From contig CAISDJ010000060.1 of NCBI GenBank assembly GCA_903884105.1, positions 1 to 64,000 on the forward strand: 64,000 nt of DNA, in the 5' to 3' direction. Source of the DNA: an uncultured Pseudomonadota bacterium. GTDB lineage: Bacteria > Pseudomonadota > Gammaproteobacteria > Steroidobacterales > Steroidobacteraceae. Position numbers and translations under genes: made by a program. The notes beneath the pieces are model-generated. The model ran no database searches. It saw only the letters and a program-made list of their open reading frames with translations, and was not told the DNA's origin. Position 1 is the first letter of the stretch. Each line of letters opens with the position of its first letter. Shown here one piece after another: positions 1-64,000 of the stretch.

Positions 1-257
1 CCAGATTGTGACATTTGCTTTATTCGTAAGATTTATTTAATAATACAAATTTGACAGCAATGACTTGACATTTTTGCAGGTGAGAAACCTTTTGTGTGTG
101 AGATATGTGGCACTCGTTTCTCTCAGAAGACGTACCTGAAGCAGCACAACGACCTGCATCATCCCAAAGAAGAGATCAAGAAGGAGCACAAGTGTGACAC
201 CTGCCAAAAGTTCTTCAGGCTCAAGGGACAGGTACGACACAGGTCCTAAATCAGGAT
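1..257. other. Eukaryotic-like DNA at contig end
   Basis: This stretch is clearly richer in A and T than everything after it and carries a zinc-finger exon with splice signals, so it does not belong to the bacterial chromosome that follows. The change of composition is abrupt and falls at the left end of a palindromic element (258-383). The likeliest explanations are a chimeric assembly join or a host read assembled onto a bacterial contig; real transfer into a bacterium would not be expected to keep intron borders. No bacterial gene was found here. Confidence 0.8.
80..231 (+). CDS. C2H2 zinc-finger exon (eukaryotic, partial)
   Basis: An open frame encodes the classic inter-finger linker GEKPF, then a full C2H2 finger (C-x2-C-x12-H-x3-H, beginning CEICGTRF), a charged spacer and the first half of a second finger (CDTCQKFF). 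It is bordered by a pyrimidine-rich AG acceptor (tttttgcag, ending at 79) and a GT donor (cag/gtacga at 232). The splice falls after the first base of the glycine codon of the linker, a usual phase for zinc-finger exons. The protein would be a nuclear DNA-binding factor. The source organism cannot be told from so little sequence. Confidence 0.75.
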
Positions 258-383
258 AACCTCTGCACAGGTTTCACGGCCGCGACGGCGAGCCATTTCG
301 TGCAGGGCGAGGCGCGACGGACCGCAGTGTACTGAATGTACACAAGGGAGACGCAACGCGGTCGCGAAACCTGTGCAGAGGTT
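258..383. repeat. 126-bp palindromic element with 18-bp inverted ends
   Basis: The ends are perfect 18-bp inverted repeats: aacctctgcacaggtttc at 258-275 and its complement at 366-383. Inside, the arms continue to pair imperfectly, and the middle holds the near-palindrome gtgtactgaatgtacac. There is no room for a transposase. It resembles the REP/MITE-like intergenic palindromes of gammaproteobacteria; that comparison is from memory. Its left end coincides with the switch from eukaryotic-like to bacterial sequence, so a multi-copy element may have caused a wrong assembly join. Confidence 0.7.
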
Positions 384-501
384 CCCTGGGGCGGCCCGGA
401 CGCACAGGGTGTGGCTCAGATCTCACGAACCACTTAAGGAATTTCCGCATCAGGCCGATCCCGGGCAGGTACCGATTTCAGGCTGCAGCGGCTCAAGGCC
501 G

Positions 502-531
502 TTCAAACAGTCATCGAATATGAGATATACT
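502..531 (+). promoter_or_regulatory. Possible sigma-70 promoter of the barrel gene
   Basis: TTCAAA (502-507) and TATACT (526-531) are separated by 18 bases in a locally AT-rich stretch about 145 bases before the start codon at 678. Each hexamer matches the consensus at four or five of six positions. This is a pattern match only. Confidence 0.3.
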
Positions 532-677
532 ACAATTAAAACAACAACTTCGGTTGCCAGTGTGGGTGTCTTCAGCGTGGCTTGCCGAGCATCTGCTTGG
601 CGGTCGAAGGCAGGCACCCGGTTGGAACGATCCAGCCTGCAGGTTCGATGATTGCCATTCAAAGGGAGTGTTACGTG

Positions 678-1361
678 ATGCGGAAAGCAGTAATCGCGAG
701 TGTGCTGATGGGAGCGGCGGCGATCGGATCGGCCGGGGTTGCCAGTGCGGATACGGCCTTGGCGTTGAAGGCGGGCACGCTCGGGGTGGGCGCGGAGCTC
801 TCGATCGGCATGACCGAAAAGCTCAACCTGCGTCTCGGCTATGCGTTCTTCGACTACAGCGCGACGCTCGAAGACACGGACGTGACCTACGATGCGGAAC
901 TGCAGCTGCGGAATCCTTCCGCGATGCTCGCATGGCACCCGTTTGCCGGCGGCTTCCACTTTTCCGTTGGCGCAGTTGGTGCCAGCACAAAGGTGGTCGG
1001 GGTCGGCGTTCCGACGGCCAACAGCTATTTCATCAATGGCAATACTTACAACGCGGCGCAGGTCGGCAAGGTCGATGCCACCATCGAGGCGAGCAACAGC
1101 ATCGCGCCGTATGTCGGGATAGGCTGGGGCAATCCGGTCGACACCGATGGCCGCTGGACGGTATTGTTTGATATTGGCGCTGTTTACTACGGCAGCAAGC
1201 CTGACGTTGTCGCCGTGGCCACCTGCGGTGCGACCCTGCCATCCCAGCTGTGCACCCGACTGCAGACTGACATCGCGGCGGAACGTCAGCAGCTCATCGA
1301 CGAAGTGGATACGCTGACGTGGTACCCCGTGATCAACCTCGGGCTCGCGTTCAAGTTCTAG
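678..1361 (+). CDS. Outer-membrane beta-barrel protein
   Basis: 227 residues. The chosen ATG follows the ribosome site aaagggag at 661-668 and gives a standard signal peptide (MRKAVIASVLMG..., predicted cleavage after GVASA). The mature part is a series of amphipathic strands (LRLGYAFFDY, FHFSVGAVG, APYVGIGWG, WTVLFDIGAVYYG) and ends LGLAFKF, with the terminal phenylalanine typical of BamA-inserted barrels. Length and layout fit the small eight-stranded barrel group often annotated as outer-membrane protein or porin family in gammaproteobacteria. Substrate is unknown. An upstream in-frame start at 582 would spoil the signal peptide. Confidence 0.8.
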   Translation: MRKAVIASVLMGAAAIGSAGVASADTALALKAGTLGVGAELSIGMTEKLNLRLGYAFFDYSATLEDTDVTYDAELQLRNPSAMLAWHPFAGGFHFSVGAVGASTKVVGVGVPTANSYFINGNTYNAAQVGKVDATIEASNSIAPYVGIGWGNPVDTDGRWTVLFDIGAVYYGSKPDVVAVATCGATLPSQLCTRLQTDIAAERQQLIDEVDTLTWYPVINLGLAFKF

Positions 1362-1380
1362 TCACTCAAGGCCGAAGACC

Positions 1381-1686
1381 ATGTACCGGATCGTGTGGGA
1401 ATTCGAAGTCAAACCCGAGCGGGCCCCCGAGTTCGTCGATATCTACGGACCGAACGGCAAATGGGCGACGTTTTTCCGCAAGAGCCCGGACCACGCCGGA
1501 ACGGAGCTGTTCCGTGGCACCTCGAATGCGCTGCATTTCGTCACGCTCGATTCGTGGCGCTCGCGGGTCGCCTACGAACAGTTCCGCAAAGCCAACGCCG
1601 ACGAGTACGCCGCGCTCGATGACTGGTGCGAACAGCTCATCGATCGCGAGCGTACGCTTGGCGTGACGGATGACGGGAGGGACTGA
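1381..1686 (+). CDS. ABM-domain (monooxygenase-like) protein
   Basis: 101 residues, the size of one antibiotic-biosynthesis-monooxygenase (ABM) dimeric alpha/beta-barrel domain. It opens MYRIVWEFEVKPERAPEFV, the typical first strand and helix, and continues with a second half around ALHFVTLDSWRSR. Members act as small cofactor-free oxygenases or as unassigned stress proteins; no substrate can be inferred. It starts 19 bases after the barrel gene on the same strand and may be co-transcribed. Confidence 0.7.
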   Translation: MYRIVWEFEVKPERAPEFVDIYGPNGKWATFFRKSPDHAGTELFRGTSNALHFVTLDSWRSRVAYEQFRKANADEYAALDDWCEQLIDRERTLGVTDDGRD

Positions 1687-1761
1687 AACAAGATGCGACC
1701 GGCGGGCTTTCCCCGCAGGAAGGCCGCTGGCAAGTAGGCCTATCGGCAAGTTTTCGACGCC

Positions 1762-2282
1762 ACGGGACACCGGCACGTGCAGCAGCAGGTGCGACACCGG
1801 CATCAGGCTAGCTTCAAGGGTTTCCGGTACGACTTCGGTGACGTCGGCCTTCTGCAGTTCATCGAGCTTCGTGTCGTCCTGGGTGCGCACCAGCACCGGC
1901 ACATCCGGGCGCAGCTTGCGTACGGACTTCAGGATACCGAGTTCGACATCGGGCTCCGCGAACGTAATGACGAGGGCGGTGCAGTGCTTGAGCCCCACCG
2001 CCTCGAGAATTTCAGTGTGCGCGCCATCGCCGTACACCACCGGATCACCGGCTTCGCGGGCCTGGCGCACGCGGCGCGGGTCCATATCGAGCGCAACGGA
2101 TTCGAAGCCCCGCTTTTACGGTACAAACGCGAGATCCTGAACAGCAGGATGCCGACCGCGAGCCGGCTATGCGTACGATTGAGATCGGCCTGGTCTGCGA
2201 GCTGCCGGAAGACGATGACGACCAGCGGGGGCGTGCCGAGGACACCGATGGCAACCACAATCATCGTGGTGATCAGCAAGCC
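1762..2282 (-). pseudogene. KefB/KefC-type K+/H+ antiporter remnant
   Basis: Two fragments of one family sit in different reading frames on the minus strand. The first (about 2279-2139) carries the membrane-domain signature RQLADQADLNRTHSRLAVG and stops at ILLF, where intact members continue QDLAVVP. The second (about 2109-1762) carries the middle and end of the NAD-binding RCK domain: DMDPRRVRQAREAGDPVVYG, ALVITF, LRPDVPVLVR, EVVPETLEAS. Everything between (most transmembrane helices and the Rossmann start, several hundred codons) is missing, and the frame changes at the join. The gene was therefore inactivated by an internal deletion plus frameshift. Confidence 0.75.
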
Positions 2283-2358
2283 CCAAGGTAGTCGGTGGGA
2301 GCACGGGAATGCAATCCGCGGGACAGGGAAATCGGCCACGGTCTGTTACGATCGACGC

Positions 2359-3504
2359 ATGCCTGCTGCCACCGCGTCCACGACCCTGCTTGCCATGGAG
2401 AACGGTGCCGACGGGATGACCCTGGGGCTCAAAGGTGACTGGCGGCTGGACAATGCGGCGGCCATCGCTTCGGCACTGGCAGAGGTGGGTGCGGCCGAGT
2501 CCCAACGCATGACGGTCGATTTCGCGGGGCTGACCGCCATCGATCTCCCTGGTGCGTGGTTACTGCGGCAGCACCTCGATGCGCTGCAGGCACGGGGCGT
2601 TGTAGTGGACATGGCAGCGCCAGTACCCGAGCCGTTCGCCTTCATCGCAGAGATCACCCGCGAGACGCCCGTTCCGGTGGCCAGTGAAGGGCAGGGCCTT
2701 CCCCTGCTTGCCCGCACGGTCGCGGCAATCGGGCGTGAATCTGTCGAGCAGGTCAAGGATGCCCGAGGTGCGCTCGGCTATCTCGGTCGCATTGTGCATA
2801 CCGGCGTTCAGGCCCTGGGCAGCGTGAAACGCCTCCGCCTGCCCGCCATCGTCAGGCAGGTGTACGAGACCGGCATTGCAGCTGTGCCGATCGTCTCGCT
2901 GATCGCGTTTCTCATCAGTGTGATCGTGGCATACCTGGGTGCGGACCAGCTCCGCCAGTTCGGCGCGGACATCTACACCGTCGATCTTGTGGCCGTCGCG
3001 GTGTTGCGCGAGCTCGGCGTCCTGCTGACGGCCATCATCGTGGCCGGCCGTTCGGGCAGTGCATTCGCAGCAGAAATCGGCGTGATGAAGTTGAACGACG
3101 AAGTCGATGCGCTCAAGTCCATCGGAGTGAATCCGCTTGAAGTGCTGGTATTGCCGAGGCTGATCGGCCTTGTCATTGCCATGCCGCTGCTCACGATCAT
3201 TGCGGATCTGATGGGCCTGGCCGGCGGCGCCATGCTCTCGTCCCTGCTGCTCGACATTCCGTTTTCCCAGTTCCTGCAACGCATGCAGGAAATCCTCGCG
3301 CCGACCACGTTCTGGGCGGGCCTCGTGAAGGCGCCCGTGTTTGCGCTGCTGATTGGAATGGTGGGCACCTATCGCGGCATGCAGGTGCGCGATTCCTCGC
3401 GCGAACTCGGCCGGCTGACCACGGTGGCCGTGGTGCAGTCGATCTTCCTCGTCATCCTGGCTGACGCCATCTTCGCAGTCGTATTCGTAGAGATCGATTT
3501 CTGA
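2359..3504 (+). CDS. MlaE-family permease with N-terminal STAS domain
   Basis: 381 residues. Residues ~15-110 form a STAS-like domain (LKGDWRLDNA, VDFAGLTAIDLPGAWLL); the rest is an MlaE/YrbE permease with helices at AAVPIVSLIAFLISVIVAYLG, LTAIIVAGRSGSAFAAEIG and the C-terminal pair. The GRSGSAFAAEIG loop and the EVDAL segment are family hallmarks. It is the inner-membrane subunit of a retrograde or anterograde lipid ABC transporter. STAS is usually a separate protein (MlaB) in enterics; here it is fused. The frame is open far upstream, but that part is antisense to the kef remnant, so the ATG at 2359 (alternative 2395) is preferred. First gene of a six-gene operon. Confidence 0.88.
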   Translation: MPAATASTTLLAMENGADGMTLGLKGDWRLDNAAAIASALAEVGAAESQRMTVDFAGLTAIDLPGAWLLRQHLDALQARGVVVDMAAPVPEPFAFIAEITRETPVPVASEGQGLPLLARTVAAIGRESVEQVKDARGALGYLGRIVHTGVQALGSVKRLRLPAIVRQVYETGIAAVPIVSLIAFLISVIVAYLGADQLRQFGADIYTVDLVAVAVLRELGVLLTAIIVAGRSGSAFAAEIGVMKLNDEVDALKSIGVNPLEVLVLPRLIGLVIAMPLLTIIADLMGLAGGAMLSSLLLDIPFSQFLQRMQEILAPTTFWAGLVKAPVFALLIGMVGTYRGMQVRDSSRELGRLTTVAVVQSIFLVILADAIFAVVFVEIDF

Positions 3505-4268
3505 TGGCGCCCGAACCCATCATTTCCGTGCGCAACCTGGTCAACCGCTTCGGGCGCCAGGTCGTGCACGAGGGTCTCGACCTCGATGTCATGCCTGGCG
3601 AAGTCCTCGGCATCGTGGGCGGGTCGGGCAGCGGCAAGTCCGTCCTCGTGCACACGATGCTCGGCCTGCGGCGGCCGACGTCCGGCGAGGTGCTGTTTGA
3701 AGGCAAGGAGATCAGCCAGCTGAGCGAACCTGAATTGCGTGCCGTAAAGCGGCGCTACGGCGTGACGTTCCAGCATGGCGCACTGTTCTCGGCGCTCACC
3801 GTGGCGGCCAATGTGCAGATGCCGATGCGCGAATACCTTGACCTGCCGAACGACGTCCTCGACCAGATCGCGATGCTGCGCATCCGCATGGTAGGGTTGC
3901 AGCCGGATGCAGTGGTCAAGCTGCCGTCCCAGCTGTCGGGCGGCATGATCAAGCGCGCGGCACTGGCGCGGGCACTGGCGCTCGATCCGACGCTGCTGTT
4001 CCTCGACGAGCCCACGGCCGGGCTCGACCCCATTTCCGCTGCAGCGTTCGACGAACTGGTCAACTACCTCCGGAAGAGCCTGAAGCTGACCATTGTCATG
4101 GTGACGCACGATCTGGACACCATCTTCGCCACCTGCGACCGGGTGGCCGTGCTGGTTGACCGGAAAATCATCGTCGATACGCTCGCCGGCATCGTGCAGA
4201 ATCCCCATCCGTGGATCAGGGAATACTTCCACGGTCCTCGTGCCCGCGCCGCCCGGCAGGAAAACTGA
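3504..4268 (+). CDS. MlaF-type lipid ABC transporter ATPase
   Basis: 254 residues, the usual MlaF size. Walker A GGSGSGKS, Q-loop FQHGALFSALTV, signature LSGGMIKRAALARALAL, Walker B LLFLDEPTAGLDP and the switch histidine in VMVTHD are all present, so it should be active. The FQHGALFSALTV stretch is typical for the MCE-linked ATPases. Start and upstream stop overlap as TGATG, indicating translational coupling with the permease. Confidence 0.93.
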   Translation: MAPEPIISVRNLVNRFGRQVVHEGLDLDVMPGEVLGIVGGSGSGKSVLVHTMLGLRRPTSGEVLFEGKEISQLSEPELRAVKRRYGVTFQHGALFSALTVAANVQMPMREYLDLPNDVLDQIAMLRIRMVGLQPDAVVKLPSQLSGGMIKRAALARALALDPTLLFLDEPTAGLDPISAAAFDELVNYLRKSLKLTIVMVTHDLDTIFATCDRVAVLVDRKIIVDTLAGIVQNPHPWIREYFHGPRARAARQEN

Positions 4269-4275
4269 AGAAGCC

Positions 4276-5211
4276 ATGGAACGAGACGCGAATTACGTTG
4301 CGGTCGGAGCCTTCGTGGTGCTGGTCATCGCGCTGGGGATCGCGTTCGTCGTGTGGTACTCGGATGCCCGCGACACGCGGGAGTTCCAGCCTTACGAGGT
4401 CTACTTCGGCGGCAGCGTCAGCGGCCTGAACGAAGGCAGCCCAGTGCGTTATCTCGGTGTCGATGTCGGCCGAGTGCGCCGCCTGACGCTCGATCGAGAG
4501 CAGCCTGGCCGCGTCAAGGTCGTGGTGGACGTTGATGATTCCGCTCCCGTGTCGGGCACGACCCGGGCCAGCTTGCGGCTGCAGGGCATCACGGGCCTGC
4601 TCTATGTCGAGTTGCGCCAGGAGCCGAGCGCGGCGGAGGGCATCGCGCTCAAGCAGGGTGAGCAGTATCCCATCATCGAGTCGGTGACCTCCGACCTGGA
4701 TGCGCTCATTGCCAGCCTCCCGGAGCTGGTGTCGCGGATCACCAGCCTGGTCGATCGCGTCTCGCAGGTCTTCTCGGAGGACAACGTGGTCGCCGTCACC
4801 GAAACGGTGGCGAGCCTGCGCGCGTCGACCAGGGACCTGCCGCAGACGGCCCGTGATGTCTCGGCCCTGATTGCCGAGCTGCATTCGACGGCCGACGAGA
4901 TGATGAAGCTCGCGGTCAGCTTGCGCGGGACGGCGGAGGAAGCCCGTCCGGAGATCCGCAAGGCACTGGCGCACTTTGCCGAAGTGGCGGACACGCTGGC
5001 GGGTACGGCGCGGCGGCTCGACGGTTTCGTCAACGACAGCCAGGGCAACCTCACCCGCTTCACGCAACAGGGCCTGTTTGAAGTCGAGCAGTTGTTGCGT
5101 GAAGGGCGCTCGGCGGCCCGCGAGTTCCGCGAGCTGTCGCGCAGCCTGAAGGACAATCCATCGCAGCTGTTGTATGAGCCGCCGACCGATGGCCTGGAGA
5201 TCGCGCAATGA
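4276..5211 (+). CDS. MCE-domain lipid-transport protein (MlaD family)
   Basis: 311 residues. One N-terminal transmembrane helix (YVAVGAFVVLVIALGIAFVV) anchors it in the inner membrane; the MCE domain follows at ~40-120 (FGGSVSGLNEGSPVRYLGVDVG ... GLLYVEL), then a long helical C-terminal region (~150-300) rich in heptads. It is the periplasmic lipid-binding ring subunit working with the two preceding genes. The helical tail is longer than that of E. coli MlaD, as in tube-forming MCE proteins. Start ATG at 4276 has gaagaag just upstream; the frame is open into the previous gene but that part is a shadow. Confidence 0.9.
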   Translation: MERDANYVAVGAFVVLVIALGIAFVVWYSDARDTREFQPYEVYFGGSVSGLNEGSPVRYLGVDVGRVRRLTLDREQPGRVKVVVDVDDSAPVSGTTRASLRLQGITGLLYVELRQEPSAAEGIALKQGEQYPIIESVTSDLDALIASLPELVSRITSLVDRVSQVFSEDNVVAVTETVASLRASTRDLPQTARDVSALIAELHSTADEMMKLAVSLRGTAEEARPEIRKALAHFAEVADTLAGTARRLDGFVNDSQGNLTRFTQQGLFEVEQLLREGRSAAREFRELSRSLKDNPSQLLYEPPTDGLEIAQ

Positions 5212-5852
5212 CATCTGTTTTCTGCCTTCGCAGCGCGCTGGTCCTCGGGCTGCTGGGCGGACTCGCCGCTTGCACCGGCTCGTTGTTCGACAGCGAAGCG
5301 CCCGTCACGCGAACCTACGTTCTGTCACCCGCTCCGACGCCTGCTTCAGTAGGCGCCGTTGCGGCGGTCGATGTCGTCGTGTCAGAGCCAACCTCGTCGC
5401 CCGGGCTGCACAGCGAACGTATTGCTGTCCTGCATCCTGATAGACACCTCGAGTACTACGCCGGCGCGCGCTGGGGCGGGACGGCCGCGGAAGTGATGCA
5501 GTCGTTGATCGTCGGCTCGATGCGCAATCAGCACCTCTTCCGCAGCGTCACTGCGGCATCGTCCGGCAATGCGGCTACGCACGTCGTGGATATCGAACTG
5601 CGTGATTTCCAGGCGGAGTATGCAGGTGGCCGCGATGCACCCATCGTCAAGGTGACCATCGTTGCCAACGTACTGCGCCTGACGGATCGCAAGCTGATCG
5701 CCGTCATTCCTGCCACCGCAAGCGTTCCGGCCAACGAGAATCGCCTGACGCAGGTGGTTGCGGCCTTCGAGGCGGCAGCCCAGCAGGTTGCGCTCAGTGT
5801 CAGTCGAGACACTGCCGCGGCGCTCGCCGACGACCGCGGCAGCGCACGCTGA
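5208..5852 (+). CDS. ABC-type transport auxiliary lipoprotein (PqiC-like)
   Basis: 214 residues with a lipoprotein signal: hydrophobic run ALVLGLLGGLAAC with lipobox LAAC. The mature part has features of the ABC_trans_aux/PqiC (DUF330) family: RTYVLSP near the start, the conserved HPDRHLEYYAGARWGGTAAE segment and DIELRDFQAEY. Such outer-membrane lipoproteins partner MCE transporters. Overlaps the MCE gene by four bases (ATGA). With no MlaC in sight, this set is closer to Pqi/Let or actinobacterial-type arrangements than to canonical mlaFEDCB. Confidence 0.85.
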   Translation: MTSVFCLRSALVLGLLGGLAACTGSLFDSEAPVTRTYVLSPAPTPASVGAVAAVDVVVSEPTSSPGLHSERIAVLHPDRHLEYYAGARWGGTAAEVMQSLIVGSMRNQHLFRSVTAASSGNAATHVVDIELRDFQAEYAGGRDAPIVKVTIVANVLRLTDRKLIAVIPATASVPANENRLTQVVAAFEAAAQQVALSVSRDTAAALADDRGSAR

Positions 5853-6410
5853 ATGCCGGCACTCGTCTGTCATCCTGCGACGCCGTGTGATGCGATCACG
5901 GCAGTGACGGCTGACGCCCGCTGGCTCCCCGATGGCCGGCTGGGCTTCTACTACGTGCTCGAAGGTCGCCCAACCCAGGTCAGGTTACCGGCGCTGGCTC
6001 AAGCGGATCGCGCCGATGAGCTGTGGCGGCACACCTGCTGCGAGGCCTTCGTCACTGGATCCACGGCAGGTGCGTATACCGAGCTCAATTTTTCGCCGTC
6101 CGGTGCCTGGGCGGCTTATCAGTTCACGGCCTACCGTGAAGGCATGCGGCCGGTTGCCGTGGTCGCCGATCCGGTCATCGACGTGCGGATCACCGAGGAT
6201 CGCATTGAGCTCGACGCGCTCATCGGTTCGCGCTCCGTGCCGCTTCGAGAAGAAGGGTTGCACCTCGGGCTGAACGTCGTCATCGAGGAGCTGTCGGGCG
6301 TGCTTTCCTACTGGGCGCTGGTTCATCCCGTGGCACGCCCGGATTTTCATCATGCGGACGGCTTTCGCATTGCGCTGGCCGCGTCCGTTTCCGACCCGCA
6401 GAGGCAGTGA
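5853..6410 (+). CDS. DOMON-like domain protein
   Basis: 185 residues starting on the base after the lipoprotein stop. The all-beta pattern with DELWRHTCCEAFV, YTELNFSPSGAWAAYQF and HPVARPDFHHADGF matches the DOMON-like sugar/haem-binding fold family seen as a lone domain in proteobacteria. No signal peptide is visible, which is unusual for DOMON proteins. Function unknown. Its position ties it to the lipid-transport operon and to the following NamZ-like gene. Confidence 0.75.
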   Translation: MPALVCHPATPCDAITAVTADARWLPDGRLGFYYVLEGRPTQVRLPALAQADRADELWRHTCCEAFVTGSTAGAYTELNFSPSGAWAAYQFTAYREGMRPVAVVADPVIDVRITEDRIELDALIGSRSVPLREEGLHLGLNVVIEELSGVLSYWALVHPVARPDFHHADGFRIALAASVSDPQRQ

Positions 6411-7615
6411 TGTTGTGCGGAATTGATCGATTGCTGGCCGATCCAGGCGTGCGCGCACCCCTCAAGGGAAAGCGGGTCGCCTTGCTTGCGCATCCGGCTT
6501 CGGTGACGGCCACGCTCACGCATTCGCTGGACGCGCTTGCCGCATTGCCCGACGTGCAACTGACCGCGGCGCTCGGGCCCCAACACGGGCTGCGCGGCGA
6601 CAAGCAGGACAACATGATGGAGTCACCCGACTTTGCGGATCCGGTGCACGGCATTCCTGTCTTCAGCCTCTACGGCGAAGTCAGGCGGCCCACCGCCGCG
6701 ATGTTGGCGACGTTCGATGTCCTGCTCGTCGACCTGCAGGACCTCGGTTGCCGTATCTACACGTTCATTACGACACTTCGCTATGTGCTCGAAGCGGCTG
6801 CGAGCCACGGCAAGTCTGTCTGGATTCTGGACAGGCCGAATCCCGCGGGCCGGCCCGTCGAAGGCTTGCGACTGCGAGCTGGTTGGGAAAGTTTCGTCGG
6901 TGCGGGTCCGTTGCCGATGCGTCACGGTCTCACGATGGGCGAGCTCGCGCAGTGGTTCGTCAAGACGCTCAAGCTGGACGTCGATTGTCGAGTCGTTCCG
7001 ATGTCGGGCTGGCAACCGGAGGAGGCTCCGGGCTACGGTTGGCCGCTGCTGACCCGTTCGTGGATCAATCCCAGTCCGAATGCACCCACTGTATCGATGG
7101 CGCGCTGCTACGCAGGGACAGTCATGATCGAGGGCACGACCTTGTCGGAAGGTCGCGGCACCACTCGTCCTCTCGAGTTGTTCGGCGCACCGGACCTCGA
7201 TGCCCGGAACCTGTTGGCACGGATGCAGGCACTCGCGCCGCAGTGGCTCGAAGGCTGCGTGCTGCGCGAATGCTGGTTCGAGCCCACATTTCACAAGCAT
7301 GTCGGCACGCTGTGCGCTGGCATTCAGATCCACGTCGACGATGGTGCCTATGACCACGGTGCATTCCGCCCATGGCGCCTGCAGGCACTGGCGTTCAAGG
7401 CAATCAGGACGCTTCATCCGGACTACGCACTGTGGCGCGACTTCCCCTATGAATACGAGCACGGGAAGCTGGCCATCGACGTGATCAACGGCAGTGAGCT
7501 GTTGCGGGAATGGGTGGACGACCGAACTGCGTCGCCCGGCGATCTCGAAGCACTCACTGTCCCCGATGAACGCAGCTGGCTGGAGGAGCGGCAGCCCTTC
7601 CTGCTCTATCGCTAG
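6410..7615 (+). CDS. DUF1343 / NamZ-like exo-muramidase
   Basis: 401 residues. Family landmarks: LLAHPASVT, GPQHGLRGDKQDNM, VLLVDLQDLGCRIYTFITTL, LDRPNPAGRPVEG, SPNAPTVSMARCYAGTVMIEGTTLSEGRGTTRP and the C-terminal HPDYALWRDFPYEYE. Bacillus NamZ of this family is an exo-beta-N-acetylmuramidase in peptidoglycan recycling. Here there is no signal peptide, so a cytosolic sugar-recycling role is more likely. The ATG overlaps the preceding stop (GTGATG), making it the sixth gene of the run. Confidence 0.85.
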   Translation: MLCGIDRLLADPGVRAPLKGKRVALLAHPASVTATLTHSLDALAALPDVQLTAALGPQHGLRGDKQDNMMESPDFADPVHGIPVFSLYGEVRRPTAAMLATFDVLLVDLQDLGCRIYTFITTLRYVLEAAASHGKSVWILDRPNPAGRPVEGLRLRAGWESFVGAGPLPMRHGLTMGELAQWFVKTLKLDVDCRVVPMSGWQPEEAPGYGWPLLTRSWINPSPNAPTVSMARCYAGTVMIEGTTLSEGRGTTRPLELFGAPDLDARNLLARMQALAPQWLEGCVLRECWFEPTFHKHVGTLCAGIQIHVDDGAYDHGAFRPWRLQALAFKAIRTLHPDYALWRDFPYEYEHGKLAIDVINGSELLREWVDDRTASPGDLEALTVPDERSWLEERQPFLLYR

Positions 7616-7678
7616 CGCGGTGAATCCAACCCCCCGCCGACGTTGATCCCGCGCCGCACCATCACGTGTCGCCATGCG

Positions 7679-7718
7679 GGAATGCAAAATTCAAGTTTTC
7701 TGGAATGCAGAATTCAAG
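7679..7718. repeat. Tandem 17-bp direct repeat, possible operator
   Basis: ggaatgcaaaattcaag (7679-7695) and ggaatgcagaattcaag (7702-7718) differ at one base and start 23 bases apart, about two helical turns. Each contains GAAT-N5-ATTC dyad symmetry. They lie 63-102 bases before the ATG of the exported protein at 7781, in an otherwise empty intergenic stretch, so a regulator-binding role is plausible. Confidence 0.45.
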
Positions 7719-7780
7719 CGTTGTAGTCTACGTGGGCACCCATTTATTTCCGGGCGCGCATCAAGGGTGGGGAAGCACTG

Positions 7781-8590
7781 ATGGACATGACAAACGCCGC
7801 AAGCCGGCATCGGTATCTGCCGCTCTTTCTGGTGTTCGCCATCGCGTGTTTTTGCGTGGGTCAGTCGACAGCTGCGGTACCCGCCCCGCAGGCCAAGGGG
7901 GGCAATCCTTCGGATCTGCTGGGCGTCTGGATCGGAGCAGGCTTCGGGAGCACCGCCTGGCGCAATACCAGCTGGACTTTAACTCCAGAGTTCACGGCCT
8001 GGGGTGCTGCTGAATCCAAACGGATGGGTGACCCGCAGGTCTCCGTCGAGAGCTACTGCGAGCCGCCTGGGCCGACCGTGCTGATGGGTGCCAATCCGCT
8101 GTTTCCCATGCAGATCGCAATGTCGCCCGGCGAATTGGTCATCATGATGGAGGGCGCTCCGATTCCGCGCCATATCTACATTGACGGGCGCACTCACCCT
8201 GATTTTCTGGAGCTGGGCTGGACGGGGCATTCAGTCGGCCACTGGGAAGGCGACGTGCTGGTCGTCGACACGATCGGCCTCAAGGCGCCCAAGCGGCCGC
8301 TGAACGGGTTTGCTTCAAACGCGGTCATTCCCTTGCCTACGGACAAAGGGCCTCGACTGCCGATCTCCGAACAGCTCCACATGATCGAGCGCATCCGTCT
8401 GGTGGGGGCGGGACAATTCCTCGAAAACGAGATCACGCTGATCGATCCGAAGGCGTATGCGAAGCCGCTGACCGCAAAGTTCTATTCGCAGAGGCGTCCG
8501 GATCTCACTCTGCTCGACCTCTTCTGTAACGAGGACACGCGGCCGCAGGATGAGGGCTACGTTCCAGGCAAGGCAGCCGAGAAGCATTGA
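7781..8590 (+). CDS. Exported WEGD-family protein of unknown function
   Basis: 269 residues with an N-terminal hydrophobic export signal (YLPLFLVFAIACFCVG, cleavage probably after STAA). No known catalytic domain is recognisable. The core motif is DGRTHPD followed by GHSVGHWEGDVLVVDTIG; the same arrangement recurs at 10736-11620 and 22707-23588 and more weakly at 20810-21598. The second half is predicted beta-rich (MIERIRLVGAGQFLENEITL). Periplasmic or outer-surface location is inferred. It directly precedes a DUF6152 gene. Confidence 0.75.
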   Translation: MDMTNAASRHRYLPLFLVFAIACFCVGQSTAAVPAPQAKGGNPSDLLGVWIGAGFGSTAWRNTSWTLTPEFTAWGAAESKRMGDPQVSVESYCEPPGPTVLMGANPLFPMQIAMSPGELVIMMEGAPIPRHIYIDGRTHPDFLELGWTGHSVGHWEGDVLVVDTIGLKAPKRPLNGFASNAVIPLPTDKGPRLPISEQLHMIERIRLVGAGQFLENEITLIDPKAYAKPLTAKFYSQRRPDLTLLDLFCNEDTRPQDEGYVPGKAAEKH

Positions 8591-8640
8591 GTAGCCGATC
8601 CCGTTACAGTCGATGGCTGCTTTTCAATGAGGAGTTCATG

Positions 8641-9048
8641 ATGAGAATGCCAACAGGCGTCGTTGCGGCAGCGGCCTTCCTGCTGACTGCACAACTGGCT
8701 GATGCCCATCACTCATTCGCGATGTTTGACCTCGCGAAGGAAGTGACGATCGAGGCGACGGTGAAGGAACTCCGTTGGACCAACCCCCATGTCTGGATTC
8801 AGGTGCTGGTCCCCGGCAGCGCGGGTGGGGAACAGGAATGGGGTATTGAGGCGGGTGCGCCGGGCATGCTCACGCGCACCGGCTGGCGCAGCAACATGCT
8901 GGCTCCCGGCGACAAGGTGACATTGATCGTGCATCCGGCCCTCAGTGGAGCTCCGACGGCGAGCCTGGTCAAAGTCACGCTCGCAGATGGCCGCGTGATG
9001 GGCCCAGGCGGTCCACCGCCACCGCCACCCGCGAGTGCCGGGCAATAG
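8641..9048 (+). CDS. DUF6152 family exported protein
   Basis: 135 residues: signal peptide ending LADA, then HHSFAMFDLAKEVTIEATVK and WTNPHVWIQV, the hallmarks of DUF6152, a small exported beta-sandwich-like family with an N-terminal double histidine that may bind metal. The proline-rich end (GGPPPPPPAS) looks like a flexible tail. A gaggag site at 8629-8634 favours the second of two adjacent ATGs (8641) over 8638. Probably co-transcribed with the preceding exported protein, 50 bases upstream. Confidence 0.75.
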   Translation: MRMPTGVVAAAAFLLTAQLADAHHSFAMFDLAKEVTIEATVKELRWTNPHVWIQVLVPGSAGGEQEWGIEAGAPGMLTRTGWRSNMLAPGDKVTLIVHPALSGAPTASLVKVTLADGRVMGPGGPPPPPPASAGQ

Positions 9049-9086
9049 GGCTTTTTGCTGTTGAACTGGACGAGAGCAGCACGGCT

Positions 9087-9509
9087 TTGCAGCGTGTGCT
9101 GCGGGCAGTGCTGGACGTCGAGCGGCGTACGCAGGGCATGCTGTCGCCGCTTGAGCTCGTGAACGCGATCACGAACAGTGAAGAGTGGGCCTGGCTCAGG
9201 CCGCTATACAGCCTGATAGCCGACATCGATCATGCGCTCGCGGGCGAGGAAGCACTGCCGGCCAGCGAGATCGCCGCGATCGGTGCACATGCCCGCGCGA
9301 TGCTGTCGGGCGTTGGCGCGCCGGTCGAACAGGCGTTTCTGGATCGCTATCGAGTGCTGCTGCAGACGCATACCGAAGTGGCGATGGCCCACGGAGGCGC
9401 CATCCAGGCGTTGAAGAAGCTGCCGCCTGAGCCAGAGACGGAATCAGAGCGACTTCGCGCTCATCACCAATGGAACGAGCGGCGCCTGCATCAACGTCGC
9501 CATCGATAG
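9087..9509 (+). CDS. Conserved hypothetical helical protein
   Basis: About 140 residues, predicted all-helical and charged; contains SPLELVNAITNSEEWAWLRP and LYSLIADIDHAL, a pattern I associate with an unnamed proteobacterial family. No signal, membrane segment or catalytic motif. The start is uncertain: TTG at 9087 is used here, but the frame is open further upstream and the true start may lie near 9060. The last ~20 residues are rich in arginine and histidine. Confidence 0.5.
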   Translation: MQRVLRAVLDVERRTQGMLSPLELVNAITNSEEWAWLRPLYSLIADIDHALAGEEALPASEIAAIGAHARAMLSGVGAPVEQAFLDRYRVLLQTHTEVAMAHGGAIQALKKLPPEPETESERLRAHHQWNERRLHQRRHR

Positions 9510-9542
9510 CAGCAGCGTCGCGCTGCCCATTCCGGCTGCCGA

Positions 9543-10187
9543 TCAACCACCCAGCGCCTTCTGAACCGAAGCCTGCCATTCGGCGGGATGGCCGAGGTAA
9601 CGTCCGAATTCCAGTACGGAGCGTTGCTGGTTGTGGACCAGTGCAAAGGTCGGGAATCCCTGTCCGCCGACCTCGCCGAGCAGCGTGCGGCTGTCATTGA
9701 TGTGGTCGTGCGTGGGCTTTCCCGCGAGCGATGCATACGCCACATCGAATTCAGCCCCATCCAGCCCGAGATCGATCGCGAGCGCCCGCAGCACCGTCAG
9801 GTCGGCGACCTTCTGACCGTCGATGAAATGGGCGCGCTGAATTCGCTTGAGCATGTCGAGCCCGCGCTCCCCGAGCTGTTCGGCCGCCAGGATGGCCGTA
9901 GTGGGCGGCTCAGAGTCGAAAACGGCGGACCGGTCACCTAGCAGCCCATTCTTGTACGCCTCGCCGAACGGCTGACCACTCATCTCCGCGATGCGCTGGT
10001 CGTGTTGCAGCACATAGTCGCGCAGCTGCGGCGTCACTTGCTGCCGGGCCCTTCCCGCCATCATCCCGCCGCCGTGCAGCGATACCTTCAACCCATTGAT
10101 TTTCAGTAAGGATTCGACCAGTGGCGCTGCGCCGTAGCACCAGCCGCAAAACGGATCGAAGACGTAGTGCAGCACGGCGTCGGTCAT
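9543..10187 (-). CDS. DsbA-family thioredoxin-fold protein
   Basis: 214 residues. Near the N-terminus it has DPFCGWCYG, a CxxC pair (CGWC) right after the first strand, followed by a helical insertion and the return motif GGQGFPTFAL with the cis-proline. Without a signal peptide it should be a cytosolic member of the DsbA/FrnE/HCCA-isomerase-like group, acting as oxidoreductase or chaperone. The ATG at 10187 is preceded by ctggag on the minus strand. It converges on the hypothetical gene at 9087. Confidence 0.85.
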   Translation of the reverse strand: MTDAVLHYVFDPFCGWCYGAAPLVESLLKINGLKVSLHGGGMMAGRARQQVTPQLRDYVLQHDQRIAEMSGQPFGEAYKNGLLGDRSAVFDSEPPTTAILAAEQLGERGLDMLKRIQRAHFIDGQKVADLTVLRALAIDLGLDGAEFDVAYASLAGKPTHDHINDSRTLLGEVGGQGFPTFALVHNQQRSVLEFGRYLGHPAEWQASVQKALGG

Positions 10188-10322
10188 GGGAACTCCAGAC
10201 GGATAAGGACAGTGATATGAGCATCCTGGAGGCGGGGGCGGCAAGTGCTGAATCTGGCGCCCCATTTCACGTGAGCGCAGCTGGGCGTTCTGGGAGAGAC
10301 CGGCGCCGCGCACCGGGAGGGT

Positions 10323-10619
10323 TCACATCGGGTCGGTGGACACCGAAATGAATCCGAGGACCCCCGCGTTCGAGCTGTAGACGATATACCTGCGGGTATC
10401 GACCATGATCCAGGTGCTGCCTCTCGGCCAAAAAGCGTCCAGCAACCTCTGGAATTCCGGTGTGAGGGCCAAAGCGTGCTGCGGAGAATCGGCAGTATCG
10501 TTCGGTGGGTGCGCGATGGGCTCCGAGCCCAACAACGAACCTGAGGCGTTTTTCGCGATGAGGCAATGCCCAAAATTGCCGCCTTGTTCTTGTGTACGGC
10601 CGCTTATGACAGGCGTCAT
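10323..10619 (-). CDS. Small hypothetical protein (uncertain)
   Basis: 98 codons with protein-like composition in the C-terminal half (LTPEFQRLLDAFWPRGSTWI, VDTRRYIVYSS, VLGFISV), suggesting a helix and two strands. No family recognised. The only ATG lies inside the 10597-10628 hairpin, which would hide the start codon. It lies between two genes on the same strand. Together with the hairpin and terminator it is all I see between 10188 and 10735. Confidence 0.4.
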   Translation of the reverse strand: MTPVISGRTQEQGGNFGHCLIAKNASGSLLGSEPIAHPPNDTADSPQHALALTPEFQRLLDAFWPRGSTWIMVDTRRYIVYSSNAGVLGFISVSTDPM

Positions 10620-10628
10620 AAGCGGCCG
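10597..10628. repeat. Perfect 14-bp stem-loop
   Basis: cggccgcttatgac and its exact complement are separated by the four-base loop aggc. No T-run follows on either strand, so it is not a standard terminator. It could be a dyad operator, or a hairpin controlling translation of the small frame starting at 10619. Confidence 0.6.
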
Positions 10629-10681
10629 CTATCCTGGCGGCGACTTCCGCGACTGTTCGCGCTCAACATGCGTGTGGTGCG

Positions 10682-10709
10682 AAAAAAAAGGCCCCGCGAG
10701 GGGCCTTTT
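10682..10709 (-). terminator. Rho-independent terminator
   Basis: aaggcccc / ggggcctt with loop gcga, preceded on the plus strand by eight A. Read on the minus strand this is a GC hairpin followed by eight T, placed 27 bases after the stop of the exported protein gene (10736-11620). It would also work weakly in the other direction (four T). Confidence 0.85.
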
Positions 10710-10735
10710 CTTCGATCGGGCGTGCAGGCCCCAAA

Positions 10736-11620
10736 TCAGTCGCGAGTTGCCGTCGTGCGCCGGCCAGAGCGGAGCTCGCGAACCTTCTGCATGTACTCGG
10801 GGTACATCGTCTGCGCGCCACCGAGGACTGCCTCGAGCGGCAGCTTGTTCTTGTCTGCGTACTCGGTCAGGAACGGATGCTTGCCTGGCAGGTAGTGCGG
10901 CACATACCCCTTCGGTTGGCCGACAATCTCGACCACCGGATCGCACGGATACGGGGCGATGTTGGCCTGGTTGTTGAGTTCGTAGTCGGAGCTGCGGATC
11001 ATCGACTCTGTCAGGTTCGCGGGGTCCTGGATCACCACGATGACAGTCACGTAGTTCCCATGGCGCGCATAGTGCTCACGAGTCACTGCGCGATCGCTGC
11101 GCGACACGCCGTTGCGACGGATATAGGACTGCTTGAGGTGGGTGGTCTCGACCGACAGCACGTCGCCTTCCCACTTGCCGAGGGAGAAACCCTGGAAGGT
11201 GTGCGCGGCATAGTCCGCCGGGCGCTCACGTCCGTCCATCCAGATCGTCCGCTCCGCCGCCTGCCAGACCTTGCGCATGTGCCAGCCGATCGTGTCCTGG
11301 GTTTCGGAGTTCACGAGCTTGGTGAAACGGAAGTTCGCAAAACGGGTGTAGTAATCCGAGGGATGCGGACGGCACTGGTATTCCTCGAGCGTCACCAGAG
11401 AAGGCTCCCAGGAAAGGGCGCGCGCCCGGCCAGACTCGTTGATGGGCAGCCCTTCATACTCCACCATGTCGGGACCCGTGCCTCTTTCGAGGAAGTCCTC
11501 ATGGACCCGGCCCACCCAGACGCCAGACAGGTCGATTTCGGCAAGGGCGGTTCCGGTCAGGAACAGCATGCCGAGACTGGATGCCAGGACAGCCCGGCGC
11601 AGCGAAGGTAGTAAAGCCAT
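10736..11620 (-). CDS. Exported WEGD-family protein
   Basis: 294 residues. Signal peptide MALLPSLRRAVLASSLGMLF with cleavage after GTALA. Motifs: WMDGRERPADYAAHTFQGFS, GKWEGDVLSVETTHLK and SYIRRNG, closely matching the protein at 22707-23588. An N-terminal segment (HEDFLERGTGPDM, followed by ESGRARALSWEPSLVTLEEYQC) is also shared between the two. Function unknown; no catalytic residues recognised. The start at 11620 follows a strong aggggga site. The gene has its own terminator and stands alone. Confidence 0.8.
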   Translation of the reverse strand: MALLPSLRRAVLASSLGMLFLTGTALAEIDLSGVWVGRVHEDFLERGTGPDMVEYEGLPINESGRARALSWEPSLVTLEEYQCRPHPSDYYTRFANFRFTKLVNSETQDTIGWHMRKVWQAAERTIWMDGRERPADYAAHTFQGFSLGKWEGDVLSVETTHLKQSYIRRNGVSRSDRAVTREHYARHGNYVTVIVVIQDPANLTESMIRSSDYELNNQANIAPYPCDPVVEIVGQPKGYVPHYLPGKHPFLTEYADKNKLPLEAVLGGAQTMYPEYMQKVRELRSGRRTTATRD

Positions 11621-11878
11621 GAAATCCCCCTGAACGGATGTCTTAAGGCAAAGACCGAGTTGTATCCAGCCAGATGGCAATCGCCTCCCAGCCGGTCTTG
11701 CTTCCTGAATGGTAAACCGCGGCTTCCCCGACGGACAGCCCGTCTTGACAAATCTCCTCAGAATGTCCGCTTTAGGGGGGCGCTTGTCATTGGTCCGGCG
11801 CCACAACGGTCGGCAATTGCGCCCGATGGCCGGGACCCTCCGGCGAAGGTCCGGCCATCCGCAGGCAAATCCGGGGGC

Positions 11879-13822
11879 TCAGTGCGGCACCGGGTCACCG
11901 AGCGCCCGCGCGGTGAACCGATAGCGCGTCTTGCCGATCGTCAGGACGTCCTCGTTCTGCAGGACCTGCTTCCGGACTCGTCGCCCGTTCACATAACACC
12001 CGTTGGTGCTGCCCAGGTCCTCGATGATGACGGCGCTCCCACCGATCAGCAGGCGGGCATGATGCCGGCTGATGTGACTGGAGCGAATCTGCAGGTCGTT
12101 CTCGTGCGTCCGGCCGATCGTCATGACCTTGCGATTGAGCACATGCACGACATCGGCATTGTCGACACCGATGAGGTGGCGGAGCGGAACGTGGGCCGTA
12201 TCGGTCCCCTGGCCGTTCTCGATGCTGTTGATGTCGCGGCGAATCGAGGCGAGCGCGTCGACATGGGTGGCGAGCTCTGCTCGCAGGGCAATGACAGCCG
12301 CTTCCCGGGCATGCAGTTCGGTCGAAAGGGATTGCGATTGCGCTTGAGCCCCTTCGAGCTCTCGAGCAAGGGTCGCGGATCGAGTCCGCAGGTCCTCGGC
12401 TTCCGTTTCCAGCGCTTGCATTCGCTCGTTCCGCGCCTGCAGCTCATTTCCCTGTAATGCCAGGTGCGACTCGAAATCGGCCAGTCGATGCTCGAGCGTC
12501 TCAATCTTCTCAGACTGGCGTGTCCCCGCTTTCGCGGCGTCGGAGTGCTCGCTCTGCAGTTCGTCGAGTTTCGTCTGCAACGCGGTTGCCTGCTGCAGAG
12601 TGGCATCACGCTCGCTGGCAGCAACAGCTAGCGAGGTCGTGCTCTCAACAAGCTCTGCCCGGGTCTCCTCGTGGGCCGTCGTTTTCAGATTGAGGTCGTC
12701 GCGAAGCTGCTCGAGCTGCTGCGCCAGTGCAGATGCAACCGCGACCGACTGTTCGTACAGCCGCGACGATTCCAGCAGCGACTGTTCGCGCAATCCGAGC
12801 GACTGTTGCAGGATCTGCTTTTCCGTATTGAGTACGGCAATGGTCGCTTGCTGGCTTCCGATCTGGTCGTGTAGTTCGACGATGCGGCTATCGCCCGCCT
12901 GCAGCGAATTCTTGAGTGCGGCCAGCGACTCATCACGGCCCGCGACATCCTTGCCAAGACGGGTGATATTCGCGGCGGCTTCTTCGGCGACGGCCTCAAG
13001 CGCCGCGACGGAGCGTTCGCGAAGGGCCAGTGCCTGCTCGAGGCGTGCCATCGCAGCGCGGCTGGTATCGAGGGCAGCCTGCAACTGGTTGCTGAGGGAA
13101 TACTGTTCCGCAAATCGCTGTGCAATGGCGGCAGCGGCCCCTGTTTGTTCCGCGACCAGCGATTCGAGTGCAGTAGTGCTGGCTCGTTTCGCAGCCAGTT
13201 CGATGAGCGTTTGCTCGAGTTGCAGCCGCAGGGTGTCTGCATCGGACAGCGCCAAGACTGCCGTTGTCGAGTGCTCCGTCGCCCGCAACTCGATCTCGGC
13301 AAGCCGGGATTCGGTGATCCGCCGCTCCGCTGCGAGCAATTGTTCGAGTTCGGCGATGCGGGAACGCTGTGTCTGATGCTCGTCTGACAATCCGGTCAGG
13401 TCGGCGTCCGCTTTCAGGCAGCGAGCCTTGAGCGAGTCCCTTTCCTCAGTCAGTGCCTGGCTGAGTGTTGCCAGTGAGCCGTTGGCAATATTCGCATCGT
13501 CGAGGCGCGATTCAAGCTGCGCGATGCGGTCCAGAACGCCGTTCAGTTCGCCGTCCAGTCGTGATTTGCTGGACGCGGTGACCTCGAGGGTGCCCTGCAA
13601 TGCATGCAGTTCGGCTTCGCGGTCCTTTAGTTCGTCCTCAAGCTGGTCAATCCTGGCAGCGTGCAGATCATGGGGTTGCGGTGCGAGCCAGGTATCGGTG
13701 TTGTCCACGGCGCCCGCATCCATTGCCTTGAGATGGGCCTCATAGGCAGCCGGGTCGAATTGCGGCAACGCGTCGGTACGATCGGGGTCGTCTTGCGGAG
13801 GATGGATGTCGCGCTTGCGCAT
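11879..13822 (-). CDS. Long coiled-coil protein with C-terminal FHA domain
   Basis: 647 residues. Residues ~55-530 are almost unbroken coiled coil (repeated heptads of L/A with E/Q/R), and the last ~85 are a forkhead-associated phosphopeptide-binding domain: TIGRTHENDLQI, SSHISRHHARL, DLGSTNGCYVNGRRV. All key FHA residues (G-R, S-x2-H, N-G) are present, so phosphothreonine binding is expected. No transmembrane helix. No kinase or phosphatase partner is adjacent. It stands alone, about 260 bases after the previous gene. Function could be scaffolding or cytoskeletal; this is inference. Confidence 0.85.
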   Translation of the reverse strand: MRKRDIHPPQDDPDRTDALPQFDPAAYEAHLKAMDAGAVDNTDTWLAPQPHDLHAARIDQLEDELKDREAELHALQGTLEVTASSKSRLDGELNGVLDRIAQLESRLDDANIANGSLATLSQALTEERDSLKARCLKADADLTGLSDEHQTQRSRIAELEQLLAAERRITESRLAEIELRATEHSTTAVLALSDADTLRLQLEQTLIELAAKRASTTALESLVAEQTGAAAAIAQRFAEQYSLSNQLQAALDTSRAAMARLEQALALRERSVAALEAVAEEAAANITRLGKDVAGRDESLAALKNSLQAGDSRIVELHDQIGSQQATIAVLNTEKQILQQSLGLREQSLLESSRLYEQSVAVASALAQQLEQLRDDLNLKTTAHEETRAELVESTTSLAVAASERDATLQQATALQTKLDELQSEHSDAAKAGTRQSEKIETLEHRLADFESHLALQGNELQARNERMQALETEAEDLRTRSATLARELEGAQAQSQSLSTELHAREAAVIALRAELATHVDALASIRRDINSIENGQGTDTAHVPLRHLIGVDNADVVHVLNRKVMTIGRTHENDLQIRSSHISRHHARLLIGGSAVIIEDLGSTNGCYVNGRRVRKQVLQNEDVLTIGKTRYRFTARALGDPVPH

Positions 13823-14039
13823 GGCTCGTCAGGTTCTCGCAGGAGGCGGTGCCCGCAGAATGTCATGCCGCGGGACCCTATCTTAGGCGACGGGCCTGAC
13901 CTCGCCTCAGGCAGTCGTCGGAACTGTGCCCGGCCGCACAGGAATGCAGACCGCATCAAGCGGCGGGGCGCTGCGCAACCCTGTCCAGCAGGACGCTTAC
14001 CGGAAGCCAAATCAATCCCTTAGACTGTTCAGGCCCAGA

Positions 14040-14597
14040 TTGGAGGATTCGCACCTGGCCATCCGCTCGCCCACTTCCGCAGGTGCTCTGACCGCCATGA
14101 TCCTGGTGTTTGGCAGCCTGCTGCCGGGCAGGGATCTGCTTGCCGTGGATGCGGGTAGAGCGCACGAAGCGTGGCCTGCCACTGTCATCCGGGTTCGCGA
14201 TGGGGACAGTCTGCTGGTGCGGACCGGTGGCCGGGACATGGAGGTCAGACTGGCCGACGTTGATGCTCCCGAGCGAGGCCAACCCCATGCTGATCTGGCG
14301 CGCAAGGCGCTGATCGATCTCCTGCAGCGTCGCGATGTCACGGTGGAAGTGCTCGATACCGACCGGTATCGGCGCAAGGTGGCACGGGTCCACCGGCGGC
14401 CTGATGGTCTCGATATCAATGCCGAAGTCGTCCGGGCTGGCAACGCCTGGGTCTATCGGCGCTACGTCCGCGATCAGTCGTTGTTCGCTCTGGAGCGGAT
14501 TGCGAGGGAGCGCCGCGTGGGATTGTGGGCACTTCCAGAAGACCAGCGTGTTCCGCCTTGGACCTACCGCGAGCGTGACCGCAAGCGGCCGAATTAG
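14040..14597 (+). CDS. Exported thermonuclease-like (SNase) protein
   Basis: Staphylococcal-nuclease fold: VIRVRDGDSLLV, VRLADVDAPERGQPHADLAR, RRKVARVH and NAEVVRAGNAWVYRRY. The catalytic set (Asp of DGD, Arg and Glu of VRLADVDAPE, later Arg) appears complete, so Ca2+-dependent cleavage of nucleic acid is likely. A hydrophobic N-terminus (TAMILVFGSLLPG) suggests export. Start uncertain: TTG at 14040 gives a longer signal peptide; ATG at 14097 gives a very short one. It ends four bases into the converging phospholipase-like gene. Confidence 0.8.
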   Translation: MEDSHLAIRSPTSAGALTAMILVFGSLLPGRDLLAVDAGRAHEAWPATVIRVRDGDSLLVRTGGRDMEVRLADVDAPERGQPHADLARKALIDLLQRRDVTVEVLDTDRYRRKVARVHRRPDGLDINAEVVRAGNAWVYRRYVRDQSLFALERIARERRVGLWALPEDQRVPPWTYRERDRKRPN

Positions 14598-16066
14598 AAT
14601 GTCGACAGGCCAGTGGCTTCCATGAGGCGGTAGCGCCAGTAGCGCAGCGCCGAGTCATCCTGATATGCGGCGTAGGGCACGGTGTATTGCCCGCCGTCCT
14701 GATTGTTCCAGAGGCGGTCGAAGTAGTCCTGCATCCCGATCGCGAGCGGTGCGGCGCGCGTCATTGAAATCTCGATGTTCGCTTCGAGATTGTAGTTGCC
14801 GAGGTTGCGCCGCGTGAGGTTCGCGGAACCCAGCGACGCGATCAGACGGTCGCCGTTGGTCGCCATGACCAGTTTGGTGTGGAACTGCTCGCCCCGGGTC
14901 TGGTACCACCTGACGGCGATCCTGCCCCGGCTTGATTCCACCAGTTCTCGGGAGACGGGGCGATTGGGCACGCCGTCCTTCTCGATCCCGAAAGCATCCT
15001 TGTTCGGATCCAGGATCAACCGCACGCGCACACCGCGACCGGATGCTTCCTTGAGCGCTTCGACAAGCTCGCGATCCGAGAAATAGAACATCGCGATCGC
15101 GATGTCATCGCCTTCGTGCGCTCCGGTGATGGCGCGCAGCATCCGCTCGCGAATCCGCATTTCGGTCACGAACGCCGCACGTAGCGTGCTGCCTGGCGCC
15201 GATGCAAAAGACGCGGGCAGATCGATGCTCCCTGACCAACCCGAGAAGCGTGCAATGTCGAGCTCGCTGGCCAGGATCTCGCGTGCGAGACTCCCGGTAA
15301 AGCGCAGCGCGACATTCGAGTGACCGCTGCTGGCGTCATGGGGATTGCCGGAAGTGACCATGCCCACCCATTCGCCGTTGGCCTGATCTGCCACGATGAC
15401 CTTGCGATGATTGGCCTTGAAGTTGAGCAGCGAAAGCCAGCTGCGCAGGCTGATTCGCGAGGGGCCGTCGGCAAACGGATTGGGCAGCCAGCTGATGGCT
15501 GGCGAATTGCCCCACCACTCTACAAAAATCCTCCATGGAGCGGAATAGGCGGGATTCGAGTCGCGCAGCCGGCGCAGGTCGGTCACCACGACGTCGATCC
15601 CCACGGCCGCCAGTTCCTGCATAATCGGCGATGGCGCGCCGCCATACACATCGTTGATTGGATCGGTCACGACAACGACCTTCAGTGCGGGAGTGGCGCG
15701 CTTGCGGGCCAGCAGATGATCGGCGAGCTCCCGGCTCAAGGGTCTCACGCTGTCGCGGCTGCTCCCCGCCTGGTCGTTGAACAGGAAGAAGTCGAGGACC
15801 AGGGTGCTCTCCGCGTGATCGACAATGGCGAATACCGCATCGAAGATCTCCTGCTCATGTTTCCTTTCGCCCGCCGCGTCGCTGAACGTCAGGTCATGCA
15901 GGAACTCGATTGACTGTGCGGGAATCGCGACGTTACCCGAATCCACTGCAGTCCCAGCTGGCAGGGGCTTCAGGACTTGCCAGGCACCGACGCCAAGCCA
16001 TATCAGAAAACATGCGCCCAATGCGACAGTGCGACGTGAACGTCGCCGCATCGGACCGCTGTTCAC
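14594..16066 (-). CDS. Phospholipase D-like protein
   Basis: 490 residues with an N-terminal membrane anchor or signal (TVALGACFLIWLGVGAW). Two HKD halves are visible: NHRKVIVADQANGEWVGMV (~215) and FHTKLVMATNGDRLIASLGS (~396). The first is full HxK-x4-D; the second has T in place of D but is followed by the GSAN segment. This bipartite layout matches cardiolipin-synthase-like or periplasmic PLD enzymes. It probably acts on phospholipid in the envelope. Its start overlaps the stop of yheS by four bases, so the two are translationally coupled. Confidence 0.82.
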   Translation of the reverse strand: MNSGPMRRRSRRTVALGACFLIWLGVGAWQVLKPLPAGTAVDSGNVAIPAQSIEFLHDLTFSDAAGERKHEQEIFDAVFAIVDHAESTLVLDFFLFNDQAGSSRDSVRPLSRELADHLLARKRATPALKVVVVTDPINDVYGGAPSPIMQELAAVGIDVVVTDLRRLRDSNPAYSAPWRIFVEWWGNSPAISWLPNPFADGPSRISLRSWLSLLNFKANHRKVIVADQANGEWVGMVTSGNPHDASSGHSNVALRFTGSLAREILASELDIARFSGWSGSIDLPASFASAPGSTLRAAFVTEMRIRERMLRAITGAHEGDDIAIAMFYFSDRELVEALKEASGRGVRVRLILDPNKDAFGIEKDGVPNRPVSRELVESSRGRIAVRWYQTRGEQFHTKLVMATNGDRLIASLGSANLTRRNLGNYNLEANIEISMTRAAPLAIGMQDYFDRLWNNQDGGQYTVPYAAYQDDSALRYWRYRLMEATGLSTF

Positions 16067-17997
16067 TGGGGGTCATCCTCGTCTGCTTCGGCGGAAACCG
16101 CGGATTCGTACTGTTCCGTTGCTGAGAGCCAGGCTTCCTCGGTAGCAGCAATCTGCGCCGCCAGCTGTCGACCCGTGTCCAGCAGCTTCATCAGCTGCAC
16201 CTTGGCGTCCTGTGCATAGAGCGCCGGATCCGCCAGTGCGGCTTCATTCCCCGCCTGCTTCGTACTCAGCTTCGCAAGCGCCTGCTCGAGTCGGGACGCC
16301 TCAGCCTTGAAGCCGCTCACCCGTTGGCGACGGGCAGCATCGTCACGCTTGCGCTGCTTGCGGGCATCTGCGCTTTGGGCCCTGGATGCCGGGTCTGCAG
16401 GTGTGCTACCCACAACGCGATCAGTCTCCTGCAGGCGTGCGTAATCATCGAGATCGCCGTCGAAGACGCGCGCCCGCCCGTCCGCGACTCGATACAGTTC
16501 GTCTGCCACGGTGCGCAGCAAGTGGCGATCGTGCGAGACGACGACGACAGCACCGTCGTAGTCCTGCAACGCCACAGTCAGGGCCTGGCGCATTTCGAGG
16601 TCGAGGTGGTTCGTCGGTTCGTCGAGGAGCAGCAGGTTGGGCCGCTGGTAGCTGACCAGTGCCAGCACCAGCCGCGCCTTCTCGCCGCCAGAGAAAGGGG
16701 CGACGGCTTCAAATACCCGGTCGCCCAGGAAGCCAAAGCCTGCGAGGAAATTCCTGAGATCCTGCTCGGTGGCACGATCCTCCAGCTTCTTCGACAGCTG
16801 GCGCAGGTGTTCCATCGGCGACTCCTGCGGAAAGAGCTGTTCCATCTGATGCTGCGCGAAATAGCCGATGCGCAGGTCACGGGCTTCGGTGCGCTTGCCG
16901 GTCGAGCCAGTCAGCTCGCCAGCCAGCAACTTCATCAACGTCGATTTGCCCGCACCGTTGCGGCCGAGCAGCGCAACGCGGTCGCCCGGGGACAGGGTCA
17001 GCGAGATCTTCTGCAGGATCATCCGCTCGCCGTAGCCGACCGACTGACCGTCAATTGCCAACAGCGGGCGCGGCAATTTCTCCGGGGCGCGCAGTGAGAA
17101 TTCGAATGGCGAATCGACGTGTGCAGGCGCGATGCGCTGCATTCGTTCCAGGGCCTTGAGGCGGCTCTGAGCCTGCGTGGCCTTGGTGGCCTTGGCGCGG
17201 AAGCGCTCGACGAAGGACATCATGTGTGCGATCTCGCGCTGCTGCCGTTCGTACAGCGTTTGCTGCTGGCTCAACTGCTCGACACGCTGCGTCTCGAAGT
17301 CGGAGTAGTTGCCGGTGTACAGGCGGGTCGCACCCTGCTCGATGTTCACGATGCGATTGACGATGCGGTCGAGGAACTCGCGGTCGTGGGAAATCAGCAA
17401 CAGCGTGCCGGGAAACTCGCGCAGCCAGTTCTCCAGCCAGACGATGGCATCGAGATCGAGATGGTTGGTCGGCTCATCGAGCAGCATGAGATCACAGCGG
17501 CACATCAGCGCCTGCGCAAGATTGAGACGGACCCGCCAGCCGCCGGAGAAATCGGTCACAGGGCGAGTCTCATCGGCTGCGGAGAATCCGAGGCCGTGCA
17601 TCAGGCGGCCGGCGCGGCTACGCGCGTCATAGCCGCCGATGGCCGCGTAGTGGCCGTGCAGTTCCGCGACCTTGATGCCGTCGTCACGGGCTTCCGCCTT
17701 CTGGATGGACGCCTCGACGGTGCGCAGCTCGCTGTCGCCATCGAGAACGAACTCGATCGCCTGCCGGTCGGTGGCGGGTAGTTCCTGCGCGACGTAGCCG
17801 ATCACGAGATTGCCCGGTTTATCAAAGCTGCCCGCATCGGGCTGCAGCTCGCCCCGCATCATCGCGAGCAGGCTGGACTTGCCACTGCCGTTGATGCCGG
17901 TCAGGCCGATCTTCTCACCGCGGAACAGGTTGAACGTGGCACCGGAGAACAGCAGCCGCGAACCTCGGCGCAGGGCGACGTCGGAGAAATTCAGCAT
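16063..17997 (-). CDS. yheS: ABC-F ATPase YheS
   Basis: 644 residues, two ABC domains. Walker A GINGSGKSS and GRNGAGKST, signatures FSGGWRVRLNLAQAL and FSGGEKARLVLAL, Walker B LLDEPTNHLDL in both halves, and the ABC-F linker with RQQREIAHMMSFVERFRAKA between. No transmembrane part. A C-terminal basic coiled coil (~540-640) matches YheS rather than Uup or EttA. ABC-F proteins act on the ribosome E site to relieve stalling. Confidence 0.92.
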   Translation of the reverse strand: MLNFSDVALRRGSRLLFSGATFNLFRGEKIGLTGINGSGKSSLLAMMRGELQPDAGSFDKPGNLVIGYVAQELPATDRQAIEFVLDGDSELRTVEASIQKAEARDDGIKVAELHGHYAAIGGYDARSRAGRLMHGLGFSAADETRPVTDFSGGWRVRLNLAQALMCRCDLMLLDEPTNHLDLDAIVWLENWLREFPGTLLLISHDREFLDRIVNRIVNIEQGATRLYTGNYSDFETQRVEQLSQQQTLYERQQREIAHMMSFVERFRAKATKATQAQSRLKALERMQRIAPAHVDSPFEFSLRAPEKLPRPLLAIDGQSVGYGERMILQKISLTLSPGDRVALLGRNGAGKSTLMKLLAGELTGSTGKRTEARDLRIGYFAQHQMEQLFPQESPMEHLRQLSKKLEDRATEQDLRNFLAGFGFLGDRVFEAVAPFSGGEKARLVLALVSYQRPNLLLLDEPTNHLDLEMRQALTVALQDYDGAVVVVSHDRHLLRTVADELYRVADGRARVFDGDLDDYARLQETDRVVGSTPADPASRAQSADARKQRKRDDAARRQRVSGFKAEASRLEQALAKLSTKQAGNEAALADPALYAQDAKVQLMKLLDTGRQLAAQIAATEEAWLSATEQYESAVSAEADEDDPQ

Positions 17998-18055
17998 GGG
18001 GTATCAGGCGGGCGCGACTTGAATCAGGCGGCACCTCGAGGCGCCGCTTGCGGCT

Positions 18056-20107
18056 TCAGGCAAACAGCCGGTGCACGTTGCCTCGGCCGCTTTCCTGCTG
18101 GGTGATCAGCGCGAGGAAATTCTCGGCGCTCATTGCGTCGCCGAACAGGCGGCCCTGCGCAAAGTGGCAGCCGCGACTGCGCAGGAAATTGAACTGCTCT
18201 TCGGTCTCGACACCTTCCGCGATGACTTCCATGTCGAGGCTCTTGCCCATGTCGATGATGGTGCGGACGATGGTGGCATCGTCCGAGTCGATGGCGGCGT
18301 CGCGCACGAAGGACTGGTCGATCTTGAGCGTGCCGATCGGGAACTGCTGCAAGGCGGACAGCGAAGAGTAGCCGGTGCCGAAGTCGTCGATCGACAGGTG
18401 CAGGCCCATCGTGTACAGCTCGTTCAGCAGCTTGACGGTCCGCTTCGCGTCCATCATCAGCGTCGTCTCGGTGATCTCGAGCTCGAAGCAGGTCGGCGAG
18501 ACGTCGTGATCCTTGAAGATCGAGCGGCACTGTGTGATGAAACTCGCCTGCTTGAGCTGCTTCAGCGACAGGTTGATGGAAACGCGGCCGGGATTGGTCA
18601 CGACGTCCTGCCACTTGCGGTAGTCGCTGCACACACGAGCCATCACCCACTGGCCGATCTCGAGGATCAGGTTCGTCTCCTCCGCGAGCGGAATGAATTG
18701 CGAAGGCGAGATATCGCCGTAACCCGGAAGACGCCAGCGAAGCAACGCCTCGGCACCGACGATATGTCCGTCGCGCAGGTCGACCTTCGGCTGGTACATG
18801 ATCGTCAGCTCGTCGCGTTCGAGTGCCCGCCGCAACCGGCTCTTCAGCATCAGGCGCTCGACGGCGGCGGCGTTCATCTCGGGCGAGTACAGCGAATAGC
18901 TGTTACCGCCGTTCTGCTTCGCGTGGTACATGGCCGCGTCCGCGGTGCGAATCAGGTCGATGACGTTTTCCGCGTCTTTCGGGCAGAACGCGACGCCGAT
19001 GCTGGCCGTGAGGACCAGTTCGTGTTGCTGCACGTAGAAAGGCTTGCCGACTTCGGTAAGGACGAGGCGTGCCAGTTCGACTGCCTGGGTGCGTTCTTCC
19101 TCGCCTTCCGCGTGCAGCTCTTCGATGAACAGCGCGAACTCGTCACCGGCGAGGCGGCCGACGACGGCCTCCTTCGGGACGATGCGCGTTAGGCGCTCGC
19201 TCAGGATCTCGAGCGTGCGATCGCCGGCGGCATGGCCGAACGTGTCGTTGATCTCCTTGAACTGGTCCAAGTCGAGGTACAGGAGCGCGATGCCGCTGTC
19301 GGCCCGGCGCGTGCGCGCGATGGCCTGTTGCAGCATGTGCTGGAACTGCATGCGGTTCGGGATCTTTGTCAGCGCATCGTACCGGGCGAGGTAACGGATG
19401 CGGCGCTCCGCACGCTTGCGGTCCGTGATGTCGCGGACGACGAAGATCGCACCCTTGAACTGCGGGTCTTCGGCGGCGAGCGGCGCACCCGAGAACGACA
19501 CCGGAATCGTCTGGCCGTTGTGCGTCAGGATGACGGTCTCGCCGGCATCGGTGACCGCCGTGTCCATGGAGAAAGCGCTGCGCTCCTGTTCGGCGATCAG
19601 CGTCTGCAGCGGTTGGCCGACGAGTCCCTTTTCGGTGTAGCCGAAGAGGCGCACGCCGGCGTCGTTGATCTTCTTGATGATGCCTTCGGGCGACGTCACC
19701 AGAACGGCATCGCTCATGCTGTTGAGCACGGTCGTCAGGTAGTTGGTCGTGATGGTTGTCTGGCGCAGCTTTTGTCGCATGGCCTCGAGCGCTGTTTCGA
19801 GTTCTGCAGTCTCGTTGCTCGACACGGTGAGCGGACGGGAATAGTCCCCTTCACCGATGCGCTCTGCAGTGCGGATCAGTGCCGAGATCGGGCGCTCCAT
19901 GCGACGCGCGAGCAGCCACGAAATACCGACAGTCATGGATGACATGACCAGCCCCGTCGCGAACAGGATGCCGAGCCAGAGATGGAAGTCGGCAGGGGGC
20001 GCGGCGCGGTGGTCGAGGTAATAGCCAAGGACGAGGGCGGCCGTCACAAACACACCCAGCCCGGCAGCGGCGGAGAGGTAGGTCGTTTTGAGGTCACGCG
20101 ATTTCAC
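18056..20107 (-). CDS. HAMP-PAS-GGDEF-EAL membrane signalling protein
   Basis: About 683 residues: two transmembrane helices (TYLSAAAGLGVFVTAALVLG; GILFATGLVMSSMTVGISWL), HAMP (RRMERPISALIRTAERIGEG), PAS (LNSMSDAVLVTSPEGI...), GGDEF and EAL. The cyclase motif is AGDEF, not GGDEF, and no RxxD inhibitory site precedes it. The EAL domain looks complete (EALLRW, SIDDFGTGYSSL, KIDQSFV, VIAEGVET), so net c-di-GMP hydrolysis is the better guess. Start uncertain: GTG at 20107, or ATG at 20140, which would share the palindrome CATG with the divergent peptidase gene. Confidence 0.9.
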   Translation of the reverse strand: MKSRDLKTTYLSAAAGLGVFVTAALVLGYYLDHRAAPPADFHLWLGILFATGLVMSSMTVGISWLLARRMERPISALIRTAERIGEGDYSRPLTVSSNETAELETALEAMRQKLRQTTITTNYLTTVLNSMSDAVLVTSPEGIIKKINDAGVRLFGYTEKGLVGQPLQTLIAEQERSAFSMDTAVTDAGETVILTHNGQTIPVSFSGAPLAAEDPQFKGAIFVVRDITDRKRAERRIRYLARYDALTKIPNRMQFQHMLQQAIARTRRADSGIALLYLDLDQFKEINDTFGHAAGDRTLEILSERLTRIVPKEAVVGRLAGDEFALFIEELHAEGEEERTQAVELARLVLTEVGKPFYVQQHELVLTASIGVAFCPKDAENVIDLIRTADAAMYHAKQNGGNSYSLYSPEMNAAAVERLMLKSRLRRALERDELTIMYQPKVDLRDGHIVGAEALLRWRLPGYGDISPSQFIPLAEETNLILEIGQWVMARVCSDYRKWQDVVTNPGRVSINLSLKQLKQASFITQCRSIFKDHDVSPTCFELEITETTLMMDAKRTVKLLNELYTMGLHLSIDDFGTGYSSLSALQQFPIGTLKIDQSFVRDAAIDSDDATIVRTIIDMGKSLDMEVIAEGVETEEQFNFLRSRGCHFAQGRLFGDAMSAENFLALITQQESGRGNVHRLFA

Positions 20108-20138
20108 GCCGGCATCATAACCGGTACGATGCTTGGGC

Positions 20139-20813
20139 ATGAACGAACTCGAGATAACGGGCCGCGCCCGCACCCATATCGCAGCGCTCGAAGCTCCCCG
20201 TTGTGCACTGCATTATGAAGTGGTCGCGGCGTTTCTGGCGATGCGGGACGTTGCCGCCCGCGCCGGTATCGATTTGCAGGCCGCGTCCAGCTTCCGCGAT
20301 TTCGACCAGCAGGTGGCGATCTGGAATGCCAAGTGGTGCGGCGAGCGGGCATTGCTCGACCGGCGAGGGCAGCCGCTTGAATTTGCTGCTCTACCGGAGG
20401 CCGAGCGGGTCGACGCGATCCTTTGCTGGTCCGCCATTCCGGGCGGGAGCCGCCATCACTGGGGGTCCGATATCGATGTCATCGATCGGGCAGCCGTGCC
20501 CGAGGGGTACAAGGTGCGGCTGGTCGAGCCGGAATACGGAGAGGGTGGGGTGTTCGCGAACCTGACCCGCTGGCTTGATGGAAATATGCGCCGTTTTGGC
20601 TTCTTTCGTCCGTTCCGGCAGGACCGGGGCGGCGTGAGTCCCGAACCCTGGCACCTGAGCTATGCGCCCGTATCGCTGCCGGCCATCGAGCTGCTGGACC
20701 TGTCAGTTCTCAGGCGAGCCATTGAAGGCAGCGCCCTCGCCTGCAAGGCTGAGGTGCTCTCGAGGTTGCCCGAGATCTATACCCGTTTCGTGCTTTCGAT
20801 CGACCCGCCTTAG
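20139..20813 (+). CDS. M15-family D,D-/L,D-carboxypeptidase-like
   Basis: 224 residues. VanY/M15 zinc-peptidase motifs: SSFRDFDQQVAIWNAKW, SRHHWGSDIDVID (two zinc ligands) and EPWHLSY (third ligand and catalytic glutamate region). It should trim peptidoglycan stem peptides. No signal peptide is visible, so either the start is wrong or it acts in the cytosol during recycling. It is divergent from the GGDEF-EAL gene and ends four bases into the converging gene at 20810. Confidence 0.85.
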   Translation: MNELEITGRARTHIAALEAPRCALHYEVVAAFLAMRDVAARAGIDLQAASSFRDFDQQVAIWNAKWCGERALLDRRGQPLEFAALPEAERVDAILCWSAIPGGSRHHWGSDIDVIDRAAVPEGYKVRLVEPEYGEGGVFANLTRWLDGNMRRFGFFRPFRQDRGGVSPEPWHLSYAPVSLPAIELLDLSVLRRAIEGSALACKAEVLSRLPEIYTRFVLSIDPP

Positions 20814-21598
20814 CGGATCGGCTTGCAGGGCGCGGGTGCCCACTTGGCTCCATCCTTCTCGCGGCGGAAGTGCGTGCTGGTGACGTACTGCTGAGCCAGG
20901 TACATCGGGTCATCGACCATGGTTGTGACGGCCAGCCATTCCTCGCCGTTTTCCAGCTTGAACTGGTCGTAGTACTCCGTGACCTTGGCATTCGCGCTGT
21001 AGGGGACGCCATTCCGGCGTAGCCAGCCAGCTTCCATGTCGGTCGTCAAAACCTGGAGCGAGGCGCCGCCGGTAGGAGGTGGATCGCCGCGCAGCGTGCT
21101 CCGCAGCGGGAACTGCCACAACGCAGTGGAGTAGCCCTGCAGGCTCTTCGCGTTCCCAGCGGGTGCCGGCTTGTTGAAAATGAACCGCCGGGTCTGCTGG
21201 CCGGCATCCGTTTCCACCTTGAGCACGTCGTCTGATTCCCAGCTCGCGTGGACACGGGTCGGCATGCGCATCAGCGCGGCCGCGCCATACGCCTTGCACG
21301 AGCCGTCCTCAGCAGGATTCCACTCGTTGGCCACCTTCCGGCCTTCCGGGTTCACGGGCAGGCTGGTCACGTCGCCTTTTGGGGGGGTGACCATCCGGTA
21401 CATCCAGTCTTCGGTCACGACCGAGACCCAGTAACCCGTCATGTCAAACGGGGCGCCGGCCTTTCCTTGGGGCGGCGGTGGAGGCGGGGCCTGACCGGCC
21501 GTTGCCGCAATCACCATCAGCGACAGCCCGCAGAACGCGGCCTGCCGTGCAGCATTCAACCAGGTGCGCGAAGCGCGGCTCTTGGACTGGGTATGCAT
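20810..21598 (-). CDS. Exported protein, distant WEGD-family member
   Basis: 262 residues with a twin-arginine-free signal (AAFCGLSLMVIAATAG) followed by a proline run (PPPPPPQGKAG). It keeps the family layout with DMTGYWVSVVTEDW, SWESDDVLKVETD, GWLRRNGVPYSANAKVTEYY and VDDPMYLAQQYVTSTHF, corresponding to the WEGD, IRRNG, YY/HR and DPxYL segments of the proteins at 10736 and 22707. Function unknown. Third gene of a three-gene operon with the metallo-hydrolase and the protein at 22707. Confidence 0.75.
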   Translation of the reverse strand: MHTQSKSRASRTWLNAARQAAFCGLSLMVIAATAGQAPPPPPPQGKAGAPFDMTGYWVSVVTEDWMYRMVTPPKGDVTSLPVNPEGRKVANEWNPAEDGSCKAYGAAALMRMPTRVHASWESDDVLKVETDAGQQTRRFIFNKPAPAGNAKSLQGYSTALWQFPLRSTLRGDPPPTGGASLQVLTTDMEAGWLRRNGVPYSANAKVTEYYDQFKLENGEEWLAVTTMVDDPMYLAQQYVTSTHFRREKDGAKWAPAPCKPIR

Positions 21599-21600
21599 CG

Positions 21601-22659
21601 TTATTTTCCTCCACCACCGTTCGCCGCTTCCTTGAGCTGCCTGTAAACGGTCTCTATGAACATGTCCGTCGTCCAGAAACCGGTCGTCGAGCCGTAGCGG
21701 CCGTCGTAGTCGAGGGTTGGGCGTGCCGCCTTGACCTGCTCGATCGTCATGCCCTTGGCCACCATGGTCTGGATGCGGTCGCGGATGATCGTGATCATGT
21801 CGCGGTAGTCGAAGACGTCCGACTCATCGCCCACGCGTCCGTGGCCGGGAATGATCATCGTGCCGCCTTCCTCGTTGAGGTCCGGGATGGCAATGTCGAC
21901 CAGCTTGTTGAGGCCCGCGATGATCCCGTTGATGTGGCCACCCCGCGATACGTCGATGTAGGGGTAGCCCGTGCTGTTCCAGATGTCTCCGGCGCTGACC
22001 ACGTCGGAACCGCGGAAGAAGACGAACGTGTCCGCATCCGTGTGGGCCGTCGGCTGGTGCAGCAGTTCGATGCCTTCGCCATTGAAGTAGATCTCGTACT
22101 TCTCGCCGGTATAGTACTCGGTCGGCCAGTTTTGCTTGGCTGTTTCCTGCGGCGTGCCCTCGGCCTTCAGCAGGTTGAACTGCACATTCTCGTGGGCAAT
22201 CATCGTCGCGCCCTTCATGCCTTCGGGGTTGTCGTTACGCTCGTTGCCGCCGAAGACCTTGGAGCCATACTTGCCGACGGCGTAGTTGCCACCGATGTGG
22301 TCCTCGTGTGCGTGCGTATTGAGGATGAAGCGCAACGGCCTGTTGCCTGCCAGCTTGCGGATCTCCGCGATCAGCTTCTCGGCCATGGGCGCAAACTGGG
22401 TGTCTACGAGCAGCACGCCTTCATCGCCGATCTGCACTGTCACGTTCCCACCCGCGCCTTGCAGCACCCAGATGTTGCCCTTGACGTGCATGGACCGGAC
22501 CTGCACTGCAGAAAAGTCCGGTTGTGCGGGCGCCGGTGCGGCCTGCGCTGCACGGCGTGCAGGTTGCGCAGCCAGAGACGATCCGGCCACCAGCACTCCC
22601 AATACGGCCGCGGCGAGCAGCGTTTTGGCGCCCGTCCGCTGCGAGAGTCTCTTGCGCAT
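21601..22659 (-). CDS. Exported metallo-beta-lactamase-fold hydrolase
   Basis: 352 residues. Signal peptide MRKRLSQRTGAKTLLAAAVL..., cleaved after SSLA. The metal-binding set is complete: NTHAHEDHIGG (HxHxDH), HTDADTFVFF, SAGDIWNSTG and the later PGHGRVGDESD. Overall it resembles quinoprotein-relay/SoxH-type exported MBL proteins. Substrate unknown. An upstream ATG at 22707 overlaps the previous stop, but 22659 has ggag at good spacing and begins a proper signal peptide. It is flanked on both sides by WEGD-family genes. Confidence 0.85.
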   Translation of the reverse strand: MRKRLSQRTGAKTLLAAAVLGVLVAGSSLAAQPARRAAQAAPAPAQPDFSAVQVRSMHVKGNIWVLQGAGGNVTVQIGDEGVLLVDTQFAPMAEKLIAEIRKLAGNRPLRFILNTHAHEDHIGGNYAVGKYGSKVFGGNERNDNPEGMKGATMIAHENVQFNLLKAEGTPQETAKQNWPTEYYTGEKYEIYFNGEGIELLHQPTAHTDADTFVFFRGSDVVSAGDIWNSTGYPYIDVSRGGHINGIIAGLNKLVDIAIPDLNEEGGTMIIPGHGRVGDESDVFDYRDMITIIRDRIQTMVAKGMTIEQVKAARPTLDYDGRYGSTTGFWTTDMFIETVYRQLKEAANGGGGK

Positions 22660-22706
22660 CAGTGTTGCTCCAAAGAAAGCCTTGTGGTCTGTCGTGACGG
22701 TGTTCA

Positions 22707-23588
22707 TCAGCGTGCACGCGCCTTCACTTCCTGCAGCTTCTTCTGGAACTCCGGCAGGAGCGTTTCAGGACCGCCCTGGACCATGTCGATCGGCAGACCG
22801 ACCGAGGCCGCAAACTCCTTGCTTGCCGTCCGCTCGCCCAGTTCCCCGTGGGGAATCAGGCCCGCTTGCCGCGGCACTTCGATCGCGTAGCGGCAGGGAT
22901 ACGGTGTCATCGTTCCGTTCGGCTGGTAGCGGAAGTTGTTCGTATGAATGTATTCATCGCTCAGGTAGACCGGGTCCGACACCACCGACACGTGCATGAG
23001 GACATCGCCATGGCGGTGGAACCGATCGACCAGCGTGGCGCGATCGCTGACCACCACGCCACTGCGCCGGATATAGGATGACTTGAGGTGCGTCGTCTTC
23101 GCGACCAGGTACTGGCCTTCCCACTTGCCGGTGGAAAATCCCTGCCACGTGTGGGGCGCCATGTCCTCAGGATGGTCGCGACCATTCATCCAGAACTTCC
23201 GTTCCGGGCCGCCGGCCCACTGCTGCCGCGTGTTGATGCTGAGCAATTCCTGCGACCTTTCATCCCGGTCGTGCCACATACGCATCGCGCCGACAGCGCG
23301 GAAGCCATAGAACGCAGGATGCGGTTTGCACTGGTGTTCGGGCACGGTCAACAGGCTGGGGTCCCACGAGTCGGCCCGCAGGCGGCCCGCATCGTTGAGC
23401 GGAATGCCCGTGTAGTCACCGGCGGGAGGGCCCTGGCCGCGCTCGAGGTTATCCTCGTGAAAAATGGGAAACCAGTACCCGTCGAATGTTGATGCCTGGG
23501 CAGTGGCCGTCTGGTTGGCCAGCAGGCAGAACAGGAAGATCGTTGCCGAACTCGCGGCCAGCACACGCCTGAAGAAGTCGCTGATCAT
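22707..23588 (-). CDS. Exported WEGD-family protein
   Basis: 293 residues; signal peptide through NQTATA. It shares with the protein at 10736: HEDNLERGQGP, QCKPHPAFYGFRA, FWMNGRDHPEDMAPHTWQGF, GKWEGQYLVAKTTHLK, SSYIRRSG, DPVYLSDEYIHTNNF and MTPYPCRYAIEVP. Here the D of WEGD is replaced by Q. Two cysteines are conserved between the paralogues (in QCKPHP and YPC) and could form a disulfide. First gene of the operon that continues with the metallo-hydrolase. Confidence 0.8.
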   Translation of the reverse strand: MISDFFRRVLAASSATIFLFCLLANQTATAQASTFDGYWFPIFHEDNLERGQGPPAGDYTGIPLNDAGRLRADSWDPSLLTVPEHQCKPHPAFYGFRAVGAMRMWHDRDERSQELLSINTRQQWAGGPERKFWMNGRDHPEDMAPHTWQGFSTGKWEGQYLVAKTTHLKSSYIRRSGVVVSDRATLVDRFHRHGDVLMHVSVVSDPVYLSDEYIHTNNFRYQPNGTMTPYPCRYAIEVPRQAGLIPHGELGERTASKEFAASVGLPIDMVQGGPETLLPEFQKKLQEVKARAR

Positions 23589-24040
23589 GGCCCTGAACCC
23601 CCGTGCACAGTAGAAAAGACCAAGCCGCTGCGATGCTCGCGCATGCTCCAGCCGCGGCGCGCAGTCTCGCGCAGTTGCGCAACCCGTTCAAGCAACGTAA
23701 ACAACTGATTTCCCATCGGGAAAGCGAGTCGGTCCGCAACCCGGGAGCTGCTCGTGTCGCACGCTTGTTGCGGCGCAATGAACGCGGATCCCGTGACGGA
23801 TTGAGCTGCAGTGGGAATGCTATCGCTGCCAACGGTCAGCCAAGGCTACTCGGCAAACCCCTGACTAACCAATACGCGCTTGCAGCCGAAATCCTCACGC
23901 CGCGACGAGCGTCGGTGGGGCGGGGCAGACCTTTGGGTTCCGATGGATCTCGGGTGCGCAGCAACACAGTCATACACGGCGCTTGCGCATGCCCGACGGT
24001 GCAGTCGAACCGAGAAAGAACGACGGCGGACGACTGGTGT
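23589..24040. other. Intergenic gap without recognisable gene
   Basis: About 450 bases between two minus-strand genes. Open frames are present on the plus strand but have no ribosome site or protein-like pattern. No repeat, terminator or RNA structure was recognised. It presumably holds the promoter of the operon starting at 23588. Confidence 0.5.
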
Positions 24041-24598
24041 CTACTTCGCCTCGGTCTTGCAAAGTGCGCAAAGGGGCCAGTAGTGCTTCTCCAGCCGGCG
24101 CATCTGCGCGACCTGGTCCTGTTCGAAGAACTTCGAGAGGTCAGTCGCGGCAGGTCCTTCGTTGAAGCCGAAGCCTGCAATGCGGACGTGCGTCATCTCG
24201 GCGCCGAGGGGGGCGAAGTAGACGATCGACCAGGTGTTCGCGAACGCCTGCGTGTCGGGAAAGCCGGCTGGCGATTGCCGGACGCGGAGGGACAGGAGCC
24301 GCTCCGGTTCGTAACTCAGGATCTCGCTGACCGTAGTGCCCTTGTCGCCAAGGGTTCCCTTCGAATCCGGCTGGATCTGGACCAGCCCGCCCATCTTGAG
24401 GTCGACTGCTGCCTGCTGGATGCCGAGCGTCGCGTAGCCCTCGCGAGTGGCAAATGCCTGCCAGACCGTGGCGAGGGGTGCGTTGATGATCGCTTCGGCC
24501 ACCAGCGGTTCGGCGGAGGTGGCCTGTTGGCCGGGCAGCACGAGCAGGCAGGCCGAAGCGAACAGTGCCAGGGGCAACTTGCGTGCGAATCCGGTCAT
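24041..24598 (-). CDS. Exported SRPBCC/START-like protein
   Basis: 185 residues with a signal peptide (KLPLALFASACLLVLPG, cleaved after TSA). The mature part has the Bet v1/SRPBCC opening VAEAIINAPLATVWQAFATR and a strand-rich centre, with C-terminal helix LSKFFEQDQVAQMRRLEKHY. This fold holds hydrophobic ligands. Export is uncommon for the family. It is 37 bases after tamB on the opposite side of the gap, same strand, so may be read through from tamAB. Confidence 0.8.
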   Translation of the reverse strand: MTGFARKLPLALFASACLLVLPGQQATSAEPLVAEAIINAPLATVWQAFATREGYATLGIQQAAVDLKMGGLVQIQPDSKGTLGDKGTTVSEILSYEPERLLSLRVRQSPAGFPDTQAFANTWSIVYFAPLGAEMTHVRIAGFGFNEGPAATDLSKFFEQDQVAQMRRLEKHYWPLCALCKTEAK

Positions 24599-24634
24599 GA
24601 CGATTCCCCGATTGCGTCGCGGGCTTGAGGAGAC

Positions 24635-27600
24635 TCAAGGCCGCTCGATGATGAACTCTACATCGGCGCTCTGGTGCTCGCCGGCTTCCGTCTTGAGTAT
24701 CCAGCGATCGGTGATCGTATACCGAAGCTTCAATGTGTTGATCGATTCCGTGAGGGAGATACCATAGCTGACGAACAGCCGGGGCGACAGGAACTTGCCA
24801 AGCACCAGCGCCGTCTGGTTGGCACCCTGCGACTGGACACCGACTTCCTCGAGCCCGAGCCGCCTGCCCAGCTGGGCCGCCAGGATGCCGCCGCCCTGCA
24901 GCGCCAGTGCGTCACGCGCCGAGCCGACTGCCGCAGTATCGCGACTCTGCAGGTCATCGAGCGGCTTGCCGACCAGCAGGTACGACAGGATCTGCGTCTG
25001 CGACATCGTCGGTTCCGAGTAGAACCCGACGCGGGGTTCGCGCAAGGTGCCGCGCACGTTGAGGCCCACCTTCGTGGTCTCGATGGTGCGCTCCGCCTGG
25101 ATGTCGAGCCCGGGATCGTCGAGCGGCGTCCCGTCGAACAGCAACCGGCCGCGGGTGATATCGAGCTTCTGTCCGTAGGCTTCGTACTTGCCGTTCGAGA
25201 CGCTGAGCTCACCGCGTCCGATCGCGATCAGGCCAGTGCGCGTCAGGGTGTTGACGCTGCCGCCCAGCTTGCCCTGCAGTCCGAACGTGTCGAGTTGCAC
25301 GTCGTCGCCGAGCCGGACCCGGATCCCGCTGCTGACCTCGTACCTGCTGCTTCTGCCCGTGGGTTCCTCCTGGATGAGGCGACTATCGGCTGAAATCTGC
25401 ACGGCACCGCTCAGGTCCCGCGGCTGGATGCGCGCGCTCGGGATGAAGACTTCGCCTTCGGCCCTGATGCTGCGTGGGTCGATCTTGAAGACGAGGTCGG
25501 GGGACGCCACGACGCGATATTCGGGCAGATCGGCAACCAGCAGATGGTCGCCCTTGAGTTGCAGCGTGCCGACCGGCAGTCCCTCTTGCCAGTCCAGGGT
25601 GCCCCCCAGGTTCCAGCTGCCGTCGCCGGCCCGGCCATTGCCCGCGAACTGCAGGCGATTGGCCGACAGATTGAGCTGCAACTCGATCTGGCGCAGGGCC
25701 AGGTTCAGCCGGTACAGGTCGAGTTCGCCGCGATTGAGTTCCATGCGACCGTCGAGTTGCGGTGCGTTGACTCGTCCGGACAGCGTGACATCGGCGACAA
25801 GCGCACCGGCAGCGTGGTCGATTTCTGCCACCAGCACAGGGAGCAGGTTGGCATCGCCCATGCGGCCACGAATGCGGCCCGTAAGCGGCGAGTTGCCGAA
25901 GTCCACGCCAGGCAGTCGCGTCAGGGTCGCGTTGCCCGCAATGAAGGATTCAGCCGCACCGGACAGGCCGACTGCTACGGATAGCGTGGTGGCGTCCGCC
26001 CGGAGATCCGCGCGGCCTGAGCCGAGCTGGACGGTCTCGGTCGACTTGGCATCGCCGCTCTCCAGGCGGTACACGATGGCGCCTCCTGTCAGCACGATGG
26101 AAGCATCGCCGCGCCAGGGCATTGTGGGGCTTCCTTCGGCAACGACGTCGATGTGCATCTTCCCGAGGTATTGCGGCTGGTCGGCCAGAATTTCCCTGAG
26201 GATGTCGAGAGGCACGTCGTCGCCGGTGGCGTTGATGCGCCAGGGTCCTTGCCTGTGCCACTGCCCACTGCCGCAGACGTTGCTGTCGAGCAGGTACAAG
26301 CAAAGGTCGCCTACTTCGACACGTTCACGCGAGAAGAGGGCCTGTGCGGGCTTTGCGAGGCGCAGCGGCTGCGTCCCATCGGCATCCAGCAGGCGCCCCG
26401 AAGCGATCTGGCCGGTCCAGATTTCGCTGACATAGCTGCCGGTGACTTCCAGTTCCGCCGAGGCGCCGTGGTCGCGCGTGGCGTGCGCTGCGATCTGGGC
26501 GCGCAACGTATGGGCGGTCGGGTTGCCTCTGCCAGTGATCTTGAGGCTGTCCGCCTGCAGGGTCCCACGCCGTAGCGCGCTGGCGTCGATGCGTACAGCA
26601 GACTCCGACTTGCCGGAGGGATCGACATTGATGTCGGCATCCAGTGAAGCGAGTGACCAGTCACCGAGTTTCAGTCCCGCCGCCTCGATATCAGCTCTGA
26701 CATGCGGCAGCCGCATCGGACCGACCGCGCTGCCGTTGAAGCGGACTCTCCCGCTCGCATCAGGCCACAACGAAGCGAGCGAAGCCGCATTGAACGTCCA
26801 CCGCAGATCGACAGATTCATTGATCGTGCCCGACAGCGTGAGCTTGGTGTTGCCCAGGCCAAGCGTGGTTTCACCGAACTGCCAAGCCTTCCCGCTTCTC
26901 GAGACGCTGCCAGCACCCGTCAGCGGCTGGCCGCGCAGCGTGCCGCGGATCCGGGGCACAGCGAGGCGGAAGTCTGCTTGGGGGTCAAGTCCGGACCCGG
27001 TCGTCGTTGCCGAGAAGTCGATACGTCCCTGCAACGCCTCGTTCAACGCCTGGGGATTCACGCCCTTGCCCGTGGCGCTCAACGCCCAGCGTTTGGGCTC
27101 CGCAAATGCCAGTGAGCCTGCACCCGTCACGCTGCCGTCCAGCACCTCAAGGTTGTATCCCGCAATCTGAACCGTTTCGCTATCGACGGAGCCGTTGACG
27201 GTCGCGATGACTGCCGGCAGCTGCGGCGTTGCCAGATCTGCGCTGGCCGTGAACTCGTAAGGCAGGGGGCCCGACACGGCGACGCGTCCCGATGCGCTCC
27301 TCACGACTGGCGCCTTGCCGGTCAACGGCCACTGCAACGCTTGCCATGTCGTGACGACATTCAATGTTGGCGCCCCTCCATCAAAGGAAGCCTGCCCTTC
27401 CAACGCGATCCGTACCGCCGAGCCCGGCTGAGTGACGCTGGCCTTCGCGATCACCAGCGTGCGATCGGCGTAGCTCCCGGTGGCGTCAAGCGCCAGCGGC
27501 GAGCGGTCAAGTTCGGGTACGGTGACCTGGCCGCTGACACGAATGGCCTGCGGGCTGGCAGAGAAATCCAGCGCCATCGACTGCAGAGAGAACTCCCTTG

Positions 27601-28393
27601 AGGGCAGCCACGGCGTCAACGCGAACGCGACGGAGGTCACCTTGCCATCGACTTGCCATGAACCCTGCGGGCGGGTGAGGACAGCGCTCGCGTGAGCCAT
27701 TGCCGGCTCGGTGAGGTCCGCATCGAATTGCACTGTGTCGGCGTTCCCCTTGATGGTGGCCGCAAGCGTGAGGTCGGGGCGCTCGCCGTCAAACACAATG
27801 CCGCGGGTATCGATATCGATGCCGATGGGCCGCGCCGCTGTCAGCAGGACATTGCCCTGAAGGTTCGCCAGCGGGGAATCGACTACGAAATCCGTCACCG
27901 TGAGGCGGCTCGCATTCAGCTTCGCGGTGGCTTGTACATGGTCGATAGCGAAGACCTGGCCGTTCTGCAGCGTCAACGTGATGGATTTGAGGTCCAGGTG
28001 ATCCACCGCGATGCTGAGGAGTCCGGGCACGAATCGGAATGGTGTAGCCGGCGGCGGCTCGTCGGGTGCGGACTTGAGCTCGACCCAGGCCCTTGCCGCC
28101 GTGGCTGCAGTCACGTCGATAGTCTGCAGTGCAAGCCAGCGCAGGTGCAGGTCGATGACGATGTCTTCTGCGACGAGATGCACGCGCTTGTGGTCGAGCT
28201 CGATGCGGGCAATCCGCAACGGGCCGGTGAGCCTGCCCGATACGCCTTCGACATGGATGGAGACATCTTTCAGGCGTGACAGCTGCGCGGCGGCGAGTTC
28301 GATGCCCGTCTGCGTATACGCCAAGGCGTAAAACGCTGCGCCCGCTGAGAGCAGCAGCAGTGCGGCAATGACCAGGGCCAGGCGCGTGCGCAT
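24635..28393 (-). CDS. tamB: TamB translocation/assembly protein
   Basis: 1252 residues, the usual TamB length. N-terminal signal anchor (LALVIAALLLLSAGAAFYAL), then ~1000 residues of repetitive beta strands (AsmA-like groove) and the C-terminal DUF490 domain: NGKYEAYGQKLDITRGRLLF, GLDIQAERTIETTKVGLNV, TQILSYLLVGKPL and LEEVGVQSQG. It spans the periplasm, linking to TamA, and is implicated in phospholipid transport and autotransporter assembly. Its start overlaps the tamA stop (TGATG). Confidence 0.95.
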   Translation of the reverse strand: MRTRLALVIAALLLLSAGAAFYALAYTQTGIELAAAQLSRLKDVSIHVEGVSGRLTGPLRIARIELDHKRVHLVAEDIVIDLHLRWLALQTIDVTAATAARAWVELKSAPDEPPPATPFRFVPGLLSIAVDHLDLKSITLTLQNGQVFAIDHVQATAKLNASRLTVTDFVVDSPLANLQGNVLLTAARPIGIDIDTRGIVFDGERPDLTLAATIKGNADTVQFDADLTEPAMAHASAVLTRPQGSWQVDGKVTSVAFALTPWLPSREFSLQSMALDFSASPQAIRVSGQVTVPELDRSPLALDATGSYADRTLVIAKASVTQPGSAVRIALEGQASFDGGAPTLNVVTTWQALQWPLTGKAPVVRSASGRVAVSGPLPYEFTASADLATPQLPAVIATVNGSVDSETVQIAGYNLEVLDGSVTGAGSLAFAEPKRWALSATGKGVNPQALNEALQGRIDFSATTTGSGLDPQADFRLAVPRIRGTLRGQPLTGAGSVSRSGKAWQFGETTLGLGNTKLTLSGTINESVDLRWTFNAASLASLWPDASGRVRFNGSAVGPMRLPHVRADIEAAGLKLGDWSLASLDADINVDPSGKSESAVRIDASALRRGTLQADSLKITGRGNPTAHTLRAQIAAHATRDHGASAELEVTGSYVSEIWTGQIASGRLLDADGTQPLRLAKPAQALFSRERVEVGDLCLYLLDSNVCGSGQWHRQGPWRINATGDDVPLDILREILADQPQYLGKMHIDVVAEGSPTMPWRGDASIVLTGGAIVYRLESGDAKSTETVQLGSGRADLRADATTLSVAVGLSGAAESFIAGNATLTRLPGVDFGNSPLTGRIRGRMGDANLLPVLVAEIDHAAGALVADVTLSGRVNAPQLDGRMELNRGELDLYRLNLALRQIELQLNLSANRLQFAGNGRAGDGSWNLGGTLDWQEGLPVGTLQLKGDHLLVADLPEYRVVASPDLVFKIDPRSIRAEGEVFIPSARIQPRDLSGAVQISADSRLIQEEPTGRSSRYEVSSGIRVRLGDDVQLDTFGLQGKLGGSVNTLTRTGLIAIGRGELSVSNGKYEAYGQKLDITRGRLLFDGTPLDDPGLDIQAERTIETTKVGLNVRGTLREPRVGFYSEPTMSQTQILSYLLVGKPLDDLQSRDTAAVGSARDALALQGGGILAAQLGRRLGLEEVGVQSQGANQTALVLGKFLSPRLFVSYGISLTESINTLKLRYTITDRWILKTEAGEHQSADVEFIIERP

Positions 28394-30144
28394 CAGAAGA
28401 GGGTCGAGATGTGCAGGTGGAGGCGAGGCGTTCGCCCTGACTCCGAGAGCGCTTGCGCGACATCCACACCGAGGCTCGCCACCGAGATGTGCCAGCGCAG
28501 TCCGACACCCGCAGAGTACTCAAGCGGGTCACCGAAGTGATTGAACGCGTTGCCGCCGTCCGCGAACACGGCCAGGCCGAAGTTGCGTGGCAGCTGCCGT
28601 TCCAGCTCGACTGTGCCGACGAGGAGGTGGCGACCGCCGATGTTGTTGCCGGACGCGTCCTTCGGCGACAGCTCGTTGAGGCCGAAGCCGCGAACGCTGT
28701 TGTCGCCGCCGGCGAAGAACCGCTGCGACGCGGGCAATTCGGAGAAGTCCGCCACTTCGCTCACGCCCAGTTCGCCGCGCACGCGCAGGTGCCACAGGTC
28801 CGACAGGTCGAAGATCCGTTCGCCCTGGAAGCGGAAGCGGATGTATGACGCGTCCGATCCCAACGAACTCGGCGAGCCAGTCAGTTCCGCGTAGAGCGAG
28901 TAGTGCAACAGATTGTTCGTCAACCCCGGCCGCAGCGGCAGTGTCGAGAAGCTGATCCCGGGAATGAGCAGCGTGTCCTTCTGGGAAGAGAGTGTGCCAT
29001 CGGGCAGGGGCAGCTCCGTGATTTCCTGCGACAGCTTCAGGAAAACGACGCGCTGCCATTTGCCGAGGACTTCGGTGAGGCCCGAGCCCAGCTCGTACTT
29101 CTTGCTGAAGGTGTCGCCGAGTTCCTCATTGCGCGCGAGTGCGCTGAAGTCGAGTTTCTCGAGCGCGATGTCCATGACCGGGATGGCGTAGTGGAGCGAG
29201 GCTTCCTCGACCACGCCGGAGCCGATCAGTCCAAGTTGCATGCGATGCCCGAGCGTATTGACGCGGCGGTTGTCCCACGTGAGCCGCCCGCGGGCCCGCG
29301 TGTCGGTGGCATAGCCGACACTCGCGGCATAGCGATGCCGCAGATTGGGCTGCGCGCGAATCGTGACCGGCACGATGAGGCGCTTGGGATCACGCTCCGC
29401 GGTTTCAATTGTCACGTTGGAGAAATACTGCGTGTCGTCGAGCACGTACTGCGTTCGCAGCAGGGCATCGACGGAATACGGGTCGCCTTCCTGCATCCGC
29501 AACAGCCGCTGCATGGCAGAGTCGCGGATCGCGTCCTGGGCAATCGCGATCGGGCCGAAGCGATACAGCGGGCCGGTCTCAAGGCCGAGATCGACGGTGG
29601 CGCGTTGCTGTTCGGGATCGATGACAAGCTCGTTGCGGGTGAAGTGTGCATCGAGAAAGCCCTGGGCGGTCGCAGCCCGCAGCAGGCTCGACTTCACCTG
29701 TTCGTAGGTGCCGTGGTTGAGCCGGCGGCCGGGACGCAGGTCGCGACGCGCCAGCAGCTTCCCGATCTCCGGGTTGCTGCGGCCAGGGCCGGAGACGCTG
29801 ATTTCCACGTTCGACAGAAGCACTTCGGGGCCTGCCTCCACGGTGATGGTTGCCTTCCAGTCAGTGCCGTTCGGCACGACCTGGAAGTCGACCACCGGCT
29901 GGTAGTAGCCGAGCGGTTCGAGTGCGCGCCGGGTCTCAAGCGGGATGCGGCGCTCGAGTCGCGCCATCGTGTCGGGGGGGATGTCGTCGCGGTCGGCGTA
30001 GCGGCTGAGACTCAAGAAGGCGCGGATGTTGTTGGCGAGCTCGTCGCTTACGCCCGAGATTTCGATCGCGACGTCCGCCTGCGCAAGCGGCACGGCCAGC
30101 AACGCCGCCAGCATCGCGAGGCCGGCACTGAAGCTGGCCTTCAG
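28393..30144 (-). CDS. tamA: TamA outer-membrane BamA-family protein
   Basis: About 583 residues: signal peptide (AMLAALLAVPLAQA), three POTRA domains (~25-260) and a 16-strand barrel with the lid motif FFAGGDNSVRGFG and end LHLHISTLF. The start is unusual: CTG at 30144 has ggag seven bases upstream and gives a basic residue before the hydrophobic run, whereas ATG at 30114 lacks both. The frame is open much further upstream, but that part is antisense to or overlapping the NRDE gene. It forms an operon with tamB. Confidence 0.92.
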   Translation of the reverse strand: MKASFSAGLAMLAALLAVPLAQADVAIEISGVSDELANNIRAFLSLSRYADRDDIPPDTMARLERRIPLETRRALEPLGYYQPVVDFQVVPNGTDWKATITVEAGPEVLLSNVEISVSGPGRSNPEIGKLLARRDLRPGRRLNHGTYEQVKSSLLRAATAQGFLDAHFTRNELVIDPEQQRATVDLGLETGPLYRFGPIAIAQDAIRDSAMQRLLRMQEGDPYSVDALLRTQYVLDDTQYFSNVTIETAERDPKRLIVPVTIRAQPNLRHRYAASVGYATDTRARGRLTWDNRRVNTLGHRMQLGLIGSGVVEEASLHYAIPVMDIALEKLDFSALARNEELGDTFSKKYELGSGLTEVLGKWQRVVFLKLSQEITELPLPDGTLSSQKDTLLIPGISFSTLPLRPGLTNNLLHYSLYAELTGSPSSLGSDASYIRFRFQGERIFDLSDLWHLRVRGELGVSEVADFSELPASQRFFAGGDNSVRGFGLNELSPKDASGNNIGGRHLLVGTVELERQLPRNFGLAVFADGGNAFNHFGDPLEYSAGVGLRWHISVASLGVDVAQALSESGRTPRLHLHISTLF

Positions 30145-30148
30145 TGGC

Positions 30149-30997
30149 CTACTCCGGCGAGGAGTCGAACGCCGGATCGCCGACGGCGACTTCATCGGGA
30201 TCGCGGGTGTCGAACCAGACTTCCGGCAGGTCGGCGCTCTTGAACTCGAAACGCGAGCTGCCGGACTGCAGGCCGGTCGGGTCGAAGCGACGTTCATGCA
30301 GCACGGTCCTGCCCGTGCGCTCGACCAGCAGGACGCTGGAGCAGCGCGTGCCATAGCGCTCGTGCACGATGAACGGGGCGGAAACGATGTGCTCCCACTC
30401 GAGAGGCAGTCCTGTCGACGGCAGGCTCGCGTGATCCGCCCGCTCGCGATCGGCGAGGACACGAAACAGTTCGTCCGGGTCGACATCCGGCCCACCCAGA
30501 GCGCGGGCGAACTTTTCCTTGGTGCGCGTGAGCTTCGGCCACGGCGTATCGAGCAGGTGATTGCTGATGCCATGGATGCCACTGGGCAGCGCGCGGGGCA
30601 CCGAGTCGCCGCGGTTGGAGAAGTAGTACAGCGCACGGGGGCCGCCGACGATCAGGTTGAACCCCGAGTAACGCGGAGCCGCGCCACGCAGGTCGTCGAG
30701 GAATTCCTTCGGCGACGTGGCGCCGGTGAGGAAGCGCGGAATCAGCGAACCCCGCGAGGGGGCGCCCTCGATCGGTGCCTGTAGGTCGCGGTAGTTCGTG
30801 ACGACACCGAAGCGCCCCGAGCGGGCGACGCCGAGCCACGTGCCGTTCGCCTGCAGGTCGCGTCCTCCGAGGATGCGTGGGTCGTCCTGCCACCAGTTCA
30901 GCGGCGCGGCGGCGCGGTCATGGAACTCGTCGCGATTGGCCGCGAGGACGAGTCGGTAACGGGGGTGGCTTTTCCAGCCGATCAGGAGGAGGCACAT
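30149..30997 (-). CDS. NRDE (TANGO2-like) family protein
   Basis: 282 residues starting MCLLLIGWKSHPRYRLVLAA, with NRDE right after, the signature of the family; WWQDDPRILGGRDLQANGTW and GVVTNYRD also match. The N-terminal cysteine after Met is typical and suggests an Ntn-type fold. Function in bacteria is unclear; animal TANGO2 is linked to haem and lipid handling. It ends about five bases before tamA, probably in the same transcript. Confidence 0.88.
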   Translation of the reverse strand: MCLLLIGWKSHPRYRLVLAANRDEFHDRAAAPLNWWQDDPRILGGRDLQANGTWLGVARSGRFGVVTNYRDLQAPIEGAPSRGSLIPRFLTGATSPKEFLDDLRGAAPRYSGFNLIVGGPRALYYFSNRGDSVPRALPSGIHGISNHLLDTPWPKLTRTKEKFARALGGPDVDPDELFRVLADRERADHASLPSTGLPLEWEHIVSAPFIVHERYGTRCSSVLLVERTGRTVLHERRFDPTGLQSGSSRFEFKSADLPEVWFDTRDPDEVAVGDPAFDSSPE

Positions 30998-31047
30998 GCG
31001 GCAGATTGTAGCGACAACCGCAGTCGAGGGGAGGGCGAAAAGGGGAT

Positions 31048-31167
31048 GGGAAGTCAGGAAGCGCGGAAGCACGGAAGCGCGGAAGCCAGGAAACTGACCC
31101 TGCTGAAACGATGGCCTAAGGCCGTGGTATCGCTGGCTTCCCGTGCTTCTGCCCGTCCCCACTTCCC
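31048..31167. repeat. Long imperfect hairpin built of GGAAGC units
   Basis: The left arm (31048-31090) is a run of ggaagc-like units with one- to three-base spacers; the right arm (31133-31167) is the complementary series. The ends gggaagt/acttccc and ggaagccag/ctggcttcc pair exactly, while the number of units differs between arms. The right arm and part of the loop lie inside the 3' end of nudC, whose stop codon is at 31116. Confidence 0.7.
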
Positions 31168-32078
31168 GGGCTTCCGTGCAGCCAGTCCTGGATCAACCGG
31201 CAAGAGATCGATTGCGGGGGTGGCAACAGGATCTTGCCCATCGCTACATCCTCACGGCTGAACCAGCGCGCATCTTCGAGTTCGCCGTCGCGGCAAGCAA
31301 TGGCCGTGCTCCGGGCACGCGCAGTAAACCCCAGCATCAGCGAAGCCGGAAACGGCCAGGGTTGCGAGGAGTGGTAGGCCGGTGCGGTCGCCTCGATGCC
31401 GGTTTCCTCGAGCACCTCCCGGATCACGGCATCCTCGAGGCTCTCGCCGGGTTCGACGAAGCCGGCAATCGTCGAATAGCGCCCGGGGGGCCAGATCGCC
31501 TGCCTGCCGAGCAACGCCCTTTCCTCGGTGCCTTCCCCCCCGCTGACCAGGACGATGATCGCCGGGTCGATTCGAGGGAACTGCGGCGTGCCGCACTGGG
31601 TGCACTTGAGCAGATGGCCAGAGCGGCCGCTGGCCGTCGGTGCGCCACAGGCGCCGCAAAAACGATGGCGTGCACGCCAGTAGACCATGGCCCTGGCATA
31701 GGCGAGCAGGCCAGCTTCGTCGCCGGGCAGCGCGCCGCCGATGCCTCGCAGGTCGTGGAATTCGGCATCCACAGCGAGGGAAGGAGGCGCGTCGCTGGTG
31801 ATCTCGAAAGCAAAGCAGAGCCGATTCCTGAACTCGCCGAGCAGGATCAGGTCTTCAGAACGGCTGACGTGGGGAGCGGCCTGCGGCCATTCGAGCAGCC
31901 GCGCTGTTGGCGTGCCCCCACTCGGATTGATCAGGTTGCGCAGCTGCCAGACGGGGACGAGCAGCGCGCCGCGCTGCCCGCGCAGCGCGTCCAGCCATTC
32001 GGTGTCTTCCCGGGGATGGGCGGTCCGGTCCAGATAGGGGCCGGCGAAAATGTTCGGTGGGCGCGGCGGACCTGACAT
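31116..32078 (-). CDS. nudC: NADH pyrophosphatase NudC (NAD-RNA decapping)
   Basis: 320 residues. Zinc ribbon CGACGAPT ... CTQCGTPQFPRIDPA, Nudix box GFVEPGESLEDAVIREVLEE followed by TGI, and the NudC-specific SQPWPFPASLMLGF. It hydrolyses NADH and removes NAD caps from RNA. It is longer than E. coli NudC (257), mostly at the N-terminus. The last ~20 residues (SPGSGDGQKHGKPA...) are encoded by one arm of the 31048-31167 repeat and look like an accidental extension. Start ATG 32078 chosen; 32120 is also possible. Confidence 0.92.
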   Translation of the reverse strand: MSGPPRPPNIFAGPYLDRTAHPREDTEWLDALRGQRGALLVPVWQLRNLINPSGGTPTARLLEWPQAAPHVSRSEDLILLGEFRNRLCFAFEITSDAPPSLAVDAEFHDLRGIGGALPGDEAGLLAYARAMVYWRARHRFCGACGAPTASGRSGHLLKCTQCGTPQFPRIDPAIIVLVSGGEGTEERALLGRQAIWPPGRYSTIAGFVEPGESLEDAVIREVLEETGIEATAPAYHSSQPWPFPASLMLGFTARARSTAIACRDGELEDARWFSREDVAMGKILLPPPQSISCRLIQDWLHGSPGSGDGQKHGKPAIPRP

Positions 32079-32146
32079 CGGGCTAGGCTGTCCCGGAAGG
32101 GCGGGCGTGCAGTGTAGCAACGCCCCGCCGCCGGGTCAGATTCGAC

Positions 32147-33538
32147 TCAAGCTGACCAGATCTCGTCGTCGGTCGGCACCTTCTTGCCGGTGATGACCTT
32201 GCCGATCCGCGACACATTCATCAGGTGCTTGTAGTCGAGGTTCTCGGAGATCGAGTTGCCACCCCACGATCCGCAGCCCAGCGTGGTCGTCGGTGCGAAG
32301 CCGTTCGTGAGCGAGCCTCCTGCCGTCAGGGCGCTGGCCTGATTCACGACCAGGCGGCTGATCGGCAGCTCGACGCCTGCTTCGCGGATGTGAGCCTCGG
32401 TGTTCGAGTGCAGCGCCGCCGAGTGGCCGGCCCCTTCCACGATCAGGTTGGCCTTGGCCTTCGCGACGGCTTCGGTGAACGTCTTGTAAGGCAGGATCGC
32501 GACGACCGGGCACAGCTTTTCCTTCGCCAGGATGTCCGCAGTCCCCGCGCCTTTCGCAGGCAGCAGGATGATGCGTGCAGCGGCGGGCACGTCGATCCCG
32601 GCCAGCGCGCCGATCTCGCGCGGCGTCTTGCCGACAACGTCCTTGTTCAGGTGGCCACCAATGAACACGACGTCGCGCAGCTTCTGGATCTGCCCCTCAT
32701 CGGCGGTGAACCAGACCTTGCCGGTCTGCTTGAACAGCTCGATGGTCTCGCCATACTTCTCTTCAGGCGTCAGCACGAATTGCTCGTGCGAGCAGATGAT
32801 GCCGTTGTCGAACGAAGCGCCTGTCAGGATCTTGCCGACGGCGTCCTTCAGGTCAACGTCGCGGTCGATGATCACGGGTACGTTGCCCGCCCCCACGCCA
32901 TAGGACGGCTTGCCGGACGAGTACGCCGACTTGACCATCGCGCCGCCGCCCGTGGCCACAACCACATCGACGGCGCGCATCAGGTCCTGGGTCTTCTCGA
33001 TCGAGCCGTTGCGCACCGTCTGGATCAGGTTGTCCGGGCCACCATGGTGCTTGACGATCTTCATGAACTCGTTCGTCAGCAACTCCGTGCACTTCTGTGC
33101 CTTGGGGTGCGGCGCGAAGATGACCGCATTGCCGCCCTTGAGCGCGAACATGCCGTTGCACATCGGTGTGGCGACCGGATTCGTGACCGGGCAGATGGCG
33201 CCGACCACGCCCATCGGCTTCGCGACGAACACGAGGTTGTTCTCGGTGTCCTCGCCGATGATGCCCCGCGACTTCTTGCCCTTCAGATTGTTCCAGATGA
33301 CGCGGGCCTTGCCCTTCTTCTTCAGGACCTTGTCCTCGAAGTTGCCGATGCCCGTCTCGTCGACCGCCAGGCGGGCGAGCATCTCGGCGTTGTCATACAC
33401 GTACTTGGCCATGTCGCGCACGATGCCGTCGACCTGTTCCTGCGAGAAACCCTCGTAGACGGCCTGCGCGGCGCGGGCTTTCGCAACCAGATCGCGGATC
33501 TCGTTGTCGGCGGCGGCGGCGCGTTCGGGCATGCTCAT
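32147..33538 (-). CDS. CoA-acylating aldehyde dehydrogenase
   Basis: 463 residues, like the N-terminal half of AdhE and EutE/SauS. Landmarks: VGAICPVTNPVATPMCNGMF, ATGGGAMVKSAYSSGKPSYG, GVGAGNVPVIID, and the catalytic cysteine in DNGIICSHEQ; PTTTLGCGSWGGNS near the end is also typical. It interconverts an aldehyde and its acyl-CoA with NAD(P). Acetaldehyde, sulfoacetaldehyde or succinate semialdehyde are possible; there is no alcohol dehydrogenase or microcompartment gene nearby to decide. The start has taggag upstream. Confidence 0.88.
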   Translation of the reverse strand: MSMPERAAAADNEIRDLVAKARAAQAVYEGFSQEQVDGIVRDMAKYVYDNAEMLARLAVDETGIGNFEDKVLKKKGKARVIWNNLKGKKSRGIIGEDTENNLVFVAKPMGVVGAICPVTNPVATPMCNGMFALKGGNAVIFAPHPKAQKCTELLTNEFMKIVKHHGGPDNLIQTVRNGSIEKTQDLMRAVDVVVATGGGAMVKSAYSSGKPSYGVGAGNVPVIIDRDVDLKDAVGKILTGASFDNGIICSHEQFVLTPEEKYGETIELFKQTGKVWFTADEGQIQKLRDVVFIGGHLNKDVVGKTPREIGALAGIDVPAAARIILLPAKGAGTADILAKEKLCPVVAILPYKTFTEAVAKAKANLIVEGAGHSAALHSNTEAHIREAGVELPISRLVVNQASALTAGGSLTNGFAPTTTLGCGSWGGNSISENLDYKHLMNVSRIGKVITGKKVPTDDEIWSA

Positions 33539-33700
33539 TGCTTTTCTCCTAATGGAAACGACTTGTACATTGAAGAATAACATTATCCGGCGACCGGCGG
33601 GCCGCTGGCAACCACCGTGGCGCAGGCCAGCAAGTGTACCGCCGCCGCCAACGCGGCGCGCCGGCAGGCGGGCCAAGGGGCCTCCCGGGCAATGGCGCGG

Positions 33701-34303
33701 TCAGGCAGGTGGGTTCGCTGCAATGCGGCGATCGGCGAGCAACCGTCGAATTCCCCGGGTGTCGGTCTTCATGCGACATAAAGGGCATCGGCCAGGGGCC
33801 AGCGCCAGCGTGTCGCGCACGAATGCGCCGCTGCATACCGGACAACGGTCCACCTTCAGGTCCTCGCCGCTCGCGAGCGCCGTGAGCAGGAACCAGGCGT
33901 GCTCGAACGACATGCGGCCGCTGCGCCACAGGCACTGGTAGGTCTCGAACGCGTCGCAAAACAGCGCGCCGAACTCGAGGCTGCGCTGGGCCGGGCCGCG
34001 GGCAGATTCATCTTCGATCAGGCCGACGGCCGTAAAGAGACCCGCCAGCAACGATGCCTCGAGGTGTGCCGACGCATTGCGCAGGAAGTAGGCGATTCGC
34101 CGCGGTGACTTGCCGCGCTTGCGTCGCACTTCGTGGGTTGCGGGATTCGAGGCGACGTAGCTCCTGTACAGCTTGCGGATCCGGTCGTCGGTTAGCGTGG
34201 TGCAGCTGCGGATCGTGCAGGTGCGGGCCTCGTGGCGAATCATCCTGAGCGCAAGGTGATGGCGATCGAGGTCGCGGGAATAGCGGTGATCGGTGACGCG
34301 CAA
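33701..34303 (-). CDS. FlhC-like transcriptional regulator
   Basis: 200 residues. The N-terminal helix pattern (SRDLDRHHLALRMIRHEART ... LTDDRIRKLYRSY) and a zinc site with two CxxC pairs (C154/C157 in CPVC, C173/C176 in CPLC) match FlhC, which pairs with FlhD to activate class II flagellar genes in enterics. Canonical members carry the PPKGMLPFS segment after the first domain; here it is replaced by GKSPRRIAYFL, so it is a divergent member. No flagellar gene is in the window. It is divergent from the FlhD-like gene at 34466 with an operator-like region between. Confidence 0.75.
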   Translation of the reverse strand: MRVTDHRYSRDLDRHHLALRMIRHEARTCTIRSCTTLTDDRIRKLYRSYVASNPATHEVRRKRGKSPRRIAYFLRNASAHLEASLLAGLFTAVGLIEDESARGPAQRSLEFGALFCDAFETYQCLWRSGRMSFEHAWFLLTALASGEDLKVDRCPVCSGAFVRDTLALAPGRCPLCRMKTDTRGIRRLLADRRIAANPPA

Positions 34304-34406
34304 AGTGGGACTCCCTGTCCTTCGAATCGCGATTGGGTTGACCTCAAAGGGTGCCTGGCGGGGTTGTTTTCAGGCTTGGCAACGTCCGACCCTTTATGGC
34401 ATAAAT

Positions 34407-34438
34407 ACCATATATGGTCGGAGCGGACCATATATGGT
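34407..34438. promoter_or_regulatory. Two 12-bp palindromes, probable operator
   Basis: accatatatggt occurs twice, at 34407-34418 and 34427-34438, each a perfect palindrome, with centres exactly 20 bases apart (two helical turns, same face). They lie 28-59 bases before the ATG at 34466 and about 100 bases from the divergent FlhC-like start. Together with the spacer they form a larger imperfect dyad (tatggtcggagcggaccata). A dimeric regulator binding co-operatively, possibly controlling both genes, is the natural reading. Confidence 0.7.
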
Positions 34439-34465
34439 TAACAACATGGATTGTTGGGGTTACGG

Positions 34466-35119
34466 ATGACCATGAAAACGACAGAGAGTGATGCCAGTGC
34501 GGAACGCATCCTGCCCGGCGGCGCGGTCGCGGAGCTGGTCAGGCTGAACAGGGACTACCTCGACCTGATCATTGCGAGTCCGGGCGACAGTCCGGTTCCG
34601 TTGCCGCTCGTTGTGCTGCAGGGGTTGCGAGCGGCGTCGGCCGAGGCACTGGATGCGATGGCCGCCTGCAGCTACGGCTTGTTCGTGCTCGACACGCTGC
34701 GCGTGGGGCCAGCCGACGCCCCGCAGGCCACGTACGTCAAGGATCCGGTCGCCGAGCGCTACGGCACCGGTTTCCCCGAAGGCGGGGCATGGCCCGCCTT
34801 CACGATGGCTGCGCTGTCTTTCGCGTGGCAACTGAGCCGCCAGAACCTGATGTCGGTCCGCATCATGCTGGGCTTGTCCGGGACGGCCGCGGCCTCCATG
34901 GCCGCAATGGATCCGTGGAAACTGCGGAGCATCGCTGCGCGCCAGGCCTTGCCGCTGCAGCCGCGATGGAGCCGCAACCCGTGCTTCTGGCCGGATTTGC
35001 TGCGCTCCGCCGGTGCCCTTGACCCCTTGAGGCTGGACCTCGCGAAGCTCCTTGGCATGCAGTTACTGGCGGCCGACCTGCACCCCTGGCAAGGCAGTCC
35101 CGGGCGACGACGGGGCTAG
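34466..35119 (+). CDS. Uncharacterised protein with FlhD-like repeats
   Basis: 217 residues, cytosolic and helical. Residues ~115-168 follow the FlhD pattern: hydrophobic helix with LSRQ, then RIMLGLSGTAAASMAAMDPW and a helix ending PRW, equivalent in spacing to the FlhD segment ...RLGINEEMATTLAAL...FRF as I remember it. Residues ~22-78 (AELVRLNRDYLDLI ... LQGLRAASAEALDAMAACSY) look like a second, more divergent copy. Identity is low and the assignment rests on pattern and on the FlhC-like neighbour. Starts at 34466 or 34472. Conserved as a protein; no other domain seen. Confidence 0.55.
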   Translation: MTMKTTESDASAERILPGGAVAELVRLNRDYLDLIIASPGDSPVPLPLVVLQGLRAASAEALDAMAACSYGLFVLDTLRVGPADAPQATYVKDPVAERYGTGFPEGGAWPAFTMAALSFAWQLSRQNLMSVRIMLGLSGTAAASMAAMDPWKLRSIAARQALPLQPRWSRNPCFWPDLLRSAGALDPLRLDLAKLLGMQLLAADLHPWQGSPGRRRG

Positions 35120-35181
35120 CGCGCGTCACGAGACGGCAGGCCAGCCAGCGCCTCCCCGGATCGTGATAGTCTGCGCCCCCC

Positions 35182-36120
35182 ATGAAAGCCCTGTCACTGC
35201 GTCAGCTCACCAAGACCTACAAGAACGGTGTTGAGGCCCTCAAGGGCATTGATCTGGACGTGCACGAAGGCGATTTCTTCGCGCTCCTCGGACCCAACGG
35301 CGCGGGCAAGACCACGGCGATCGGTATCGTCACGTCACTCGTCAACAAGACCAGTGGCAAGGTCGAGGTCTTCGGCTACGACCTCGACACCCAGCTCGCA
35401 TATGCGAAGTCCTGCATCGGCGTCGTGCCGCAGGAGATCAACTTCAACCAGTTCGAGTCGGTTTCCACGATCCTGCTGAACCAGGCGGGCTTCTACGGCA
35501 TCCCGCGGCCCGTCGCCCGCGATCGCGTCGAAAAGTACCTGACGCAGCTGCAGCTGTTCGAAAAGCGCAATTCAGTGTCGCGCAGCCTGTCGGGCGGCAT
35601 GAAGCGCCGACTGATGATTGCGCGCGCGCTGATCCACGAGCCGCGCCTGCTGATCCTCGACGAGCCGACCGCCGGCGTCGACATCGAAGTGCGCCGTTCG
35701 ATGTGGGAGTTCATCAAGCAGATCAACGTCGCTGGCACGACGATCATCCTCACGACGCATTATCTCGAGGAAGCGGAAACGCTGTGCCGCAACGTCGCGA
35801 TCATCGACAAGGGCCGCATCATCGAGAACGACAGCATGAGCCGTGTGCTGCGCAAGCTCAGTGTCGAGGTCTTCGTGCTGAGCCTGAAGAATCCGCTGAC
35901 GCAGCTGCCGGATCTGCCCGGATACCCCATGACCATGACTGACGACCACACGCTCGAGATCGAGGTGTCGAAGGAGCAGAGCCTCAACGACATCTTCACG
36001 CGCCTCACCGCGCAGGACATCGGAGTCGTATCGCTCAAGCCGAAGACCAACCGCCTCGAGGAGTTGTTCATGCGACTCGTCGAAGGACCGAAGCCGGCTG
36101 CCGGCGGAGGTGCCCGGTGA
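35182..36120 (+). CDS. yadG: ABC transporter ATPase YadG
   Basis: 312 residues. Walker A GPNGAGKTT, Q-loop VVPQEINFNQFESV, signature LSGGMKRRLMIARAL, Walker B LLILDEPTAGVDIE, switch H in LTTHYLEEAE. The ABC-2 (drug/O-antigen type) subfamily and pairing with a YadH permease identify it. Its substrate has not been established. The next gene overlaps its stop (GTGA). Confidence 0.92.
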   Translation: MKALSLRQLTKTYKNGVEALKGIDLDVHEGDFFALLGPNGAGKTTAIGIVTSLVNKTSGKVEVFGYDLDTQLAYAKSCIGVVPQEINFNQFESVSTILLNQAGFYGIPRPVARDRVEKYLTQLQLFEKRNSVSRSLSGGMKRRLMIARALIHEPRLLILDEPTAGVDIEVRRSMWEFIKQINVAGTTIILTTHYLEEAETLCRNVAIIDKGRIIENDSMSRVLRKLSVEVFVLSLKNPLTQLPDLPGYPMTMTDDHTLEIEVSKEQSLNDIFTRLTAQDIGVVSLKPKTNRLEELFMRLVEGPKPAAGGGAR

Positions 36121-36920
36121 GCACGCAGGTCGCTCCGGTGAGCCAGGGTCGCTTTCGCACCGACCTGATCGGTTTCAACACCATCATCCTCCGCGAGTTC
36201 AACCGGATCATCCGCATCTGGGGGCAGACACTGGTACCTCCGGCCATCACGGCCACGCTGTACTTCGTCATCTTCGGCCGCCTCATCGGCGGCCGGATCG
36301 GCGACATGGGTGGCTACACGTACATGCAGTACATCGCGCCCGGCCTGATCATGATGTCGATCATCACGAACTCGTACGGCAACGTCGTGTCGTCGTTCTT
36401 TGGTGCGAAGTTCGGCAAGCACATCGAGGAGCTGCTCGTTTCTCCGCTGCCCAACTGGCTCATCGTGACCGGCTACATGTGCGGCGGCATGGTGCGCGGC
36501 CTGCTCGTCGGCGGGCTGGTGGCGGTCATCGCGCTGTTCTTCACCCACTTCCACGTCGCGCACCTGCTGGTGGTGCTGTCAGCCGTGCTGCTGACGTCGA
36601 TCGTGTTCGCGCTTGCGGGCATGATCAACGCGATCTTCGCGAAGAACTTCGACCAGATCACCTTCATCCCGACGTTCATCCTGACCCCGCTCACGTACCT
36701 GGGCGGTGTGTTCTATTCCATCGCGCTGCTTCCGGGCTGGGCACAGGGCGTCACTCACGCCAATCCCATCCTCTACATGGTCAACGCCTTCCGCTACGGG
36801 TTCCTCGGCGTGTCCGACGTCAATCTCGGCGTGGCCTACGGCATCATGATCGGGTCGGCTGCAGTACTGTTCGTCGCCTGCGTCTGGCTGCTCGAGCGCG
36901 GCACGGGGACGAGGGAATAG
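36117..36920 (+). CDS. yadH: ABC-2 type permease YadH
   Basis: 267 residues, six predicted helices. The ABC-2 family box ITFIPTFILTPLTYLGGVFY and the N-terminal REFNRIIRIWGQTLVPPAIT are typical of YadH. GTG start at 36117 overlapping the yadG stop. The 3' end converges on the YdbL-like gene, with a unit-repeat hairpin between. Confidence 0.92.
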   Translation: MSTQVAPVSQGRFRTDLIGFNTIILREFNRIIRIWGQTLVPPAITATLYFVIFGRLIGGRIGDMGGYTYMQYIAPGLIMMSIITNSYGNVVSSFFGAKFGKHIEELLVSPLPNWLIVTGYMCGGMVRGLLVGGLVAVIALFFTHFHVAHLLVVLSAVLLTSIVFALAGMINAIFAKNFDQITFIPTFILTPLTYLGGVFYSIALLPGWAQGVTHANPILYMVNAFRYGFLGVSDVNLGVAYGIMIGSAAVLFVACVWLLERGTGTRE

Positions 36921-36925
36921 GCCAT

Positions 36926-37021
36926 GGCGATCAGCGACTGGCGACAAGCGATTAGCAGGATTTCTGGAATGCCTGCTGGCTTGTCTCCGAGCCAATCGCC
37001 AATCGCTAGTCCCTTATCGCC
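36926..37021. repeat. Imperfect hairpin built of GCGATTGGC-like units
   Basis: The left arm (36926-36959, ggcgatcagcgactggcgac...) and right arm (36991-37021, gccaatcgccaatcgctagt...) are complementary at about two thirds of positions over 31 bases. Each arm is itself a degenerate tandem repeat of a gcgattggc-type unit. It lies in the 116-base space between the convergent yadH and ydbL-like genes, where it could end transcription from either side. Confidence 0.65.
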
Positions 37022-37036
37022 AGGATCGGCGCCCCG

Positions 37037-37642
37037 CTACTTCTGCTTCCAGACGCCGCTGCCGTCCTTGTAATACCAGCCGCCGGTGGCCCGTTCTACC
37101 CAGCGCTGCGCGAAAGTCTTGCGGATGTCCCCCTCCCATTCCGGGTGACCGTTGGCCTTCGCAATCTCGCGATACAGGTTGCCGCGGTCCGAGTTCTCAT
37201 CGGTAACCAGCCTGCGCGCACCGTTGCGTTCCGGCAGCGGAACGAGGTTCTGGTCCCGCACCTCAATCAATCCATCGTTCGTGAAGCCGACCGCACCCGA
37301 GTCGTAGTAGGCCTTGAGCTGGGCGTGCCGCGCTTCCATCGACTGCGTGATGGTGCGTACCTGCGGAGTCGCGATATTCAGGTCGGCCTGCGCCTCTGCC
37401 GAGGGAATGAAGAACCCGAGCACCGAGCCGACGGCGGCGAGCAGCATGCGGGGCGCAGGCGCAGCCAATGAGGCTTGCGGACGGTTCTCCGGCGTTGGCT
37501 TCTTCGCCGGTCCCCAGACATCTTCGATGATGCGATCGGCGGCCTTCTCGGCGGCGGCAGCCGGGAAGTACACGTTGATGGTGACGCACGCCGACAGGAA
37601 CAGGCAGAGCGCGGCGAACTTGACCGGGATGTAGCGACGCAT
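37037..37642 (-). CDS. YdbL-like lipoprotein (DUF1318)
   Basis: 201 residues. Lipoprotein signal ending LFLSAC, then TINVYFPAAAAEKAADRII, the DUF1318 opening; later SMEARHAQLKAYYDSGAVGF, NDGLIEVRD, LVTDENSDRGNLYREIAKAN and FAQRWVERATGGWYYKDGSG. E. coli YdbL works with YdbH and YnbE in lipid transport between membranes. It is longer than E. coli YdbL because of an insertion (~55-85) that includes a hydrophobic stretch. Downstream of ydbH on the same strand; no YnbE-like gene is seen between. Confidence 0.82.
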   Translation of the reverse strand: MRRYIPVKFAALCLFLSACVTINVYFPAAAAEKAADRIIEDVWGPAKKPTPENRPQASLAAPAPRMLLAAVGSVLGFFIPSAEAQADLNIATPQVRTITQSMEARHAQLKAYYDSGAVGFTNDGLIEVRDQNLVPLPERNGARRLVTDENSDRGNLYREIAKANGHPEWEGDIRKTFAQRWVERATGGWYYKDGSGVWKQK

Positions 37643-37706
37643 GGATATCTCCTGACGAAGCGGCAGACTGTAGCCTATCGTTGTCCCGTTAAACGGGGGC
37701 TGAATT

Positions 37707-37820
37707 GGAAGGGGATAGGGGATAGGGGATAGGGGATAGGGGATAGAACAGACGCCTTCAAAAGTTCTTTCTTCACGATCCCCTATCCCCGATCCCCTAT
37801 CCCCTATCCCCTATCCCCTT
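37707..37820. repeat. Hairpin of tandem GGGGATA units
   Basis: Five exact copies of ggggata fill 37711-37745; after a 32-base spacer the complement (tatcccc with two variant units) runs to 37820. Both arms are about 40 bases. It lies between the ydbH-like stop and the ydbL-like start, exactly where ynbE would be expected, and would put a strong stem between the two cistrons. It has the same design as the repeats at 31048, 36926, 41841 and 44346 but a different unit. Confidence 0.85.
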
Positions 37821-37840
37821 CTCTCCTCCCTGCTTCCCGA

Positions 37841-39970
37841 TCACTCGACCACCGGCCCGTCAGACTCCATGATCGCCCGGATCTGCGCCACGAGGCGCGG
37901 CCAGTCGACCTGAGGGGCGTTGCCAATGACGTTGATCCGTGGCAGGCCGCGGCCCTTCACCAGATAGTAGCCCCCCTTGGGCGCGGGATCGATCCCGTCC
38001 ATGAGGCAGATTTCCTTGTCGAGCCGGCATGAGATGCCGAGCTTGGCGTAGTTGAACTCCTCGAAGAACTTCATGAACCCGCCCGACAGTGCGGCACCGA
38101 CTCCTGCGCCGCCGCCACCCAGGTTGCCGATGTTCTGCACCGCGCGCTGGCTGATCCTGTGGCGGGAGCGGTCCTCAGGCGGCGTGTACAACCGTGCATC
38201 GAACTCGACCGGCATCCAGTCGAACAGCACGAGTTCGTTGACGTAGCCCGACAGCCGCCCGGTGATGCGGCCGAAGGAGAAGGCCGACGTCACCTGCTCG
38301 AGGTCGAGGTTGAAGATGTCGATGCTTGAGTACAGTCGCGGCCAGTCGCCGAACGGATCCTCGAGCCGCAAGTCGCTCACTTCGAGCCGGCCGTCGAAGA
38401 CCCGTGCCTGCAGCGTCGTGGAAAGCGTGAGCACGCCGCCTTGCAGCTGCAGGTCGGAAATGCGCCCGCCAAGTTGTCCGCCGAACTCAGGCCAGCCGAA
38501 GGCCCGGGACAGGCGCTGCAGGCTCAAGGGCACCAGATTCGCGTCGAGCGCAAACGCCATCTCGGGCAGCCCTGCGTTGCGGACGGCGAAGCGGTCAAGT
38601 TCAAGCGCCCCATCAAGCAGCGGAATGCGTGCCGGCTGCAGCAGTTCGATATCCCGGTTCGCCGTGCGGAATGCGAGCGTCGTCGCGCCGACATCAAGTC
38701 CGAACAGCAGGCCACCCTCCAGCGTCAGTCGTGATTCCGGTGCAACCGGGTTGGTCGCGCCGCCCTGCCAGTGCACCTCCCCGTTCATTCCGTAGAGCGC
38801 GAGTTTTCCGGTGCGGTTATCCGCCGAGACAGAGGCGAAGACGAGGTCTGCCTGCCGAGGCTCGCTCTCGCTGATGACGATGTGTCCTGCCACAGTGCCA
38901 GCGGTTTCAAGGGCCTTGAAGGCCGTGGCGAGCAGGAAAGGTTGCAGATAACTCGCATAGGCGCCGGGGAGCGTCAGGCGGTCGATGACGACATCCAGCT
39001 GCTTGACCAGCGTTTCGCCGCTGCGTGCGAGGTTGGCCGAGCCGTGTGCGATGACCGTATCGCGATGATTGACCGTGAAGGAGGTCAGGTCGATGCCCCC
39101 GTCGGCAAGCCAGGCGCCCTCGGTGCTCGCATCGATGGCATGAATCCCGAAATCAAGGAATACGGGCTCGGCATACGCCTGGCCGTGGCTGCTGTGCGCG
39201 TCGATGGAAAACTCCCAGCGGTCGCTGCGACGGTCGAGCCGGCCGCCCACCGTCAGCGCCAGCTTGTCACTCGCCAGCGTGCCGCCCTCGTTCCCGATCG
39301 TCAGATCGGCGAGCTCCGCGTCGAACTCGACTGACTGAGGAACCTTGCCTCGCCCTTCCGCCTGCAGATTGACCGTCACGACACCCGTACCCGTGATTCC
39401 AGGCAGCGGCACGGACCATTGCTTCGCCAGTGACTGCAGCTTGTCGACCGTGACGCCCTTGAGGTGTGCTCCAGCCGACCAGGCCTGGCCGCGCAACGAA
39501 CCCTGGACCTGAGCGACACCGTCGCCGATCCGCAGGCCCTCGATTTGCACATCAAGCGCGCCGCTCGCAGGTTCGTAGGTCACTGCGGCGTGGAACTGCT
39601 GTCGGCCCAACGTCGGGACGACTGCGTCGATGCTGGCTCGTGCGCAGCGGATACGACGGGCCTCCAACGTGAACCCGGGGCAGTCGACTCGGACGTTGCG
39701 CAGCGGTTCGGCGATGCCGGCCAGCGTCATCGATGCGGCGGTGAGGTGAGCGGTACGTGCCTTGTCCCGCGCGGAGGCCAGGGGCACTTCCATGCGCAGA
39801 TCCCGCAGCACCCACCCGTCGCCGGCAATGCGTGCGGCGGCGAACGTCGTCGACTCGATGGCCGCGACGACAGGAGGCAACAGCACCAGCCAGAGAAGAA
39901 GGCCAAGCCCTCTGCAGCAGGTCACGCGAGCGCTGCGGTCATTGTCAATTTTACAGTTGCCCTTTGTCAT
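37841..39970 (-). CDS. ydbH: YdbH-like AsmA-family lipid-transport protein
   Basis: 709 residues. A membrane anchor near the N-terminus (LGLLLWLVLLPPVVAAIE) is followed by long AsmA-like beta-rich repeats. The C-terminal domain has the YdbH signature: RISQRAVQNIGNLGGGGAGV, FFEEFNYAKLGISCRL, GYYLVKGRGLPRINVIGNA and VDWPRLVAQIRAIMES. In E. coli YdbH, TamB and YhdP share the job of moving phospholipid to the outer membrane. Start ATG 39970 chosen; a GTG a few codons later is possible. Confidence 0.85.
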   Translation of the reverse strand: MTKGNCKIDNDRSARVTCCRGLGLLLWLVLLPPVVAAIESTTFAAARIAGDGWVLRDLRMEVPLASARDKARTAHLTAASMTLAGIAEPLRNVRVDCPGFTLEARRIRCARASIDAVVPTLGRQQFHAAVTYEPASGALDVQIEGLRIGDGVAQVQGSLRGQAWSAGAHLKGVTVDKLQSLAKQWSVPLPGITGTGVVTVNLQAEGRGKVPQSVEFDAELADLTIGNEGGTLASDKLALTVGGRLDRRSDRWEFSIDAHSSHGQAYAEPVFLDFGIHAIDASTEGAWLADGGIDLTSFTVNHRDTVIAHGSANLARSGETLVKQLDVVIDRLTLPGAYASYLQPFLLATAFKALETAGTVAGHIVISESEPRQADLVFASVSADNRTGKLALYGMNGEVHWQGGATNPVAPESRLTLEGGLLFGLDVGATTLAFRTANRDIELLQPARIPLLDGALELDRFAVRNAGLPEMAFALDANLVPLSLQRLSRAFGWPEFGGQLGGRISDLQLQGGVLTLSTTLQARVFDGRLEVSDLRLEDPFGDWPRLYSSIDIFNLDLEQVTSAFSFGRITGRLSGYVNELVLFDWMPVEFDARLYTPPEDRSRHRISQRAVQNIGNLGGGGAGVGAALSGGFMKFFEEFNYAKLGISCRLDKEICLMDGIDPAPKGGYYLVKGRGLPRINVIGNAPQVDWPRLVAQIRAIMESDGPVVE

Positions 39971-40163
39971 GAACCTGGCGCAGTTCGGCGGCATACCGGG
40001 GGGTGCAAAGTTCCGCACCGCACCTAGCTTGTTGCCACGGCCGCGAACGCGAATTCCACCGCTGCGGGCTGGCGCAACTGTTGTACTCTAGCGGACCTGA
40101 GGCTGCCCCGGCGACGATGCGACAGGGGGCGTCCGCACTCCGTTGGCAATTAGGATCTTCATC

Positions 40164-41006
40164 ATGCGCTACGTAAGAACTGTCGGACTCGCGGCTGTGC
40201 TGGCACTGGCTGCGGGATGTGGCCAGAAGTCTGCCGAGCAGGCCGAGGCGACCGCACCCGCTGCTACTCCCGTTGCTCCCCAAACCGACGCACCGGCCGC
40301 GATCGCCGCAGCGATCGCGAGCACCGGTCGTCTGATGGGCGACACAGACGAGGATGCTCGCCGCCATCCGCAGGAAGTGCTTGAGTTTCTCGGCGTGGAA
40401 CCCGGCATGCGCGTGCTCGACTTCGGTGCCGGCGGTGGGTATTACACCGAACTGCTGTCCCGCGTCGTGGGTGCGGACGGCACCGTCGTTGCCTATAACG
40501 ATGGCCTGTATACGAAGCTCTTCGGCCCGCGACTCAACGAGCGCCTGAACGGCGGCCGCCTGGCGAATGTGAAGCCTCTCGTGGCGGAAGCCAACGACAT
40601 CACCCTTGAGCCCGGTGAGCTGGATGCGGCGCTCTTCGTGATGTCCTATCACGACCTGTTCCACCGCCCGGAGGGCGCCGCCGCCGCAGTCGATGTCCCG
40701 AAGGTTGTTGCCAAGGTGTTCGGTGCGCTGAAGGCGGGGGGCATCGTGCTCGTTCAGGACCATGCAGCCAACGCGGGTTCGGAAGTCGTCGAGGCGGCCA
40801 ACAGCCTGCATCGCATCGATCCCGAAGCGGTAAAGAGCGGTTTCACGGCTGCAGGCTTTACATTCGATGGCGCAAGCGCGGTGTTTGCGAATCCTGCGGA
40901 CGATCACTCGAAGATGGTGTTCGATCCGGCAATTCGCGGCAGCACGGACCGCCTGATGTTCCGTTTCCGCAAGCCGCTGCCGGTCGATGCGCCGCGCGCG
41001 GAATGA
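40164..41006 (+). CDS. Lipoprotein with SAM-methyltransferase fold
   Basis: 280 residues. The N-terminus is a lipoprotein signal (AAVLALAAGC) and an Ala/Pro/Thr-rich linker. The rest is a class I methyltransferase fold: motif I VLDFGAGGGYYTELLSRVVG, acidic end of strand 2 in AYNDG, GIVLVQDHAANAG near strand 5. Export is odd, because SAM is a cytosolic cofactor; either SAM is not the ligand or the protein is no longer a methyltransferase. The next gene is a paralogue, 35 bases downstream. Confidence 0.75.
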   Translation: MRYVRTVGLAAVLALAAGCGQKSAEQAEATAPAATPVAPQTDAPAAIAAAIASTGRLMGDTDEDARRHPQEVLEFLGVEPGMRVLDFGAGGGYYTELLSRVVGADGTVVAYNDGLYTKLFGPRLNERLNGGRLANVKPLVAEANDITLEPGELDAALFVMSYHDLFHRPEGAAAAVDVPKVVAKVFGALKAGGIVLVQDHAANAGSEVVEAANSLHRIDPEAVKSGFTAAGFTFDGASAVFANPADDHSKMVFDPAIRGSTDRLMFRFRKPLPVDAPRAE

Positions 41007-41041
41007 TCCACACAGCAACGCAAGTTACAGGGGATTTCACG

Positions 41042-41824
41042 ATGACGATTCAGAAACGCTTACTCGCGCTGGCGGGCATTTGCATGCTGGCAGCTCTGCC
41101 TGCCGTTGAGGCCGCCGGTCCCGCGAACTCTGCCGCCATCAAGGCGGCGCTCGCCAGCACCGAGCGCCTGCCTTCCGACAGCGCGGAGGATGCCTGGCGC
41201 CAGTCTGCCGCGGTGCTTGAGGTGCTGGGCGCACGCCCGGGCATGAAGGTGGTCGACGTGGGCGCGGGCGGCGGGTATTTCACCGAGCTGCTGTCTCGCG
41301 TGGCCGGTCCGCAGGGTTCGGTCACCACGCAGAATCCCACCGGCTTCGTGACCCGCCTGACTGCGCGGCTCGAGGAGCGCTACGGCAAGAATCGGTTGCC
41401 GAACGTGGTGCGTCTTGAGGGCGACCCGATGGTGCTCCCCGCAAATGCCTACGATGCGGCTCTGATCGTCAACTGGTACCACGACCAGTACAGCCCCCGC
41501 GCGCAGACGATCGGCGGCGGTCCGGCCACGCCGGCCGGTCCCGGGCCCTTCGTTGCTGAAGTGTTCAAGTCCCTGAAGAGCGGCGGTGTCGTCGTCGTTC
41601 AGGATCACACGGCCAATGCCGGTGGCGATCCGATGGATGTCGGGACTACCATCCACCGCGTGGATCCGGAGCAGGTGAAGAAGGACTTCGCCGCAGCGGG
41701 CTTCAAGTTCGATGGCGAGAGCAACGCGCTGCGCAATTCAGAGGACGATCACAAGGTACGCGTGCACGAGCAGGGCATGCTGCACAAGACGGATCGTTTC
41801 ATCCTGCGCTTCCGCAAGCCCTGA
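41042..41824 (+). CDS. Exported SAM-methyltransferase-fold paralogue
   Basis: 260 residues; signal peptide MTIQKRLLALAGICMLAALP cleaved after VEA. It aligns along its length with the preceding lipoprotein: ASTERLPSD, VVDVGAGGGYFTELLSRVAG, VVVVQDHTANAGGDP, IHRVDPEQVKKDFAAAGFKF, DRFILRFRKP. The pair is a tandem duplication in which one copy became a lipoprotein and the other soluble. aggggat precedes the start. A unit-repeat hairpin follows. Confidence 0.78.
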   Translation: MTIQKRLLALAGICMLAALPAVEAAGPANSAAIKAALASTERLPSDSAEDAWRQSAAVLEVLGARPGMKVVDVGAGGGYFTELLSRVAGPQGSVTTQNPTGFVTRLTARLEERYGKNRLPNVVRLEGDPMVLPANAYDAALIVNWYHDQYSPRAQTIGGGPATPAGPGPFVAEVFKSLKSGGVVVVQDHTANAGGDPMDVGTTIHRVDPEQVKKDFAAAGFKFDGESNALRNSEDDHKVRVHEQGMLHKTDRFILRFRKP

Positions 41825-41840
41825 TCCTGCAGCGAAGTGC

Positions 41841-41945
41841 CAAGGAAGCGGGGAAGCCGCAGGAAGTGCAGGAAGCCAGGGTCGTTCCCGACTGCCCGTG
41901 GCCCGTTCTGACTTCCATGGCTTCCCGGCTTCCATTGCTTTCTGG
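41841..41945. repeat. Imperfect hairpin built of GGAAGC units
   Basis: The left arm (41841-41880, aaggaagcggggaagccg...) is a series of ggaagc-type units; the right arm (41908-41945, ctgacttccatggcttcccg...) is the complement with altered spacers. The unit is the same as at 31048-31167. It sits between two plus-strand genes and separates the methyltransferase pair from the response-regulator gene. Confidence 0.65.
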
Positions 41946-41975
41946 TGTTCCCGACGGCTTTCCGCTCCCTGACCT

Positions 41976-43340
41976 ATGGCTGCAAGACGCGCACTGATCG
42001 TCGACGACTCGCGGTCCGCCCGCGTGATTCTGAGCCGCATGCTGGAAAGCTACGGCTTGCAGGTCGACGCGGCGGAAACTGCGGAGCAGGCGTTCGAGTT
42101 CCTGGAGCATCAGCGCCCCGATGTGATCTTCATGGATCACCTGATGCCCGGCATGGACGGCTTCCAGGCCGTCCAGGTGCTGAAGTCCAATCCGTCCACC
42201 GCGTTGATCCCAGTGATGATGTACACATCGCAGGAAGGCGAGCTGTATGTCGGCCAGGCGCGCGCTCTGGGTGCTGTCGGCGTGCTGCCAAAGACCGTCA
42301 AGCATGCCGATGTGTCGCGCGTGCTGTACCAGCTCAACCTGCTGGAAGAGCGGCGCGAGAATCGCCCGGGGCTCGTCGTGCCACCGGAAGCGGAAGAGCT
42401 GGATACCCAGCAGGTCGAAGTGTCCTCCGCGCGGGCCGAGCAGATCGACCAGCCGCCCGAAAGCCATTCAGGTGATCCGTCGCTGCGCGCTCTGCTCGAC
42501 AGCGCGTTCAAGGAGCAGCAGATCGAGCTGCGCCGCTTCATGCTCGCCAGTTTCGAGGCCTTTATCCGGCGCGTCAGTGCGGACATCAAGACAGTGGTAC
42601 CTCAGCCGGAATCGATCGATCCGGCCGCCTCCCTTGCGCAGAGCTACCAGAAGGCCGGCGACTCGCGCTGGCCCTGGCTCATCGCAGGGGTTGCCGTGCT
42701 CGCGCTGCTGCCGACTGCCATCCTCGGTGCGTTCTACTTGAGGATCATGGACACGACGCGCAGCCTGACTGACACCAATGGAAGGCTGGCCGAGTTGGTG
42801 GCGGGGCAGCAGGCACAGATCAATGCGCTCCGTGACGCGCCACCTGATGCAGACACGACAGCCCAACCGGCCATTCCGGCAACTCCGCCAGTGGCAGTCG
42901 AGGCTGTAGGGTATGGCGAGACTCCGCTGTCCGGAGTGCGGGTTGAGAAACTGCGCGCGCTGCTTGCCCGACTCAAGGCCGACGGCTTCAAGGGGACCGT
43001 GCGCATCGAGTCCTTCGTGGGCGACTTCTGTCTTGCCGGGAACGCGGTCGAAGGCTATTCGCTCGCGGCCGACGAACTGCCTGCCCGCCGCTGCGATGTC
43101 ACCGGCAATCCGTTCGAAGACGGACTCTCCGGTGCGCAGCGGCAATCGCTGTCCTTTGCCAATCTGGCTGCATCGATCGCCCAGGAGACCGGTGGCGATC
43201 TTCGTGTCGAAGTGATCGCGGCCGGCCGTCGCCCGATGGCGCCGTATCCCGCGGCCGCTGACACCCTGACGGCAGGCGAATGGAATAGGGTCGCCACGCG
43301 CAACAACCGCGTGGAATTCACGATCGAGCCGGTGGGATGA
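41976..43340 (+). CDS. Response-regulator receiver fused to a membrane-anchored domain
   Basis: 454 residues. Residues 1-120 are a complete receiver: acidic pair D10/D11, phosphoacceptor D54 (IFMDHLMPGMDG), T84, K106. A helical linker leads to one transmembrane helix (~233-256, WPWLIAGVAVLALLPTAILG). The C-terminal ~200 residues should be periplasmic: a short coiled coil and proline/alanine linker, then a domain ending GEWNRVATRNNRVEFTIEP, reminiscent of the end of OmpA-type peptidoglycan-binding domains but too divergent to assign. No DNA-binding or enzymatic output domain. Overlaps the next gene by four bases. Confidence 0.8.
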   Translation: MAARRALIVDDSRSARVILSRMLESYGLQVDAAETAEQAFEFLEHQRPDVIFMDHLMPGMDGFQAVQVLKSNPSTALIPVMMYTSQEGELYVGQARALGAVGVLPKTVKHADVSRVLYQLNLLEERRENRPGLVVPPEAEELDTQQVEVSSARAEQIDQPPESHSGDPSLRALLDSAFKEQQIELRRFMLASFEAFIRRVSADIKTVVPQPESIDPAASLAQSYQKAGDSRWPWLIAGVAVLALLPTAILGAFYLRIMDTTRSLTDTNGRLAELVAGQQAQINALRDAPPDADTTAQPAIPATPPVAVEAVGYGETPLSGVRVEKLRALLARLKADGFKGTVRIESFVGDFCLAGNAVEGYSLAADELPARRCDVTGNPFEDGLSGAQRQSLSFANLAASIAQETGGDLRVEVIAAGRRPMAPYPAAADTLTAGEWNRVATRNNRVEFTIEPVG

Positions 43341-44362
43341 ACTCGGCAGGCTTCCTCCCGCCCCGCTGGCTGCGTAACCACCACCTGCAATCCATCCTGC
43401 CGACCAGCCGGTTCCGCAGGCCGTGGGTCATGCCCCGGGCGCGTCAGTTGCTGACGGCATCGCGCCCTGCCATTCTCGATTGCGGTGCCGGCGTGCGTCT
43501 GTCGGGTGATCACTCGCGGCAGGAAGATGCCGGCAGGGTGGCAGCCACAACGCTGGTCGTGCTGCTGCATGGCTGGGAAGGGAGCGCCCAGTCGCTCTAT
43601 GTGCTCGGGCTTGGCAGCCACTTGTTCGGACTGGGCTACGATGTTTTCCGGTTGAACTTCCGCGATCACGGCGGCAGCCACGGCCTCAATCCAGGGCTGT
43701 TTCATTCCTGCCGTCTGGATGAAGTCGTGGGCGCAGTGTCGCGCTTGCACGGCTTGTTTCCCGACAAGAAGCTGTGCATTGGCGGATTCTCGCTCGGAGG
43801 AAATTTCGCGCTTCGCGTCGCCGCCCGCGCGCCTGCCAGCGGGATTCCCGTCGAGCGCGCTTTCGCGGTGTGCCCGGTGTTGAGTCCGCACAGTACGCTC
43901 GAAGTTCTCGAGCGCGGCTCGTTCGTGTACCGGCAGTACTTCATCCAGAAGTGGAAGCGCTCGCTGGTCGAGAAGCAGCGCTGCTTCCCCGGGATCTACG
44001 ACCTCAAGGACATCCTGGCGATGAACACGATGACGGCGATGACGGACGCGATGGTTCGCCGCTACAGCGAGTTTGCCGACCTCGATTCCTACCTGACCGG
44101 GTATGCCATCGTCGATGGCGCGCTTGCCGGACTCGCGGTGCCGAGTCATGCCCTGCTGGCTGCGGACGATCCGATCATTCCGGTCAGGGACGCAGACCGC
44201 CTCGCGAAGACGCCGTTCCTGTCCGTCACGCATTCGCGCTACGGAGGGCACTGCGGTTTCCTCGACAGCTTCGGTCGCGAGAGCTGGGTCAATCAATGGG
44301 TCATGCGCGCAATGGGAGCAGCCCCACAGCCCATGATGAGCGGGGGAAGCGACGAGCGATGA
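43337..44362 (+). CDS. yheT: YheT-like alpha/beta hydrolase
   Basis: 341 residues, the UPF0017/YheT group. WLRNHHLQSILPTS at the start is the family signature; VLLHGWEGSAQSLYVL forms the oxyanion region, GGFSLGGNFALRVA holds the nucleophile serine, followed by the late Asp (LAADDPIIP) and His (YGGHCGF). Probably an esterase or lipase. The last residues (GGSDER) run into the left arm of the 44346-44448 repeat. Co-transcribed with the receiver fusion gene. Confidence 0.88.
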   Translation: MNSAGFLPPRWLRNHHLQSILPTSRFRRPWVMPRARQLLTASRPAILDCGAGVRLSGDHSRQEDAGRVAATTLVVLLHGWEGSAQSLYVLGLGSHLFGLGYDVFRLNFRDHGGSHGLNPGLFHSCRLDEVVGAVSRLHGLFPDKKLCIGGFSLGGNFALRVAARAPASGIPVERAFAVCPVLSPHSTLEVLERGSFVYRQYFIQKWKRSLVEKQRCFPGIYDLKDILAMNTMTAMTDAMVRRYSEFADLDSYLTGYAIVDGALAGLAVPSHALLAADDPIIPVRDADRLAKTPFLSVTHSRYGGHCGFLDSFGRESWVNQWVMRAMGAAPQPMMSGGSDER

Positions 44363-44448
44363 GCGATCGGCGACTGGAGGAGCCTCGGGACTCGTCGGAG
44401 AGCATAGGAAGCAACTCCATGCCAATCGCCAGTCGCTAATCCTGCTTC
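44346..44448. repeat. Imperfect hairpin built of GCGACTGGC-like units
   Basis: The left arm (44346-44377, gaagcgacgagcgatgagcg...) contains the stop of yheT; the right arm (44421-44448, gccaatcgccagtcgctaat...) contains the stop of the converging FAH-family gene. The unit is like that at 36926-37021, and here too the element lies between two convergent genes. Confidence 0.6.
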
Positions 44449-45329
44449 AGGCTCCACGCCACGATTTTCTGCCGCTGCACGCCCAAGGCTTCGACCCCCA
44501 GCGTGACGATGTCGCCAGGCTTGAGGTAAAGCGGGGGAGTGCGTCCGAGGCCGACGCCCGATGGCGTGCCGGAATAGATGACATCGCCCGGTTCCAGTGT
44601 CATGAACCGGCTCAGGTAGCTCACCAGGAAGGCGGGCTTGAATACCATCTGGCTCGTGCTGGAGCGCTGCCGGTCTTCGCCGTTTACAGTCAGCCACAGT
44701 TCGAGGTTGGTGGCGTCGAGCGTGCTGCCAGCCAGCACGTAAGGGCCGAGCGGCGCAAACGTGTCCGCACTCTTGCCCTTGACCCACTGACCGCCCCGGC
44801 GAATCTGGAAATCCCGTTCGGACACATCGTGGCCGGTGGCATACCCGGCGATGTGGTCCGGCGCCTGCGCCTCGGTGACGTACTGGGCACGCTTGCCGAT
44901 GACGATGACGAGCTCCACTTCATGGTCCAGGGCAACCGAGTCGCGCGGCTGAATCACGTCGTCATCGGGGCCGCTCAGCGCTGTGACGGCTTTCATGAAG
45001 ACGACGGGCTCCTTGGGTACTTCCTGCTTGGCTTCCGCGGCGTGCTCGCGATAGTTCAACCCAATGGCGATGATCTTGCCGATACCCTTGATCGGCACGC
45101 CGAAGCGCGGGGTGCCTGCTACTGCGTGCAACGACGTCGGGTCGATCGCGGCGAGCCGGGCGATTGATTCGCGTGACAGTGTGTCAGGGGTGATGTCGTC
45201 GAGGATGCCGGAGAGGTCGCGGACGATGCCGTCGGCGTCGAGCAGTCCCGGACGTTCTTGTCCTTGCGGGCCGTAGCGCAGCAGCTTCACGCCGGCGCCG
45301 GGTTGCTTGGTATCGTTCTCGTTGGCCAT
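44436..45329 (-). CDS. Fumarylacetoacetate hydrolase-family enzyme
   Basis: 297 residues. FAH C-terminal domain: IIAIGLNYREHAAEAK, KEPVVFMKAVTALSGPDDDV, DHEVELVIVIGKRAQYV, GYATGHDVSERDFQIRRGGQ, GDVIYSGTPSGVGLGRTPP. The metal ligands (E-x-E and Asp) are present. Closest in layout to ureidoglycolate lyase or acylpyruvase-like members; the exact substrate cannot be told. Start uncertain: 45329, 45341 or an internal GTG before KLLRYG. Confidence 0.87.
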   Translation of the reverse strand: MANENDTKQPGAGVKLLRYGPQGQERPGLLDADGIVRDLSGILDDITPDTLSRESIARLAAIDPTSLHAVAGTPRFGVPIKGIGKIIAIGLNYREHAAEAKQEVPKEPVVFMKAVTALSGPDDDVIQPRDSVALDHEVELVIVIGKRAQYVTEAQAPDHIAGYATGHDVSERDFQIRRGGQWVKGKSADTFAPLGPYVLAGSTLDATNLELWLTVNGEDRQRSSTSQMVFKPAFLVSYLSRFMTLEPGDVIYSGTPSGVGLGRTPPLYLKPGDIVTLGVEALGVQRQKIVAWSLKQD

Positions 45330-45412
45330 GTCTGCATCCATCCGTCAGTCTTGCACGCGTCGCAATGATAGCAGGGCGTGGTATGCCCGCTGTGCAGTCG
45401 CGTACTGACGGG

Positions 45413-46930
45413 CTAGGCCGACAACTCCCCCATCGCTTGCTGCCAGCGCTGGTACCGTCCGGCCAGGGCGGGGTGGTGAGTCGTGGTGAAGCGCTCCATC
45501 CTCGCCACCTGCGACCAGGTGGCCGGCATCCCGGCAACCAGGAAGGCGAGTCCGGCCGCGGTCGCCTCACGGAGGCTTGAGCGTTCGACGACGAGGCCAG
45601 TCAGGTCCGCGATGCAGCTGCACAGATAATCGGACTCCGACAGGCCGCCAACGGCGACGATACGCTCCAGGCCTGGCTCGACGGCGCGCATTTCGGTGAC
45701 ATTGGCCGCGATGAGGAAGGCGATGCTTTCGACGACAGCCGCCACTTTCGCCAGTTCGTCGGCTGGCGCATCGTCCAGGAACCGTGATGGCAGCTGCGGG
45801 ATCCAGTACGGTGAGCCGACGCCGGAGACGCCGTTCAGGAACACCGGGGTCGCAAGGTCTGCCGCCTGGTCACGCGTCAGTGAACGCGCCGCCCGATGAT
45901 CATCAAGTCCCGTCTGGTCATCGATCCAGCTGAGTGCGCTGCCCGCTCCATTGACCGTGCCCTCGAGTGAATAGCGGACACCGTCCGCATCCGAGGCCAG
46001 TACGCTGCGCAACAGATTGGTAGGCCGGTCGGGCGCACGGGCCAGGGGACATTGCAGGAACGCGCCCGTGCCGATGTTGAGATAGATCGAGTGGTCATCG
46101 GGACGACCGTGCGCGAACGGGACGGCGGACTGGTCTCCGGTACAGACGACCAGCGGCACCTCGTGCTCCGGCAGGGGCAGGACTCCGAAAGCATGGTGTG
46201 TCGGCACCGACAGGGGCAGCACGGAAACCGGGATGCCCGCCAGCTCAAGCAATTCAGGCGACCAGTCCCCGAGAGCGATATCCCACAGCAGCGTTCGCGA
46301 TGCATTGGCCGCATCGGCGACCGCAGGCTGTCCCGGCACCAGCTGCTGCAGCAACCAGCTTGCGAGCGGCCCCACGACCAGATGTCCGTGCGAGGCAGCG
46401 TCGCGCACGGCGGGCAGCTCATCGAGGCACCACCTGATCTTGCTCGCGCCATAGTGGGGCGACAGCGGCAGCCCCGTGATGCGACGGATTTCTTTTTCGC
46501 GCGATTGCCAGTCCTTGAGTGCGGCCGGATTGCGGCGGTCCTGCCAAGAGAGGACCGGCGACAATGCGGCTCGCGTGCGTTTGTCCCAGCAAACAATGCT
46601 CGAGCGCTGCGTGGCGAGACCGGCAGCGGTGATGCGACGGGTATCGGTGCCCAGCGACTGGCACACTTCACCGAGCGCCGTGCGAATGGATTCGAGCACC
46701 TCTGTCGCCACGTGCTCGACACGGTCGCTGCCGCTTCTATACGTGCTGACGGGGGCAAGGGCTTCGGCCACTTCGCGACCGCTGCGATCGAAGACGATGG
46801 CACGGCTGGCATGGCCACCCTGGTCGATGGCAAGCAGCAGGTCCGGTTCGTCACGGCCAGCGAGCTGACCCAAGTCTCCGGTCAGGCCGCGCAGTTCGTT
46901 GATGAGCCAGTTGAAGTCGTCGCGCTGCAT
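45413..46930 (-). CDS. FGGY-family (glycerol-kinase-like) carbohydrate kinase
   Basis: 505 residues, normal for glycerol kinase. N-terminal LLLAIDQGGHASRAIVFDRS is the phosphate loop (usual DQGTTSSRA altered to DQGGHASRA), PVLSWQDRRN is the Asp/Arg substrate segment, STGDQ-type VVCTGDQSAVPFAHG and VAVGGLSESDYL follow. With GDPD and GlpD upstream, glycerol is the obvious substrate, although the altered N-terminal motif leaves room for another polyol. Last gene of the bactofilin operon, 43 bases after glpD. Confidence 0.82.
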   Translation of the reverse strand: MQRDDFNWLINELRGLTGDLGQLAGRDEPDLLLAIDQGGHASRAIVFDRSGREVAEALAPVSTYRSGSDRVEHVATEVLESIRTALGEVCQSLGTDTRRITAAGLATQRSSIVCWDKRTRAALSPVLSWQDRRNPAALKDWQSREKEIRRITGLPLSPHYGASKIRWCLDELPAVRDAASHGHLVVGPLASWLLQQLVPGQPAVADAANASRTLLWDIALGDWSPELLELAGIPVSVLPLSVPTHHAFGVLPLPEHEVPLVVCTGDQSAVPFAHGRPDDHSIYLNIGTGAFLQCPLARAPDRPTNLLRSVLASDADGVRYSLEGTVNGAGSALSWIDDQTGLDDHRAARSLTRDQAADLATPVFLNGVSGVGSPYWIPQLPSRFLDDAPADELAKVAAVVESIAFLIAANVTEMRAVEPGLERIVAVGGLSESDYLCSCIADLTGLVVERSSLREATAAGLAFLVAGMPATWSQVARMERFTTTHHPALAGRYQRWQQAMGELSA

Positions 46931-46973
46931 TTGAAGTCTTGGTGTTGCCTGCGGCGCCCAGCGTACAGGCTTT

Positions 46974-48152
46974 TCAGTCAGGCTTCAGCGGGAGTTCCCG
47001 GGTATCGGCCCGCGCGCGTGCCGCAGGCAACGCGGATTCCAGACGTTGGAGCGTCTGCTCCGCTGCGGCCCGCCAGCCCGTCAGCTTGCCGCCGTAGATC
47101 GTGAGCACTCGCGGCCTGTCCGCGCGATCCACCTCCAGCAGTGTCTCGCGAGAGCGTCCGAATGCGCCGCCCTTGGCGGCCGGCAATACCCTGAGTCCGG
47201 CAAAGCTATCCAGCATTGCGAGCGGTTCATCGCTGCGATACCGCGGAAAGTAGCGCCGGACGATCGCTTCGAGATATGCGACTTCTTCTGGGAGCGGCCG
47301 CACGTCGTCGGGTTTGCCGCGGAATGCCGTTTCCGTCGTGCCGACCAGCGTGTGTCCGTGCCACGGCATGACGAACACGGCACGTCCGTCCTGTGGCGCT
47401 TCGACGTAGTACACGCCGCGATGCGTGCCACCCTGAATCACGATATGCGTGCCCTGGACGAGTTCAATTGCGGCGGGCTGCTGCCTGGGGATCACGCGCT
47501 CCAGCACCTGCGTTGCCCACGGGCCGGCCGCGTTGACCAGGACGTGAGCTTGGCAACTGCGCGTCTGGTTGCTGACCGAATACGTGACGAGGGCGCCTGC
47601 GGGCTCGAGTTCGGCAGCGATGAATTCCGCGGGGGCGGCTATCTCGGCGCCCAGTTGCACGGCTGAGCGGACGATGGCCCGTGTGAGTGCCGCGTCGTCC
47701 GTCTGGCCGTCGTGGTACACCAGCACCGCGTCCAGGTCCTGGGTGTCGAGGCCGTCAAGCTGGTCCCACTGGCTTCGCGGCACGCTGCCGAAGCTCGTTC
47801 CTGGTCCGAAGCCTCCGAGCACGGCGTAGAGCGACAACCCGATCCGCAACTGCCACGGTCGTCTGCGAGTCCCCCGGTAGACGGGAATGTAGAAAGGGAC
47901 GAGGTGGACGAGGTCCGGCGCATTGCGCAGCATCAGCGTGCGTTCGAGCAGGCTCTCGCGCACGAGGTGGAACTGGCCGGATTCCAGATAGCGCAAACCG
48001 CCATGAATGAGTTTGCTGGAGCGGCTCGAGGTGCCGTCGGCGGGGCTCCCTTTTTCCAGGATGAGGACCGAATGTCCTGCCGCCGCCGCGGCTTGCGCCA
48101 CCCCTGCGCCATGGATACCCGCTCCGACGACGACCAGGTCGTAGCGGTTCAC
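46974..48152 (-). CDS. glpD: FAD-dependent glycerol-3-phosphate dehydrogenase
   Basis: 392 residues. FAD site YDLVVVGAGIHGAGVAQAAA, GTSSRSSKLIHGGLRYLESG, later AAGPWATQVL, HTLVGTTETAFRG and YGGKLTGWRAAAEQ. It oxidises glycerol-3-phosphate to DHAP, feeding electrons to quinones. About 100 residues shorter than E. coli GlpD: the C-terminal DAO_C helical domain is missing or reduced. GTG start overlaps the GDPD stop (GTGA); a longer frame upstream is a shadow of that gene. Confidence 0.85.
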   Translation of the reverse strand: MNRYDLVVVGAGIHGAGVAQAAAAAGHSVLILEKGSPADGTSSRSSKLIHGGLRYLESGQFHLVRESLLERTLMLRNAPDLVHLVPFYIPVYRGTRRRPWQLRIGLSLYAVLGGFGPGTSFGSVPRSQWDQLDGLDTQDLDAVLVYHDGQTDDAALTRAIVRSAVQLGAEIAAPAEFIAAELEPAGALVTYSVSNQTRSCQAHVLVNAAGPWATQVLERVIPRQQPAAIELVQGTHIVIQGGTHRGVYYVEAPQDGRAVFVMPWHGHTLVGTTETAFRGKPDDVRPLPEEVAYLEAIVRRYFPRYRSDEPLAMLDSFAGLRVLPAAKGGAFGRSRETLLEVDRADRPRVLTIYGGKLTGWRAAAEQTLQRLESALPAARARADTRELPLKPD

Positions 48153-48901
48153 GATGCGGACAGCTCGCGCTGGAGCGAGCGCACTGCCATGGTCTCCACG
48201 AATTCCACCCCGCGCGCAGCCAGCTCCAGCGCCAGTTTCGCGGTGGCGACTTCGTAGACCACCCAGCGCCAGGAACCCCGCGTGAGCCGGCCTTGGGAAG
48301 AACGGAGCAGTTCGTGGTCGCAGAACAGGTATTCGGGCCCGATGGCCTCGCTCTTGAGAGACGAAAGCGGGGAAACCTCGGGCAGGACCCAGCCAATGGG
48401 CAGGCCTGCCACTTGGCGGGCAAGGTGGATCGCCGCGAGGTCGAAGGAAATCACGACGCATTGGGCCGCCACGGGCCGCAGGACTTCGGCGATGCGCGTC
48501 ACGACCTGTTCGTGGCCGAAGGCCCTGAGGCTCGCACGCTTGATTTCGACGAAGGCCGTGGCCTTCGGGAAGGCCGCTAGCAGCTCGACAGTGCGCTCCA
48601 GCGTGGGAATGCCGACGTCGTGGTAGCGATCCCCCAACCTTGTGGTTTCATTCACCTTGATGTCCCGCAGTTCGCGCCACGTCATGTCGAGCGCGTTGCG
48701 GTCGAGTCCCGCGGTGCGCTCCAGGCTCGCGTCGTGCAGGACGATCGGAACGTGGTCCGCCGTGAGTTGCACGTCAAATTCCACATGCATCAGCCCCAGT
48801 TCCAGGGCCGACCGCAGTGCCGGCAGGGTGTTCTCGGGAAATTCGGCTGCGTTGCCCCGGTGGGCGACGATCCTGGGCCAAGTAGGGGATGACTCGCTCA
48901 T
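48149..48901 (-). CDS. Glycerophosphodiester phosphodiesterase
   Basis: 250 residues, UgpQ-like and without signal peptide. Motifs RIVAHRGNAAEFPENTLPAL (catalytic His), HVEFDVQLTADHVPIVLHDA (EFD metal ligands and second His), ERTAG and VEIKRA. It releases glycerol-3-phosphate from glycerophosphodiesters, the substrate of the next gene. It begins two bases after the bactofilin stop. Confidence 0.9.
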   Translation of the reverse strand: MSESSPTWPRIVAHRGNAAEFPENTLPALRSALELGLMHVEFDVQLTADHVPIVLHDASLERTAGLDRNALDMTWRELRDIKVNETTRLGDRYHDVGIPTLERTVELLAAFPKATAFVEIKRASLRAFGHEQVVTRIAEVLRPVAAQCVVISFDLAAIHLARQVAGLPIGWVLPEVSPLSSLKSEAIGPEYLFCDHELLRSSQGRLTRGSWRWVVYEVATAKLALELAARGVEFVETMAVRSLQRELSAS

Positions 48902-48903
48902 GC

Positions 48904-49296
48904 CTACTTGCGCTTTTCCTCGAACGTAGTGACAGCTTCGCCGCTCGTGATCGTCATTTCGCCGACCACGACCGCGCCGCGTGCGATCGCGATGGTCTGC
49001 GCGCGGATGTTGCCGTCGATCCTGGCTGCCTTGTGGATTTCGAGTTTCCCCTCGAGCGTCAGGTTGCCCTGCAGTTCCCCTGCTATCACTGCGCTGCCGG
49101 CCGTGACTGGCCCGGTCCAGCGGGCCTTCTCGGCCAGCAGGAAGGCGCCCTTGATGCGGCACTCCCCCGTTGCCACGCCGGCCACGGACAGGTCCGAGTC
49201 GCAGGCTATGTCGCCTATGAACTCGGTCCCGGCGCCGATGAAGGTCGGGCTGCCGGTGATCCGGTCGAGCAATCTGCGCTTCGGGATGTCGATCAT
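48904..49296 (-). CDS. Bactofilin
   Basis: 130 residues. The central DUF583 beta-helix is seen as short hydrophobic repeats (SPTFIGAGTEFIGDI, GNLTLEGKLEIHKAARIDGN, GAVVVGEMTI) flanked by charged ends. Bactofilins polymerise without nucleotide and organise cell-wall or polar structures. It begins an operon with GDPD, GlpD and a kinase, which is not a usual partner set. Confidence 0.85.
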   Translation of the reverse strand: MIDIPKRRLLDRITGSPTFIGAGTEFIGDIACDSDLSVAGVATGECRIKGAFLLAEKARWTGPVTAGSAVIAGELQGNLTLEGKLEIHKAARIDGNIRAQTIAIARGAVVVGEMTITSGEAVTTFEEKRK

Positions 49297-49471
49297 GGGG
49301 GTCCTAAGAGGTCAGGGGGCCTGCCGGCAACCCTTGGTGGCCCGGTCAATCGGACGCGCGCCACAGCTTGTACGGCCGTCGGCCGCCGCGCAATCAGTAT
49401 GTCATTCCATCCCAGGCTTGCATCACAACCTGGCAGGGTTCGCCTTCGAGACAGCCCAAACCTGACAATTT

Positions 49472-49493
49472 TGGTCACTTTTATCATTGACCA
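49472..49493. promoter_or_regulatory. Inverted repeat, possible activator site
   Basis: TGGTCA and TGACCA are separated by ten bases, giving a 22-bp dyad 41-62 bases before the sigma-54 -24 element. It could be the upstream site for the enhancer-binding protein, although such sites usually lie 80-150 bases upstream. Confidence 0.4.
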
Positions 49494-49502
49494 GAAATTA
49501 CT

Positions 49503-49515
49503 CAACTTATTGATA
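49503..49515 (-). promoter_or_regulatory. IHF-binding site
   Basis: Read on the minus strand the bases are tatcaataagttg, a perfect fit to the IHF consensus WATCAANNNNTTR, in the AT-rich stretch just before the sigma-54 promoter. IHF bending between activator site and promoter is standard for this promoter class. Confidence 0.65.
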
Positions 49516-49533
49516 TAACAATGCTTATTGTGA

Positions 49534-49549
49534 TGGCACGGCCGTTGCA
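49534..49549 (+). promoter_or_regulatory. Sigma-54 (-24/-12) promoter
   Basis: tggcacggccgttgca: GG at 49535-49536 and GC at 49547-49548 are ten bases apart, and TGGCAC...TTGCA matches the RpoN consensus at essentially every conserved base. Transcription should start near 49559, leaving a ~16-base leader before the ATG at 49576. Confidence 0.8.
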
Positions 49550-49575
49550 ACGGCTTCTGGCAACGGTAGCAACAG

Positions 49576-49866
49576 ATGCGATCCATGTACAACTTCAACG
49601 CCGCGACCAGCGAACTCATCGGGCTCCTCCTTCCGGAGCCGGACTTGGACCTCAGCCCCGTCACCAACAAGGGCAGGCCGCGGGCTTCGGTCACGGCGCT
49701 GGTTCGCAAGTCCGACGGGCAGATGGCGCTTGAGTCGGTCGCCGCAGATGCGCTCGCGGCCCGGGAGGGCCTGAAGACGGGTTGCTTCCGCAAGTCCCGG
49801 GCGATCATCGACCCGGTGTCCCGCGAAGTCATGGGTTACGAGATGGAGATGGTCGACAGCTTCTAG
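49576..49866 (+). CDS. Small hypothetical protein under RpoN control
   Basis: 96 residues; starts at 49576 or at the second Met three codons on. Segments: MYNFNAATSELIGLLLPEPD, GRPRASVTALVRKSDGQMAL, KTGCFRKSRAIIDPVSREVM. Predicted mixed alpha/beta with one cysteine, no signal peptide or membrane helix. No family recognised. A sigma-54 promoter, IHF site and strong terminator frame it as a one-gene transcript, so it is very probably a real, tightly controlled gene. It could be linked to nitrogen status, given the adjacent gltBD, but that is inference. Confidence 0.65.
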   Translation: MRSMYNFNAATSELIGLLLPEPDLDLSPVTNKGRPRASVTALVRKSDGQMALESVAADALAAREGLKTGCFRKSRAIIDPVSREVMGYEMEMVDSF

Positions 49867-49921
49867 TTCCAGTTTCACGCGCTGATCCCCTTAATTTTCC
49901 CCTGGGGGGGTCTCTTGGTCT

Positions 49922-49961
49922 GCGCCGCTGTACTCTTCCCCGTACAGCGGCGCTTTTTTTT
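49922..49961 (+). terminator. Rho-independent terminator
   Basis: gcgccgctgtac (49922-49933) pairs perfectly with gtacagcggcgc (49942-49953) around an eight-base loop and is followed by eight T. It ends the small RpoN-controlled gene and separates it from gltB. Confidence 0.92.
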
Positions 49962-50027
49962 GCTTTGCGGCCGCCCCACTCCGTAGACTGACCGCCCTTT
50001 ACGCGGACAAAACACCGGGCGACTCAG

Positions 50028-53000
50028 GTGACGACACGAAGACTCGAAAACGGCCTGCCTGCGAAGCAGGGGCTCTACGACCCTCAGTTCGAACATGAGG
50101 CGTGCGGCGTTGGCTTCGTAGTTGACATAAAAGGGCGCAAATCGCACCGCATCGTCGAACAAGCGGTCGAGATCCTGAAGAACCTGGATCACCGCGGCGC
50201 CTGTGGGTGCGAGGTCAATACGGGTGACGGCGCCGGCATCCTCATGCAGATGCCTCATGCCTTCCTGAAGTTGGTTTGCGCGGAAGCGTCGATCGCGCTT
50301 CCCGAGCCGGGCTACTACGGCAGCGGCATCGTGTTCCTGCCGCGCGGACCCAACAAGCGTCGCCGCCTGGAGGAGAAGTTCGAGCAGATCGTGCAGTCCG
50401 AGGGCCAGTCGGTCCTCGGCTGGCGCACCGTGCCCACGGACAATTCGATGCTGGGCGAGACCGCGAGGTCGAGCGAGCCCTTCATGGCGCAGGTGTTCAT
50501 CGGCCGCGGCGCCGACGTCAAGAGCGAACTCGCGTTCGAGCGGAAGCTGTACGTCATTCGCAAGCGCGCGTACAGCGAAGTGCGGACTTCAACCGCGGAC
50601 GGCGCCGAGTCCTGGTACGCGCCCAGCCTGTCGGCACGGACATTCGTATACAAGGGCATGCTGCTGACGACGCAGCTCGACCAATACTTCATCGACCTGA
50701 AGTCGCCGGTGATGGAATCGGCGCTGGCTATCGTGCATTCGCGTTTTTCGACCAATACGTTCCCGAGCTGGGACCGCGCCCATCCCTACCGCTATATCGC
50801 CCACAACGGCGAGATCAACACGCTTCGCGGCAACATCAACTGGATGAAGGCGCGCGAGGCGCAGTTTGCGTCCGAGGCGTTTGGCGAGGACATGGAGAAG
50901 ATCCCGCCGATCATCAACCCGAACGGGTCGGACTCGGCCATGTTCGACAACACCCTGGAACTGCTCGTACTGGCGGGGCGCTCGCTGCCCCACGCCGTGA
51001 TGATGATGGTGCCGGAGCCCTGGTCGAACCACGAGAGCATGGACGACGCCACGCGGGCGTTCTACGAATATCACTCGACGCTGATGGAGCCTTGGGACGG
51101 CCCTGCCGCTATCGTATTCACCGACGGCACGCGCATCGGTGCGGTGCTCGACCGGAATGGCCTCAGGCCCTCGCGCTATTGCGTGACGGAGGATGGCCTG
51201 GTCGTCATGGCGTCCGAAACGGGCGTGCTCGACATCCCGGCCGCGCAGATCGTGCAGAAGGGACGCTTGCAGCCTGGACGCATGTTCCTCGTGGACACGG
51301 AACTCGGTCGCATCGTCGACGACAGCGAGATCAAGCGGGAAGTGGCCCGCGAGCGTCCCTATCGCGAGTGGCTGAACGAATACCTCGTCCATGTCGAGGA
51401 CCTGCCTGTCGCGCCAAAGGTGACGGTGCCGGATCACGACACGCTGCTCCATCGGCAGATCGCTTTCGGCTATACGTTCGAAGACCAGCGCCTGCTGATC
51501 GCGCCGATGGCACGCGACGGCGTCGAAGCCATCGGATCGATGGGCAACGATACGCCGCTTGCGGTGCTGTCCGCGCGGCCGCGCCTGCTGTTCGACTATT
51601 TCAAGCAGTTGTTCGCGCAGGTGACGAATCCGCCGATCGACTGTATCCGCGAAGAGCTGATCACGTCGTCCGAGGTCTTGCTGGGGGCCGAAGGTAACCT
51701 GCTCGAGCCGCGGCCCTCCGATTGCCGCCGCCTGCAGCTCAAGGGTCCTGTCCTCACGAACGAGGATTTCGCCAGGATCCGTCGTGTGGATCTGCCGCAA
51801 CTGAAGGTGGGCACTCTGACGATGCTGTTCCCCGCGATTCGCGGCGAAGCCGGCATGGTCAAGGCGATCGAGGAGCTCTGCGCCGAGGCGAAACGTCTCA
51901 TTGAAGAAGACGAATGCAGCATCCTGATCGTGAGCGATCGCGGCGTGGATCGGACCAACGCTCCCATTCCGTCGCTGCTCGCCATCTCGGCGCTGCATCA
52001 CTACCTGATCCGGGCGGGCCTGCGCACGCGAGCGAGCCTGGTACTGGAAGCCGGCGACGCACGCGAGATCCATCACTTCGCGCTCCTCATCGGCTACGGC
52101 TGCAGTGCTATCAATCCCTACGTCGCCTTCGAGACCATCGACGGCATGATCCGGGAGGACATGCTGCCGAACGTCGACCACAAGACGGCGTGCAAGAATT
52201 TCGTGAAGGCCGCCACCAAGGGCGTCGTGAAAGTGATGTCCAAGATGGGCATCTCTGCCGTGCAGAGCTATCACGGCGCGCAGGTGTTCGAGGCAGTCGG
52301 CCTGCACCAGCACGTCATCGACGAATATTTCGCCGGCACGCCCTCGCGCATTGGCGGCATCGGCGTCGAGCTGATTGCCAAGGAAGTCCTGATGCGCCAT
52401 CACGCCGCGTTCCCCGAGCGCGAGGTGAACGGGCACACGCTGCCGGTGGGCGGTTTGTACCAGTGGCGCGCAGAAGGCGAGCACCACCTGTTCAATCCGG
52501 AATCGATCCATCGCCTGCAGAAGGCGGTGCGTACCGGCAGCTACGCGACGTACAAGAGCTACGCACAGCTGATCAACGACCAGGCAAAGCGCCTGTCCAC
52601 GCTGCGCGGACTGCTCGATTTCAAGCCGGGCAAGGCCATCCCTCTCGACGAAGTCGAACCCGCTGAAGGCATCATGAAGCGCTTCAAGACAGGCGCGATG
52701 TCCTACGGGTCCATCAGCCAGGAAGCGCACGAGACGCTGGCCGTCGCAATGAACCGCATCGGCGGCAAGAGCAACACCGGCGAAGGCGGTGAGGATCCCG
52801 AGCGGTACAAGGCGATGCCGAATGGCGACTCGAAGAACTCGGCCATCAAGCAGGTGGCATCCGGCCGCTTCGGCGTGACCAGCGATTATCTCGTCAACGC
52901 ACGCGAACTGCAGATCAAGATGGCGCAGGGCGCAAAGCCAGGCGAGGGCGGCCAGCTGCCGGGTTCGAAGGTCTATCCGTGGATCGCGAAGACGCGGCAC

Positions 53001-54638
53001 ACGACGGCTGGCGTCGGCCTCATCTCGCCGCCGCCCCATCACGACATCTATTCCATCGAGGATCTCGCGGAGCTGATCCACGACCTCAAGAACGCCAACC
53101 GCCATGCGCGGATCAGCGTGAAGCTGGTAGCGGAGGTGGGCGTGGGCACCGTGGCTGCAGGCGTCGCGAAGGCGCATGCCGACGTCGTGCTCATCAGTGG
53201 CTATGACGGCGGCACGGGCGCGTCCCCGCAGACGTCGACGATGCATGCGGGCCTGCCCTGGGAGCTCGGCCTGGCCGAGACCCACCAGACGCTCGTGCTC
53301 AACAACCTGCGCAGCCGCATCGCAGTCGAAACCGACGGCCAGCTGAAGACCGGGCGCGACGTCGTCATCGCCGCGCTGCTCGGCGCAGAAGAGTTCGGCT
53401 TTGCCACTGCACCGCTCGTGGCGACCGGCTGCATCCTGATGCGAGTTTGTCACCTCAATACCTGCCCGGTAGGCGTTGCTACGCAGGATCCGAAGTTGCG
53501 CGAGCGGTTCGCGGGCAAGCCGGAGCATGTCGTGAACTTCATGCGCTTCATCGCCGATGACATGCGCGAGATCATGGCCCAGCTCGGCTTCCGCACCATC
53601 GAGGAGATGGTTGGCCACGTGGAGCGCCTCGAACCCCGCAAGGCCATCGACCACTGGAAGGCCAAGGGCTTCGATTTCAGCAATATCCTCTATCAGCCCG
53701 ACGTCGGACCCGAAGTGGGTCGCTATCACCAGATTCCGCAGGATCACGGCCTCGATAAATCGCTTGATCTCACGGTGCTGCTGGATCTGTGCAAGCCCGC
53801 CATTGAACGTCGTGAGTCGGTCATTGCCGACTTGCCGATCCGCAACGTCAATCGCGTTGTCGGCACGATCACGGGCAGCGAAGTGACCAAGCGCTGGGGC
53901 GCGCGCGGATTGCCCGAGGACACGATCCGCATCCGCTTCAAGGGCTCGGCCGGCCAGAGCTTCGGCGCGTTCCTGCCCCGTGGCATGACGTTCCATCTCG
54001 AAGGCGACGGCAACGACTACGTCGGCAAGGGCCTCTCCGGCGGCAAGCTTGCCATCTATCCGTCGCCCGAGGCGAAGTTCAAGGCGGAGGACAACGTCAT
54101 CGTCGGCAATGTCTGCCTGTACGGCGCGACGAGCGGTGAGGTGTATATCCGCGGCGGCGCCGGCGAACGCTTTGCCGTGCGCAACAGCGGCGCCCAGGCT
54201 GTCGTCGAGAGCATCGGCGATCATGGCTGCGAATACATGACCGGCGGGCGCGTCGTCGTGTTGGGTCGTGCGGGACGGAATTTTGGTGCGGGCATGTCGG
54301 GCGGCGTTGCCTATGTGTTCGATGAGCAAGGCGATTTCGGGACGCGCGTCAACCGCCAGATGGTCGACATCGAACCGCTCGACGATGCAGAAGAGCTGAT
54401 CGAATTGCGCGTGATGGTCGAGTCGCACCGGACGATGACCGGAAGCGCAAAGGCGCAGGCCATCCTGGATAGCTGGCCGGCCCTCTCCGCGAAGTTCGTC
54501 AAGGTCATGCCGCGCGACTACAAGCGCATGCTGGCCGGCATCCGCCGTGCGCACCAGCAGGGCCTGTCCGGCGAGGAAGCCATCATGGTTGCCTTCGAAG
54601 AAAACGCCCGCGACCTGTCACGGGTCGGCGGCAACTGA
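50028..54638 (+). CDS. gltB: Glutamate synthase large subunit
   Basis: 1536 residues, full length. N-terminal glutaminase domain with nucleophile C26 after a short propeptide (HEACGVGFV), central domain, FMN-binding synthase domain ([32 protein letters not shown]) and the 3Fe-4S cysteines in [15 protein letters not shown], then the GXGXG beta-helix domain ([20 protein letters not shown]). It makes two glutamates from glutamine and 2-oxoglutarate with NADPH, together with GltD. GTG start. Confidence 0.97.
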
Positions 54639-54660
54639 TACGGATTACAAGAACGACGTC

Positions 54661-56145
54661 ATGGGCAAACCGACGGGCTTTATCGAATACCTGCGCGAGC
54701 TGCCGGTGGACCGGTCACCGGCCGACCGCGTGGGCGACTGGAATGAATTCCATCACCACATGGAAGAGAAGCGGCTGAAGTCGCAGGCGGCCCGTTGCAT
54801 GGACTGCGGCGTGCCGTTCTGCCATACCGGCACGCTGATCAGCGGCATGGCCTCGGGCTGCCCGGTCAACAACCTCATTCCGGAATGGAACGACCTGGTC
54901 TATCGCGGCCTGTGGCGCGAAGCGCTTGAGCGTCTCAACAAGACCAACAACTTCCCGGAGTTCACGGGGCGCGTGTGCCCTGCACCCTGTGAAGGATCGT
55001 GCGTGCTCGGCATCAGCAGTCCGCCGGTCACGATCAAGAACATCGAAAACACCATCATCGAGCACGGCTGGGAAGAGGGCTGGATCATCCCGAGTGCGCC
55101 CGCGGTACGGACCGGCAAGAAGGTTGCGGTGGTGGGTTCGGGTCCGGCGGGCCTGGCCGCAGCCGCGCAACTCAACCACGCTGGCCATGCCGTGACGGTA
55201 TTCGAGCGCGCGGACCGTCCCGGCGGCTTGTTGATGTACGGCATCCCGAACATGAAGCTCGAGAAGCAGGCTGTCGTCCTGCGGCGGATCAAGCACATGG
55301 AGCAGGAGGGTATCAAGTTCGTCTGCAACGCGAATGTCGGTGGCAATGTGGCAACGGCCAAGCTCCGCGAGGAGTTCGACGCCGTCGTGCTGTGCACGGG
55401 AGCCACCAAGGCGCGTGACCTGTCCGCAGAAGGGCGTGCTCTGAAGGGCGTGCATTTCGCGATGGATTACCTGACGCACAGCACGCAAGCGCTGCTCGGA
55501 AAAGGGTCCGATACGAGCCCGATCCATGCCAGGGCCAAGAATGTCGTGGTCTTGGGCGGCGGCGACACCGGGACGGACTGCGTCGGCACCGCTGTGCGCC
55601 AGCTGTGCAGGAATGTGGTGCAGATCGAGATCATGCCGCAGCCACCGATGGATCGCGCCGATGACAACCCGTGGCCGGAGTGGCCCAAGGTCTACAAGAT
55701 GGACTACGGTCAGGAAGAAGCGGCCGCGAAGTTCGGCAGCGATCCACGCGTCTACCAGACCACGCTGAAGCGGTTCGTGGGCGACGGCCAGGGCGCCGTG
55801 CAGGCGATCGTGACCGTGCAGATCCGCTGGGACAAGAACGACAAGGGCCAGTTCGTGCCGGTCGAGGTGCCTGGAACGGAAAAGACGCAGGCTGCCGAGC
55901 TCGTGCTGCTGGCCATGGGCTTCATTGGTCCCGAGCTGCATCTCCTCGGCGAACTCGGGGTCGAGCTCGATCCGCGCACCAATGTGAAAGCGGAACATGG
56001 GCAGTTCATCACGAGCGTTCCGGGCATCTTCGCGGCGGGCGATTGCCGTCGCGGCCAGAGCCTGGTCGTATGGGCGATCAATGAGGGACGGGGCGCCGCC
56101 CGCGAGTGCGACCGTTACCTGATGGGGAATACGGACCTGCCATGA
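54661..56145 (+). CDS. gltD: Glutamate synthase small subunit
   Basis: 494 residues. N-terminal 4Fe-4S region ([43 protein letters not shown]), FAD site [22 protein letters not shown] site [20 protein letters not shown], and the C-terminal [16 protein letters not shown]. It passes electrons from NADPH to GltB. Starts 22 bases after gltB. Confidence 0.97.
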
Positions 56146-57659
56146 CGAATCTGTATCGCCGCTTCGAAGCGACGTTCCAGTCCCACTCCGACAAGGGTCT
56201 CATCGACATCGGCGGCCGGCTGCTCACGGGACGGGAGCTGGACGATGCGGCGGCGCGCTACGCAGCGGTACTGCGGGATGCAGGCCTCAAAGCCGGTGAC
56301 CGGCTCGCCATGCAGGTCGAGAAGTCGCTTGAGAATGTCTTCGTCTACCTTGGCTGCCTGCGCCTCGGCGCGATCTACATGCCGCTCAATACGGCGTACC
56401 AGCCGGCGGAGATCAGTTATTTCCTTGGGGATGCCACGCCGCGTGTACTGGTCGCTGCACCCGAAAAGCGGGCGGTGCTGGAGCCGGTGGCGAACGCCGC
56501 TGGAGTTGCATCGCTGCTGACACTGGGCACGAGTGGTGACGGCGACCTGCCGGAGCGCGCCGCGCGCGCCCAGCCATTCACCGAGGTGTGCGATTGCGCT
56601 GACGATGACCTTGCGGTGATCTGCTACACCTCGGGGACGACGGGTCGCTCCAAGGGCGCGATGATCACCCACGACAACCTCATCTCGAACGCAGCCACGC
56701 TGGTCGACCTGTGGGCCTTCACCGACCGCGATGTGTTGTTGCATGCGTTGCCGCTGTACCACATCCACGGGCTGTTCGTGGCGCTGCACTGTGCCTTCTT
56801 CAGCGGTGCGAAGATCCTGTTGTTGCCGAAGTTCGACGGGCAGGTGCTCGACATGCTCTCGAGGTCGACGGTCATGATGGGCGTGCCCACGTTCTATACG
56901 CGGCTGCTCGCCGATCCGCGACTGGATCGTGATCGGGTGAAGACCGTGCGGCTCTTCATTTCCGGTTCGGCACCGCTGCTACCGGATACTTTCGCGGAAT
57001 TCGAGGCCCGCACCGGGCATCGCATCCTCGAACGGTACGGCATGACCGAGACGCAGATGATCAGCTCGAATCCGCTCCACGGGGACCGTCATCCAGGAAC
57101 AGTGGGGCTGCCGCTGCCCGGAGTGGAAGTGCGCATTGCCGATGAGCACGGCCTCGCCGTGCCCATCGACGAGATCGGTGTGATCGAGGTCCGCGGGCCG
57201 AATGTCTGCAAGGGCTATTGGCAGATGCCGGCCAAGACCAAGGCCGAAATCCGTCCCGATGGGTTTTTCATCACGGGCGACCTCGGGATGATGGAGCCGG
57301 ACGGCTATGTCCGCATCGTCGGCCGTGCCAAGGACCTCATCATCTCCGGCGGCCTCAATGTCTATCCGAAGGAGATCGAGGAAGCCATTGATGCGCTGCC
57401 CGGCGTGGCCGAGAGTGCCGTGTTCGGCGTGCCGCATCCGGATTTTGGCGAGGTGGTGATGGCGGCGGTCGTGGTAAAGGCGGGGGCGACGGTGACCGAG
57501 GCGGCCTTGATTGCGACGCTGCGCGAGCAGCTGGCGGCCTTCAAGACGCCGAAGCAGATACTCCTGATGCCTGAGCTGCCGCGCAACGCGATGGCCAAGG
57601 TGCAGAAGGCCGTGCTGCGCCAGCAGTTCGGCGATACCTACACCCAGCCCCGAGCCTGA
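56142..57659 (+). CDS. matB: Malonyl-CoA synthetase-like acyl-CoA ligase
   Basis: 505 residues of the ANL superfamily. ATP loop [74 protein letters not shown] and the C-terminal catalytic lysine in [11 protein letters not shown]. The [15 protein letters not shown] and RYGMTET segments are typical of MatB, which makes malonyl-CoA from malonate. Start overlaps the gltD stop (ATGA), an unusual partnership. Another short dicarboxylate or acyl substrate cannot be excluded. Confidence 0.82.
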
Positions 57660-57665
57660 ATCCGG

Positions 57666-58271
57666 CTAGCGAAACGCCTTCGCCGCGATCAGGCTGCGCT
57701 GAACGGCTGTGAGCACACAGAGTCCTGCGAAGACCCACGCGAGCAGGGCGAAGTGCGCGGGCCACAGCAGCATCGCCACGAAGAAGGCGATGGTCTCTGC
57801 GCCTTCCATCAGTCCCACCGAATAGAAGAACGCCTTGGGGCGCGAGGCCTCCGGTTGCAGCCCGCGCTTGGCGGCGAGTGCGGCAAACGCGAGGAAGCTC
57901 GCACCGGTGAGCAGGAAGCTGGCGAGCAGCGCGGCCGCAGGCAACGCGTTTTCTTGCGGATTCGAGAGCGCCAGCCCGAACGGCACACCGGCATAGAATA
58001 CATAGTCGGCAACGCTGTCGAGATAGCCGCCGAAGTCGGTCCTGAGGGTTGAGCGTGCAATGGAGCCATCCACGCCGTCCAGCAATCGGTTCAACGCCAG
58101 CAGTGACAAGCCCACCGCGTACTGCCGTGTCGCGAGGACGAACACCAGCACCACTGCCAGGCCAAGGCCGGCCAGAGTCACGCTGTTGGCCGACACACCC
58201 GATTCGGCCAGTGTGCGACCCACGGCATTCAGGGGTCGCGCCAGTAGTCGCTGCAGAGAGGCATCGATCAT
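57666..58271 (-). CDS. ynjF: CDP-alcohol phosphatidyltransferase (YnjF-like)
   Basis: 201 residues, about the size of E. coli YnjF. The family motif is complete in LDGVDGSIARSTLRTDFGGY followed by LDSVAD (DG-x2-AR-x7-G-x3-D-x3-D), with five to six hydrophobic helices. It transfers a phosphatidyl group from CDP-diacylglycerol to an unknown alcohol. It is the last gene of the ynj operon, overlapping ynjD by four bases; the order matches E. coli, where ynjF also follows ynjBCD (with ynjE between). Confidence 0.85.
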   Translation of the reverse strand: MIDASLQRLLARPLNAVGRTLAESGVSANSVTLAGLGLAVVLVFVLATRQYAVGLSLLALNRLLDGVDGSIARSTLRTDFGGYLDSVADYVFYAGVPFGLALSNPQENALPAAALLASFLLTGASFLAFAALAAKRGLQPEASRPKAFFYSVGLMEGAETIAFFVAMLLWPAHFALLAWVFAGLCVLTAVQRSLIAAKAFR

Positions 58272-58921
58272 GGTATCGCTCCAAGGCCCTCGAGTCGGAT
58301 CACCGGACCTTGAGCGGCGGCGACATCTTCTGCGTCGTGGGTCACGAGCAGCGTGGGCAATTGACGGCGCTTGACCTCGTCGAATACCACTGTGCGGATG
58401 CTCATCCTCGTGTCGTCGTCCAGATGCGCAAAGGGTTCGTCGAGCAGCAGTGCCTTGGGCTCGGACAGCAGCGTTCGCAGCAGCGCGACGCGGGCCCGCT
58501 GACCTCCTGACAGGGTGGCTGGATCGCGTGGTCCAAAGCCTCCGAGCCCGAAAGACGCCAAGGCTGCTGCGATTGCCTCGCTGCGCTTGCCGGCCGGAAC
58601 CCCACTCCGCCTCAAGCCAAAAGCGAGATTGCCCTCTACACTCAAGTGGGGGAACAGCAGATCGTCCTGGAACAGGATGCCGAGTCCTCGGCGCTCCGGC
58701 GGCCAAGCCGTGATGTCTTGGTCGTCGATCAGCACTTGTCCGCTGGCAGTGAAGGCGGGCGGCAATACGCCGCACAGGTACGCGAGCAGGCTGGACTTAC
58801 CGGTACCGCTGCGACCGGCAATCGAAAGGATCTCGCCAGGTTGAATTTTCGCATCGAGGGGCCCGAGCAGTGTCTTGTCGCCGACACGCAGCGAGACTCC
58901 CTTGAGCGTCAACGAGCTCAC
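58268..58921 (-). CDS. ynjD: ABC transporter ATPase YnjD
   Basis: 217 residues, short as in YnjD. Walker A GRSGTGKSSLLAYL, Q-loop LFQDDLLFPHLSVEGNL, signature LSGGQRARVALLRTLL, Walker B LLLDEPFAHLDD, switch His in LVTHDAEDV. GTG start at 58921 overlaps the ynjC stop (GTGA). Energises the YnjC permease. Confidence 0.9.
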   Translation of the reverse strand: MSSLTLKGVSLRVGDKTLLGPLDAKIQPGEILSIAGRSGTGKSSLLAYLCGVLPPAFTASGQVLIDDQDITAWPPERRGLGILFQDDLLFPHLSVEGNLAFGLRRSGVPAGKRSEAIAAALASFGLGGFGPRDPATLSGGQRARVALLRTLLSEPKALLLDEPFAHLDDDTRMSIRTVVFDEVKRRQLPTLLVTHDAEDVAAAQGPVIRLEGLGAIP

Positions 58922-60561
58922 GTCGGCATGCCCTGCCGATGGGTGAAGAGCCGGCGCGAGACACCTGCGGTGACGGCGAACACTGCGAGCGGCAACAGCG
59001 CCTGCATCACGCCGTAGCTTGCTGCGGAGCGCAGGTCGCCGGAGCTCATGGCGACGGCGGCTTCTGTCGTCACCGTGACGATACGGCCACCGCCTGCAAA
59101 CTGCGTGGGAAGGTACAGCGCCATGCTGACGGCGAAGCAGAGGCCGGCGGCAATGAGTATTGAGCGGAGCAGTTGCGGCAACAGGATGCGTACCCACGTT
59201 GTGACAGGACCCGCGCCCAGTGTACGCGAGACGATTCGATAGCCAGGAGAGAGCTGTGCTCGCGCCTCTGCAAGCACGACCCAGGCATAGGGCAGCACGA
59301 AGAGCAGATGACTCCACAGCACTCCGCACCAGGTGCCGTCCAGATGGAGCCGGAGCAGCATCGTCTGCATGCCAAACAGGAACGCCATTTGCGGAATCAC
59401 GAGCGGAATGAACAGCAGCACCGCAAGACGACGCCGCGCCAATGGACTGTCGTGCAACGCTTCCGCGACGGCCAGCACGATTCCGATGGCGATAACGGTC
59501 GCGGCGAGGCCGACCGTGACGGATGCAGTCACGGCACGTTGCATGTCACTGATGCCTTGCGTCCAGGCTGCAATCGACAGCTGGGCAGGCCATACGGACG
59601 GGAAGCGCCACGTGCCACCCACGCTGCGGATGAGCAGCGCTCCCAGCGCGGCTCCGCCGAGTCCGAGGGCCACGCGGCTGGCGTTCCTGGCCGCCATCCC
59701 ATCGAGATTCAGGGAAGGTACGCGGTCGCCGTTCGTCGCCCATGCCTGCCAACGCTGGCGGACGACGGATGTGGCCATGCCCGCCACCAGGCCGACAACC
59801 GCCACGCTGATCAGCAGCAGGAGCAGGGCACCCGCGTAAGCCTTCGACTGAGTTGCGAGGTTGGCGTCCGTAAACCAGCTCCACACGAGCAGCGAGAGCG
59901 TGGGTGGCGTGGTGGGCCCGAGCGCGAGCGACATCTCGACATTTGTCAGGCCGAACACCAGGACCGCCGCCGTTGCAAAGCGTGCCTGACGCTGCAGCAA
60001 CGGGGCCACGGCGACGAACCATGTCTTGAACACACCGTAGCCGAGCACGCGACCCTGGGTCACGAGCCGGCTGGCAGGCACTTGCGACAACGCACCCAGC
60101 AGCACAAGGATCAGGAACGGCACTTCCTTGACGATCAGTCCGAGGGTCAGGGCCAGACCCAAGGAATCCTGGACGGTGGCCCAGTCCGGTGGCTGCTCGA
60201 AGCCCGTGGCCCATGGCGAGAGTGCACGCAACACCAGTCCGGAAGGCGACAGCAACAGCACGAGTCCAATCGCGATGGCGACGTGCGGTGTTGCGAGCGT
60301 CGGCAGCGCGGCAAGGCGCAACGTTGTGTGTCGCAGCCGTGAGAACGCCACCGCCACCGCGACGTGGGCGAGGGTGAGTGCAATCAGTGTCGAGACGACC
60401 CCGGTGCCGATCGCAAGCAACGCGGCGATCGGTAGCCCGGGCTCGAGCAGGAGTTCATGCCATGCAGAGGCGGAGAGTCCCCCCAGCACCGTTCCCATGA
60501 ATCCCGCTACAACCGGCCCTACGCCGACGAACAGTAGCAACGCGATGGGCAATCCCTTCAT
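58918..60561 (-). CDS. ynjC: ABC transporter permease YnjC
   Basis: 547 residues, a duplicated binding-protein-dependent permease with about twelve helices, like the fused FbpB/ThiP type. EAA-like loops are seen in each half (around GALSQVPASRLVTQGRVLGYG and EARAQLSPGYRIVSRTLGAG). The start at 60561 overlaps the ynjB stop (ATGA). The frame is open upstream but that part is inside ynjB. Confidence 0.88.
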   Translation of the reverse strand: MKGLPIALLLFVGVGPVVAGFMGTVLGGLSASAWHELLLEPGLPIAALLAIGTGVVSTLIALTLAHVAVAVAFSRLRHTTLRLAALPTLATPHVAIAIGLVLLLSPSGLVLRALSPWATGFEQPPDWATVQDSLGLALTLGLIVKEVPFLILVLLGALSQVPASRLVTQGRVLGYGVFKTWFVAVAPLLQRQARFATAAVLVFGLTNVEMSLALGPTTPPTLSLLVWSWFTDANLATQSKAYAGALLLLLISVAVVGLVAGMATSVVRQRWQAWATNGDRVPSLNLDGMAARNASRVALGLGGAALGALLIRSVGGTWRFPSVWPAQLSIAAWTQGISDMQRAVTASVTVGLAATVIAIGIVLAVAEALHDSPLARRRLAVLLFIPLVIPQMAFLFGMQTMLLRLHLDGTWCGVLWSHLLFVLPYAWVVLAEARAQLSPGYRIVSRTLGAGPVTTWVRILLPQLLRSILIAAGLCFAVSMALYLPTQFAGGGRIVTVTTEAAVAMSSGDLRSAASYGVMQALLPLAVFAVTAGVSRRLFTHRQGMPT

Positions 60562-61766
60562 CGTGCGCCGTAGCGGAGCGACCACGCGCGTTCCAGTGCT
60601 GGGGTCCAAGACGGGTGAGGTTCCAGCAACAAGGGGCCCGGCGCGGGCGACGCGGCGTCCCGTCCACCGGTCCCGAAGAGTGCCCGTTCAGCCGGGGTCA
60701 GCGCGGCCATGGCGAGCACAGTGGGATCGCCCCAGTGGGCGATATCGGACTTGCGGGCTTGCGCCGCGGGGGACAGCAGGAAGTTGGCGACGACCCGGGC
60801 AGCGGCGCTCGCTGAGGAGTTGAAGGGAATCGCGAGGAAGTGGCTATTGCCCAGGGCGCCTTGAGCGAAGTGCACGCCGCGAATGGAGTCGGGCAGCTCG
60901 CGAGCGCGAATGGCGCGTGCAGCCTCGGAAGGGTTGAACGCCAGCAGCCAGTCCACTTCACCGTCCCCCAGCAACCGGCGCTGTTCCGGTGAGCTGCGGG
61001 GGAAGGCGCGACCCGAACGCCATAGATGGGGGTGCGCTGCGTCGAGCCACGTCCACAAGGGTTGAGTCACGACATCGAAGTCCGATGACACGGGTTGCTG
61101 GAGCCGCGCAGCGTCGGCAGCCAACAACAGCAGCATCTGCTTGAGGAAACTCGTGCCTATGAAATCCGGCGGCTGCGGGTAGGTGAAACGGGCAGGATGC
61201 GCACGGATCCACGCAAGCAGGGCCTGGGGGTCGCGCGGTGGTGAAGTCTTGATGGCGGCGCCATCGTAGAAGAGAGTAAACCGCGCGCCGCCCCAGGGCA
61301 TTTCGAGCCCAGCGGTAGGCAACGTGAAATCCGTGCGCTGCGTGGGGTCCGACGCATCAAGCAAGCGCGCGTGCGGCAGCGAGTCCACCCACGGCCCATA
61401 CAGCAGGCCGGCTGCCTTCAGGCTCGCGAAGTTCTCGCCGTTGATCCACATCAGGTCGACGGAGCCGCCTGTCGTGCGGCCCGCCGCCTTTTCCGCCTGG
61501 ACGCGGGTGACGGCTTCTGCAATGTCGGTGACCTTGACCAGGACGAGCTTCACGCCGTAGCGACGCTGCACCACGTCGCCCGCCCAGGCGATGTACCGAT
61601 TGATGGCCGCATCGCCTCCCCACGCGTCGAAGTACACCGTCTGGCCGCGCGCCGCTTTTTCAACGGCTGCCCAATCAACGTTGCCCTGTGCCGCGCCTGC
61701 GGTCTGGCAGAGCGCAGCGCACGCCAGGAAGGCTGTAGTCCGCCAGTGGCGCAGCAGGCTTCGCAT
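60558..61766 (-). CDS. ynjB: ABC transporter substrate-binding protein YnjB
   Basis: 402 residues; signal peptide MRSLLRHWRTTAFLACAALC cleaved after GAA. The family pattern includes VYFDAWGGDAAINRYIAW near the start, VDLMWINGENFASLKAAGLL and the C-terminal LSPAAQARKSDIAHWGDPTV. It is a periplasmic binding protein of the YnjB group, related to thiamine and iron-binding proteins; the ligand is unknown. Its start overlaps the stop of the TonB receptor gene by one base, so outer- and inner-membrane steps are co-translated. Confidence 0.9.
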   Translation of the reverse strand: MRSLLRHWRTTAFLACAALCQTAGAAQGNVDWAAVEKAARGQTVYFDAWGGDAAINRYIAWAGDVVQRRYGVKLVLVKVTDIAEAVTRVQAEKAAGRTTGGSVDLMWINGENFASLKAAGLLYGPWVDSLPHARLLDASDPTQRTDFTLPTAGLEMPWGGARFTLFYDGAAIKTSPPRDPQALLAWIRAHPARFTYPQPPDFIGTSFLKQMLLLLAADAARLQQPVSSDFDVVTQPLWTWLDAAHPHLWRSGRAFPRSSPEQRRLLGDGEVDWLLAFNPSEAARAIRARELPDSIRGVHFAQGALGNSHFLAIPFNSSASAAARVVANFLLSPAAQARKSDIAHWGDPTVLAMAALTPAERALFGTGGRDAASPAPGPLLLEPHPSWTPALERAWSLRYGAR

Positions 61767-64000
61767 CACTTGAACAGGTAGCGCACGCCGAACTGGAACT
61801 GCCGTGGCGGCCCCGCGTTCCGTTGCACGAATGAGTTGCCCGCCACCTGGATCTGGTTCGACTGGGTTGCCGAGTTGGCAAAGCCGGACAGGTTGTTCGC
61901 GTCCAGGACATTGAATACATCTGCCGAGAACTCGATGCGGCCCAGGCCAAACTGCGGCGCATAGCGCAGGCCGAGATCCAGCGTCTTCGACCACGGCAAC
62001 CGGCCGCTGTTGCGGGCGACTCCCGGTGCGCGATCAGAGTTTCCGAGGTAGGCATCGGAGAACGAGGCGCCGTCTCCGTTCAGATCCGTCGTGCCGAAGA
62101 GGGAGGCGTCCGGAATGTACGTGACCGGCTGGCCTGACTGCAGCAAGCCCGCCACGGAGATCGTGAGATCCCGCAGCGGATAGAGATACAGCAATGCGGA
62201 AACGACGTGGCGCCGGTCGTTCGCCGACGGCCCCCATTCCGATGCAAACAGATTGGCGTTGGCCGAGCGGAAGTTGAGGTCGTCCGTGTTGTTGGTGAGC
62301 TGCGACAGCGTGTACGAGACGGAGTAGCCGTAACGGTCATCCGCCTTGTCCTTCGCCAGCCTGAGTGTGAGCGCGCGGTACTTCGACTCGCCTTCGCTTT
62401 CGGAGACGACAATCTGCCGCGATCCGCCTGTGACGATGGCAATGGGGCGGGTGGCATCCGCAGCGGCCTGCGAGCGAATCAGGCCGAGTGACTCGGCGAG
62501 CGCACGCCGTGCGGAGTCGGAGACCTGGGCCTGCAATGCTGCGATATTCGCTGCCGTCAGTTTCGCTGTGTTGGGGAAGAAGGGGGTCGGTGCGTTCAGG
62601 TCCCTCAGGCGCAGCAGATGATAGCCGTGGGCATAGACCAGGTCGGCCGACGCGACGACGTCGTTCCACGGCTGCCACTGCAGGCCGAGCGAGAACTGCC
62701 GGGTGTACGGACTATCCAGGCCGGAGGGATTCAGGACCCGCCGCTCGTTGGCGAACGTGGTGTCGCGCAGCGAGACGGAGGACTGTCCGGTCGGACATTG
62801 CAGGTACACCGAACACGCCGGACTGACGCTCAGGTTGCCATCGAAGGTGACGCGGTCCAGATTCGTGTCGCCAGGCAGGCGCCCGAGTGCGATCAGACTC
62901 TGTAGCTGCGAGCGATACGCTGCGGACGTGGTGTTCTGCTGGAGCGCATCGGACAGGATGGTATAGGGAATCCGCTCGAAGAACATTCCCGCGCCGGCGC
63001 GTACCGCGAGCTGGTCGCTCAAGCGATAGTTGAGTGACAGTCGGGGCGCGATGTTGTCGGTGTCTCCACTCGACGCGCCCGCCTTCGTCAGCGAGTCGTA
63101 GTCCCAGCGCAGCCCGAATACGCCCGTCAGCCGTGGTGTCAGGCTGACCTGGTCCTCGAGGTACAGTGCCGTCATCGTCTGCGGACGGCCGAAACTCGCA
63201 GGGCGCAGTTCCACCGCATAGCTTGAGACGGCAGCCGACGCGGGCACGTCCGCTACGCCGTAGTTCACGCCCCGGCCCAGCGCCCGCATTTGCGCGAGCT
63301 CGGACGCGCTCAAGTGCACGCTGTAATTTCCTTGGGCATTGCCGCCGCCGAACAGGTCGAAGTCGGCGCGCAGCACATCGACGCCGAACTTGAACAAGTG
63401 GGCATTACGGGCCAGCGTGAATTTCTGCTGCAACTGCAGGCTGCGTTCACGCTCGTTGAAGACATACCCTGGATCGCCGAGCACTGCCACGGGCAATCCG
63501 CTCGGACCGTTCACGGTGACCTGCGGACCGCCTTGTCCCAGCGCCCGGCCATAGTTCCACACGAAACGCGAAAGCCCAAGGCTCGTGGTCGACGTGAGGG
63601 CATCGCCGTCATAAATCGCGGTCAAGGCTGCCAGCGTCGACTCGCGATCCTGCACCGACCCTGCCGAGGGGAAGGTGATGCCGCCGTCGAGTCCGCCGCC
63701 CTGGCGTTCGATGCTGGCATCGCCGCGTTGCAGCCGCAGCGCCACCCGCCAGGCATCGTTCAGGCGATGGTCGATCTTGCCGGACAGCAATACCGTGCGA
63801 TTCTCACCGCGTACCGTGCCGTTCACGCCGAGGTCCGGAGAGGCCAGCAGGTTGTCCTTCACGTCACGCGAGTATTCCGCGTCGAGGAACAAGAAGGTCT
63901 GGTCGGTCTTGAGCGGACCGCCAAGCGCGAATCCGAGCTGGTCCCGCCGAAAGCCGTCCTTGACGGCATTGCCGCTCAAGTCGCGCCCGGCATAGGGCGA
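61766..64000 (-). CDS. TonB-dependent receptor, Oar-like (5' end outside window)
   Basis: At least 744 residues are present; the signal peptide, N-terminal carboxypeptidase-regulatory-like domain and most of the plug lie beyond the window. The visible part begins at the FRRDQLGFALGGPLKTDQTF segment typical of the plug-barrel transition of Oar-type receptors, continues with long barrel strands (AELRPASFGRPQTMTALYLE, VFGLRWDYDSLTKAG, FSADVFNVLDANNLSGF) and ends FQFGVRYLFK. It imports an unknown compound across the outer membrane; linkage to ynjBCD suggests that system is its partner. Confidence 0.88.
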   Translation of the reverse strand, partial: SPYAGRDLSGNAVKDGFRRDQLGFALGGPLKTDQTFLFLDAEYSRDVKDNLLASPDLGVNGTVRGENRTVLLSGKIDHRLNDAWRVALRLQRGDASIERQGGGLDGGITFPSAGSVQDRESTLAALTAIYDGDALTSTTSLGLSRFVWNYGRALGQGGPQVTVNGPSGLPVAVLGDPGYVFNERERSLQLQQKFTLARNAHLFKFGVDVLRADFDLFGGGNAQGNYSVHLSASELAQMRALGRGVNYGVADVPASAAVSSYAVELRPASFGRPQTMTALYLEDQVSLTPRLTGVFGLRWDYDSLTKAGASSGDTDNIAPRLSLNYRLSDQLAVRAGAGMFFERIPYTILSDALQQNTTSAAYRSQLQSLIALGRLPGDTNLDRVTFDGNLSVSPACSVYLQCPTGQSSVSLRDTTFANERRVLNPSGLDSPYTRQFSLGLQWQPWNDVVASADLVYAHGYHLLRLRDLNAPTPFFPNTAKLTAANIAALQAQVSDSARRALAESLGLIRSQAAADATRPIAIVTGGSRQIVVSESEGESKYRALTLRLAKDKADDRYGYSVSYTLSQLTNNTDDLNFRSANANLFASEWGPSANDRRHVVSALLYLYPLRDLTISVAGLLQSGQPVTYIPDASLFGTTDLNGDGASFSDAYLGNSDRAPGVARNSGRLPWSKTLDLGLRYAPQFGLGRIEFSADVFNVLDANNLSGFANSATQSNQIQVAGNSFVQRNAGPPRQFQFGVRYLFK

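Follow-up and report, generated by a model that had tools for sequence, protein, structure and literature searches.

A single gene of an uncultured Steroidobacteraceae bacterium joins an intact response-regulator receiver, through one predicted transmembrane helix, to a divergent OmpA-like domain that should lie in the periplasm. The window, i.e., the whole stretch of DNA analysed, covers 64,000 nucleotides, and the protein has 454 residues. Our preferred reading, held at somewhat less than even confidence, is an inner-membrane response regulator that is held from outside by its OmpA-like domain and in which phosphorylation gates docking in the cytosol. The features discussed below are as follows.

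41976..43340, + strand: whole receiver-transmembrane-OmpA-like gene, 454 amino acids (single open frame, relatives, full-length AF2 model)
41988..42335, + strand: receiver domain, residues 5-120 (PF00072, E 4.4e-23; five residues in 74/74)
42336..42476, + strand: disordered linker, residues 121-167 (pLDDT <50 at 128-165)
42477..42596, + strand: cytosolic helix, residues 168-207, a candidate coiled coil (AF2 helix)
42669..42746, + strand: transmembrane helix, about residues 232-257 (hydropathy; start of AF2 helix 232-286)
42747..42833, + strand: transmembrane helix continued beyond the membrane, residues 258-286, a candidate coiled coil (AF2 helix 232-286)
42888..43337, + strand: OmpA-like domain, residues 305-454 (AF2 pLDDT 95.2, pTM 0.86; Foldseek and VIA-align; cysteines in 74/74)
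43337..44362, + strand: downstream alpha/beta hydrolase gene (PF00561, E 4.2e-14)
48904..49296, - strand: bactofilin gene (PF04519, E 1.7e-21)

The open reading frame runs from an ATG at 41976 to a stop codon at 43338-43340 and contains no internal stops. From the N to the C terminus, it encodes a receiver, a disordered linker, a helix, the transmembrane segment, a further helix, a linker, and the OmpA-like domain. The full-length AF2 model (mean pLDDT 82.8) resolved the receiver, a disordered stretch, helix 168-207, more disorder, helix 232-286, a linker, and the OmpA-like domain, while its pTM of 0.43 means that the mutual placement of the domains is not predicted. Among the best 80 of 530 encoding stretches in named genomes, the match spans from query residue 15 or before to residue 411 or beyond, covering both the receiver and the C-terminal domain. 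These 80 include Steroidobacter, Peristeroidobacter, Povalibacter, Woeseia, and many uncultured gammaproteobacteria; the closest is MAG L041 (83% identity), and one 'Acidobacteriota' MAG (L104) may be misbinned. For 40 related genomes, a relative extending past the receiver was present in 26 among the matches listed, and the other 14 gave receiver-only or weak matches. In the class sample, the C-terminal domain was detected in 19 of 274 genomes (own genome included; 20 matches), and in the phylum sample in 2 of 398. Both phylum carriers belong to the same class, so we claim no wider spread.

Conservation was assessed in an alignment of 74 relatives (A3), from which the near-duplicates L032, L034, L045, and L055, the 5'-cut L054 and L107, and L110 were left out. 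L110 was considered as a naturally occurring fusion to the hydrolase downstream and dropped, as its record has unreadable letters at the junction. A second alignment (A2) left out L032, L034, L054, L107, and L110, plus L037, L047, L091, and L109, in which Tyr replaces Phe before the first Cys and which its pattern missed; these four are present in A3. The first-pass annotation had taken the gene for one unit and proposed to look for its architecture in other genomes; the gene is indeed one unit, and the architecture recurs there. That two genes were joined by frameshift or by chance has a vanishingly small probability and is already refuted by the relatives: all 74 rows of A3 hold both ends in one frame, and every class match not cut by a contig end (L115, L116, and L130 are cut) encodes receiver and OmpA-like domain within a single frame, the transmembrane segment being left out of this count. 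The relative L021, one of the 26 counted above and split over two overlapping frames, would speak for such a joining, for which the window itself gives nothing. A different exception among the 26 is L024 (G011, a single-contig genome), which keeps the receiver, transmembrane segment, and linker and ends before the OmpA-like domain.

The receiver was recognized by PF00072 over residues 7-113 (E 4.4e-23; 82 bits against a gathering score of 30.2). At E up to 1, Pfam returned only receiver-type families for the 454-residue protein, the second of them below its cut-off, and neither an enzymatic nor a DNA-binding output domain was recognized. As stated in the first-pass annotation, all residues for phosphorylation are present: the acid pair D10 and D11, the phospho-acceptor D54 (codon 42135-42137), T84, and K106 are each found in 74/74 rows. 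D54 should accordingly be able to accept a phosphoryl group, judging from these residues. Two features common in response regulators, though not strictly defining, are missing. The aromatic switch residue is absent, with V103 in 73/74 rows at what we take to be the position of CheY Y106, and residue 107, following the active-site Lys, is Q or T in 66/74, with Pro not among the listed counts. The receiver has a mean pairwise identity of 0.75 (74 rows), and within it conservation reaches 0.92 in the alpha4 stretch and 0.99 in beta5.

Sequence searches with the C-terminal domain were empty. Pfam OmpA (PF00691) matched none of 72 family members at E up to 10, and neither NCBIfam nor the PDB sequences gave a match to the domain of the window, so that structure was needed to place it. 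The isolated domain (residues 302-454) was modelled by AF2 with a pLDDT of 95.2 as strand, helix, strand, insertion, helix, strand, helix, and strand, i.e., an OmpA/Pal/MotB fold interrupted by a cysteine-bearing insertion. The best Foldseek match was the wall-binding domain of TagL (E 1.3e-3, prob 0.99; none <1e-3), followed by Pal, OmpA, T6SS anchors, MotB, and YfiB. Judged by title, the best 50 of 448 Foldseek rows (E <= 10) are all OmpA/Pal/MotB-type domains or assemblies with such domains, with TM-scores by query length of 0.33-0.47. VIA-align gave Pal as the best match (Z 6.8, rmsd 3.1 over 96 residues; the tool itself rates a Z below 8 as middling), and 49 of the 50 rows in its uniform listing are of the OmpA/Pal/MotB kind, one being unrelated. 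Compared as a profile with the profile of 29 OmpA domains taken from relatives, the domain reached a probability of 8.8% (E 0.0038), and the alignment was in register at the end, where NNRVE (443-447) aligned with the NRRVE end of OmpA. In this weak alignment, D374 (D/E in 71/74) pairs with the Asp of the OmpA TD motif, and R389 (71/74) lies one position off the OmpA Arg; we take the peptidoglycan-ligand Asp and Arg to be those of A. baumannii OmpA, D271 and R286. The C-terminal domain is a divergent OmpA-like family missed by the Pfam OmpA model. Of the proposal that the protein ends in an OmpA-type wall-binding domain, the fold stands by structure prediction and both structure searches; wall binding does not yet follow, the ligand residues being partly recognizable in an alignment of 8.8% probability.

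The domain carries two invariant cysteines, C352 (43029-43031) and C373 (43092-43094), each in 74/74 rows of A3 and 21 residues apart, a spacing kept in 20/20 class matches. R322, Y424, A433, W436, and N437 are likewise found in 74/74, while the mean pairwise identity of the domain is 0.43. Over the 74 rows, cysteines number 148 in the C-terminal domain, 24 in the transmembrane region, 2 in the receivers, and 1 in the cytosolic linkers. This pattern and the fixed spacing are what a periplasmic disulfide would leave, and C352 and C373 are likely to form one.

Between the two domains, sequence is poorly conserved. Region 123-167 varies from 23 to 83 residues in length (mean pairwise identity 0.22, 74 rows), and identity is 0.32 in helix 168-207, 0.27 in the transmembrane segment, and 0.19 in the second helix. 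The strongest hydrophobic stretch lies at 235-253 (19-residue Kyte-Doolittle mean 2.37); one stretch above 1.6 occurs in 74/74 rows of A3 and a second in 0/74, in agreement with the single transmembrane helix proposed in the first-pass annotation. With the N-terminal receiver in the cytosol and one membrane crossing, the C-terminal part is therefore expected in the periplasm, where it had been placed before. This orientation follows from the cytosolic location of a receiver with intact chemistry, from the OmpA-like fold, and from the cysteine pattern, and we consider it well supported, although the flanking charges are no help: Lys and Arg per 15 residues average 1.45 before the transmembrane helix and 2.03 after it (A3), which lends an N-in orientation no support.

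The start of the alpha/beta hydrolase gene overlaps the stop codon of the receiver gene, and the two are likely to share a transcript. Gene neighbourhoods were compared at 79 of 81 loci (for L050 and L097, no gene model of the protein was obtained), and contig-end cuts make all of the counts lower bounds: a hydrolase relative lay near the gene on the same strand in at least 48/79, a bactofilin relative in at least 43/79, an ABC transporter ATPase relative in at least 41/79, and a SPOR-type lipoprotein relative in at least 30/79. None of these four was found near nine more distant loci. A weak glycosyltransferase match lay near 2 of the 9, and no neighbour shared by all nine was seen; 18 of their neighbours were scanned. 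In L088, a SPOR-domain protein (12853-13647; Pfam, this locus only) adjoins the bactofilin, and none was seen beside the bactofilin of the window. Just upstream of the receiver gene, 40143-41824 (+) encodes two tandem methyltransferase-like proteins with PCMT-type Pfam matches and signal-peptide-like starts, whose relatives lie upstream in at least 9/79 loci. Beyond them, 37841-40018 (-) encodes a 725-residue protein with relatives near in at least 21/79 loci and no Pfam match at E 1; it adjoins a DUF1318 protein and, by resemblance, is perhaps an AsmA/YdbH-type envelope protein, as we presume.

The bactofilin was considered as a functional partner and is rated as inherited neighbourhood instead. 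In 43/43 loci its strand is opposite to that of the receiver gene, so the two do not share a transcript; it was within 12 kb of the gene in 15 of 26 relatives, absent from 3 of the 26 (G014, G017, and G021), and nearby in 0 of the 9 distant loci. In the class sample, bactofilin is present in 19/19 carriers and 158/255 non-carriers (Fisher P 2.5e-4, a comparison that ignores ancestry and genome size). The linkage is kept within part of the order and is context only.

The window neighbours scanned include no kinase, and the leads to a phospho-donor come from other loci and from elsewhere in the genome. Of 88 loci, four (L065, L090, L096, and L172) have a kinase-like gene no more than three genes away, and in L096 and L172 it is directly adjacent. 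The L172 gene, directly downstream of a distant relative on the same strand (7781-9325), encodes a hybrid histidine kinase (HisKA, HATPase, and receiver by Pfam) and is a candidate partner. A GGDEF/EAL gene lies within three genes in 9/88 loci and directly upstream in 8, seven of which are divergent: L095 (7229-9676; called by Pfam), and L100, L101, L102, L106, L108, and L109 (called by phmmer), several of them titled Woeseia or Woeseiaceae. In L168, a PAS-GGDEF-EAL gene (10996-13947) lies directly upstream of another distant relative on the same strand. Since these signalling neighbours differ between lineages, no partner follows from them; since they adjoin the gene in a few relatives, the donor may be a kinase other than ChpA.

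In the own genome, the best receiver match is the terminal receiver of a 1939-residue CheA-like kinase (35% identity). The second and fourth (39% and 30%) are small receivers of the same cluster, and the third lies elsewhere. The cluster, on contig 117, consists of the two small receivers, a 685-residue chemoreceptor-like protein, and the kinase with its terminal receiver, and by this layout we take it to be Pil-Chp-like. The naming also draws on the available part of PMC12632253. A hit to this kinase at E <= 1e-100 was counted by eye in 138 of the 274 class genomes, with 18/19 carriers against 120/255 non-carriers (Fisher P 4.5e-5, again ignoring ancestry and genome size). The one carrier missed is G230 (best E 4.1e-71), whose genus mate G094 has the kinase, and many Chp-type genomes are without the receiver-transmembrane-OmpA-like protein. 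The Pil-Chp kinase is the best of several weak leads.

In the reading that we prefer, the cytosolic receiver would take a phosphoryl group at D54, perhaps from the ChpA-type kinase of the Pil-Chp-like system. The single transmembrane helix, flanked by helices, would carry the OmpA-like domain into the periplasm, where its grip on the wall or on a periplasmic partner would keep the receiver on display at one membrane site. Docking of a cytosolic partner on the highly conserved alpha4-beta5 face would be gated by phosphorylation, and the protein might work like the polar hubs HubP and FimV, its cytosolic module being a phospho-switch. Counting for this reading is the contrast between an identity of 0.75 in the receiver, 0.43 in the OmpA-like domain, and 0.16-0.32 in the segments between. 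A linker this loose and variable speaks less for a mechanical push into the periplasm than for a tether displaying a conserved docking face. L024, with its receiver and membrane segment kept, counts in the same direction, although one exception is thin evidence. A related proposal, possible yet on the doubtful side, is that the protein represents a separate class of response regulators with physical placement or remodelling at the wall as their output: phosphorylation would change the grip of the OmpA-like domain or which proteins gather there, and the surface-sensing Pil-Chp kinase might in this way be connected to the envelope.

Signalling from inside to outside, as proposed in the first-pass annotation, is possible and not favoured; we rate it as unlikely. 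Here, phosphorylation would make receivers dimerize, the helices on each side of the membrane would pair, and the OmpA-like domains would change their partner or wall contact, much as in LapD. Helices on both sides of one transmembrane segment in the AF2 model would suit this, as would the conserved alpha4-beta5 face, which forms part of the dimer face in OmpR-type regulators. There is also a precedent: in the available text of PMC5231407, LapD signals inside-out as a transmembrane protein, cytosolic c-di-GMP acting across the membrane and activation involving a dimer-of-dimers. Against it, the disordered, length-variable linker between receiver and helix makes a rigid push through the membrane unlikely, although a signal in the form of altered oligomerization could still pass. 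The outer domain is also far less conserved than the receiver, no common gene was seen around the nine distant loci, and L024 does without the OmpA-like domain altogether. The GGDEF/EAL neighbours of some lineages would fit a wall-anchored receiver and inside-out signalling alike.

Signalling from outside to inside appears improbable. The periplasmic domain, through its disulfide or its wall contact, would report the state of the envelope and thereby cluster the receiver or release it into competition for a kinase or partner. The invariance of C352 and C373 speaks for it, as do the OmpA-like YfiB structures among the Foldseek and VIA-align matches, YfiB being the OmpA-like member of the YfiBNR system, in which it signals from the envelope. 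The same loose linker stands in its way, however, and Pfam recognized no enzymatic or DNA-binding output. The absence of a recognized output domain would suit a phosphate sink, a membrane receiver draining a kinase such as ChpA, and the nearest receivers of the own genome do belong to the Chp-like cluster. Yet a sink would not need a conserved outer domain of 150 residues with invariant residues, and we regard it as very improbable.

The targets of most response regulators are DNA, enzymes, or further proteins of the cytosol. A conserved family in which a membrane helix links the receiver to a wall-type anchor would extend the outputs of two-component signalling across the membrane, and it would provide a simple and testable protein for studying how signalling kinases label sites of the envelope. 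Its parts are already known; for the combination and for the OmpA-like subfamily, we found no description in the open-access literature searched.

Several known systems share parts of this design. The wall anchors MotB, PomB, ZorB, TssL, and TagL, all among the structure matches, carry the OmpA-like domain on the C-terminal side of a transmembrane anchor, as here. They differ in that the cytosolic part here is a receiver and the OmpA-like domain is missed by Pfam. MotB-type stators have a transmembrane aspartate; the segment at 235-253 contains no Asp, and neither a MotA-like gene nor any other stator or secretion gene was found among the window neighbours scanned. The ChpA receiver together with PilG and PilH, whose likely counterparts are the first (35%) and the second and fourth (39% and 30%) receiver matches of the own genome, share the receiver and are soluble or kinase-fused, unlike the membrane-spanning protein here. 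YfiB has the OmpA-like fold in a signalling role and is an outer-membrane lipoprotein without a receiver. LapD, according to the available text of PMC5231407, also turns a cytosolic signal into a periplasmic consequence across the inner membrane, but it uses c-di-GMP instead of phosphorylation and consists of unrelated domains. HubP and FimV differ in having LysM instead of an OmpA-like domain, an acidic or TPR cytosolic part, no receiver, and a reversed domain order; Pfam at E up to 1 found neither LysM nor TPR in the 454-residue protein. Nevertheless, HubP, as described in the available part of PMC8789113, combines a periplasmic domain that binds the wall, one transmembrane helix with coiled coils to either side, and a cytosolic part to which partners bind, its periplasmic LysM being necessary and sufficient for polar targeting. 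HubP is the best working model for the protein described here.
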